From Bacteroidales bacterium (GTDB lineage Bacteria; Bacteroidota; Bacteroidia; Bacteroidales; P3): 39,463 nucleotides of DNA. The notes under the pieces were generated by a model that ran no database searches, had not been told where the DNA came from, and saw only the letters and a list, made by a program, of their open reading frames with translations. Both the position numbers and the translations under genes were made by a program. Every line of letters starts with the position of its first letter. The stretch's first letter is position 1. The stretch is from NCBI GenBank assembly GCA_017428115.1, contig JAFRRK010000090.1:1-39463 (forward strand). The letters run 5' to 3'. Shown here one piece after another: positions 1-39,463 of the stretch.

Positions 1-47
1 ACGGAGTTGCTCCCCAGCAGAGCTCCGCTATGCTTCAAACTGCGCGG

Positions 48-55
48 CAAAAGTA
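48..55 (-). promoter_or_regulatory. Possible -7 element of a leftward promoter leaving the window
   Basis: On the minus strand this reads TACTTTTG, which fits the Bacteroidota -7 consensus TAnnTTTG. No good TTTG lies 19 bp upstream, so only half of the promoter is supported. It would drive a gene beyond the left edge. Two near-identical direct repeats sit just upstream of it, at 76-95 and 116-135. Confidence 0.35.
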
Positions 56-75
56 CTGATTTTTTTTGAAATGGC

Positions 76-135
76 CATCCTGCAATTTGACCTATTGACA
101 ACAAGTACAAAAAATCATCCTGCAAAATGACCTAT
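76..135. repeat. Two direct repeats, 20 bp each, 40 bp apart
   Basis: The segments 76-95 and 116-135 both begin CATCCTGCAA and end TGACCTAT, and match at 18 of 20 positions. The 40-bp period is close to four helical turns. Both lie upstream of the possible leftward -7 element at 48-55, so they could be paired binding sites for a regulator of the gene to the left. That role is inferred from position only. Confidence 0.5.
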
Positions 136-228
136 ACGCCCGTTTTTAGCCACACGCATTCGTTTCCCCTTTTCTCGGTCCTTAGTCGCGTTGATTGGTT
201 CTGGTAGGGCTGTGCCTTTTTAATTGAG

Positions 229-550
229 AAGTGGCAACTGCCCAGTTGCTTCGTAGTGCTTAGCTCTTACTTCTTACTTCCTTTCGTCCTTCCTTCGCCC
301 CCAGAAACGAAGGCACGACGAGGCCATGACGAAGGCTTGGTGTGTGATTGGAGTGTGTGCTAAGGCCGTCTATTATAATTATACCAAAAAAGTAAAAAAT
401 TAGGGGGCCACTTTTAGAAATAATAAAAGCGGCATATAGTTTCACAAAGCTAGAGAAATGAAAGCCAGCACTCTTTGACGAGCCAAAGCAACGTCACAAA
501 GTATAAAAGTGGGACATGATGACGATGACAATGACAATAGGGATGCATGC
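229..550 (-). repeat. Dispersed intergenic repeat, copy 1
   Basis: Read on the minus strand, 229-428 and about 503-550 match the plus strand at 22951-23183 with only scattered differences. Shared landmarks are a TTTCTAAAAGTGG segment, a GGTATAATTATA segment, CTTCGTTTCTGGG, GGAAGTAAGAAGTAAGAGCT and GGGCAGTTGCCAC. About 75 bp at 429-502 is absent from the other copy. A palindrome lies at 234-249 (GCAACTG, CC, CAGTTGC). No credible gene lies inside: the 61-codon minus-strand frame at 260-445 is composed of repeat sequence. The repeat is probably non-coding. Confidence 0.8.
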
Positions 551-558
551 ATGTATCC

Positions 559-782
559 TTTAACCCATATCGGTCATTAGGGTTTATGGCAGATTAGCAT
601 TTGTTTCGAGCAGATAGGCCGTATCGCTGGCGAAGGTGAGAAAGGCATCCAGTGAATGCCTTTCAGCTACGGCGAGACAGGGATGCGGTCAAGATGCCGA
701 AAGAAATGATGATATGGCTAAAACAGACTAAAAAAAGACAAGAATAATTGAAAAGACGGCCTAATGACCGATTTGGGTTAAA
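559..782. mobile_element. MITE-like element with 23-bp terminal inverted repeats
   Basis: The ends 559-581 and 760-782 are inverted repeats matching at 22 of 23 positions. Each outer end reads TTTAACCC and each inner part contains the inverted form of CCTAATGACCGAT. The 178-bp interior has no gene. It contains a hairpin at 640-664, with a perfect 9-bp stem GAAAGGCAT/ATGCCTTTC and a 7-nt loop, continued outward by a weaker GCCGTA..GCTG / CAGC..TACGGC pairing at 618-673. Short length, terminal inverted repeats and lack of a transposase suggest a non-autonomous miniature element. No clear target-site duplication is visible and the parent IS family is not recognised. Confidence 0.65.
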
Positions 783-817
783 TGCGTAACTATAGTCAAG
801 GATTGCGAAAAAAAACG

Positions 818-825
818 TAACTTTG
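818..825 (+). promoter_or_regulatory. Orphan -7 element (TAACTTTG)
   Basis: TAACTTTG fits TAnnTTTG, preceded by an A-rich tract. No -33 TTTG is found at the expected spacing. Downstream there is only a possible 12-codon reading frame, MNQESGREPSIK (915-953), which has an AAGGAG at 901-906. That spacing is unusual for this organism, where Shine-Dalgarno sites are otherwise scarce. A short transcript or a very small peptide is possible but unproven. The rest of 783-1120 shows nothing else convincing. Confidence 0.25.
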
Positions 826-958
826 CAACGTCACAGCATTGTAGCACTTATCATTTACAGAAAATATAAAATATTTATGTTCAAAAATATAGCAATACGT
901 AAGGAGTAAGAAAAATGAACCAAGAATCAGGGCGCGAACCCTCAATAAAATGAGTACT

Positions 959-982
959 TCTATTAATTGCCTGCAATTATAG
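959..982. repeat. Palindromic intergenic motif, copy 1
   Basis: This contains AATTGC-CT-GCAATT inside a longer segment ending TATAGTC. The same segment with one base changed recurs at 11957-11981, upstream of hpt. It is a short dispersed palindrome of unknown role. Confidence 0.45.
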
Positions 983-1120
983 TCATATTTTCTCATTAAA
1001 TCCAAGATGTTAAATTTACAAATTCTCTAATTCTCAAATTCTTGATAAATAGAAAAAACCTTTAGTTTTTAATCTTACCTCAAAAGGTTCTCAACACTCA
1101 ATTCTCTGATTGGTTCATCT

Positions 1121-2353
1121 ATGTTCCTACACATCGACTGCAACTCCTACTTCGCCTCATGTGAGGTGGCCACACGCCCCGGGCTGAAGGGGAAGCCTGT
1201 GGTGGTGGCCAACGATAACGAGGCGGGCGGAGGTGTTATCCTTGCACTCACTGCCGAGGCCAAAGAACTCGGCCTGCAGCGAGGGATACCCCTGTTTAAG
1301 GTACGCAACCTTATTCGGCAAAACAACGTTGTAGTCTGTCCCGTCGACCACAAGAAGTACCGCCGTATATCTCAGCAGATAATGGAGGCCGTTAAGCGGC
1401 AGGACATTGTGCTGGACTTTGTTCAATATTCTGTCGACGAATTCTTTGGTGCCCTCCCCTTAGACGACCCCAACGAAGTGCGCCTCTATGCTCGAAGGGT
1501 GAAACAGATGATAACCGAAACCACAGGCATACCTGTCAGTTGCGGATGCTCGCAAAGCTACACCCTCGCAAAGGTGGCCACACACTTCGCCAAACGCTAT
1601 AAGGGCTATGAGGGCATCTGTGTGCTCATGCCAGAGAGCCGACGCAAGGCACTCTCCATGCTCGACATTGCCGACGTGTGGGGCATCGGACGAAAAAATC
1701 GCATCAAACTGCAGGAACGAGGCATATTGACGGCTCAAGATTTTGTAGACTGCGACGAGCATTTGGTGGCCTCACTCTTTACAGTGTCGGGAATGCGCAC
1801 CTGGCGCGAGCTGCAGGGCATCCCCAGCATCGACCTTCACCGCCCCGACCACCAACGCAGCATCATGCAGAGCCGCACCTTTGTCTATATGACCGACAGC
1901 CTCGACCAACTGGAGCAGTACATCCGCACCTTTGCCTCCACCTGCGCAGCCACCCTACGCAAACAGCATGGGGTATGTCGGTCCGTAACAACATTTCTCT
2001 CCACCAACCGCCACCGCGACGACTTGGCTCAGTACCGCAACAGTGCCAGTTCCCGACTCCCCTCCCCCACTGCCGACACTCCCACCATAGTCAAAGCGGC
2101 ATTGGAAGTGCTACATGCGCTTTATCGCAAGGGCTTTATGTACAAGCAGGCAGGAGTGGTACTCACCGACATCAGCGAGGAGCAAGGCATGCAACTTGAC
2201 CTCTTTACTGAGCCAGAAGACGCACGCCGACGCAAACTGATGCAGGTGGCCGATGCCCTCAACAAGCGTTTCGGCGACGCCACCGTGACCCTCGGCAGCA
2301 ACACCGAACACACTGTCCCCAATCTCCCTTCTGAGGACGAAAACGATTATTAA
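1121..2353 (+). CDS. umuC: Y-family DNA polymerase, UmuC-like (Pol V catalytic subunit)
   Basis: This is a translesion DNA polymerase of 410 residues, about the usual length for UmuC. The N-terminus has the Y-family motif DCNSYFASCE (residues 6-15), whose first Asp binds a catalytic metal. The second catalytic motif, YSVDE, is at 103-107 with Asp106 and Glu107. A GCSQSYTLAKVATHFAKR segment at 142-159 and a helix-hairpin-helix-like VWGIGRKNRIKLQ segment at 186-198 follow, then the little-finger and UmuC C-terminal regions. No umuD-type peptidase gene lies within the window on either side, so any partner must be elsewhere. The ATG at 1121 is kept because the catalytic Asp follows after only five residues. 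No clear promoter was found. Identity as a UmuC/DinB-type polymerase is firm; UmuC is preferred over DinB on the C-terminal sequence. Confidence 0.93.
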   Translation: MFLHIDCNSYFASCEVATRPGLKGKPVVVANDNEAGGGVILALTAEAKELGLQRGIPLFKVRNLIRQNNVVVCPVDHKKYRRISQQIMEAVKRQDIVLDFVQYSVDEFFGALPLDDPNEVRLYARRVKQMITETTGIPVSCGCSQSYTLAKVATHFAKRYKGYEGICVLMPESRRKALSMLDIADVWGIGRKNRIKLQERGILTAQDFVDCDEHLVASLFTVSGMRTWRELQGIPSIDLHRPDHQRSIMQSRTFVYMTDSLDQLEQYIRTFASTCAATLRKQHGVCRSVTTFLSTNRHRDDLAQYRNSASSRLPSPTADTPTIVKAALEVLHALYRKGFMYKQAGVVLTDISEEQGMQLDLFTEPEDARRRKLMQVADALNKRFGDATVTLGSNTEHTVPNLPSEDENDY

Positions 2354-2452
2354 TCCTTTCCCACACCCTCCCTGACGGACATAAATCCACCACACATTAT
2401 TGATACAACACACTTGTTAGCAACAAATAAAACATCGCTGACATTCATTTTA

Positions 2453-2483
2453 TTTGTCATATCGAAAAAAAAATGTATTTTTG
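2453..2483 (+). promoter_or_regulatory. Promoter of the structured leader and methyltransferase locus
   Basis: TTTG at 2453-2456 is followed after 19 bp by TATTTTTG at 2476-2483, an exact match to the Bacteroidota -33/-7 consensus. Transcription should begin near 2487-2490, which leaves a leader of about 335 nt before the ATG at 2825. Confidence 0.75.
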
Positions 2484-2487
2484 CAAT

Positions 2488-2824
2488 TGGTAACTAGTGC
2501 GCATTATGCCACACATAGTTGCCGACATAACGGTCCACAAGAGCAGTGGTCCAACAATAATGAATATTAACAGCATTACTATTATTTCGCATTCGAATCA
2601 AAAGCCTCGCAAACTGGAGATTAGAAATATCGAATAGTAGTTCACGGAGAGAATAGCGCTCTCGCTGCATCAAGTAATTAGCTAATGCTCACATTATGGG
2701 TGTGGGCTAATCTAATGATGCAGCGGGGTTCTTGCGAGGCTCCTCGTGAATGCGATAGAAAGGTCTACACCTTTCTTATTGCCGATAAGTGATTGATAGC
2801 AATGCATCATAACTATCAGTCACT
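2488..2824 (+). ncRNA. Long structured leader or small RNA of unknown class
   Basis: This stretch begins just after a strong promoter and ends at the methyltransferase ATG. It forms nested helices. P1 is 2587-2594 with 2748-2755 (8 bp perfect). P2 is 2603-2612 with 2732-2741 (10 bp perfect). P3 is 2663-2672 with 2716-2725 (10 bp perfect, three more pairs with wobbles). P4 is 2677-2682 with 2706-2711. P5 is 2689-2694 with 2700-2705, loop TATGG. Two further hairpins follow: 2757-2764/2769-2776 (8 bp perfect, loop CTAC) and 2788-2799/2813-2824 (12 bp, one U-G pair), the latter ending directly against the start codon. A weaker stem lies at 2532-2552. The loop segment 2803-2810 is perfectly complementary to 2715-2722, so an alternative pairing exists. 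I do not recognise a known RNA family. It may be a cis-regulatory leader or a separate RNA acting with the downstream proteins. Confidence 0.7.
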
Positions 2825-3826
2825 ATGGCAAACAAAAACCTTAATCAGGCAAAAAGCGCCAAGAAAGATGAGTTCTACACACAACTTGTAGACATTGAAA
2901 ACGAGCTACGACATTATCGTGAACACTTTCGAGGAAAGACAGTGTTGTGTAATTGCGACGACCCAAGGGTGAGCAACTTTTTCCACTATTTTAGCTACAA
3001 CTTCGAGCAGTTGGGGCTGAAAAAGCTTATCACCACCTGCTATAAGAATCAAGAACGTGACCTGTTCAGTCAGCACGACAGCGAGCGAGCTATATGGCTG
3101 GAGTATACAGGCGACCATAATGGCAACCGAATACCCGACCCCAACGAAATTGGCATCAACTATCTGCAAGGCGATGGCGACTTCCGTTCTGCTGAATGTA
3201 TCGAACTCTTGAAACAGGCAGACATTGTAGTGACAAATCCTCCTTTCTCATTATTTAGAGAATATGTGGCTCAGCTGATTAGATACAACAAGAAGTTTAT
3301 TATCATTGGCCACCAGAACGCCATCAAATACAAAGAAATCTTCCCATTAATTATGAACAATAAAATGTGGTTGGGATATGGGTTCAAAGGTGGGGCTGGC
3401 CATTTTATTAGCAATTATGAAGATATCGCCACTGCAAGTGATCACCGAAAAGGAATGATAAGGGTTTCTGGTGTAAATTGGTTTACAAACATAGAAATAG
3501 CAAAAAGGCATGAAGAACTAGTCTTATACAAGACCTATAATGCTGAAGAATATCCGAGGTATGACACATTTGATGCAATCAATGTAGAAAAAACAGCTGA
3601 CATTCCTATGGATTATGACGGAGTAATGGGTGTTCCTATTACTTTTATGGACAAATATAATCCCAGCCAGTTCGCTATAGTAGGCGTTATGAACCATGGA
3701 TGTGATTCCGAATATGACCTAGCCAAACCTCTACTCAGGGGAAAAGAGCTATATACACGAATACTAATTCAACGAAGACAATATCAAATAAAAAGGGAGA
3801 CTTTGCCCATAGCAGCAGAACAATAA
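2825..3826 (+). CDS. EcoRI-family adenine-specific DNA methyltransferase
   Basis: This is a DNA N6-adenine methyltransferase of 333 residues, resembling the EcoRI methylase family. The N-terminal segment KSAKKDEFYTQLVDIENELR (about 10-29) leads into GKTVLCNCDDP (38-48), in the S-adenosylmethionine-binding region. The catalytic NPPF tetrapeptide is at 138-141 within DIVVTNPPFSLF. The ATG follows immediately after the 3' strand of a 12-bp hairpin, with no Shine-Dalgarno site, so initiation may depend on RNA folding. The 3' half (from about 3260) is visibly richer in A+T than the flanking housekeeping genes, which suggests acquisition. It lies 12 bp upstream of a DUF262-HNH nuclease gene, so the two are very likely cotranscribed. 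Target sequence cannot be predicted. The family assignment is firm; pairing as restriction-modification is inferred. Confidence 0.88.
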   Translation: MANKNLNQAKSAKKDEFYTQLVDIENELRHYREHFRGKTVLCNCDDPRVSNFFHYFSYNFEQLGLKKLITTCYKNQERDLFSQHDSERAIWLEYTGDHNGNRIPDPNEIGINYLQGDGDFRSAECIELLKQADIVVTNPPFSLFREYVAQLIRYNKKFIIIGHQNAIKYKEIFPLIMNNKMWLGYGFKGGAGHFISNYEDIATASDHRKGMIRVSGVNWFTNIEIAKRHEELVLYKTYNAEEYPRYDTFDAINVEKTADIPMDYDGVMGVPITFMDKYNPSQFAIVGVMNHGCDSEYDLAKPLLRGKELYTRILIQRRQYQIKRETLPIAAEQ

Positions 3827-3838
3827 ATATCATATAAC

Positions 3839-4921
3839 ATGGAAATTACATTACATCAAATAAAGGTGCGCGACTTGGTGGAGGGTTATGTGGACAATCA
3901 GGAAAACGGGGTACGCGCCTACGGCGGCAGACTAGATGTAAGGCCGCCATATCAGAGAGAATTTGTGTACAAGGAAAAGCAGCGGGATGCTGTGATTGAT
4001 ACACTTACACAGGGTTTCCCCTTGAACGTAATGTACTGGGCAGTACGTGAGGACGGCACATTTGAAATCATCGACGGACAGCAACGCACTTTGAGCATAT
4101 GCCAGTATGTGAATGGGGACTATGCCTTTATGTTCCGCTATTTCCACAACCTGACAGACGACGAACAGGGTCAGATACTAGACTATGACCTGCAAGTCTA
4201 TTTCTGTTCTGGCTCAGACAGCGAGAAACTGCGCTGGTTTAAGACCATCAACATTGCTGGAGAGGAACTGACAGAACAGGAGTTGCGAAACGCAGTGTAT
4301 GCAGGCTCATGGCTGGCAGATGCGAAACGTTATTTCTCGAAAAACGGCTGTGCAGCCTATAACATGGGAAAGCAATATGTGAGTGGCGAGGTAAACCGAC
4401 AGGCATATTTGGAAACAGCCATACGGTGGATATCGGATGGCAACATCGAGACTTACATGGGCAAGCACCAGCACGACGGTAACGCAGTGCAACTATGGAA
4501 CCATTTCTGCAATGTAATCAACTGGGCTAAGGCGCTATTCCCCAACTATCGAAGAGAAATGAAAGGAGTTGATTGGGGGAGGCTGTACACCCTCTACCAT
4601 GAGGGTGACTACAATGCCTCTACGCTAGAAACCATGGTGAAACGACTGATGGCAGACAGCGATGTGCAAAGGAAAAAGGGAATATACCAGTATGTATTCG
4701 ACCATGACGAACGGCATTTGGACATACGAGCTTTCGACGACAACACGAAACGGGAGGTATACGAACGACAGTTAGGCGTGTGTCCAATATGCGGACAGTA
4801 TTTCGAGATTGAGCAGATGGAGGCCGACCACATCGTGCCGTGGTGCAAGGGTGGGCGCACGGTAGCAGACAACTGCCAGATGCTATGTCGCAAGTGCAAC
4901 CGAGAGAAAAGCGGGAAGTGA
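3839..4921 (+). CDS. DUF262 (ParB-like) and HNH endonuclease fusion
   Basis: This 360-residue protein has an N-terminal DUF262/GmrS-type domain with the signature IDGQQRT at 78-84, in the segment used by ParB-like nucleases to bind or hydrolyse nucleotide. The middle (about 90-290) is helical and not recognised. The C-terminus is a compact zinc-type HNH nuclease with CPIC (315-318), DH (330-331), DN (344-345) and CRKCN (350-354), ending shortly after at residue 360. Similar DUF262-nuclease fusions such as GmrSD cut modified DNA. Here the neighbour is instead a methyltransferase 12 bp upstream, so it may be the cutting partner of a restriction-modification pair, or a nuclease that senses methylation state. 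All core HNH residues appear intact. Domain calls are firm; substrate and biological role are unknown. Confidence 0.87.
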   Translation: MEITLHQIKVRDLVEGYVDNQENGVRAYGGRLDVRPPYQREFVYKEKQRDAVIDTLTQGFPLNVMYWAVREDGTFEIIDGQQRTLSICQYVNGDYAFMFRYFHNLTDDEQGQILDYDLQVYFCSGSDSEKLRWFKTINIAGEELTEQELRNAVYAGSWLADAKRYFSKNGCAAYNMGKQYVSGEVNRQAYLETAIRWISDGNIETYMGKHQHDGNAVQLWNHFCNVINWAKALFPNYRREMKGVDWGRLYTLYHEGDYNASTLETMVKRLMADSDVQRKKGIYQYVFDHDERHLDIRAFDDNTKREVYERQLGVCPICGQYFEIEQMEADHIVPWCKGGRTVADNCQMLCRKCNREKSGK

Positions 4922-4940
4922 TTATCGAAGTAATAATCAT

Positions 4941-4990
4941 GAACTAAGAAGTATGGCAGTTGCCTATGAAAACAACATAATTCTTAGTTC
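4941..4990. repeat. Inverted repeat between convergent genes
   Basis: GAACTAAGAA at 4941-4950 is perfectly inverted as TTCTTAGTTC at 4981-4990, with the small palindrome GGCAGTTGCC at 4955-4964 between them. The parts resemble fragments of the dispersed repeat at 229-550 and 22951-23183, which carry CTAAGAACTACGAAGTAA and GGGCAGTTGCC. It may be a degraded copy, or may end transcription between the convergent nuclease and outer-membrane protein genes. No T-tract supports a strong terminator. Confidence 0.4.
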
Positions 4991-5026
4991 TTAATCCTTA
5001 CTTCAAAAAAGCTTCAACCTTCACTT

Positions 5027-6388
5027 TTAAAACATGTACCCCATCTTGATGTAGAGGTTGCTGAACTTGGCGTTGTCCTGCTTGTCGAGGGCGGTGGCCC
5101 AGTCGACACTGAGGACGAAGTTGTCGTTCATGGCCACCTTAAGGCCACAGCCTGCAGAGATGTGAGGAGTGTAGAGACGGCTCTCGTCATAGAGGTCTTC
5201 AGGGTTGACCGAGCTCAGGGGTGCCAACATTGGGTCAGACATGACACGCTCGTAGGGCTGCACCACCATACCGGCATCCATGAAGGGGTTTAGGCCGATG
5301 TAAAAGTTCTCCTTGCCAATCTTGAAGTGCGCCACCTGCACGCGAAACTCCACATTGGCAAAAGCCACGCCGCGGGCGAGGATGCGGTTGCGCATGATGC
5401 CGCGGATTGAATTGGCACCGCCCAATCCCTCATAGATGACGCGCTGCATATAAAGCTGGTTGAGGTAGGTGTTGAGGTAAAACGGGCTGTCGCCTGCCAC
5501 GTTGAGCTGGGTGCCGAGACGGTAGGCGAAAGTGAGGCGGTCAGTGATGATGGGCAGGTAATGACGCCAGGCGGCGTTGAACATGAGGTCGTTGTAGTCG
5601 ACCATGTCGCCCAAGCCGACATAATAGGTGAGAAAGGCGTCGGCATGGATGCCACGACGGGGGTTCTGCTGCCGGTCGCGGGTGTCGAAGGTGAGGCCGC
5701 CATGCAGATAGGGGTGGAAACCGCCGCCAGCCTCAGCCGGGGCGATATAGCCCAGCGCCACATACATATCGTAAAGCGTCGCAGCCCCTTCGGGCAGTTT
5801 GTTTTCCTCCTTGGCGGTGTATTTGTTCAGACGAGCCACGTCGACGGTACCCACATTGTAGTGGAGCAGCCCGAGGCCTAAATTCCAATACCACGGCTTG
5901 GCGATAGTCCCCTGAAGGTCAGCACTAAAGCGAAAGAGGTCGCGCTTGAACTTATAATAGGCACGGGTCTGATAGTGAGGGCTGGCCGGGTCGGAATAGT
6001 CGGGTGTGTAAAAAGCCTCGTAGCCGTTGAAACCGTAGAAGTCGCACATCTGGTCGGGCATATAGGTGAGGTCAACGCTGAGGCGGTGGTTGGGGATGAG
6101 GTACTTGGAGTCATACGAGAGCCGGAAGAGGCCGTAGCGCTTCGTCGTATAGGCGGCCTCGGCATAGAAGGAGTGATAGTAGTCGGGATATACAGCCCCA
6201 TCGCCAAAGTAATAGATGTTGGTGAGTGCCCCGTACTGGAAACCGAGGTCGGCATCGTATGCCACGCTGGGCAGCACGCCGAACGTCCAGCCTTTGCGCA
6301 CATTGGCACTGTCCTGTGCTGAAGCGGGGACTGGAGTGAGCGCTAAGAAAAAAGTACTGATAAGTAGAAAGCAAATAGTCTTTTTCAT
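5027..6388 (-). CDS. BamA/TamA (Omp85) family outer-membrane beta-barrel protein
   Basis: This is a 453-residue outer-membrane protein. A signal peptide (about residues 1-24, ending PASAQ) is followed directly by alternating beta-strand sequence, without visible POTRA repeats. A GGANSIRGIMRNRILARG segment near residue 325 resembles the conserved Arg-Gly motif of the bacterial surface antigen barrel. The protein ends in a Phe (YIKMGYMF), typical of outer-membrane barrels. It lies 12 bp after the GltS-like gene and may be cotranscribed with it. Omp85 barrels insert or export proteins or lipids; a barrel-only form has no assigned substrate. Family assignment is fairly firm, the cargo unknown. 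Confidence 0.75.
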   Translation of the reverse strand: MKKTICFLLISTFFLALTPVPASAQDSANVRKGWTFGVLPSVAYDADLGFQYGALTNIYYFGDGAVYPDYYHSFYAEAAYTTKRYGLFRLSYDSKYLIPNHRLSVDLTYMPDQMCDFYGFNGYEAFYTPDYSDPASPHYQTRAYYKFKRDLFRFSADLQGTIAKPWYWNLGLGLLHYNVGTVDVARLNKYTAKEENKLPEGAATLYDMYVALGYIAPAEAGGGFHPYLHGGLTFDTRDRQQNPRRGIHADAFLTYYVGLGDMVDYNDLMFNAAWRHYLPIITDRLTFAYRLGTQLNVAGDSPFYLNTYLNQLYMQRVIYEGLGGANSIRGIMRNRILARGVAFANVEFRVQVAHFKIGKENFYIGLNPFMDAGMVVQPYERVMSDPMLAPLSSVNPEDLYDESRLYTPHISAGCGLKVAMNDNFVLSVDWATALDKQDNAKFSNLYIKMGYMF

Positions 6389-6400
6389 AATAATATGGGG

Positions 6401-7789
6401 TTAAGCCTTTTTGAATATTTTTTTTCTAAAGATGAATAGCGCAAAGACGACGAAGGCCACAACCAATATGCCAAGGGTGATAAGGCAACTCTTCATGCTT
6501 TGTGGGCCAAAGCCCATGAGCAGCAGCACGGGAAAGCCGAAAGCAATGGCTGGGATGGTCTGCAGCACAAGGTTGTTGGCGGCAGGAGTCTCAAACTTGG
6601 GGTCTATCTCGCGTAGCAGAATCATGCCGTTGCTGGCGGTGCCGGTGAGCATGCCGAACATGGAGAAGAAGCCTTCGTATTCATACTCGGGATAGAGGTG
6701 TCTGGCACAAATCTTGACATAGATAAATGTGGCCACGGCGCCCAAGGTGCAGACAAGCAGCAAGGGCATCCAGATGCCGCGCAGGTTGTTGAAGTCGATG
6801 GCTGCGGTGCCAGCCACAATCATAAAGTCGAAACAGGTGCCGGCAATACGGTCAAGGGTATAGTTGTTGATATACTCGCGCTCCATCCAATGGTTCTTGC
6901 GCAAGCGGTTGATAATCATCTTCACCAACACACCCAACAAGGTACCCCACAGGAAGTTGAACCCCCACACCATGGGTTTGAGGGTCTTGGTGCCGAAATT
7001 GCCAAAGTCGATCTGCTCCACCCCATACATAAGCAAGAACACCAAGAAGTACACCATCAGCACGAGGCTAATCTGCACAGTGAGCTTGTCGATAGACTCG
7101 GCATGAGGTATTTCATTCTCCGACTCGTAATCCTCAAGTGTGTACACCTCACGGTAGTTGTCGGTTTTCATCTTCAGTTTACCCCGACGGCGCAACACAT
7201 TCATATACACCACCCCCACAAGGCTGCCCACGATGAAGCCGGTGGCGGCAATGCTGAGACCGAAATCGGCACCATGGAAGTTGATGCCTTGTGCCGATGC
7301 CCACTGGCTATAGGTGACACCAAAGTTGAGTGCCTGCCCGGGACCCTGGCCATAGCCCATAGGCAGCAACAGACCTGAAGCATAGAAGAAATCGCGATTG
7401 TTCCAAAGCAGAAACAACGGTATGGTAATCAGCAGTCCCACGAATCCCTGAAGGATGTAGGTGCTGGCTGTGACAGCACCAGTCTCCACCACCTTGGCAG
7501 TAGTGGTCGAGCTCTTGATTTTCTTGTTTTTCAATGCCATAGCCACAAAACCGAGTCCAAGGGCATGGTAGGTGATGATTTCCATGGAGGGCTTGTTGAC
7601 CAAGGTAGCAAAGAAGCCGAAAGGCTTTAGACAGAGGATAATCAATCCCGCCAACAAGGCCGACGGCAGAAGGCTACGCTTCAGCAACGGCACGTTGCAG
7701 CGGATGAGGTTTGCCAGCAAAAGGGCAAGCACAATGATGAAAAACTGTATCAGCCATCCCCAGGCCGACATGGATGCAAATGAGGTCAT
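6401..7789 (-). CDS. GltS-like sodium:glutamate symporter family protein
   Basis: This is a polytopic inner-membrane protein of 462 residues with about ten to twelve hydrophobic segments, starting at residue 10 (WGWLIQFFIIVLALLLANLI) and ending in a strongly hydrophobic helix with a lysine-rich tail. Overall pattern and length fit the GltS family of sodium-coupled glutamate carriers in Bacteroidales. Gly-rich stretches around PMGYGQGPGQALNFG and FGMLTGTASNGMILLREIDP are consistent with the substrate-binding loops of this family. It sits between an AsmA-family gene upstream (65 bp, with a CTAG-rich hairpin) and a BamA-like gene 12 bp downstream. The substrate is inferred from the family alone. 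Confidence 0.72.
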   Translation of the reverse strand: MTSFASMSAWGWLIQFFIIVLALLLANLIRCNVPLLKRSLLPSALLAGLIILCLKPFGFFATLVNKPSMEIITYHALGLGFVAMALKNKKIKSSTTTAKVVETGAVTASTYILQGFVGLLITIPLFLLWNNRDFFYASGLLLPMGYGQGPGQALNFGVTYSQWASAQGINFHGADFGLSIAATGFIVGSLVGVVYMNVLRRRGKLKMKTDNYREVYTLEDYESENEIPHAESIDKLTVQISLVLMVYFLVFLLMYGVEQIDFGNFGTKTLKPMVWGFNFLWGTLLGVLVKMIINRLRKNHWMEREYINNYTLDRIAGTCFDFMIVAGTAAIDFNNLRGIWMPLLLVCTLGAVATFIYVKICARHLYPEYEYEGFFSMFGMLTGTASNGMILLREIDPKFETPAANNLVLQTIPAIAFGFPVLLLMGFGPQSMKSCLITLGILVVAFVVFALFIFRKKIFKKA

Positions 7790-7808
7790 GATGATTGTAT
7801 TAATTAGC

Positions 7809-7844
7809 GTCCGACTAGACAGCCAAGGGGCTGACTAGCCGGAC
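7809..7844. repeat. CTAG-rich hairpin between asmA-like and gltS-like genes
   Basis: Arms 7809-7824 and 7829-7844 pair at 14 of 16 positions around an AAGG loop. Each arm holds GACTAG. No T-tract follows in either direction, so it is not a standard terminator. It could be a partial attenuator, an mRNA stability hairpin or a repeat. Related ACTAG-rich sequence lies at 33634-33664, also between cotranscribed genes. Confidence 0.55.
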
Positions 7845-7854
7845 AAGTTTATTA

Positions 7855-10800
7855 TTACTGTTTTACATTTTTCTCTAAGGCTTGGCGCACCAAATTCTTG
7901 ATTTCCAAAGTGCGTGCTGACAGTTTGTTGCTCGGCTCGGGCAGGTACATGTCGGGATAGATGACCTTGCCCAACGAGATGTTGGGTTTGCTGATATTGC
8001 CTGCCACATCGATGGCCAGACGTGCCGGCAGCGGACACTTGAGCAACTCCAAGTGGTAGTTGCAGTTGTTCTCAAGTGAGTGACGTCCGCCTATGCATAG
8101 CTGGTAATTGTGCAAGTTGAGTAAAAATGGGTAGACGATGATTTCCTTACGAAAAACGGTGGCCTCCACACTGATGCTGTCCACACCGATGTTGTTGTCC
8201 TTCTCGCGCCAATTTTTGAATTGCAAGAGGCGTGCCATAGTGGCCACGGTGCTATTGTCCATCACCACAAGGTCCTTGCCACTAATGGCTGCGGCACCGA
8301 TAAGGGTGCTCATCTTGGGCTTGTAGAATGCGTCGAGGTTGCACTCTGCAGCCAGGTGGAAGTCGGCCTTGCCATCGAATGCGGAGAGCATAGGCACCAA
8401 CGTGTCGATAGAAGGTATCATGTCCACCAACTCGTCGATATCAATGTCAAGCAAATGGAAGTCGAGCCCCACAAAGAGATGGTTGACACGTGGCGACTTG
8501 TATACACCTGTCAGCTGCATCCGTGCCGCCTTGCAGGTGAAACCAATCTGGTCAAGCACCGCAACGCCGTCGTTGACCGTCACCGAGCCTCCCAAGTCGT
8601 TCAAGTCGTTGCCAAAGGCCACACACCTAGTAATATGCGTATTGAGCTTTACATCCACGTCTCGGGGTACGATAAAGGGATTTGCCTCTTTGGGCACATT
8701 GTCCTCCACGCGCTGCTGCTGCAAGGTGTCCTCGTAGCTGCCCATGCCGCTGAGAATGCCCAACAGCTGGTCGATATCGGCATATTGCGAGCCGAAATCA
8801 AACGTGCCGCGCAGCATCGTCTTGTGGTCGAGCCAGTCTTCAACGCCATACACCTTGCCCGAGAGGTGGTAGTCCGACACACCCCAAAGAATGTCGGCAC
8901 GCGATATGTTGCACACCTCGGGCTTATAGTTGAACTCAAAGTTGGTCATACGCACTGCCTCCGACATATTGTTCATTGCCAACACGCCACGCAAGATGTC
9001 GATGTCCACATCGGGGTTCCACTGCTTGAGCACATTATTCTGGTTCTTATCATTGCGCACACTGCCCTTCAGCTTCAAGGTGTCGGAATAGACTATCATC
9101 GAATCTATCTCGGCGTTCACCTTGCTGAATTTGATGTCGAAAGCGGCAGCAAGCGACTGTTTCTTATCTAGTATATTAGGCATGCCCACACGGATATCGG
9201 GGTCCACGACATGGGCGTTCAAGCCATTCTGAGCCATCTCTACATTCAGCTGGCCGCCTGTTATATGTGCACCAATCAGTTCATGCACCTTCGCCTTTGC
9301 CTTACTTCCAGCCTTGGGCAGAGTCACAGCCAGCTTGAGACTTGGCGAAGTGGCATGGATGCTGTCGTAACGCACATCCAATCTAGCAAAATCTAGCGTG
9401 CCGTTGGCCTGAACCTTTGCTAAATTTAGTTTTTTGAGCGATTCAAGCCAGCTTTTCACATGAAGGTTAATCTTCGACGAGCCTTCAAGTGCAATAGGCA
9501 TAGTATCAGGCAAGAATGTTTGCAAATCGGGCAGGTGGAGGTTGCCCTTGATGCGGGCATCCAGCAACAAATCCTCATACTTATCCACCGTGCCTTCAAC
9601 TGCCAGGTTGCTTTTCATTGTCTTTGCAGTGAAACTGCGGATTGTAATTGTCGAGGGCATCACCACATAACCTTCGGCAGTGGAAAGACAGAGTTTTACA
9701 CCCAAGTCGGCATTGATGTCCTTCACGGGCATAGGCAGCATCTTAGGAGCCGAGAATGAGCCTTTCTTCAGTGTCACGTCGGCATAAATCATAGGCAATC
9801 GGCCTTCAGCCACCACGCCCTCAGCGGTTCCTTTGATGCCTAACCGCGCATCCACATCCATTCCTTTCAAGCTCTGTGTGACAAACGTGGGCAGCAATTC
9901 AAGCAGTTCGCCTACTTTCCAATCGTCGATACGATAGCTCACATCCACCTTCATCGGGTCATTGTCGTTGGCAAGAGCCACATCGCCCGCAAGGTCTATA
10001 TCATAGTCAAGCAATGAGATAGAACTCTTCTCTTGTAGAGTAATCTTCTTGTTATCTAAATCGGCACGGAATGGCAGCTTCACCGTCAACAGGTCGTGAC
10101 GCGAGGCCCTCATCGCATCAGTCACAAACATCTTCTCCCCCATCACCACACTCCCACTGGGCAGCATCAGTTTCAACTTGCCAGCCAAATCGCCCATGCC
10201 TCCTTTGGCATCCAACTGAACCACAGGATTGTCCAACTCGGCATAGATATTGGTATTTCCCAAACTGTCGCGCATATCAACCAGCAAGCAGGCGACATCC
10301 AACGACAGGTCGGCATCTATCTGTTTCTCCACCCACGCCCCTTTCAGGTTCAAGTCGAGATTGTCAGCCCTTGCCAGCATCTGCTGCTGCAGGTTGCAGT
10401 ATTGGGCCGCAAAGTTGTTCACCACTATCTTCTCCAGCTGTATTGCCTCAGGAAGGCCCGAACTGGTGGTGTCTTCTTCCTCTTCGCTTTTGGCGAAGAT
10501 GTCGAGGTTGCTCCATCCGTCGGGAGCCGTATACAGATTAGCGACCGCATCATCCACCCTCAGTTGTCGCACGATGATTGAACGGTTTTTGAGGAAAGCC
10601 CTCAAATCCAATCCCACCGTCAGTGAGCGGATGAAGGCCAATGTGTCGTTCTGCACCGCACTTGCAGCCAACGCGTTGTCGACAGGTAGCTGGTAAGGGT
10701 TCACCAAGACCACATTTTCCACCTCCACACCCACATTGGGCCATGTCTTGAAGAGCGACAGGTCAACACGTTCAAAATGGTTCTCACACAAGATATGGTC

Positions 10801-10998
10801 GTCAGCCAACTTATTTACAATGGCAGTCAGCCTGGCTGGAGTAAACAACAGCCAACAGGCCACCACTACCACAACTGCCACCAATGCCAGCAGCGAACCC
10901 ATCGTAATGAGGGCTATCTTCCACCCTTTGTGCCTCTTTTTGCTTGAGGTGGCGGGAGATTGGGATATGTCTACTGCTTTTTCGTCCATCTCTTTCAT
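7855..10998 (-). CDS. AsmA family protein, large inner-membrane-anchored
   Basis: This protein of about 1047 residues has a short cytoplasmic N-terminus, one transmembrane helix (WKIALITMGSLLALVAVVVV, from about residue 26) and a long periplasmic region rich in beta strands. The segment FTPARLTAIVNKLADDHI just after the membrane is typical of AsmA-type proteins, which belong to the bridge-like lipid-transfer superfamily and affect outer-membrane assembly. The frame is open 16 codons further upstream to 11046, but the ATG at 10998 overlaps the stop of the upstream lipoprotein gene (TAATG), so I place the start there. Translational coupling with that gene and hpt suggests one operon. The exact role is unknown. 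Confidence 0.82.
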   Translation of the reverse strand: MKEMDEKAVDISQSPATSSKKRHKGWKIALITMGSLLALVAVVVVVACWLLFTPARLTAIVNKLADDHILCENHFERVDLSLFKTWPNVGVEVENVVLVNPYQLPVDNALAASAVQNDTLAFIRSLTVGLDLRAFLKNRSIIVRQLRVDDAVANLYTAPDGWSNLDIFAKSEEEEDTTSSGLPEAIQLEKIVVNNFAAQYCNLQQQMLARADNLDLNLKGAWVEKQIDADLSLDVACLLVDMRDSLGNTNIYAELDNPVVQLDAKGGMGDLAGKLKLMLPSGSVVMGEKMFVTDAMRASRHDLLTVKLPFRADLDNKKITLQEKSSISLLDYDIDLAGDVALANDNDPMKVDVSYRIDDWKVGELLELLPTFVTQSLKGMDVDARLGIKGTAEGVVAEGRLPMIYADVTLKKGSFSAPKMLPMPVKDINADLGVKLCLSTAEGYVVMPSTITIRSFTAKTMKSNLAVEGTVDKYEDLLLDARIKGNLHLPDLQTFLPDTMPIALEGSSKINLHVKSWLESLKKLNLAKVQANGTLDFARLDVRYDSIHATSPSLKLAVTLPKAGSKAKAKVHELIGAHITGGQLNVEMAQNGLNAHVVDPDIRVGMPNILDKKQSLAAAFDIKFSKVNAEIDSMIVYSDTLKLKGSVRNDKNQNNVLKQWNPDVDIDILRGVLAMNNMSEAVRMTNFEFNYKPEVCNISRADILWGVSDYHLSGKVYGVEDWLDHKTMLRGTFDFGSQYADIDQLLGILSGMGSYEDTLQQQRVEDNVPKEANPFIVPRDVDVKLNTHITRCVAFGNDLNDLGGSVTVNDGVAVLDQIGFTCKAARMQLTGVYKSPRVNHLFVGLDFHLLDIDIDELVDMIPSIDTLVPMLSAFDGKADFHLAAECNLDAFYKPKMSTLIGAAAISGKDLVVMDNSTVATMARLLQFKNWREKDNNIGVDSISVEATVFRKEIIVYPFLLNLHNYQLCIGGRHSLENNCNYHLELLKCPLPARLAIDVAGNISKPNISLGKVIYPDMYLPEPSNKLSARTLEIKNLVRQALEKNVKQ

Positions 10999-11378
10999 TA
11001 CAACTTCTTTAGAAACACCTGTTTGTTGCCATACACATCCTTCCATTCCAGACGTGAGGCGGTCTGGGTCACCACGGTGTAGTCGTAATAGACATGCTGC
11101 CCCATCTCACCATAAAGGTCCAGACGCAGCTGGTCCTCCTCAGTTGACCAATTGAACTTGGTGCCTTCACCCTCATGCACATCCTCCGACTCGTCCCATG
11201 TCTCGCCCGTGTGCTCAGCATCGTAGCGCCAGTATTCTTGCGTATTGCTCTCTTTCTGCCATGTGCCCACCAACAATGTTTCGTCCACAGTGAGCGGCTC
11301 TACTTCAGGGATGCAGCCCACAAACAGCAATGGCATAAAAGCCAACAGCACAAGGGTGGCTATTGTTCTATTTTTCAT
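10998..11378 (-). CDS. Small lipocalin-like lipoprotein
   Basis: This 126-residue protein has a lipoprotein signal with the lipobox LLFVGC, Cys at about residue 22. The mature part begins with a LVGTWQKES segment, then alternating beta strands, as in lipocalin-like lipoproteins of Bacteroidales. Its ATG overlaps the hpt stop by four bases, and its stop overlaps the AsmA start by one, so all three are coupled. The ligand is unknown. No other family signature is seen. Confidence 0.72.
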   Translation of the reverse strand: MKNRTIATLVLLAFMPLLFVGCIPEVEPLTVDETLLVGTWQKESNTQEYWRYDAEHTGETWDESEDVHEGEGTKFNWSTEEDQLRLDLYGEMGQHVYYDYTVVTQTASRLEWKDVYGNKQVFLKKL

Positions 11379-11911
11379 CTGTCTAAGATATAAACATCGC
11401 GATAAGTTCTGCCCTGGCCACTATAGTCAAGACCATAACCCACTATGAAATCATTAGGTATCGACTTGCCCACATAATCAATCTTGAAATCTCTTTGGAA
11501 GTTGCCCGGCTTAAAAAAGAAAGTGCAGATAGCAATGCTTGCAGGCTCGCGCTTCTTGAGCTCGTTAATCATAAACTCCATCGAGATGCCGCTGTCTACA
11601 ATATCCTCCACAATAATCACATCGCGGCCTGTACACCTATCGGGGAAACCCATCACCTTGGTCACCTCGCCTGTCGACTCTAGGCCTTCATACGAGGTGT
11701 AGCGCACAAACGACACCTGCGGGTCGAAATCCAGCGCTCGTGTCAGGTCTGCCACAAACAGATAACTGCCCGTCAGCACAGGGCATAGTATAGGATCCTT
11801 GCCTTTGTAGTCGCGCGACAATTCGTCAGCCAGCCGCTTCACCGTTGCCTGAATCTCAGCCTCTGGCATATAGAGGCGGAATGTTTTGTCTAATACTTGA
11901 ATCTTTTCCAT
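11375..11911 (-). CDS. hpt: Hypoxanthine phosphoribosyltransferase
   Basis: This 178-residue enzyme converts hypoxanthine or guanine and PRPP to IMP or GMP in purine salvage, in the cytoplasm. The PRPP-binding loop is VIIVEDIVDSGISM (about residues 98-111) and the first loop is LTGSYLF near residue 47. Length is normal for the family. It heads a coupled leftward set with a lipoprotein and an AsmA-family gene. Upstream (11912-12094) is a gap of 183 bp with a repeated palindrome but no clear promoter. Confidence 0.92.
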   Translation of the reverse strand: MEKIQVLDKTFRLYMPEAEIQATVKRLADELSRDYKGKDPILCPVLTGSYLFVADLTRALDFDPQVSFVRYTSYEGLESTGEVTKVMGFPDRCTGRDVIIVEDIVDSGISMEFMINELKKREPASIAICTFFFKPGNFQRDFKIDYVGKSIPNDFIVGYGLDYSGQGRTYRDVYILDR

Positions 11912-11956
11912 GGATTTTATGTTTGTCTAAGGGTTATTATTTTATTTTGAGAATCT

Positions 11957-12023
11957 TTATTAATTGCTTGCAATTATAGTCCCTGTCTCCTCTCTGCTCC
12001 GCTATCGTAAGTCCTCTGGACTT
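11957..12023. repeat. Palindromic intergenic motif, copy 2, and a nearby hairpin
   Basis: TTATTAATTGCTTGCAATTA at 11957-11976, with the TAGTC that follows, matches the motif at 959-982 with one change. A perfect small hairpin, AAGTCC-TCT-GGACTT, lies at 12009-12023. Both lie in the gap between hpt and the secreted FGE-like gene. Function is unknown; the hairpin lacks a T-tract. Confidence 0.4.
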
Positions 12024-12094
12024 CCTTCATACTATAATCTAGATATGTGACTTACACATTATATAATCCTTAAAAAAAGATATCCCCTAATAAG

Positions 12095-13129
12095 CTAATC
12101 CTCACGCTCGGCACTATCTAGCACCAAACGGAAACCGTAGAAGCTGTAGCCAAAATCAGGCAGATACCAGCTGCGCTCAAACACACTGCAACCCCACGTA
12201 GGACTGTTGAAACAGCCACCGCGCAATATGCGGTTCTCGCCCTCCTTGGGCCCCTGTGGGCAACTCTGCGGCTGTGCCGTATATGCCTCCATCCAATCGC
12301 TGCACCATTCCATCACGTTGCCTCCCATATCGTACAATCCCAGCTCGTTGGGCTTCAGCCGTCCCACGGGATGGCTACGTCCTCCGCTGTTGGTGGCCAT
12401 CCAGCACACATCCCACGGTTGGCTCTGCGTGCCGGGATACACGGTGTTGTGCCCTCGCACTCCTCCGCGTGCCGCAAACTCCCATTCAGCCTCCGTAGGC
12501 AGTCGGAAACGGTAGCCAGTCATCTGACTAAGCCGCGCTATGAATATCTGCACATCGTTCCACGACACCTGCTCCACGGGCAGGCTGTCGTTGCCCGTCC
12601 ATTTCGACGGGTTCTCACCCATCACCGACGCCCAAAGCCCCTGAGTCACTTCGTATTGCCCCATATAGTATCCGTTCAGCGTCACTCGGTGCGTAGGCAG
12701 CTCATCGGCGTAGGTGTGCTTTTCGCCCTTAGGATGGGTGCAGCCCATCGTAAAAGAGCCACCTTCCACCGGCATCATGCGGAAATAGCGGTCGCCGACA
12801 TATACCAGCAGCGCACCATCGTCCACCTCCACCAAAAACGAAAGAGCCTCAGGCTCCACGCCACGTATCTCTGGCAGATTCACTGCAGTGATAGTCAGTC
12901 CCTCACCAGCCTTTACCCCCTTGCCCACGGCTCCTGTCAGCCCAGCCAACGGCGCCGTGTAGCGTCCGCTGTCGATAGCCACACGCACACAGATATCCGC
13001 CGTACGGTCGAGCGTGTAGGTAATCCGCAACGTGTCGCTTGCCAATTCAAACGACACATCCGACACCCTCTGTGCCCACAGAGTAACACAGCAAAAAAAC
13101 ATCAACAATATGGCAGACAATCTTTTCAT
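12095..13129 (-). CDS. Secreted formylglycine-generating-enzyme-like (SUMF1 domain) protein
   Basis: This is a 344-residue exported protein. A signal peptide (about 1-19, ending LWAQ) is followed by a beta-rich region to about 115, then an FGE-sulfatase domain: GGSFTMGCTHPKGEKHTYAD, HRVTLNGYYMGQYEVTQ, PVEQVSWNDV, RFRLPTEAEWEFAARGG, LYDMGGNVMEWCSDW and RILRGGCF. True formylglycine-generating enzymes use a Cys pair near the C-terminus. Here cysteines occur in RGGCF and WGCSVF, but their spacing does not clearly match that pair, so enzyme activity is doubtful. Many Bacteroidota homologues are structural or binding proteins, some linked to gliding or T9SS. It lies alone between pyrE and hpt. Confidence 0.8.
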   Translation of the reverse strand: MKRLSAILLMFFCCVTLWAQRVSDVSFELASDTLRITYTLDRTADICVRVAIDSGRYTAPLAGLTGAVGKGVKAGEGLTITAVNLPEIRGVEPEALSFLVEVDDGALLVYVGDRYFRMMPVEGGSFTMGCTHPKGEKHTYADELPTHRVTLNGYYMGQYEVTQGLWASVMGENPSKWTGNDSLPVEQVSWNDVQIFIARLSQMTGYRFRLPTEAEWEFAARGGVRGHNTVYPGTQSQPWDVCWMATNSGGRSHPVGRLKPNELGLYDMGGNVMEWCSDWMEAYTAQPQSCPQGPKEGENRILRGGCFNSPTWGCSVFERSWYLPDFGYSFYGFRLVLDSAERED

Positions 13130-13227
13130 TGCTCCTTTATAGATAATTAGGTCATAAAGGTATACGGGTCAAAAGGCGAAACAGGCTAAATCCCCATTCT
13201 TAACTATTTATTCGCAACTAACTGTGG

Positions 13228-13881
13228 CTAAGCCATGTGCGCATCGCTCCATGCCTCGGGATTCTTGCGCCAGTTGGCCAGCGACTCCTGGTCGGCAGCA
13301 CGTATGTACTCCTCCTGACACGCCACATCAATCAAGGTGTCGTAGTTGGTCAGTGTGTGCAGCTCCACCTTGGCATCCTCAAAATTCTTTGCCGCCACAT
13401 CCAGCCCATAGGTAAATATAGCCACCATGCCCTTCACATCACAGCCCCTCTCCCTCAACGCATTGACGGCAATAAGGCTGCTCTTGCCTGTCGACACTAG
13501 GTCCTCAATCACCACCACCGACTGCCCCTCGTGAATCTCGCCCTCGATCTGATTTGTGAGGCCGTGGCTTTTAGCCTCAGAGCGCACATATACGAAAGGC
13601 AGACCCAGCTCCTGAGCCACCAGCGCGCCCTGGGCGATGCCTCCCGTAGCCACACCGGCGATGACATCGATGCCACACCATGTCTTATTTATCACCTCCA
13701 CAAAACTCTGACGTATGAAAGTGCGGATTTCGGGATAGGAAAGCGTCACTCGGTTGTCGCAATAAATTGGAGATTTGCGACCCGACGCCCATGTAAATGG
13801 ATGTTCGTTGTTAAGCTTTATTGCTTTGACTTGCAGTAAGAAATTAGCCATCTGTATGGCCATGTTGTCGTTAGTTTTCAT
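13228..13881 (-). CDS. pyrE: Orotate phosphoribosyltransferase
   Basis: This enzyme joins orotate to PRPP to form OMP in pyrimidine synthesis. The N-terminal FTWASGRKSPIYCDNR segment and the PRPP loop VVVIEDLVSTGKSS are diagnostic. The frame is open to 13971, but the extra codons do not resemble PyrE and lie upstream of a strong promoter whose start point is predicted near 13881. I therefore use the ATG at 13881 (217 residues). A second ATG at 13863 would give the more usual spacing to LLQVKAIKL, with an untranslated leader of about 18 nt. If 13881 is right, the message is essentially leaderless. Confidence 0.92.
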   Translation of the reverse strand: MKTNDNMAIQMANFLLQVKAIKLNNEHPFTWASGRKSPIYCDNRVTLSYPEIRTFIRQSFVEVINKTWCGIDVIAGVATGGIAQGALVAQELGLPFVYVRSEAKSHGLTNQIEGEIHEGQSVVVIEDLVSTGKSSLIAVNALRERGCDVKGMVAIFTYGLDVAAKNFEDAKVELHTLTNYDTLIDVACQEEYIRAADQESLANWRKNPEAWSDAHMA

Positions 13882-13885
13882 ACCG

Positions 13886-13915
13886 CAAAGATACGAAAAA
13901 AAAATCATTGGCAAA
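13886..13915 (-). promoter_or_regulatory. pyrE promoter
   Basis: On the minus strand, TTTG (13912-13915), an 18-bp A/T-rich spacer, then TATCTTTG (13886-13893) closely matches the Bacteroidota consensus. The -7 box ends only four bases before the ATG at 13881. Confidence 0.75.
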
Positions 13916-14096
13916 GAATAAAATGCTCCACACGCATTTTTTTTGCTCTCCACATCCGCCATTACCACCACCCGCAGTACACTTCCTTTTGCTACTGATT
14001 CGTGTTTATCCCTACCGATTTCTACTGATTGAGAGTCTTATCCCCCATCATCATGCGGAAAATAATCAACAAGCATTCTGCAAACGAGAAGAGAGT

Positions 14097-14151
14097 GGAC
14101 GAAGGCTGGACGAAAGCTGGACGAAGACTGGACGAAAGCTGGACGAAGATA
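14097..14151 (+). repeat. Five tandem copies of an 11-bp unit
   Basis: Units of the form GGACGAARRCT start at 14097, 14108, 14119, 14130 and 14141, the last ending ATA rather than GCT or ACT. They lie 55 bp upstream of the Nudix start. The frame of the Nudix gene is open through them, giving a Trp/Asp/Glu-containing stretch, but this looks accidental. The unit resembles the CGAAGGCACGA segments in the dispersed repeats, which also show an 11-bp period. A role in transcription is possible but not shown. Confidence 0.85.
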
Positions 14152-14205
14152 GGAGTTTTTTTTAATGGGGGGATAATAATTTTGGGTCGCGGCCGTTATG
14201 TAAAA

Positions 14206-14832
14206 ATGATGAGAAGAACCACCATTTCGTACCTTGACCATTATCTATACTACTATACCGGCACTGGCGACAGTCCTGAGCCGCAGTGTGATAATTGTGT
14301 GGCGGGCAACGACGAGCGGCTTGACGAATGTTTTTCCCTACTGACCTCAGGGAAAGATGTAATTGTGCGTGGACATCATGGTATCAGGCACTTGGTCAAT
14401 TATCTCCATGCCCACTACCGCATGGTGAAGGCTGCCGGTGGCGTGGTAGAGGCGCCCGACGGCGAGCTGCTGGCCATAGAACGTGAGCGCCACTGGGACC
14501 TGCCCAAGGGAATGGTGGAACGTGGCGAGACATTGCCACAGGCCGCCCTACGCGAAGTGGCGGAGGAGACAGGGGTGACGGACGTTTCGGTGGACCACTT
14601 GATAATGAAGACCTACCATATTTATGACAAGTATGGCGGCTGGCACATTAAACAGACCAGCTGGTTTGCCATGCATGCGGCTGGAAGGCAGCATACAGCG
14701 CCACAAAGTGAAGAGGGTATCACTCAGGCCGTTTGGCTAGAAAGGGAAGACTGCCTTCGGAAACTCAGCCAATCGTTCGCAAGCCTCAGGCTAGTGGCTG
14801 ACGAGTTAAAAAGTAAACATGTAAAGCTTTGA
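14206..14832 (+). CDS. Nudix hydrolase
   Basis: This protein of 208 residues carries a complete Nudix box, GX5EX7REVAEETG, written around GMVERGETLPQAALREV. Such enzymes hydrolyse nucleoside diphosphates linked to another group; the substrate is unknown. An N-terminal part of about 80 residues precedes the fold (AAGGVVEAPDG). The frame extends upstream to 14029 but runs through the 11-bp tandem repeat, so I take ATG 14206, the first of two adjacent ATGs. Its stop overlaps the TTG start of dprA by four bases, implying coupled translation. Confidence 0.85.
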   Translation: MMRRTTISYLDHYLYYYTGTGDSPEPQCDNCVAGNDERLDECFSLLTSGKDVIVRGHHGIRHLVNYLHAHYRMVKAAGGVVEAPDGELLAIERERHWDLPKGMVERGETLPQAALREVAEETGVTDVSVDHLIMKTYHIYDKYGGWHIKQTSWFAMHAAGRQHTAPQSEEGITQAVWLEREDCLRKLSQSFASLRLVADELKSKHVKL

Positions 14833-15935
14833 ATCCATACCATATAGCACTCACACTCACCCCTGGGCTAGGCCCCAAGAGTATCCGACAGCTGATGGAC
14901 TTCTGTCCTGATGCGGAGGAATTGTTTGCCATGTCGCGCCCCCAGCTTACGGAGATTTTCGGCAAGCACACGGGGGTAATAGAGGCCATTTTGCACAAGA
15001 GCATGCTGCCAGAGGCTGAAAAAAGCATCGCAGAGGCTGAGAAGTACCATATAGACATACTCTTCTTCACAGACACATCCTACCCACAACGGCTCAATGC
15101 GGCAGGCTGCGAGGATTCGCCAGTGCTGATCTACCTACTTGGCCAGTGCGACCTAAATGCAGAGCGCAGCATTGCCATGGTAGGGTCGCGGAAGGCAACC
15201 GACTACGGCCGCACCACAACGGCACGTCTGGTGGAAGAGATGGCATCCGACAAGCCTCTGATTGTAAGTGGACTTGCATACGGCATAGACACTGCCGCGC
15301 ATACGGCAGCATTGGCGCATGGGATGCCCACTGTGGCAGTACTAGGCCACGGGCTGGACACCATCTACCCCAGTCAGAACCGCGGCCTTGCCAAACGTAT
15401 TGTGGAACAGGGCGGCGCACTACTGACCGAATATCCTTTGCACGCCGAAATCAAGGCCACCAACTTTCCTGCCCGAAACCGCATTATAGCCGCCCTGTCG
15501 GATGCCACAGTGGTTGTTGAGGCTGCAGAACGTGGCGGAGCCCTTATCACGGCCAACATAGCCAGCAGCTACCACAGGGAGGTGTTTGCCGTGCCCGGTC
15601 GGTTGGACGACAGCACATCGGAAGGATGCAACAACCTTATTGCCAACAACAAGGCGATAATGATACGCAATGCTGGCGACCTATTCTTCCAGATGGGATG
15701 GAAGAATACCTTCGACAAGCATCGGCACAAAGAGCAGCAGCAGAGCCTATTTGCCTCACTCAGCCCTAATGAGAAGCTGATAGTGGACCTTCTGGAACAG
15801 AACCGTGAGATGACGATGGACGAAATAGACCTCCAATGTGAGCTGCCTTTGCCCAAAATAGCCTCCATAATGGTCGAATTGGAGCTGAAAAATGTCATCC
15901 GATGTCTTCCGGGCCGGGTATACAAACTATCATAG
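14829..15935 (+). CDS. dprA: DNA-processing protein DprA
   Basis: DprA binds incoming single-stranded DNA and loads RecA during natural transformation. In this 368-residue protein the Rossmann core shows AMVGSRKATDYG, SGLAYGIDTAAH, LGHGLDTIYPSQN, FPARNRIIAALSD and ERGGALITA. An N-terminal helix-hairpin-helix-like segment (LTPGLGPKSIRQL) and a C-terminal winged-helix region (MDEIDLQCELPLPKIASIMV) flank it, giving the full architecture. The start is TTG at 14829, overlapping the Nudix stop (TTGA). The next genes downstream are atpD and atpC, probably under their own promoter. Confidence 0.94.
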   Translation: MNPYHIALTLTPGLGPKSIRQLMDFCPDAEELFAMSRPQLTEIFGKHTGVIEAILHKSMLPEAEKSIAEAEKYHIDILFFTDTSYPQRLNAAGCEDSPVLIYLLGQCDLNAERSIAMVGSRKATDYGRTTTARLVEEMASDKPLIVSGLAYGIDTAAHTAALAHGMPTVAVLGHGLDTIYPSQNRGLAKRIVEQGGALLTEYPLHAEIKATNFPARNRIIAALSDATVVVEAAERGGALITANIASSYHREVFAVPGRLDDSTSEGCNNLIANNKAIMIRNAGDLFFQMGWKNTFDKHRHKEQQQSLFASLSPNEKLIVDLLEQNREMTMDEIDLQCELPLPKIASIMVELELKNVIRCLPGRVYKLS

Positions 15936-15980
15936 AACTAGGCTATTGGAAAGTGTTAATATTTTTTTTGTGTTAAAAAT

Positions 15981-16011
15981 TTTTCCAATTGCAAATAAAA
16001 GTGTAATTTCG
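15981..16011 (+). promoter_or_regulatory. Possible atpD promoter
   Basis: TTTT (15981-15984), 19 bp, then TAATTTCG (16004-16011) deviates from the consensus by one base in each box. It lies in the 132-bp gap before atpD and would give a leader of about 53 nt. Confidence 0.4.
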
Positions 16012-16067
16012 CACTTTCAAAAAGGCACGTGCACGCCTACTTTTTGCAAACAAAAAATATAAGATAA

Positions 16068-17576
<1,509 letters not shown>

Positions 17577-17669
17577 TAGTGCGTAATTGTTTGAATGCTT
17601 AGATGTGTAAGTGTTGAAGAGGTTTGTGAGCCCTTTTGACCCTTAAAACATTAAAACCTTTAAAACATT

Positions 17670-17906
17670 ATGAAAGTAAAAATCACCAAGCCCGACAGCA
17701 CCCTATATGAGGGCGATGCCAAACTTTTGCAACTGCCTGGCAGCGGCGGACTGTTTGAGATACTACAGAATCATGCGCCTATCATCTCTTCGCTCACCAA
17801 AGGCACATTGCGCCTTGTCACCGACAACGAAGAAACTAAGACGTTCGACATACGTGGCGGAGTGGTGAAAGGGCAGAAGAACGACATACTTATATTGGTA
17901 CAATAG
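17670..17906 (+). CDS. atpC: F1Fo ATP synthase subunit epsilon (short form)
   Basis: This 78-residue protein holds the N-terminal beta-sandwich of epsilon (MKVKITKPDSTLYEGDAKLL, PGSGGLFEILQNHAPIISSL). It ends without the C-terminal helical hairpin found in the roughly 130-residue forms, which inhibits ATP hydrolysis. Short forms are known in Bacteroidales, so this is not a truncation. The stop is one base from the ATG of the downstream deaminase gene, so the two are probably cotranscribed and coupled. Confidence 0.93.
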   Translation: MKVKITKPDSTLYEGDAKLLQLPGSGGLFEILQNHAPIISSLTKGTLRLVTDNEETKTFDIRGGVVKGQKNDILILVQ

Positions 17907-17907
17907 T

Positions 17908-19164
17908 ATGAAACCCATTTGGATAGAAGGTGTCTCACTGAATGAGAATCCTACCAATATCCTAATTGAGAACAAACACATTGCCGGCATTGGACTTGAC
18001 GTTCCAATGCCGGCAGGTGCTATTAGGATAGCGGGCAAAGACAAGGCCGTATTCCCCACTTTTGCCAACATGCACACCCATGCGGCGATGAACCTGTTTA
18101 GGGGCTATGCCAACGACCTGCCACTGATGACATGGCTGAACGACTGGATTTGGCCCAAGGAGAAGAACCTGGACGACGACACTGTATATTGGGGCACACG
18201 GTTGGCCTGCACCGAGATGATAAAGAGCGGCACAACGGCATACTCTGACATGTATTTCCACATACCTGCCGCAGCCAAGGCAGCCAGCGAACTGGGAATA
18301 CGTAGCACACTTGGTATCAACGCATTTGGCGATGCAGAGGAGCTGACAGAGAAATATATTGAAAGCATTCTGGCGATGCTGGAGCCACTGAGTGAGCTGG
18401 TCAGCATCGCCATTGCACCACACGCCGTATACACAGTGAGCGAGAAAGGCCTGCGACGTTGCGCCAAATTAAGTAGAAAGTACGGCTTGCTGTACCATAT
18501 TCACATGTCGGAGACTGAAAGCGAGGTGGTAAACTGTGTGAAAGAGCATGGCTGCCGTCCATACGAATTGCTGGAACGGCTGGGAGTGATGGAGATGACC
18601 GAAGGACATTTTTCTGGAGCCCACAGCCTATATGTCGACGAAAATGAGATTGCCATCATTGGACGCTATCGCGCTACGGTGACGCATAATCCCTGCTCCA
18701 ATCTAAAACTAGGGTCGGGGCACTATTTCCACTATGTGGAGCTACGCGATGCGGGTGCGAACGTCACCCTTGGGACTGACGGCTGTTCGAGCAGCAACAA
18801 CCTCGACATGATTGAGGCGGCAAAGATAATGTCGTACTTGCAGAAAGGCATACGGCGCGACCCCACTGTGCTGGCGGCCGAAGAGCTGCTAGACGTAGCC
18901 ACCTCCAACGGATTCAAGACGCTGGGCATCGATGCTGGAAAGATAGCCGTAGGGAAGAGTGCCGACCTTATGTTGGTTGATCTCAACAACCTAGCATTTG
19001 TGCCAAACAACAACACCCTCGCCAACCTGCTCTATGCCGCCCACGGCGATGCTGTAGACACAGTAGTATGCAACGGGCATATACTCATGCAGCAACGCCA
19101 TATATCATCTGAGGCAGAGACCATTGCCGAGGCACGCCGCGCCACAGCACGGCTGATGAGATAG
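17908..19164 (+). CDS. 5-methylthioadenosine/S-adenosylhomocysteine deaminase (amidohydrolase)
   Basis: This 418-residue metal-dependent amidohydrolase belongs to the TRZ/ATZ/MtaD group, which deaminates adenosine moieties of SAH or MTA in methionine recycling. The metal motif HTH is at 56-58 within FANMHTHAAMNLFRG. Further ligands or substrate contacts lie in HIHMSETESE, GAHSLYV and LGTDGCSSSNNLDM, whose Asp is the expected catalytic ligand. Length is normal. It starts one base after atpC and is followed nine bases later by a peptide-binding lipoprotein gene. The exact substrate cannot be fixed from sequence. Confidence 0.87.
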   Translation: MKPIWIEGVSLNENPTNILIENKHIAGIGLDVPMPAGAIRIAGKDKAVFPTFANMHTHAAMNLFRGYANDLPLMTWLNDWIWPKEKNLDDDTVYWGTRLACTEMIKSGTTAYSDMYFHIPAAAKAASELGIRSTLGINAFGDAEELTEKYIESILAMLEPLSELVSIAIAPHAVYTVSEKGLRRCAKLSRKYGLLYHIHMSETESEVVNCVKEHGCRPYELLERLGVMEMTEGHFSGAHSLYVDENEIAIIGRYRATVTHNPCSNLKLGSGHYFHYVELRDAGANVTLGTDGCSSSNNLDMIEAAKIMSYLQKGIRRDPTVLAAEELLDVATSNGFKTLGIDAGKIAVGKSADLMLVDLNNLAFVPNNNTLANLLYAAHGDAVDTVVCNGHILMQQRHISSEAETIAEARRATARLMR

Positions 19165-19173
19165 GTTAGAGAT

Positions 19174-20784
19174 ATGAGATTGACAAGCCGACATGTCTAC
19201 CTGTTTACACTACTGCTTTTGGCAGTAAGCTGCCACATTCCCGACAATAGCGACAAACAGATATTCAGATACAACGAGTCGGCAGGCATTACCACGCTCG
19301 ACCCCGCCTTTGCCAAGGACCAGGCACTTATATGGGCATGCAGCCAACTATATAACGGCCTTATCAGACTGGATGAACAATTGCAGCCACAACCGTGTAT
19401 TGCAAAGCGTTGGAGCATCAGCCCCGATGGAAGGGACTACGTTTTCATCCTACGTGATGATGTGTACTTTCATAAAAACGCGCTATTCGACACGAAAGAC
19501 TCTACCCGAGTGGTTACTGCCAGAGACTTTCTCTACAGCTTTAACAGGATAGTAGACCCCGACGTTGCATCGCCTGGGCGATGGGTGTTTGAAGAGGTGG
19601 AACGCTTTCAGGTAGTCGACGACACCACTTTTGCCATACATCTCAAACAGCCATTTAGTCCCTTTCTGAGCCTGCTAGGAATGGTGTACTGCTCGGTGGT
19701 GCCACAAGAGGTGGTGGAGCATTATGGTGCCGACTACCGCCAACATCCCTGCGGCACTGGGCCATTTCACCTCCAATTGTGGAAAGAGGGCGTAAAGTTG
19801 GTAATGCGGCGCAATGAGCATTATTTTGAACACGACAGTGCGGGACATCCCCTACCCTATTTGGATGCCGTTGCCGTCACCTTTGTGGTGGACAAGCAAA
19901 CCAATTTCCTTGAATTCGTGAAAGGGAACATTGACTTTATGAATTCGCTCGATGCCTCGTATAAAGACGAGCTGCTGACGCAGACCGGACAGCTGAGAGC
20001 CAAATATGCTAGCCGTATTGACATGGTCAGCACCCCCTTTCTGAACACCGAATATCTTGGATTTAGGATGGAAAGTCCCGAAAGCCCCCTGCAGGACAGA
20101 CGTATAAGGCAGGCTATCAACTACGGTTTCGACCGTCGGAAGATGATGAAATATTTGCGCAACGGTATCGGACAGCCAGGAACAGGCGGTATGGTGCCCT
20201 GCGGGCTACCCGGTTTTGATACAGTGGGTAGCTACGGTTATGAATACGACCCACAGAAAGCACTGTCCCTACTGGAGGAAGCAGGATACCCTCATGGTCA
20301 GGGGATGCCCACGTTGACGCTCTCCACCACCAGCAGCTATCTGGATTTGTGCAAATACATCCAACAGCAACTGGGTCTCCTCGGCATCAATATCAAGGTG
20401 GATGTTAACCCGCCTGCAGCATTGCGCGAGCAGATAGCCCAAGGCAAAAGCAGCTGGTTTCGAGGCAGCTGGATAGCAGACTATCCCGATGCAGAGAACT
20501 ATCTGTCGCTCTTTTACAGCCAAAACAGATGTCCGGCGGGAGCCAACTATACACGATACAGCAATACGCAGTATGACAGGATTTACCGTCAGGCCAAAGG
20601 CATTGTCGACCCTGAGAGACGTATCGCACTCTACCGCCAGATGGACAAGATGATTATGCAGGAGGCTCCCGTCATAGTGCTATACTACGACCAAGTGCTA
20701 CACTTCACCCACAAGAATGTGCATGGGCTGCGCAGCAATGCCATGAACGCCCTCGACCTGCGATACGTCACCATCGACCGCTAA
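19174..20784 (+). CDS. Oligopeptide ABC transporter substrate-binding lipoprotein
   Basis: This 536-residue protein is of the family 5 extracellular solute-binding type (OppA/DppA-like). The signal ends in the lipobox LAVSC (Cys at about 20). Characteristic segments are GITTLDPAFAKDQ, YVFILRDDVYFH, HPCGTGPFHLQLWKEG and DRRIRQAINYGFDRRKM. No permease or ATPase gene is nearby, so the transporter must be encoded elsewhere or the protein acts otherwise. It closes the atpD-atpC-deaminase run. Its stop overlaps that of the convergent gene in the tetranucleotide CTAA at 20781-20784. Confidence 0.88.
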   Translation: MRLTSRHVYLFTLLLLAVSCHIPDNSDKQIFRYNESAGITTLDPAFAKDQALIWACSQLYNGLIRLDEQLQPQPCIAKRWSISPDGRDYVFILRDDVYFHKNALFDTKDSTRVVTARDFLYSFNRIVDPDVASPGRWVFEEVERFQVVDDTTFAIHLKQPFSPFLSLLGMVYCSVVPQEVVEHYGADYRQHPCGTGPFHLQLWKEGVKLVMRRNEHYFEHDSAGHPLPYLDAVAVTFVVDKQTNFLEFVKGNIDFMNSLDASYKDELLTQTGQLRAKYASRIDMVSTPFLNTEYLGFRMESPESPLQDRRIRQAINYGFDRRKMMKYLRNGIGQPGTGGMVPCGLPGFDTVGSYGYEYDPQKALSLLEEAGYPHGQGMPTLTLSTTSSYLDLCKYIQQQLGLLGINIKVDVNPPAALREQIAQGKSSWFRGSWIADYPDAENYLSLFYSQNRCPAGANYTRYSNTQYDRIYRQAKGIVDPERRIALYRQMDKMIMQEAPVIVLYYDQVLHFTHKNVHGLRSNAMNALDLRYVTIDR

Positions 20785-21614
20785 AGGTGGTCGAAATCAA
20801 TGGTATCGTATGTGAGCCCTTCGGGGATGTGGTCGGAGCTGAGCCAGTCGATAAAGTCGAAGTGGTGGATATCGCTTTCGGGGGTAATGAGCTGGTGCAC
20901 AGTAATGCCTAGTTCTTTACGAACTGTGGTCATAACATACAGGCCTTCGACACCTTTGGCAGGACGTATTGTGACACTGTCGACACCTTCGAAATATGCC
21001 GACTGCTCCTGCCAAGTGTAGGCATCCTCGCCTATCCGACTGAAATTGAGCAGTGCCGACAAAGCCACTTCCATATCGTGGTAGACGACTAGGCTGTCGG
21101 TCAGTTCGATGGCATTGAGGTTGTCGATGCTGATATAGTATTTGCCACGATACTTGACGACAGGATACCACATCCGCGGCATGTCGCCTAACTGTTGATG
21201 ATGAAGCACGGGACATGTTGTGCGCAAATCATTGTACGCATCATAATAATACACTTCAGTGCCTTCCGCTCCATACATCCAATAGGTAAAACGGTGCAGA
21301 TGCTGGAGATAGCCACTCCACGACTTGGGTCGGAGATAATAGGCGGAGGAGTCGAGCTGATAATCAGTGCATGTATCGCACTGATAATATGAGTATTCAC
21401 GATAAAGATAGAGGGTGCCGTTTTGTACGAAAGGATTGAAGGAAGAGAACACCAAACCCTGCTCCCATCTGGCAGTCTGAGGAATTGACATCGGTCTGCC
21501 ATGAACCATGACAGTGACATAGGAGGAGTCGGCAGAAAGGCGGGGCAACATCTCCTGCGAACAGACCGACAGGGTGCAGACAAGAAGAGCTAGGAAGATT
21601 GGCGGTTGCTTCAT
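20781..21614 (-). CDS. Hypothetical secreted protein
   Basis: This protein of 277 residues is not recognised. It has a signal peptide (KQPPIFLALLVCTLSVCSQ) and a mature part rich in Tyr, Trp and Asp with alternating short strands. The frame is open to 21659, but ATG 21614 puts the signal peptide at the N-terminus and starts five bases after the upstream esterase gene. The two form a probable operon of secreted proteins. It converges on the lipoprotein gene with overlapping stops. Confidence 0.7.
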   Translation of the reverse strand: MKQPPIFLALLVCTLSVCSQEMLPRLSADSSYVTVMVHGRPMSIPQTARWEQGLVFSSFNPFVQNGTLYLYREYSYYQCDTCTDYQLDSSAYYLRPKSWSGYLQHLHRFTYWMYGAEGTEVYYYDAYNDLRTTCPVLHHQQLGDMPRMWYPVVKYRGKYYISIDNLNAIELTDSLVVYHDMEVALSALLNFSRIGEDAYTWQEQSAYFEGVDSVTIRPAKGVEGLYVMTTVRKELGITVHQLITPESDIHHFDFIDWLSSDHIPEGLTYDTIDFDHL

Positions 21615-21619
21615 TGTTC

Positions 21620-22531
21620 TTATTTCAAATAGAGGTCGAAAATGGACATCTTGGTCCACTCGGTCTGCCTAATGGCAGAGTCGGTGCAAGTGGCATCATA
21701 CTGCATCACACGGCCGGACAGGGCGGCATCGACAAAGGCACAGAATTCGTCGATAGTAGGTGGTAGGGCGGAAGCAATTTCATGGCCACGATCTTCGAAG
21801 CGCAGCACCCAATAGTTGTAATTGTTTTTGGAGAAAAGCTTGGCAATGCTCTTAGAGCCGAAGAGGGAAGTAGAGAGCGAACCTCGAAAACGACGATAGT
21901 TGACAATCTTATCACAAGTGCCATGGAACATGCATGTTGGAGCAGGCTGTGAAGCGTATTTGAAGTTGCGATTGGGACACATTATTCCACCAGCATAAGG
22001 TATTACAGCGGCGGGTACAAAGGCGGCAGGCAGTTTGGAAGTGGGCTGGAGGTTGTTGACTCGGCAATAATCGGTCTGCAACACGGTTATAGCTCCAGCA
22101 CTGCAGCCTGTCAGCACCATCTTGGTGGGGTCTATTTTAAGTTCACCGGCATGATCCCAAAGATAGGCAATAGCTTCGGAGCAATCCTCCACAGCATAGC
22201 GGATGGCAGTGTCGAAGAGGGTGTACATCTTCAACAGCGGCACCTTTGGAGCGTGCTTAAGATAGAGGCGGTAGTCGATAGCCACTGCCACAAAGCCCCT
22301 GTCTGACAGCATCTGACAGCATTGGGTAGAATATTTGTCGTTGCGCTGACCCGACACAAAGCCACCACCGAAAACATACAACACGCAAGCATGGTCGGGG
22401 CGGGGATGCTGAGGCTGATAGACATCCATTTTCAACTCAAGAGTATCACGTATGGCGAAGGTATAAGTCTGTTGGGCACAGCAAATCGTTGCTATAAGCA
22501 ACATAACAATCATAGAAATAGTATGTTTCAT
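21620..22531 (-). CDS. Secreted alpha/beta hydrolase, esterase/lipase-like
   Basis: This 303-residue protein has a signal peptide (about 1-19, ending CCAQ) and an alpha/beta hydrolase fold. The oxyanion segment is YVFGGGFVSG, the nucleophile elbow GCSAGA (GxSxG), the acid probably in HGTCDKIV, and the histidine in RGHEIA, so the triad appears complete. It resembles esterases acting on small or carbohydrate-linked esters. An own promoter lies at 22557-22587, and a secreted hypothetical protein gene follows five bases after the stop. The substrate is unknown. Confidence 0.83.
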   Translation of the reverse strand: MKHTISMIVMLLIATICCAQQTYTFAIRDTLELKMDVYQPQHPRPDHACVLYVFGGGFVSGQRNDKYSTQCCQMLSDRGFVAVAIDYRLYLKHAPKVPLLKMYTLFDTAIRYAVEDCSEAIAYLWDHAGELKIDPTKMVLTGCSAGAITVLQTDYCRVNNLQPTSKLPAAFVPAAVIPYAGGIMCPNRNFKYASQPAPTCMFHGTCDKIVNYRRFRGSLSTSLFGSKSIAKLFSKNNYNYWVLRFEDRGHEIASALPPTIDEFCAFVDAALSGRVMQYDATCTDSAIRQTEWTKMSIFDLYLK

Positions 22532-22556
22532 AAGAAAAAAAGTTTATTTACAGATG

Positions 22557-22587
22557 CAAAAGTACACTTTTTTCTCGAAATAACATA
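22557..22587 (-). promoter_or_regulatory. Promoter of the secreted esterase gene
   Basis: On the minus strand TATG (22584-22587), 19 bp, TACTTTTG (22557-22564) fits the Bacteroidota pattern with one -33 mismatch. It gives a leader of about 22 nt. Confidence 0.55.
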
Positions 22588-22950
22588 AAGTGGGTTCTAT
22601 TAATATGTTCTTGAGAGCGCCTACCTTCGGCACGCTGAGATGTATCCAATTGATATACCCCGCATAAAATGGTGTTGCACCCATTCAGTCGCGACCCCAT
22701 TCATGAAGGGTTTCTACGAGGCATTGCTGCATCTCGGCAAGACAAGCGAGCCTGTTCTGCACTCGACTTTCGCAACGTTATGAAGAGTATGCCTCTTCAA
22801 GGCAATTTATAGAACGCCCCATAACTATAGTTTGTCAAGTCATTTTTCTTCAAAAAAGTATATATCATTTTTTTCAAATAGCCTTTTTTGCAATAAAATC
22901 AACAGGTTGCCACCTTAACAGTTCTTATTTGTCCCCCAAGGGGCGATACG
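22588..22950. other. Gene-free stretch between divergent genes
   Basis: No open frame here resembles a protein. The stretch contains a segment at about 22725-22785 with CATCTCGGCAAGACAAGCGA and GCACTCGACTTTCGC, which looks like recurrent Prevotella-type upstream sequence (from memory, not checked), and a small hairpin GCCT-CTTCA-AGGC near 22790-22806. The dispersed repeat begins at 22951. Confidence 0.4.
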
Positions 22951-23183
22951 TGCATTCATCCCTATTGTAATTGTCATCGTCATCATGTGCCACTTTTTTA
23001 TTTCTAAAAGTGGCACCCTAATTTTTGGCTTTTTTCGGTATAATTATATCAAACGGCCGATAGCTCAAACGCCAATCACTCGTCGTGCCTTCGTCGTGCC
23101 TTCGTTTCTGGGAGCGAAGGAAAAACGAAAGGAAGTAAGAAGTAAGAGCTAAGAACTACGAAGTAACTGGGCAGTTGCCACCT
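22951..23183 (+). repeat. Dispersed intergenic repeat, copy 2 (inverted relative to copy 1)
   Basis: This matches the reverse complement of 229-428 plus 503-550. Here both parts are adjacent, without the extra 75 bp. It includes a direct repeat of an 11-bp unit TCGTCGTGCCT at 23080-23090 and 23091-23101. The sequence diverges abruptly after GGGCAGTTGCCAC at about 23181-23183, as in the other copy, so the element edge is well defined. It may be a non-coding mobile or regulatory repeat. The remainder, 23184-23380, shows nothing notable. Confidence 0.8.
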
Positions 23184-23380
23184 ATAATGCTTTACTGGTT
23201 TTACTTGTCAAGCTTTAGTAACATAATAGCAATTTGCACTTATCAGCCAAAGTGGCTCAGCCGACTATGATGAGAGGAAACCAGAACTGCGGCATATTGT
23301 TTTCGGCTCGTTTAAAGAGTGCTAACTGTATACAAAACAAATTATTGAGAAATAATAACTGACAATTGGAAAAAAAGTTG

Positions 23381-23388
23381 TATCTTTG
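23381..23388 (+). promoter_or_regulatory. -7 element upstream of the lipoprotein gene at 23416
   Basis: TATCTTTG exactly matches TAnnTTTG; the -33 box is not clear. A start point near 23392 would leave about 24 nt before the ATG at 23416. Confidence 0.5.
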
Positions 23389-23415
23389 CATTTTCAAACT
23401 AATAATAACAAGCCT

Positions 23416-24768
23416 ATGAAACACCGCATTACCATTCTATTGGTCCTACTGCCACTGGTGCTGGCATCATGCAGCAAGGACGACTTCTCAGAATTGCGTC
23501 ATCTCATTGTACTAGAGGGGGAGTTCGACCCTGTTTATGGAATACCTTTAGCCAAGATGTCGGCCGATATGGCCACGATGGTTGGTATGCTTGACTTCAA
23601 CAATGATGTGAGCATATATGTGGGAGAGGACGACATTGTGTCGTTTCGTTACTATTACGATAAGCATTTTACGATGTCGTGGGTTGCCAGCAAAGATGCA
23701 TCGAAAGGAGCCCGGAAAAGCGAGTTTGATACGATACGCAGCTATTCACTCATCGAGGGGACACAGACGTTTGATTTGTTTGAGAAGTTACAAATATTCG
23801 ACACCAACGACTTTAATGTGAACGAATTTTTGGTGACAGTGGATGCGGATGTAAAGGGGTATGTGAACAGCTCGTTCCAGGAAGTAGTGGCACGCGGTGC
23901 AAATCTAACATTCGACTCGCTTGCAATCGTAATACACTGTATGGACGGCTATACCGAGGTTCTTCCCCAACTTATCACTACGGATAAGGTGAGTGTGACC
24001 GACTTGCTCGAGACCAAGAATATACCCATTTTCGAGCACTATAACCTGAAGAATGTGATAGAGCACCGTCCAACAAGTGTAGACTACTCGGTGAGAATGT
24101 GCATCACCATCCCTACCGAGCAGATGATGCCGGGCTCTGACTTTGACGAATACATGCAGGAGCTGGGTGTCGATAGCATGATGGCAGACCTCCACGCCTG
24201 TCTGGAGCTACCGCTTAACTTCTACAGCCACCATATATCGTACTCTGATACTCTGCCATTAGACCTGTCAAACCTAGAGGAACAACTAAGCAACATTGAA
24301 GGCAGCACTTTACAGGGCGATAACTACGCCATACGCCTCAATGACAGCAACTGTTACATAGCCTTTGTGACAAATAACTATCTGCCTCTGGAGCTCAACC
24401 TCAACGTCACCTTCCTTGATGGTGCGGGCAACGAAATATTGCACACATTGTTTGAGGGAGACAGGGCTATGTATGCAGCTCCTGTAGTGCCACTGCCAGG
24501 CCGTAGCGACACATGGGTATCTAATGGAGCATCGTCGGCACAATTCAAGGCGCACCTGTCGCTTGAAGAGCTGAAGCAATTGTGCAATACTCGTAAGCTG
24601 GTGTACGACATTCAACTAAACACGGCCAACAACACCTTGCCTGGTCCCAAGCAATATGTAGCCGTGAGGATGGACGACAAGATAGACATACGGTCATACG
24701 TTGTGCTTTCACCCCATGCCGACTTTTCGTTTCCGATAGAATTACCCGAAATACCTTTCATCAAATAA
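23416..24768 (+). CDS. Hypothetical lipoprotein, partner of the DUF5723 gene
   Basis: This 450-residue protein is not recognised beyond a lipoprotein signal, KHRITILLVLLPLVLASC, with Cys near residue 19. The mature part is beta-rich and acidic, with repeats of surface-exposed strands but no motif I can name. The frame opens 10 codons earlier at 23386, but that start overlaps the -7 element, so ATG 23416 is used. It is followed 12 bp later by a DUF5723 outer-membrane protein, so the two may act together at the outer membrane. Confidence 0.75.
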   Translation: MKHRITILLVLLPLVLASCSKDDFSELRHLIVLEGEFDPVYGIPLAKMSADMATMVGMLDFNNDVSIYVGEDDIVSFRYYYDKHFTMSWVASKDASKGARKSEFDTIRSYSLIEGTQTFDLFEKLQIFDTNDFNVNEFLVTVDADVKGYVNSSFQEVVARGANLTFDSLAIVIHCMDGYTEVLPQLITTDKVSVTDLLETKNIPIFEHYNLKNVIEHRPTSVDYSVRMCITIPTEQMMPGSDFDEYMQELGVDSMMADLHACLELPLNFYSHHISYSDTLPLDLSNLEEQLSNIEGSTLQGDNYAIRLNDSNCYIAFVTNNYLPLELNLNVTFLDGAGNEILHTLFEGDRAMYAAPVVPLPGRSDTWVSNGASSAQFKAHLSLEELKQLCNTRKLVYDIQLNTANNTLPGPKQYVAVRMDDKIDIRSYVVLSPHADFSFPIELPEIPFIK

Positions 24769-24780
24769 GCGATACCCGAA

Positions 24781-26205
24781 ATGAAAAACAATAGACACAA
24801 AATATACACTGTGGTATTGCTTCTCACACTAGGTGTGGGTAACATCACACAGGCTCAGCAAATAACGGACAATGCGGTCTTTTATCATTCGATACGTTCA
24901 CCATGGTCGAACTATTTGAACCCGGCTCTATTTCCTAGTGAGTCGGGCTGGTATATGACCACAGCAAAGACCAGCATACAGCTAGCACTGCCCATGTCGT
25001 ATGATGACTTTGGATTGACGTACGACCCTGTTCGCGATGTGACAGTGATGAATGTCAACCATGTGCTGAACCAACTAAAACAGAACGGATTCCATTTTGA
25101 CCATAATAGTGATGTAAATCTGTTAGGATTTGGTTTCACCATCAAAGACAATTTGCATGTTACTGCATCAGCGGGCGTAAAATATCTCACCTCGTTTACT
25201 GTTCCGATGGGTATTATAGAGCTGCTGACCGAAGGCAACCTCAACGAGGAACACCATATTGACTTTGGTGCCGCAGACCTATTTAACGGACAGATGTATG
25301 CCTACGCCTCCATAGGGGCAGCATTCAAGCTTCCCCTATTCCCCTTGACCGTTGGGGCAAGAGTAAACGTGATAGACGGTCTAATGGCGATGTCGGTGGA
25401 TAACTTGTCGTTGGATTTAGCCACTAGCGAAGATGTCAGCTCCATGCAACTAAGCTCAGACTATAGGTTACACACCGCAGGTATCGCCAAACTGTCGTTG
25501 GACGATTTGGGGAAATTTTCTTTTGAGCTGGAAGACATACGAAAAATCATACCGAACAACTTTGGCTACACCTTCGATATTGGAGCAAAACTGAAGGTGA
25601 ATATTTTTGACTTAAGCATGAGTATTGTAGACCTAGGACCTGGAGCCCACTGGCAACAGAACCCCATAACTATTGTACCCCGACAGAAAGATGTCACCAT
25701 CACTTTTGACGGCATAGACCTCAGCTCACTACTCACCCATGGCGTGGTGGACACATCGTTTATAGGACGTTTCAAAGACAGTGCCTTGGCAATGATAGAT
25801 TATATTACCGAGGAAGATGACTTCTGGTACAGCGTACCTACAAAGATGTATCTGGGGGCATCGGTGTCGCTGGGAAAGCTGGTGAGAGCAGGCTACCTTT
25901 TTCAAGGACAGTGGACTAACGGATGGTTCAACAACCACCATTCGGGGGAGAATCATTTTGCCTGCAACAACACCCTCTCGGCCCATCTAAACATCTTCAA
26001 CTGGCTTGAGCTGTCGGCAGCCAACTCGTTCACCTACAACGGCGACAAGGTAACATGGCTTAATCCAGGTCTTGCGCTAACACTCAGTCCGGGAAGAAAG
26101 TTGCAGATTTTTGCCGCACTCGAATATCTGTCTAGCATGAGGCTCACCCAAGCAAAAGCAGCACACGTAATGTTTGGTATCAACATGGTGGGATTGAAAA
26201 ATTGA
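24781..26205 (+). CDS. DUF5723 family outer-membrane protein
   Basis: This is a 474-residue protein with a signal peptide (about 1-25, ending TQAQQ). The mature region begins with a NAVFYHSIRSPWSNYLNPAL segment, like DUF5723 proteins of Bacteroidota, which are FadL/PorV-like beta-barrels. Alternating strands with Gly and aromatic residues run throughout. It follows the lipoprotein gene closely and precedes der by 111 bp. Function is unknown; PorV-like roles are in secretion or surface assembly. Confidence 0.75.
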   Translation: MKNNRHKIYTVVLLLTLGVGNITQAQQITDNAVFYHSIRSPWSNYLNPALFPSESGWYMTTAKTSIQLALPMSYDDFGLTYDPVRDVTVMNVNHVLNQLKQNGFHFDHNSDVNLLGFGFTIKDNLHVTASAGVKYLTSFTVPMGIIELLTEGNLNEEHHIDFGAADLFNGQMYAYASIGAAFKLPLFPLTVGARVNVIDGLMAMSVDNLSLDLATSEDVSSMQLSSDYRLHTAGIAKLSLDDLGKFSFELEDIRKIIPNNFGYTFDIGAKLKVNIFDLSMSIVDLGPGAHWQQNPITIVPRQKDVTITFDGIDLSSLLTHGVVDTSFIGRFKDSALAMIDYITEEDDFWYSVPTKMYLGASVSLGKLVRAGYLFQGQWTNGWFNNHHSGENHFACNNTLSAHLNIFNWLELSAANSFTYNGDKVTWLNPGLALTLSPGRKLQIFAALEYLSSMRLTQAKAAHVMFGINMVGLKN

Positions 26206-26316
26206 AGACAATATCATAATACATCATCCTACCATCTGATTTCCACCATTTTATACTCCTATTTTAACACTCAAAACCTATCAACAATAAAACAATACGA
26301 ACCCTATAACTAAAGC

Positions 26317-27624
26317 ATGAGTAATATAGTAGCCATAGTAGGAAGACCAAATGTGGGAAAGTCGACCCTTTTCAACCGCCTTACCGAGAGCCGAAAGGCC
26401 ATAGTGGACGAGACATCGGGCGTGACACGCGACCGCCAATACGGCAAATCGGATTGGAACGGCAAGTATTTTTCGGTAATCGACACTGGCGGATATGTGG
26501 TGGGCGGCGACGATGCCTTCGAGACAGAAATACGCAAGCAGGTGCAACTAGCTATCGACGAGGCTGACACCATACTATTCTTGGTAGATGCCCGCGAGGG
26601 GCTGACACCTATGGACGAAGATGTGGCAGACCTGCTACGCAAGTGCAAGAAGAAAGTGCTGTTGGTGGCAAACAAGGTAGATAATGCGAAGGAGATGGAT
26701 GGACTAGCAGAGTTTTATTCCCTTGGGTTGGGCGACCCCTACCCTATTGCAGGCATCAGCGGCAGCGGCACGGGCGAACTGCTCGACGAGGTGGTGCGCG
26801 ACTTTAGCGAGGGAGAAGAAGACGCTTCAGAAGGACTCCCCCGCATAGCTGTGGTGGGACGTCCGAATGTGGGGAAGAGTTCCTTTATCAACCTCATTAC
26901 CGGCCAAGACCGCAACATAGTTACACCCATTGCTGGCACCACACGAGACAGCACTTTCACACGCTATAATCTCTTTGGATTCGACTTCAACTTTGTGGAT
27001 ACTGCAGGGTTGCGAAAGAAGTCGAAGGTGAGTGAAGATTTAGAATTCTACTCAGTAATGCGCAGCATACGCACAATCGAAAACAGCGATGTGTGTATAC
27101 TGATGATTGATGCCAGCCAGGGTCTGGAACAACAAGACCTAAACATCTTTTCGCTTATCCAGCGCAACAACAAAGGGGTTGTGGTGGTAGTTAACAAATG
27201 GGACCTTATTGAGAAAGACAACAAGACGCATAAGCAATTCGAAGATCTGATTCGCAGCCGCATAGCTCCATTCGACGATGTGCCCATCATCTTCACTAGC
27301 GTATTAAACAAACAACGCATCTACAAAGTGCTGGAAACTGCCAAACAGGTTTATGAAGCACGCAGCCGCCGAATATCCACAAGCGAACTGAACGAACGTC
27401 TGCTGACAATTGTCAAGGAGCAGAACCCTCCTCCATCAGTAAAAGGCAAGTGGATTAAAATCAAATACATCACCCAACTGCCAACACACTACCCTCAGTT
27501 TGTATTCTTCTGCAACCTACCTCAATATATCCGAGATCCCTACAAAAGATTTGTTGAGAACCGTATTCGTGAGATATGGGACTTCCACGGTGTGCCAATT
27601 TCAATTTTCTTCAGGGCAAAATAA
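26317..27624 (+). CDS. der: Ribosome biogenesis GTPase Der (EngA)
   Basis: This is a double GTPase needed for assembly of the 50S ribosomal subunit. It is 435 residues long. The first G domain starts with [14 protein letters not shown] (9-22) and has DTGG; the second has [14 protein letters not shown] near 183 and [10 protein letters not shown], with NKWD downstream. A C-terminal KH-like domain follows ([16 protein letters not shown]). Both domains look intact. It heads a run with a MORN lipoprotein, cca and miaA. Confidence 0.97.
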
Positions 27625-27701
27625 GACACCATTGGAACAATCATAAATAATTATAAATAAAGAATTAGCGAATCTTATAAAACATCAACACAGTTCAGAT
27701 T

Positions 27702-28409
27702 ATGAAGAAAACAGCTGTCATACTAATCGCCATTGTGATGTTGAGCGCGTGCAGCCGTGTACGTGAAGAGTTGATACAGACCTACCCCAACGGCAACCCC
27801 ATGCTTGTATTCCTTGTCAAAGGCGACAAGAAAGACCCCACCCGAGTGGGAGAGCGCATGTATTACGAAAATGGGCAGCTACAATTTGAGAAACACTTCT
27901 CTGGCCGCCCCGAACAGCCTACCGGCACCTGGAACTACTTTTTTGACAATGGGCAGCTTTTTGCCACCGCCGACTTCTCCACCCGCCACGACTATGGCAG
28001 CAACTGGAAATTTTACAACCGCAACGGTGGCAACTACTATGATGGAAAACTCGACTCGGTGTATGTTACCGACCTAGGCATGTTTGGCACCCCTAGCACA
28101 GTGGTGTTCTGCTCAGGCATACACCAAGATGTCATACAGTTTTATAGCAATTACACAGTACGCAGTACTGAACGGCTCACCGACGGAATGCGTAGTGGAA
28201 GAGTCTTCTTCTATTTTCCCAACGGCAATCCCCAGGTTGAGGCGCACTTCGTCAAAGGACTTGAAGAGGGACCCTACATCGTATACCGCGAGAATGGTAT
28301 TCCATACTACCAGGGCAATTATACAGAAGGCAAACGCACTGGAATATGGGAGTTTTATGACGAAAAGGGCAACCTAACACGCACAATAGACTATTCCGAA
28401 TCGAAATAA
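27702..28409 (+). CDS. MORN-repeat (YwqK-like) lipoprotein
   Basis: This 235-residue protein has a lipobox (VMLSAC, Cys about 17) and tandem MORN_2 repeats, seen as YPNGNPM, YYENGQLQFEKHF, FDNGQLFATADF, FPNGNPQVEAHFV, YRENGIPYYQGNY and YDEKGNLTRTIDY. Such proteins are often labelled YwqK-type antitoxins by similarity, but a lipoprotein of this kind is more likely an outer-membrane or surface protein. It lies between der and cca on the same strand. No partner toxin is seen. Confidence 0.82.
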   Translation: MKKTAVILIAIVMLSACSRVREELIQTYPNGNPMLVFLVKGDKKDPTRVGERMYYENGQLQFEKHFSGRPEQPTGTWNYFFDNGQLFATADFSTRHDYGSNWKFYNRNGGNYYDGKLDSVYVTDLGMFGTPSTVVFCSGIHQDVIQFYSNYTVRSTERLTDGMRSGRVFFYFPNGNPQVEAHFVKGLEEGPYIVYRENGIPYYQGNYTEGKRTGIWEFYDEKGNLTRTIDYSESK

Positions 28410-28421
28410 GCACAGAATACC

Positions 28422-29843
28422 TTGCCAATACAACTCAACAACCCAATCTACAAAATCGTTGGTCATGCCGCTGACGACCTAGGCGTTAGAGCCTATGCTG
28501 TGGGCGGCGTAGTGCGCGACTATTTCCTTCAGAGACACTGCACCGACATAGACATTGTGTGTGTCGGGAGCGGGATCGAACTGGCTAAAGCCACAGCCCA
28601 TTCCATCAGCCCCTCTATCGAGGTCAGCGTGTTTAAACACTTTGGCACCGCCTCGTTCTCCTACCACCACCAAGGCGAAACATGGCAAATAGAGTTTGTC
28701 GGGGCACGGCGAGAAAGTTATCGTCGAGATAGTCGCAAGCCCATAGTCGAAGACGGCACTCTTGAGGATGACCAGAACAGGCGCGATTTCACCATCAATG
28801 CCATGGCCGTATCGGTAAACAGCGACTCTTTTGGGGAGCTGCTCGACCCGTTTGGTGGCATACGAGACCTCAACCAAGGCCTCATACGTACCCCACTCGA
28901 CCCCGATATCACCTTCAGCGACGACCCATTGCGCATGATGCGGGCAATACGCTTTGCCTCACAGTTGGGATTCATCATACAAGACAAAACATTTGAGGCC
29001 ATACAGCGCAACGCAGCCCGCATACGCATCGTTTCGGCCGAACGCATTACCACCGAACTCAACAAGATATTACTATCACCTAAGCCATCAGTTGGACTCA
29101 AACTACTTCACAAGGCGGGACTGATGGAGATAATACTACCCGAATTCTGCGCCCTCAAAGGCGTAGAGACAGTGGGACAACGCGGACACAAAGACAACTT
29201 CTACCACACCCTAGAGGTAATAGACCACGTGGCAACAAAAAGTGACAACCTATGGTTGCGTTGGGCCGCAGCACTGCATGATATAGGCAAACCTGCCACA
29301 AAACGATATGACGAGCGCCTAGGTTGGACATTCCACGGTCATGAAGTACGAGGCAGCAAAATGGTGAGGAAGATTTTCTCCCGCCTGCGTCTACCTCTTG
29401 ATGGCAAGATGAAATACGTAGAAAAATTAGTACTTCTTCACCTTCGTCCCATTATACTTGCCGAAGACGAAGTGACAGATTCTGCCGTACGGCGACTGCT
29501 CTTCGATGCTGGTGACGACATAGACGACCTGATGACCCTTTGCGAAGCTGATATCACCAGCAAAAACGAAGAAAAAGTGCGCCGCTATATGCAGAACTTC
29601 CAAATAGTGAGGAAAAAACTCGTCGAACTGGAAGAGAAGGACCGCATACGAAACTTCCAACCACCAGTCAAAGGCGAAGACATCATGAACACTTTCGGTC
29701 TTTCCCCATGTCAAGAAGTTGGAATAATAAAAGATGCCATCAAAGATGCCATCCTCGACGGAGTAATACCGAACGACCGTGACGCAGCATGGCAAATGAT
29801 GTTGGACAAAGCAGCCGAACTAGGCCTACACCCCAAAGAATAA
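28422..29843 (+). CDS. cca: CCA tRNA nucleotidyltransferase with HD domain
   Basis: This class II nucleotidyltransferase of 473 residues adds or repairs the CCA end of tRNAs. The core motif is GGVVRDYFLQRHCTDIDIV, with the catalytic DxD (DID), followed by RRDFTINAMA and the DDPLRMMRAIRFA segment. A C-terminal HD domain has RWAAALHDIGKPATKRY, suggesting an added phosphodiesterase or phosphatase function as in many Bacteroidota. The start is TTG at 28422; no ATG lies close upstream. The tRNA gene in this window lacks an encoded CCA, so this enzyme is needed. miaA overlaps or abuts its end. Confidence 0.93.
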   Translation: MPIQLNNPIYKIVGHAADDLGVRAYAVGGVVRDYFLQRHCTDIDIVCVGSGIELAKATAHSISPSIEVSVFKHFGTASFSYHHQGETWQIEFVGARRESYRRDSRKPIVEDGTLEDDQNRRDFTINAMAVSVNSDSFGELLDPFGGIRDLNQGLIRTPLDPDITFSDDPLRMMRAIRFASQLGFIIQDKTFEAIQRNAARIRIVSAERITTELNKILLSPKPSVGLKLLHKAGLMEIILPEFCALKGVETVGQRGHKDNFYHTLEVIDHVATKSDNLWLRWAAALHDIGKPATKRYDERLGWTFHGHEVRGSKMVRKIFSRLRLPLDGKMKYVEKLVLLHLRPIILAEDEVTDSAVRRLLFDAGDDIDDLMTLCEADITSKNEEKVRRYMQNFQIVRKKLVELEEKDRIRNFQPPVKGEDIMNTFGLSPCQEVGIIKDAIKDAILDGVIPNDRDAAWQMMLDKAAELGLHPKE

Positions 29844-29860
29844 CAATTATTAGCACTCTT

Positions 29861-30706
29861 TTGCTCATCTTAGGACCTACAGCCTCGGGTAAGACAGCCC
29901 GCGCCATAGAACTCGCCCAGCATCTGGATACCGAGATTATTTCATGCGACTCACGACAATTCTACTCCGAAATGGAGATTGGTGTGGCACGTCCTTCTCC
30001 AAACGAACTGGCTTCAGTACCCCATCATTTTATTGCCTGCCGTTCGGTGCAAGACCCCTATAACGTCTATACTTACCAGCAGGACGCACTCAAACTACTT
30101 GACAATTTGTTCCAACAACATGACACTGTGGTAGCCGTAGGGGGTAGCAGTCTATACATCGAGGCGCTCTGCCATGGCATAGCTCTCCTGCCCGACCCCA
30201 CACCCGAACTGCGTGCCATGCTGCAACACAAACTACACACTGAGGGTGTTGAGAGCCTGCGCTCAATGCTGCGTGTCCTCGACCCAGACTACTACAACCA
30301 AGTGGATTTGGCCAATGGTGTCCGTATACAACGGGCCGTAGAGGTATGCATTACAGCAGGAAAGCCATACAGCCAATTAATCCAACAACCGCGACGGCCT
30401 CGTCCTTTTTCCATTAAAACCCTTGTAATTGAACGTCCGAGAGAGGAGCTACGCAACCGCATCAACCAGCGTGTAGAGCAAATGATTGCCATTGGTCTTG
30501 AATCCGAAGCGCGCAAGCTCTACCCGCTCCGCCACTTAACACCGCTCAACACCGTTGGTTACAAGGAATTCTTTGCCCTTTGGGAGCAACAGAACAATTA
30601 TTCCAGCTCTCCTTCACCATCCGAAGCAATCAAGCTTAATACTTGGCACTATGCCAAGAAACAACTAACCTGGTTAAAAAAGAACGCCCCCCTACTCAGC
30701 ACATAA
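29861..30706 (+). CDS. miaA: tRNA dimethylallyltransferase MiaA
   Basis: MiaA attaches a dimethylallyl group to adenosine 37 of tRNAs that read UNN codons. Key features are the P-loop GPTASGKT, CDSRQFY, the VGGSSLYIEAL segment and the basic VIERPREELRNRI region. The frame is open from an in-frame ATG at 29789, inside cca, but those 24 residues (ANDVGQSSRTRPTPQR) look like frame shadow. I choose TTG 29861, which gives a 281-residue protein beginning just before the P-loop. ATT or ATG starts upstream cannot be excluded. Coupling with cca puts two tRNA-maturation genes side by side. Confidence 0.9.
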   Translation: MLILGPTASGKTARAIELAQHLDTEIISCDSRQFYSEMEIGVARPSPNELASVPHHFIACRSVQDPYNVYTYQQDALKLLDNLFQQHDTVVAVGGSSLYIEALCHGIALLPDPTPELRAMLQHKLHTEGVESLRSMLRVLDPDYYNQVDLANGVRIQRAVEVCITAGKPYSQLIQQPRRPRPFSIKTLVIERPREELRNRINQRVEQMIAIGLESEARKLYPLRHLTPLNTVGYKEFFALWEQQNNYSSSPSPSEAIKLNTWHYAKKQLTWLKKNAPLLST

Positions 30707-30715
30707 ACCACCCTC

Positions 30716-30766
30716 AAAAAATCATTCAGGTATTCGGGCAAAACCGAATACCTAAATGATTCAATC
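30716..30766 (-). terminator. nagB terminator
   Basis: Arms 30720-30726/30755-30761 and 30728-30737/30744-30753 form a 17-bp stem with one mismatch and the loop GCAAAA. In the minus direction a run of six T follows, so it ends nagB transcription. It could also stop miaA transcripts, but the plus-side T-run is poor. Confidence 0.85.
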
Positions 30767-30781
30767 ATTACAAACTAGTGA

Positions 30782-31600
30782 CTAGTAAAGATTAAGGTAA
30801 TGCTCTACGATACCTTCCAGTCGCTGCTTATCCTTGAAATAGTTATAGGTACTAATCTTAAGCTCCTCGCAAGCCTCCTCGTCACACACCACAGTGCCAT
30901 GCTGATGCATTTGCAACATACTGGCGGTCCACATATGACTCACACCATACTCAATCATGTGATGCAAAGCACGAGCCTTTTTAGTACCATTGCACAATAT
31001 CAGCACCTCGCGGGCAGCCATCACAGTGCCTACACCAACAGTAAGGGCTTGTTTGGGCACCTGCGACTCATCATTATCAAAGAAGCGACTATTTGCCTGA
31101 ATCGTGTTTGTTGTTAAAGTCTTTATACGAGTCCTTGACGACAAGCTGCTCCCAGGCTCATTAAATGCTATATGGCCGTCAGGCCCTATACCGCCCATAA
31201 ATAGGTCGATGCCACCAGCTTGTTCTATCATCTCTTCATAGCGATTGCACTCTGCTATCAAGTCAGGCGCATTTCCATCAAGGATGTGGACATTTTCTTT
31301 TTTAATGTCAATGTGGTTGAAAAAGTTGTTCCACATAAAGCTGTGATAACTCTCCGGATGATTAACATCCAATCCCACATACTCGTCCATATTGAACGTT
31401 ACAACATTCTTAAAACTGATTATACCTCTTTTATTCAATTCGATAAGATGCTTATAGAGTCCAAGTGGTGAGCTTCCCGTTGGGCAACCCAATACAAATG
31501 GCTTCTCAGGTGTAGGGTGGGCATCCACAATCTTTTTGGCAACATAATTGGCTGCCCAGACCGACATCTCATCGTAGTTTCTATTGATTATTACTCTCAT
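30782..31600 (-). CDS. nagB: Glucosamine-6-phosphate deaminase
   Basis: This 272-residue enzyme converts glucosamine-6-phosphate to fructose-6-phosphate and ammonia in amino-sugar catabolism. Recognised segments are VLGCPTGSSPLGLYKHL, TFNMDEYVGL, the ESYHSFMWNNFF stretch, the catalytic GGIGPDGHIAFNEPGSS and the LTVGVGTVMAAREVLIL segment. Length is normal. It has its own -7 element at 31686-31693 and terminator. anmK, in the cell-wall recycling route that feeds this sugar pool, lies 4 kb away. Confidence 0.95.
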   Translation of the reverse strand: MRVIINRNYDEMSVWAANYVAKKIVDAHPTPEKPFVLGCPTGSSPLGLYKHLIELNKRGIISFKNVVTFNMDEYVGLDVNHPESYHSFMWNNFFNHIDIKKENVHILDGNAPDLIAECNRYEEMIEQAGGIDLFMGGIGPDGHIAFNEPGSSLSSRTRIKTLTTNTIQANSRFFDNDESQVPKQALTVGVGTVMAAREVLILCNGTKKARALHHMIEYGVSHMWTASMLQMHQHGTVVCDEEACEELKISTYNYFKDKQRLEGIVEHYLNLY

Positions 31601-31685
31601 TGATATATATTAAAATTAATAGAACAATATTATTTTCAATAATTTATATGTTAAATACTAAAAAAAAGCACCATAAACAGACATG

Positions 31686-31693
31686 CAAAAATA
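31686..31693 (-). promoter_or_regulatory. -7 element for nagB
   Basis: On the minus strand this reads TATTTTTG, fitting TAnnTTTG. The -33 box is unclear in an A/T-rich region. The leader would be about 80 nt. The rest of 31601-31764 is very A/T-rich and shows nothing else. Confidence 0.45.
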
Positions 31694-31764
31694 CAAAAAA
31701 AAATTTAAATATTCGTAAAAAAAAAATAACAATTTATATCCAAAGTGTACAAAACAACTGACCA

Positions 31765-31795
31765 TAAAAAAAGGCTTCCGCCAATGGCGGAAGCC
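31765..31795 (-). terminator. Terminator of the etf operon
   Basis: GGCTTCCGCC (31773-31782) and GGCGGAAGCC (31786-31795) form a perfect 10-bp stem with an AAT loop. In the minus direction an eight-T tract follows (31765-31772). This is a textbook intrinsic terminator, 24 bp after the etfA stop. Confidence 0.95.
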
Positions 31796-31818
31796 TGCTA
31801 TCGGTCTTTTGCAACTAA

Positions 31819-32823
31819 TTACATATTCTTCAAACGCTCGGTTAGCATTGGAACAATTTTATGAAGGTCGCCAACAATGCCCAAATCAGCAACGCTGAAG
31901 ATAGGGGCAAACTTATCCTTATTGATGGCAATAATGAGTTCGCTCTCCTCCATACCGGCCAAATGCTGAATAGCACCGCTAATACCACATGCCAGATAAA
32001 GATTAGGGCGAACCGTCTTACCAGTCTGTCCCACTTGGCGGCTCTGCTCCATCACACCGGCATCCACCATGGCACGGCTGCTAGACACCTCACCACCCAA
32101 CTCTTTAGCAAGAGCCTCCAACTTGGCGAAACCATCCTTCGTGCCAACACCTCGACCGCCACTGACCAATACTTTTGCCTGGCTGATATCGGTAATGACC
32201 TTCTCTTCCTTGACCGTCTTAACAATCTTGACACGGTTAATCTTTTGTTCGTCAAATTGGACCTTATAGTCCACAATCTCACCCTTGCGGCTACTATCGG
32301 CAGCCATTTTCTGCATCACACCCGGACGCACTGTCGACATCTGTGGGCGATGATTCTTACATAGGATAGTTGCCATCAAATTGCCACCAAAGGCTGGACG
32401 GGTCATACGGAATTCATGCGCCTCGTCATCACTTATCTCCAACTTAGTGGCATCGGCTGTGAGACCCGTAACATTACGTGCCGAAACTCTGGGACCCAAA
32501 TCTCGCCCAATGGTAGTAGCTCCAATAAGTAGGATACTAGGCTTAAACTCCTTGATTATTTGAGTAACAGCTTGAGTATAAGGCTCGGTAAGGTAAGTAG
32601 CCAATAAATCATGGTCAACCACCAACACCTTGTCGGCACCATGCTCTACCAAAGTTTTGGCTTCAGCCTTAATATTTTTACCCAACAGAATTGCAACAAC
32701 TTTCTCGTTGTTGGCATCAGCCAACTCACGGGCTTTACCTAACAGCTCAAGAGCTACATTCTGAATTTTGCCATCGCGCTGTTCGGCAAATACATAAACG
32801 TCTTTATAATCTTGTATATTCAT
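31819..32823 (-). CDS. etfA: Electron transfer flavoprotein subunit alpha
   Basis: The alpha subunit of ETF carries FAD and passes electrons from acyl-CoA dehydrogenase. In this 334-residue protein the C-terminal FAD site is visible in VRPNLYLACGISGAIQHLAG and the IIAINKDKFAPIFSVADLG segment. It is the last gene of the ridA-acd-etfB-etfA operon, five bases after etfB. The set could form a bifurcating crotonyl-CoA-reducing complex like Bcd-EtfAB, but that cannot be decided from sequence alone. Confidence 0.95.
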   Translation of the reverse strand: MNIQDYKDVYVFAEQRDGKIQNVALELLGKARELADANNEKVVAILLGKNIKAEAKTLVEHGADKVLVVDHDLLATYLTEPYTQAVTQIIKEFKPSILLIGATTIGRDLGPRVSARNVTGLTADATKLEISDDEAHEFRMTRPAFGGNLMATILCKNHRPQMSTVRPGVMQKMAADSSRKGEIVDYKVQFDEQKINRVKIVKTVKEEKVITDISQAKVLVSGGRGVGTKDGFAKLEALAKELGGEVSSSRAMVDAGVMEQSRQVGQTGKTVRPNLYLACGISGAIQHLAGMEESELIIAINKDKFAPIFSVADLGIVGDLHKIVPMLTERLKNM

Positions 32824-32828
32824 GGCTA

Positions 32829-33614
32829 TTAGATAATATGTTTTTCTTTCAGTTTGTTAATTATCAGCTCCACAGCCTCTTCTGGCGACACTTCATAGGT
32901 TTGGCCGGCAGGCTTAAGCTGTTTGGGGAACGACTTAAACACCGAAGTAGGCGAACCAGCCTTACCGATGCGGTCTTCTGGCACATTAATGCGATCGGCA
33001 CCCCACACCTCCACTTCCTTGTCATAGGAAGTGACTATACCGCTTACGGTCATATAGCGTGGTTGTACGGCACTCGCAAGAGCAGTAACCACACAGGGAG
33101 CCTGCATCTGCAAAATCTGATACCCGTCTTCCATCTGCTTGCGGACGGTAAATGTCTTGGTAGCCTCATCATACTGAAGGTCTTCCATATATGACACCTG
33201 TGGCAAGTCAAGATGCTCGGCAATCTGAGGACCCACTTGGGCAGTATCGCCATCAATTGCCTGGCGACCAGTAATAATAAGGTCATAATCCATGGTGCGC
33301 AGAGCACCTGCTATAGCACTCGAAGTAGCCAAGGTATCGGCGCCGCCAAGCTTACGGTCAGTAAGCAGGATGGCGCGATCAACGCCCATTGCCAAGGCTT
33401 CACGCAGGATAGCCTCAGCCTGTGGGAGGCCCATAGTAATAACCGTTACATGGGCTCCATATTTATCCTTCAGCTGCAGGGCAAACTCTAAGCCGCCCTT
33501 ATCGTCAGGGTTCATAATACTAGGAACACCCTCACGAATCAATGTGCCAGTCTGCGGATTAATTTTCACTTCCGTGGTGTCCGGCACCTGTTTTATACAA
33601 ACTACAATTTTCAT
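32829..33614 (-). CDS. etfB: Electron transfer flavoprotein subunit beta
   Basis: This is a 261-residue ETF beta subunit, which binds AMP or a second FAD. Typical segments are IVVCIKQVPDTTEVKINPQT at the start, NPDDKGGLEFALQLKD and GRQAIDGDTAQVGPQIAEHL. It lies between acd (50-bp gap with ACTAG repeats) and etfA. Together with acd it provides flavin-based electron transfer from or to acyl-CoA. Confidence 0.95.
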   Translation of the reverse strand: MKIVVCIKQVPDTTEVKINPQTGTLIREGVPSIMNPDDKGGLEFALQLKDKYGAHVTVITMGLPQAEAILREALAMGVDRAILLTDRKLGGADTLATSSAIAGALRTMDYDLIITGRQAIDGDTAQVGPQIAEHLDLPQVSYMEDLQYDEATKTFTVRKQMEDGYQILQMQAPCVVTALASAVQPRYMTVSGIVTSYDKEVEVWGADRINVPEDRIGKAGSPTSVFKSFPKQLKPAGQTYEVSPEEAVELIINKLKEKHII

Positions 33615-33633
33615 TTTCTTATTATTATGTCGG

Positions 33634-33664
33634 ACTAGCCTAACTAGTCTGACTAGTCTGACTA
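33634..33664 (-). repeat. Tandem 9-bp ACTAG repeats between acd and etfB
   Basis: Units ACTAGCCTA, ACTAGTCTG, ACTAGTCTG and a partial ACTA run in tandem. They share the GACTAG core with the hairpin at 7809-7844, and similar ACTAGTG-ACTAGTA sequence lies at 30774-30786 by the nagB stop. All sit at gene junctions. Their role is unknown. Confidence 0.6.
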
Positions 33665-34804
33665 TTATTTAAACAATTTGCCTGCAATAACCATACGCTG
33701 CACCTCACTCGTGCCTTCGTAAATCTCGGTAATCTTGGCATCGCGCATCATGCGCTCAACAGGATATTCGCGGGTGTAGCCATATCCACCGTGGAACTGC
33801 ACGGCCTTAGTAGTCACCTCCATAGCAGTCTCTGCCGCAAAGAGTTTTGCCATAGCAGCCTCTGCACTATAGGGCAGGCCGTTGTCCTTGTTATAATGGG
33901 CACGGCGCACCAGCAGACGGGCAGCCTGTACTTTGGTCTCCAAATCGGCCATCTGGAACTGGGTGTTTTGGAACTGGCTGATGCTACGTCCAAACTGCTT
34001 ACGCTCCTTGGTGTATTTCACCGTCTCATCCATCGCACCCTGGGCAATACCCAATGCCTGGGCAGCGATACCAATACGTCCACCATCAAGGGTCTTCATG
34101 GCAAGGCCAAATCCTTTGCCCAACTGCCCCAACTGGCGGTCTTTGGGTATACGGCAATCTTCAAAGATGAGTTCTGTAGTGGCACTACCACGTATGCCCA
34201 TCTTCTTCTCCTTCTTACCTATACTGAAACCGGGGTCAGTCTTCTCAACTATAAAGGCACTGATACCTTTAGTTCCAAGACTCTTATCAGTCATAGCAAT
34301 GATGATAAACACGTTGGCGTAACTACCATTGGTAATAAAAATCTTGCTGCCATTGAGCACCCATTCGTCGCCTTCAAGCACTGCTGTTGTTTGCTGGCCT
34401 GCTGCATCAGTACCCGCATTGGGTTCTGTCAGTCCGAAAGCTCCAATCCACTCACCACTTGCCAGTTTAGGCAAATACTTCATCTTCTGTTCCTCAGTGC
34501 CATTCTCCAAAATAGGCGCACAACAAAGGCTGGTATGGGCCGACAGGATGACACCCGTGGTGGCACATACGCGCGAAAGCTCTTCCACAGCCATACCATA
34601 CATGATATTTGTGCCACCAGCACCACCATACTGGGTCGGGACGGGAATGCCCATAAGACCTATTTTAGCCATCTTTTTCACCGTCTCCATTGGGAAACGT
34701 TCCTCCTCATCGACTTCGGCGGCGAGGGGCTTGACCTCCTTCTCTGCAAATTCGCGAATCATTTGCAGAAAAAGCTGGTCCTGTTTAGTAAAACTGAAGT
34801 CCAT
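33665..34804 (-). CDS. Acyl-CoA dehydrogenase (butyryl-CoA dehydrogenase-like)
   Basis: This is a 379-residue FAD enzyme of the short-chain acyl-CoA dehydrogenase type. The N-terminal domain, the GAFGLTEPNAGTDAAGQQTT segment and the ITNGSYANVFIIIAMTD stretch are typical, as are RKQFGRSISQFQ and QFHGGYGYTREYPVERMMRD. The catalytic Glu is expected in EIYEGTSEVQR near the C-terminus. Cotranscription with etfB-etfA and ridA suggests either reduction of crotonyl-CoA in fermentation or oxidation of acyl-CoA. Specificity for butyryl-CoA is suggested by the sequence but not proven. Confidence 0.93.
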   Translation of the reverse strand: MDFSFTKQDQLFLQMIREFAEKEVKPLAAEVDEEERFPMETVKKMAKIGLMGIPVPTQYGGAGGTNIMYGMAVEELSRVCATTGVILSAHTSLCCAPILENGTEEQKMKYLPKLASGEWIGAFGLTEPNAGTDAAGQQTTAVLEGDEWVLNGSKIFITNGSYANVFIIIAMTDKSLGTKGISAFIVEKTDPGFSIGKKEKKMGIRGSATTELIFEDCRIPKDRQLGQLGKGFGLAMKTLDGGRIGIAAQALGIAQGAMDETVKYTKERKQFGRSISQFQNTQFQMADLETKVQAARLLVRRAHYNKDNGLPYSAEAAMAKLFAAETAMEVTTKAVQFHGGYGYTREYPVERMMRDAKITEIYEGTSEVQRMVIAGKLFK

Positions 34805-34832
34805 ATTGTTTTGTGTCTAATTCATTAATACA

Positions 34833-35207
34833 TTATTTCACAGCAATAGTTTCAATCTCCACAAGCACTCCCATTGGCAGGCCCTTAACGGCAAAAGCGG
34901 CGCGTGCGGGGCAGTCCGTGCTGTAGTACTTGGCGTAGACTTCATTCATAGGTTTGAAATAGTCCATGTCCGCCAACAGACATGTCGATTTCACCACATC
35001 TTGGAACGTGAACCCAGCCTCGTCCAATATTGCCTTAATGTTCTGCATCACCTGCTCGGTCTGTGCAGTAATGCCTTCAGGCACCTCCTTGGTGGCGGAA
35101 TTGATGGGTATCTGACCCGAAATGTAAAGTGTGTTGCCTGCCAAAACGGCTTGGCTGTAAGGCCCGATAGCGGCCGGTGCCTTGGGGGTGTTGATAATCT
35201 TCTTCAT
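34833..35207 (-). CDS. ridA: RidA family reactive-imine/enamine deaminase
   Basis: This 124-residue protein hydrolyses reactive enamine and imine intermediates, such as 2-aminoacrylate, that damage PLP enzymes. Typical segments are PAAIGPYSQAVLAGNTLYIS, TEQVMQNIKAILDEAG and the conserved Arg in CPARAAFAV. Length is normal. It is the first gene of a leftward run with acd and etfBA and is preceded by a -7 element at 35277-35284. Its link with acyl-CoA metabolism here is positional only. Confidence 0.95.
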   Translation of the reverse strand: MKKIINTPKAPAAIGPYSQAVLAGNTLYISGQIPINSATKEVPEGITAQTEQVMQNIKAILDEAGFTFQDVVKSTCLLADMDYFKPMNEVYAKYYSTDCPARAAFAVKGLPMGVLVEIETIAVK

Positions 35208-35276
35208 AGTATAGTATTGATTATTATTTTGTTCTCTATATGCAACAGGGCATTAGTACCCCAATATTTGGAATTG

Positions 35277-35284
35277 CAAAGATA
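35277..35284 (-). promoter_or_regulatory. -7 element of the ridA-acd-etfBA operon
   Basis: On the minus strand this reads TATCTTTG, an exact TAnnTTTG match. The nearest TTTG is only 12 bp upstream, closer than usual, so the -33 part is uncertain. The leader would be about 65 nt. Confidence 0.5.
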
Positions 35285-35324
35285 TGATTTTTTTTTCAAA
35301 TAATAGGTAATCTCATCATGTTTT

Positions 35325-35355
35325 TTTGCCAATCCTATGTTTTTTTGTATTTTTG
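35325..35355 (+). promoter_or_regulatory. Promoter upstream of anmK
   Basis: TTTG (35325-35328), 19 bp, TATTTTTG (35348-35355) matches the consensus exactly. Transcription would start near 35359, leaving about 267 nt before the anmK ATG, with a possible small gene inside. Confidence 0.75.
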
Positions 35356-35365
35356 CAAACCGATT

Positions 35366-35614
35366 ATGATGCCATTTTCCATCGAATACCTTATCTCTCT
35401 GCCATTAACGATTCTCGTTTATTGGCTGAATCTCTCCCAGTTAAGAGGTCTTATTGCTTCTATACGGCTTTTTTCTCTTCTTAGCGGCATATACCACACC
35501 AACACTGCCAGACTCCCTATCGAAGTAAACCATCATTTCACATACCACTCTGACACCTCCTCCCCATCCTCCCTACAACGCCTTTTCAATCAATTATCAC
35601 AACAATCACATTAA
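35366..35614 (+). CDS. Possible small membrane protein (82 residues), uncertain
   Basis: This frame begins with ATGATG seven bases after the predicted transcription start and ends 11 bases before anmK. The N-terminal part, IEYLISLPLTILVYWLNL, could be a membrane helix; the C-terminal half is polar and Ser/His-rich. No family is recognised. The position on an anmK transcript is suggestive, but the codon pattern is not convincing, so it may instead be untranslated leader. Confidence 0.35.
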   Translation: MMPFSIEYLISLPLTILVYWLNLSQLRGLIASIRLFSLLSGIYHTNTARLPIEVNHHFTYHSDTSSPSSLQRLFNQLSQQSH

Positions 35615-35625
35615 TTTCGCCCCCA

Positions 35626-36675
35626 ATGTTACTACTCGGAATTATGTCAGGCACCTCACTCGACGGACTCGACATAGCATACTGCGACATCAACCACCAC
35701 GGCTTTGAACTACTATCGGCCACCACCTATCCCTACACCGAAGAATGGTGTCGACGTCTCTCTACTCTCGAACACGCCACCGCCCTGGAATACGCTCGCG
35801 CCGATGTCGAGTTGGGGCATTATATTGGCCATCAAATCAATCGTTTTCGCAACGAACATCCAGGACCCGTCGATGCCATAGCCTGCCACGGCCACACCAT
35901 CTTCCACCAGCCGCAACTCGGTCTCACCACTCAGATAGGCGATGGCGATGCCATAGCAGCCGAAACCCACCTACCTGTGGTGTTCAACTTTCGCAAGCTC
36001 GACGTAGCCCTCGGTGGACAAGGAGCTCCGCTCGTGCCCATTGGCGACAGGCTACTGTTTGGCCAATATGAGGCCTGTCTGAACCTTGGCGGCATTGCCA
36101 ACATATCGTACGAGAACACCCACCGTCAGCGTGAAGCGTATGACATCTGCCCCTGCAACATGGCATTGAACCACCTAGCACGACTCAACGGGTGTTCCTA
36201 CGACAAAGATGGGCTCATGGCCAGTCGCGGCATGATAGGCAAACCACTACTTGCCCAGATGAATGCTTTGGAATACTACCGTAGGCCTCTGCCTAAATCG
36301 CTTGGCAAAGAGTGGTTTGTGGCGCATATGCTACCCCTACTCGACTCTGGTCTACTTAGTGTCAACGACATGCTGGCCACCACGGTCGAACATATTGCAA
36401 TACAAGTGACCCATGCAGTTGCTGAGCACAATCTTGGCTCCATGTTAGTCACCGGTGGCGGTGCCAAAAACAAATACCTGATTGCTCGGCTACAGGCTCT
36501 CCTACCCAACTGCCACATCACCATTCCCTCCGACAGTATCATCGACTACAAAGAGGCTATCATCTTTGCCCTGCTAGGATTCTTACGCCTTAATAGGCAA
36601 AACAACTGCCTTAGCAGTGTCACTGGCGCACTGCATGACAACTGCGGCGGCGACATCGCAGGAATAATACTATAG
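35626..36675 (+). CDS. anmK: Anhydro-N-acetylmuramic acid kinase
   Basis: AnmK phosphorylates and opens 1,6-anhydro-MurNAc released from peptidoglycan, giving MurNAc-6-phosphate. This 349-residue protein begins with the nucleotide-binding motif GIMSGTSLDGLDIAYC, followed by VDAIACHGHTIFH, NFRKLDVALGGQGAPLVPIG, NLGGIANIS and VTGGGAKNKYLIARL. Length is normal for Bacteroidales. It has a strong promoter with a long leader. No terminator is visible in the 150-bp gap before the convergent hemW. Confidence 0.95.
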   Translation: MLLLGIMSGTSLDGLDIAYCDINHHGFELLSATTYPYTEEWCRRLSTLEHATALEYARADVELGHYIGHQINRFRNEHPGPVDAIACHGHTIFHQPQLGLTTQIGDGDAIAAETHLPVVFNFRKLDVALGGQGAPLVPIGDRLLFGQYEACLNLGGIANISYENTHRQREAYDICPCNMALNHLARLNGCSYDKDGLMASRGMIGKPLLAQMNALEYYRRPLPKSLGKEWFVAHMLPLLDSGLLSVNDMLATTVEHIAIQVTHAVAEHNLGSMLVTGGGAKNKYLIARLQALLPNCHITIPSDSIIDYKEAIIFALLGFLRLNRQNNCLSSVTGALHDNCGGDIAGIIL

Positions 36676-36825
36676 TTCGCTTCCCGCCATACATCTTGCC
36701 ACATGTCTACCTCAAGCAGATAGACTATTACCGTATTGTACCTCACTGCTTATAGCATCAATCGCACCTTGTCCTTTTAGCCTCTCCTATTCAATACTAA
36801 CGGTTGTCAACTAGCAGTGCCCACC

Positions 36826-37932
36826 TTATAAGAACAATGCTGCCGCAATACCATCGGCATGCAAAAGGCCTTCTGGCGTAGGGCGATAGTGGGTGGAGGT
36901 GTCAAATATGAGCCCAGCCTCCACAAAACGTCGTATACCCTCCTGCAAACGCTGGGCAAATGGTGGCGATACCAACCGCTTATCGATTCCATCAACCGTG
37001 CGCAATGCGGTCATAACATATTCGTTATGGGCATCCTTCATCGTCAGCTCTTCCTCCTCATGGTCTATCGGTCCCGACATGACGCTGCCGATATATCGTT
37101 CCACATCTGCCACATTCCACCTGCGCCTCATGCCGTCGAAACTATGGGCCGCCGCACCCACCCCCAAATAAGGGGTACGGTTCCAATAACGACTATTGTG
37201 CAATGCCTTATACCCTGGCATGGCAAAATTGGACACCTCATACTGTTCAAACCCGTGAGCAGCAGCCCAATCAAGCAGGGCATAATAATGGTCAATCTGC
37301 TCTGACTCTTCAGCGGGCTGCAAACGCCCTTGCTCAATCTGACGACACAGCATTGTTCCCTCCTCTACCGTAAGCGCATAAGCCGAGAGGTGGCTGACGG
37401 GCATCCCTTCGAGCCTATCGAGATTGGCCTTCCAGTCAGAAAGACTTTGATTAGGCAGACCATAGATGAGATCCACGCTCAGTCTATCAAATCCCGCCTC
37501 AGCAGCGTTTTCCACCGCAGCAACAGCCTGCAGCGCATTATGCCTGCGGTTGAGCAGACGCAAGTCACCGTCATGAAACGACTGAATACCAATGCTGATG
37601 CGGTTGAAGAATTGAAAGCGACTTAGCTCTGACAGATAATCCTTTGTCAAATCCTCGGGATTCGCCTCCAAGGTTACCTCCTGAAGCTGTGATACGTCGT
37701 AATTGTCTCGAATAGCCTCCACAATCTTGTCCAACTGGGGCAGCGGCAACAATGAGGGGGTTCCACCGCCAAAATACACCGTTTGCAGCGGATGCTCCAT
37801 TGAGGAGCTGCGACGGCGCAACTCCTCACATATCGCATCAACATAAGGCTGAGTACTCGCACCCGTGACAGTGGAGTAGAAGGCGCAGTAAGTACACTTA
37901 CGGTGGCAGTAGGGAATGTGCAGATAGAGCAT
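36826..37932 (-). CDS. hemW: Radical SAM heme chaperone HemW
   Basis: This 368-residue radical SAM protein has the cluster motif CxxxCxxC at Cys9, Cys13 and Cys16 in IPYCHRKCTYCAFYS. Other segments are VYFGGGTPSLL, the SIGIQSFHDGDLRLLNRRH stretch and the HemW-typical HNSRYWNRTPYLGVGAAAHS. It lacks the extra Cys found just after the motif in the related HemN. HemW binds heme and delivers it to hemoproteins. It follows meaB by eight bases on the same strand. Confidence 0.93.
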   Translation of the reverse strand: MLYLHIPYCHRKCTYCAFYSTVTGASTQPYVDAICEELRRRSSSMEHPLQTVYFGGGTPSLLPLPQLDKIVEAIRDNYDVSQLQEVTLEANPEDLTKDYLSELSRFQFFNRISIGIQSFHDGDLRLLNRRHNALQAVAAVENAAEAGFDRLSVDLIYGLPNQSLSDWKANLDRLEGMPVSHLSAYALTVEEGTMLCRQIEQGRLQPAEESEQIDHYYALLDWAAAHGFEQYEVSNFAMPGYKALHNSRYWNRTPYLGVGAAAHSFDGMRRRWNVADVERYIGSVMSGPIDHEEEELTMKDAHNEYVMTALRTVDGIDKRLVSPPFAQRLQEGIRRFVEAGLIFDTSTHYRPTPEGLLHADGIAAALFL

Positions 37933-37940
37933 CTTAAAGA

Positions 37941-39044
37941 CTATGCAATCGGCGTGTCCAAAAGTATGTCGGCAGCTGCGTAAGCAGAAATCTTGTTGTC
38001 GAGTATGTCCTGACTCATTTGGGCTATACGCTGTTGCATTCCTGGGGCGTTGAAGAAGCGGTCGCGCAAACCGCTCTCAATAGTCTCGTTCAATATCCGG
38101 ATATTTTGCTGCTGACGCTTGTGATAAAAGAATCCGTTAGCCTTGGTGAATGCCACATACTCCATCACATTATTCCAAAGTTCCTGCACACCTTGATGCG
38201 TATAGGCAGAGCAGAGCATCACCTTAACCGTCCATTGCGAGTCTGGCATCGGAAACAGATGCAGGGCATTGCGATACTGGGTGGCGGCAAGCTCGGCTTT
38301 CACAGGGTCGAGGTCGCATTTGTTGATGGCTATCATATCGGCCATCTCCATAATGCCGCGTTTGATGCCCTGCAATTCATCGCCTGTGTTGGCAAGCTGA
38401 AGCAGCAAGAAGAAGTCAACCATGGAGTGGGCTGCCACTTCCGACTGTCCCACACCCACCGTCTCCACTATCACCACATCAAAACCTGCCGCCTCGCAAA
38501 GTACGATAATCTCGCGGGTCTTGCGGGCCACGCCTCCCAACGAGCCTGCCGAAGGAGACGGCCTGATAAAGGCATTTGGGTCTACCGACAGCTCCTCCAT
38601 GCGGGTCTTGTCGCCCAATATACTGCCACGCGAACGCTCACTGCTGGGGTCTATGGCCAGCACTGCCACCTTGTGATTGTGGGCGGTGAGATATTTGCCT
38701 AAAGCCTCGATGACGGTGCTCTTGCCCGCACCTGGCACACCCGTGATGCCCAACCGTACCGACTTACCCGAATATGGCAGGCAACGCTCAATTACTTGCT
38801 GTGCCTTCTGCTGATGATCATGCAGCGTACTTTCTACCAAGGTAATAGCACGACTGAGCATTATACGGTCGCCATGCAGTATACCACTCACCATCTCTTC
38901 CACGGTAGGCTCATTACGACGGCGTGCACGTATCTTTTCAAGATAGCTATTATTCACTTGCCCAGGCTGTTTCACGCCCTCTTTAACACTTAGGGCCGAT
39001 TCATAGTCAAAATTGCTATATAATTTGTTATCTTCTGTTGACAT
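37941..39044 (-). CDS. meaB: Methylmalonyl-CoA mutase-associated GTPase MeaB
   Basis: MeaB protects and reactivates the B12-dependent methylmalonyl-CoA mutase, used by Bacteroidales to make propionate from succinate. This 367-residue G3E-type GTPase has its P-loop GVPGAGKS at 102-109, then VLAIDPSSERSRGSILGDKT, RPSPSAGSLGGVARKT, VIVETVGVGQSEV and the NKCD base-recognition motif. Length is normal. The mutase genes are not in this window. It is the first gene of a short run with hemW. Confidence 0.95.
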   Translation of the reverse strand: MSTEDNKLYSNFDYESALSVKEGVKQPGQVNNSYLEKIRARRRNEPTVEEMVSGILHGDRIMLSRAITLVESTLHDHQQKAQQVIERCLPYSGKSVRLGITGVPGAGKSTVIEALGKYLTAHNHKVAVLAIDPSSERSRGSILGDKTRMEELSVDPNAFIRPSPSAGSLGGVARKTREIIVLCEAAGFDVVIVETVGVGQSEVAAHSMVDFFLLLQLANTGDELQGIKRGIMEMADMIAINKCDLDPVKAELAATQYRNALHLFPMPDSQWTVKVMLCSAYTHQGVQELWNNVMEYVAFTKANGFFYHKRQQQNIRILNETIESGLRDRFFNAPGMQQRIAQMSQDILDNKISAYAAADILLDTPIA

Positions 39045-39122
39045 AGACGTATTTATTCAATAATTACACATAACGTAAAAAATTCATTTATAGTATAGAT
39101 AAAAAATATTTTCAAAAAAAAT

Positions 39123-39153
39123 TTTGCCATATCACAAAAAGTTAGTACCTTTG
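39123..39153 (+). promoter_or_regulatory. Promoter of the tRNA-Met gene
   Basis: TTTG (39123-39126), 19 bp, TACCTTTG (39146-39153) matches the consensus exactly, 33 bp before the tRNA. Confidence 0.8.
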
Positions 39154-39186
39154 CACTCGCTTTTCTGAAAGAACAGAGCATTTCTT

Positions 39187-39260
39187 GGCGGGATAGCTCA
39201 GCTGGTTAGAGCGCTGGATTCATAACCCGGAGGTCATCAGTTCAAGTCTGATTCCCGCTA
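39187..39260 (+). tRNA. tRNA-Met (anticodon CAT)
   Basis: A 74-nt cloverleaf. The acceptor GGCGGGA (39187-39193) pairs with TCCCGCT (39253-39259, G-U at the first pair). The D arm GCTCAGCTGGTTAGAGC, the anticodon loop with CAT in GGATTCATAACCC, and the T arm with GTTCAAGTC are in place. CCA is not encoded. CAT could also mark tRNA-Ile after lysidine modification, but the body looks like an elongator Met tRNA. A promoter precedes it and a terminator follows. Confidence 0.95.
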
Positions 39261-39261
39261 C

Positions 39262-39302
39262 AAAAAATAAAGCTTCGACCACAAGTCGAAGCTTTATTTT
39301 TT
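39262..39302. terminator. Bidirectional terminator shared by the tRNA and the convergent gene
   Basis: Arms 39262-39279 and 39285-39302 are perfectly complementary over 18 bp around CACAA, with the core AGCTTCGAC and A/T ends that provide T-tracts both ways. It overlaps the stop codon of the convergent gene at 39301-39303. Confidence 0.93.
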
Positions 39303-39463
39303 AACGTACTATACTGAAGGTGCCCGCCTTGGTCTTCCAGTTGCGGTTGCTGCCGTCGATGTATCGCACATAATAGGCATACGCTCCCTGCGGCAGCGGC
39401 TTGCCGTTGTAGGTGCCGTCCCACTCCTCGGTGAGGCCGTCGAAATGGGCCAAATGTCTGCCC
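39301..39463 (-). CDS. 3' end of a secreted protein with T9SS type B sorting domain (partial)
   Basis: Only the last 54 residues lie in the window; the gene continues past the right edge. The sequence contains EEWDGTYNGKPLPQGAYAYY followed by VRYIDG and ends KTKAGTFSIVR. The W-DG-T-Y-G-K-P-P-G-Y-Y pattern and the terminal strand fit the gliding-motility-associated C-terminal domain (type B sorting domain) that directs proteins through the type IX secretion system. It is read in the frame ending TAA at 39301. This implies that the organism has a T9SS. The function of the passenger part is unknown. Confidence 0.85.
   Translation of the reverse strand, partial: GRHLAHFDGLTEEWDGTYNGKPLPQGAYAYYVRYIDGSNRNWKTKAGTFSIVR

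Follow-up and report, generated by a model that had tools for sequence, protein, structure and literature searches.

A candidate riboswitch-like leader RNA upstream of restriction–modification and other genes in Bacteroidales

Results

A structured leader in front of a restriction–modification gene pair

The window, by which we mean the whole stretch of 39,463 nt that was analysed, carries an EcoRI-type adenine methyltransferase gene and a restriction enzyme gene, preceded by a promoter and a long leader. The features are as follows.

2453–2483, + strand: Bacteroidales-type promoter (TTTG at 2453–2456, a 19 nt spacer and TATTTTTG at 2476–2483)
2488–2824, + strand: leader RNA, 337 nt, between the promoter and the methyltransferase start codon
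2488–2552, + strand: 5′ part of the leader, with two predicted hairpins (2488–2524 and 2532–2552)
2573–2582, + strand: conserved 5′ element GCAUUACUAU, complementary to the P7 5′ arm and loop
2587–2756, + strand: core domain P1–P5, from fold and covariation
2587–2595/2748–2756, + strand: P1, predicted helix
2603–2612/2732–2741, + strand: P2, predicted helix
about 2615–2618/2629–2632, + strand: P3, predicted inner stem
2641–2647, + strand: J element UUCACGG, partly complementary to 2742–2750 and competing with part of P1
2663–2672/2716–2725, + strand: P4, predicted helix
2681–2690/2698–2707, + strand: P5, predicted inner stem
2699–2705, + strand: P5 3′ strand GGUGUGG, whose second complement is the 3′ element at 2765–2771
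2724–2728, + strand: CGGGG, proposed pseudoknot partner of 2742–2746 (CCCCG)
2757–2779, + strand: P6 hairpin and U-rich tract (arms 2757–2764/2769–2776), terminator-like by eye
2765–2771, + strand: 3′ element CUACACC, within the P6 region just before the U-tract
2788–2823, + strand: P7 hairpin (arms 2788–2799/2812–2823), ending one base before the ATG
2825–3826, + strand: EcoRI-type adenine methyltransferase (PF13651, by Pfam)
3839–4921, + strand: GmrSD_N (DUF262)-HNH restriction enzyme (PADLOC REase_II over the full length)

An earlier note on this DNA had named three nested helices by position, and these were located in the predicted fold as P1, P2 and P4; the two inner stems (P3 and P5) and two 3′ hairpins (P6 and P7) that it had also described were present. 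Its statement that so much exact nested pairing would hardly arise by chance held as well: the minimum free energy (MFE) of the 337-nt leader was −116.1 kcal/mol, whereas shuffled sequences averaged −80.8 kcal/mol (sd 5.1); this corresponds to z −6.9, and none of 100 shuffles was as good. The 5′ part (2488–2552) corresponds to one hairpin of variable sequence in many homologues, as judged by eye. A terminator scan, which has a loop limit of 8, found no simple terminator in the window leader. The promoter predicted at 2453–2483 consists of TTTG plus TATTTTTG, which we take to be the Bacteroidales −33/−7 pattern. The motif lies on the sense strand of the leader, and we infer that the leader is transcribed.

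Covariation of the core

A covariance model of homologous leaders, proposed in the earlier note, was used to search genomes, and the homologues showed covariation. In a MAFFT alignment of 26 sequences that was not fitted to structure, 19 of the 47 predicted pairs had double changes. With 98 distinct Bacteroidales sequences, in an alignment fitted to the covariance model R1, 38 of the 47 pairs had them, and 812 double-change cells were counted vs 248 in shuffles. Of the cells, 94.0% were paired in these 98 sequences, and this fell to 30–43% when the partner was shifted by one to three columns. Both A2 and A7 are alignments fitted to the models, and the 47-pair structure includes the pseudoknot and the pairing of the 5′ element with P7. 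For the pseudoknot CGGGG/CCCCG, 79% of cells were paired in the 98 distinct sequences. The letters of the 5′ element/P7 pairing are nearly invariant, with a double change in one pair out of eight, so that covariation says little on that pairing. G-U pairs are tolerated in the leader helices, and some conserved nucleotides are unpaired in the model.

Distribution of the leader

By blastn, the window leader matched 42 of 120 genomes of the genus, some of them only with short pieces, while R1 (E≤0.001) matched 55 of the 120. At the same threshold, R1 matched 28 of 393 genomes of the order (17 of 206 genera, a few matches being weak) and 5 of 395 genomes in a phylum-wide sample, namely the window's own genome and four weak matches. 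In three further genera, matches with E≤1e-8 were obtained in 7/15, 15/18 and 18/40 genomes. The large genome scans scored 5–16 candidates per genome, and low scan counts may for this reason be incomplete. The leaders described below were fetched as part of the matches from the genus, order, three-genera and R3 (see below) scans. Among 80 methyltransferase loci chosen by protein similarity, 34 had an R1 match of >60 bits that ended ≤6 nt from the start of the methyltransferase match (one of them cut by a contig end). Of 50 viral methyltransferase loci, a single one (L124) gave an R1 match. With blastn, no record in plasmid or phage collections matched the window leader, a search that divergent forms could escape. 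A weak R1 match within the window (31726–31806; 13.9 bits, E 0.024) is probably due to chance.

Rfam 15 gave no match for the window leader, 16 other loci and 19 loci of the compact form described below, in line with the earlier note, which had recognised no known RNA class. At relaxed thresholds, the window leader produced chance matches only (best STnc240, minus strand, 22.6 bits vs a gathering score of 55). Likewise, L224 gave only chance-level matches at E≤2, far below the gathering scores.

At one locus (L260; G039:C37), a relic-like leader of 66.7 bits has no methyltransferase behind it and adjoins a gene that by eye resembles the window's umuC-like gene. This is possibly a lost restriction–modification system.

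A compact form

Diverged matches were found upstream of methyltransferases in a viral contig (L124), in contigs titled Porphyromonas (L087), Prevotellaceae (L064) and Alistipes (L072), and in other orders of the class (L224 and L377). All six represent a shorter version of the leader in which P3 is absent by eye. In an unfitted alignment of these six sequences, 15 of 28 pairs had double changes; with 41 matches fitted to model R3, 24 of 28 pairs had them (260 cells vs 64.5 in shuffles). R3 matched 66 of 266 genomes of a second order (the order of G839), in 14 of 83 genera and with up to nine matches per genome. Upstream of methyltransferases, it matched 11 of the 46 loci left by R1 (≥34 bits), three of which had been used to train R3. 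The weak R1 hit outside the order in G781 (L224) was confirmed with model R2 and then served to train R3. The weak R1 places in G769, G531 and G793 are partial matches and unconfirmed (the alignment of L225 was viewed); R3 matches G531 and G793 elsewhere. Pattern searches for the compact form in viral contigs gave either no match or once more the contig of L124; in the order of G781, 118 genomes yielded G781 alone.

Among 30 fetched matches of the compact form, the products of the first or nearby genes include TonB-receptor Plug proteins, at a distance of ~220 nt, as well as a GmrSD_N protein, an N6-type methyltransferase and a large number of secreted proteins with no assigned family. The link to restriction–modification is thus weaker outside Bacteroidales.

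At L385, a second copy of the 5′ part of the compact RNA lies directly behind the first, before an N6-type methyltransferase gene. Four compact RNAs (L380, L381, L387 and L390) are located near a repeated gene, presumably an IS1595-type transposase. Weak to moderate R3 matches (26–46 bits) occurred in contigs titled Kiritimatiellaeota/Kiritimatiellia (L059, L063 and L084), L059 directly upstream of a methyltransferase; transfer beyond Bacteroidota is a possible explanation.

Genes behind the leader

Compiling the Bacteroidales leaders, which are roughly 270–330 nt long, gave 176 entries, in which certain places occur more than once, and 165 different leader sequences. To name the first genes, we grouped them by blastp and used Pfam scans of proteins from the window and of representatives. 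An EcoRI-type methyltransferase was the first gene in 95 of the 165. Small HTH-like proteins followed in 12 cases and surface-modification enzymes in 10 (GDSL acylhydrolase, sulfatase/phosphoethanolamine-transferase-like, acyltransferase 3, GT2, DUF2334/polysaccharide-deacetylase-like). Type III-like N6_N4, C5 and Eco57I/N6 methyltransferases accounted for six each, P-loop ATPases for five, large proteins without a family match for four, helicases and MmeI-type IIG enzymes for three each and D12 methyltransferases for two. An N6_N4 methyltransferase, a Tsp45I endonuclease, a second N6 type, an FRG domain protein and an HSDR_N/N6 fusion were present once each. Three leaders preceded other genes, and five had no open frame behind them (contig ends, broken genes and one weak hit). 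Restriction–modification or defence-like genes thus stood behind 126 of the 165 leaders by raw count.

The earlier note had considered that the RNA might set the balance of methylation and cutting. The same RNA stands before C5, N6, D12, type III, IIG, helicase, glycan-modifying and HTH-like genes, which argues against this role. It had also considered an RNA that works with the proteins. A guide-like or scaffold RNA for the DUF262-HNH nuclease or the methyltransferase would suit the HNH nuclease downstream in the window and would resemble the omega RNA (HEARO) of IscB, a structured RNA upstream of an HNH nuclease gene. However, the nuclease is not a constant neighbour of the leader, the next genes vary widely and include other families and single surface genes, and no Rfam family matches. 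The occurrence of the leader before unrelated gene classes argues against an RNA partner of the HNH nuclease, and we give a guide-like function hardly any chance.

That S-adenosylmethionine or S-adenosylhomocysteine (SAM/SAH) is the common ligand is disfavoured, given that the leader is also found at surface, helicase and HTH-like genes. The HTH-like protein was rejected as a universal partner: one query matched 42 of 120 genomes of the genus and left 78 without a match, the window's own included. The HTH label itself is weak (of five proteins scanned, two had no Pfam match and one of the other three was above the curated cut-off). The HTH-like loci are L293, L303, L312, L314, L326, L334, L345, L351, L352, L353, L275 and L277.

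The leader might instead be the target of a conserved RNA-binding protein or of a trans-acting RNA, its structure serving as a binding platform and not as a small-molecule sensor. The gene classes share no obvious metabolite and some conserved nucleotides are unpaired in the model, both of which would suit such binding. Yet no partner was found, and the 78 genomes of the genus without a match to the HTH-like query include the window's. We regard this explanation as unlikely.

In a quick tree of 158 leaders (all but L217, L218, L260, L344, L323, L258 and L264), the minimum number of changes is 36 for gene class, 5 for surface genes vs all others and 41 for genus; support is poor for many branches, and these are raw counts.

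Promoter motif, start codon and P7

The motif TAnnTTTG was present ≤170 nt upstream of 119 of the 165 distinct leaders (12.5 expected from mononucleotide shuffles) and absent in 46. Next genes were sought only downstream on the leader's strand, and for 143 of 160 an in-frame ATG was located between −9 and +6 nt relative to the leader end (17 had none there).

These positions bear on the idea that the leader is a mobile or recombinogenic DNA element, such as a repeat or the boundary of a cassette, that travels with restriction–modification genes and whose fold matters at the DNA level. Several copies in some genomes (up to nine), the changes of gene class on the leader tree and the relic-like copy L260 without a modification gene would agree with mobility. 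The fixed spacing from leader to start codon and the upstream promoter motif do not, and the G-U pairs in helices and the covarying alternative helices described below argue for RNA. A mobile DNA element thus has only a slim chance of being correct.

Start regions folded with ≤−5.2 kcal/mol in 146 of 157 leader genes vs 7 of 23 other starts of the window; this folding left out L217, L260, L344 and the five leaders without an open frame. In Prevotella bryantii, a start-region structure of −5.2 kcal/mol reduced the reporter level fivefold, according to the accessible part of PMC3155529. The survey of the 5′ element and P7 covered the leaders other than L217, L218, L275, L277 and L260. In front of the five P-loop genes (L315, L317, L324, L327 and L329), the core is well matched and P6 is U-rich, the start lies 26–87 nt further on, and P7 is absent by eye. 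This fits an aptamer with exchangeable platforms. By eye, a secreted-protein gene follows the P-loop ATPase gene at each of these loci.

Alternative pairings

The P5 3′ strand could pair with the 3′ element through at least eight contiguous pairs in 82 of 100 leaders (7.4 expected), and at least five U were found in the 8 nt behind the 3′ element in 82 of 85 scored. In this alternative helix 89.1% of cells were paired and 8 of 9 pairs had double changes (score 0.358 vs 0.242). At a looser limit of at least six pairs, the complementarity was seen in 91 of 100 (44.9 expected). A slide of +2 still pairs 78% of cells, and the 3′ element resembles the P5 5′ strand, which accounts for part of the complementarity. 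All 28 compact forms scored had at least six pairs (17.9 expected; a weak test, with 2 of 30 loci left out that lack the motif). The sequence flanking the 3′ element could form at least six Watson–Crick pairs with downstream sequence in 13 of 30 compact loci (1.7 expected), and the other 17 loci stayed below this limit.

The J element could form at least five Watson–Crick pairs with the strand between P2 and P1 in 62 of 100 leaders (18.3 expected). For this helix, 73.9% of cells were paired with a score above all shuffles, but the numbers of changed pairs and pair types were not above shuffles.

In pseudoknot-free folding, P5 was closed in the MFE structure for all lengths tried, and a fold constrained to contain the helix of P5 and the 3′ element was less stable by about 20 kcal/mol. 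A switch would therefore need a pseudoknot or a signal.

P7 alone should lower translation. A constitutive 5′ untranslated region (UTR), stabilising or limiting translation so as to keep potentially toxic genes low, could hence do without switching. Neither a covarying core nor several alternative pairings that covary would be required in such a UTR, and we assign it a small chance.

Discussion

Structure, covariation, complementarities and gene associations of the leader are what the analysis shows. Both its position in front of a gene and its conserved structured core are those of a riboswitch, and the conserved alternative pairings suggest that the genes are switched on and off. Judging from sequence comparison, the leader is probably a modular, riboswitch-like cis-regulatory RNA that controls the gene whose start codon it abuts (probability roughly 0.64). 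Two parts of the interpretation given in the earlier note have stood, namely a structured leader that is undescribed as far as searched, for which covariation is strong, and a cis-regulatory role, which is the best reading. The tie to the pair of EcoRI-type methyltransferase and DUF262-HNH genes was not supported.

In a cis-regulatory RNA of this kind, the conserved core (P1–P5 with the pseudoknots) would be the sensing part and the 3′ half the output. In one state, P5 would be closed, the 3′ element free and P6 formed locally. In the other, the P5 3′ strand would pair with the 3′ element before the U-tract, giving a terminator-like helix and attenuation of transcription. In Bacteroidales, P7 may form a second gate by covering the start codon and controlling translation, and the 5′ element, being complementary to the P7 arm and loop, could open or dock P7. 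We infer that the alternative helices form in turn and that the genes have a shared regulatory need. Unrelated restriction–modification, defence and surface genes would have acquired the leader module repeatedly.

Tentatively, and with the odds clearly against it, the reading could be widened to a Bacteroidota-wide RNA sensor of one infection- or stress-linked signal. This sensor would switch a dispersed regulon of barriers (restriction–modification of several types, defence helicases and surface glycan modifiers), each of which acquired the switch independently.

Riboswitches and attenuating leader RNAs combine a conserved core with exchangeable expression platforms. The leader likewise has a 5′ UTR position, a conserved core, potential alternative helices, a U-tract and a start-codon hairpin; it differs in that it has no Rfam match and that the genes behind it have no pathway metabolite in common. 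JUMPstart/RfaH and UpxY-type leader elements are shared by polysaccharide operons and are similar in heading surface-polysaccharide genes, whereas the leader lacks an Rfam match and mostly heads restriction–modification genes. Control of restriction–modification is known mainly through C proteins, autorepression by the methyltransferase and antisense RNA. In the EcoRI and Eco29kI systems, antisense RNAs arise from reverse promoters of single systems, according to the accessible part of PMC3874152. Those RNAs also control restriction–modification, but the leader is on the sense strand and common to many unrelated systems.

No description of the leader RNA was found in the literature searched, including the accessible parts of Weinberg 2010 (PMC2864571), Ryan 2020 (PMC7366714) and PMC7160235; it may still be contained in a 2017 survey of 224 candidate RNAs or in subscription journals. 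As far as sequences can tell, we are apparently dealing with a new family of seemingly switching leader RNA with an unusual, defence-centred gene set in Bacteroidales. Its covariance models can find more members of the family, and the proposed switch, with its alternative helices, lends itself to a direct test by compensatory mutation. With one leader in front of EcoRI-type, C5, N6, D12, type III and IIG systems and of surface-modifying enzymes, many barriers to foreign DNA would have an RNA-level input in common; the bacteria concerned include numerous species of rumen and gut.
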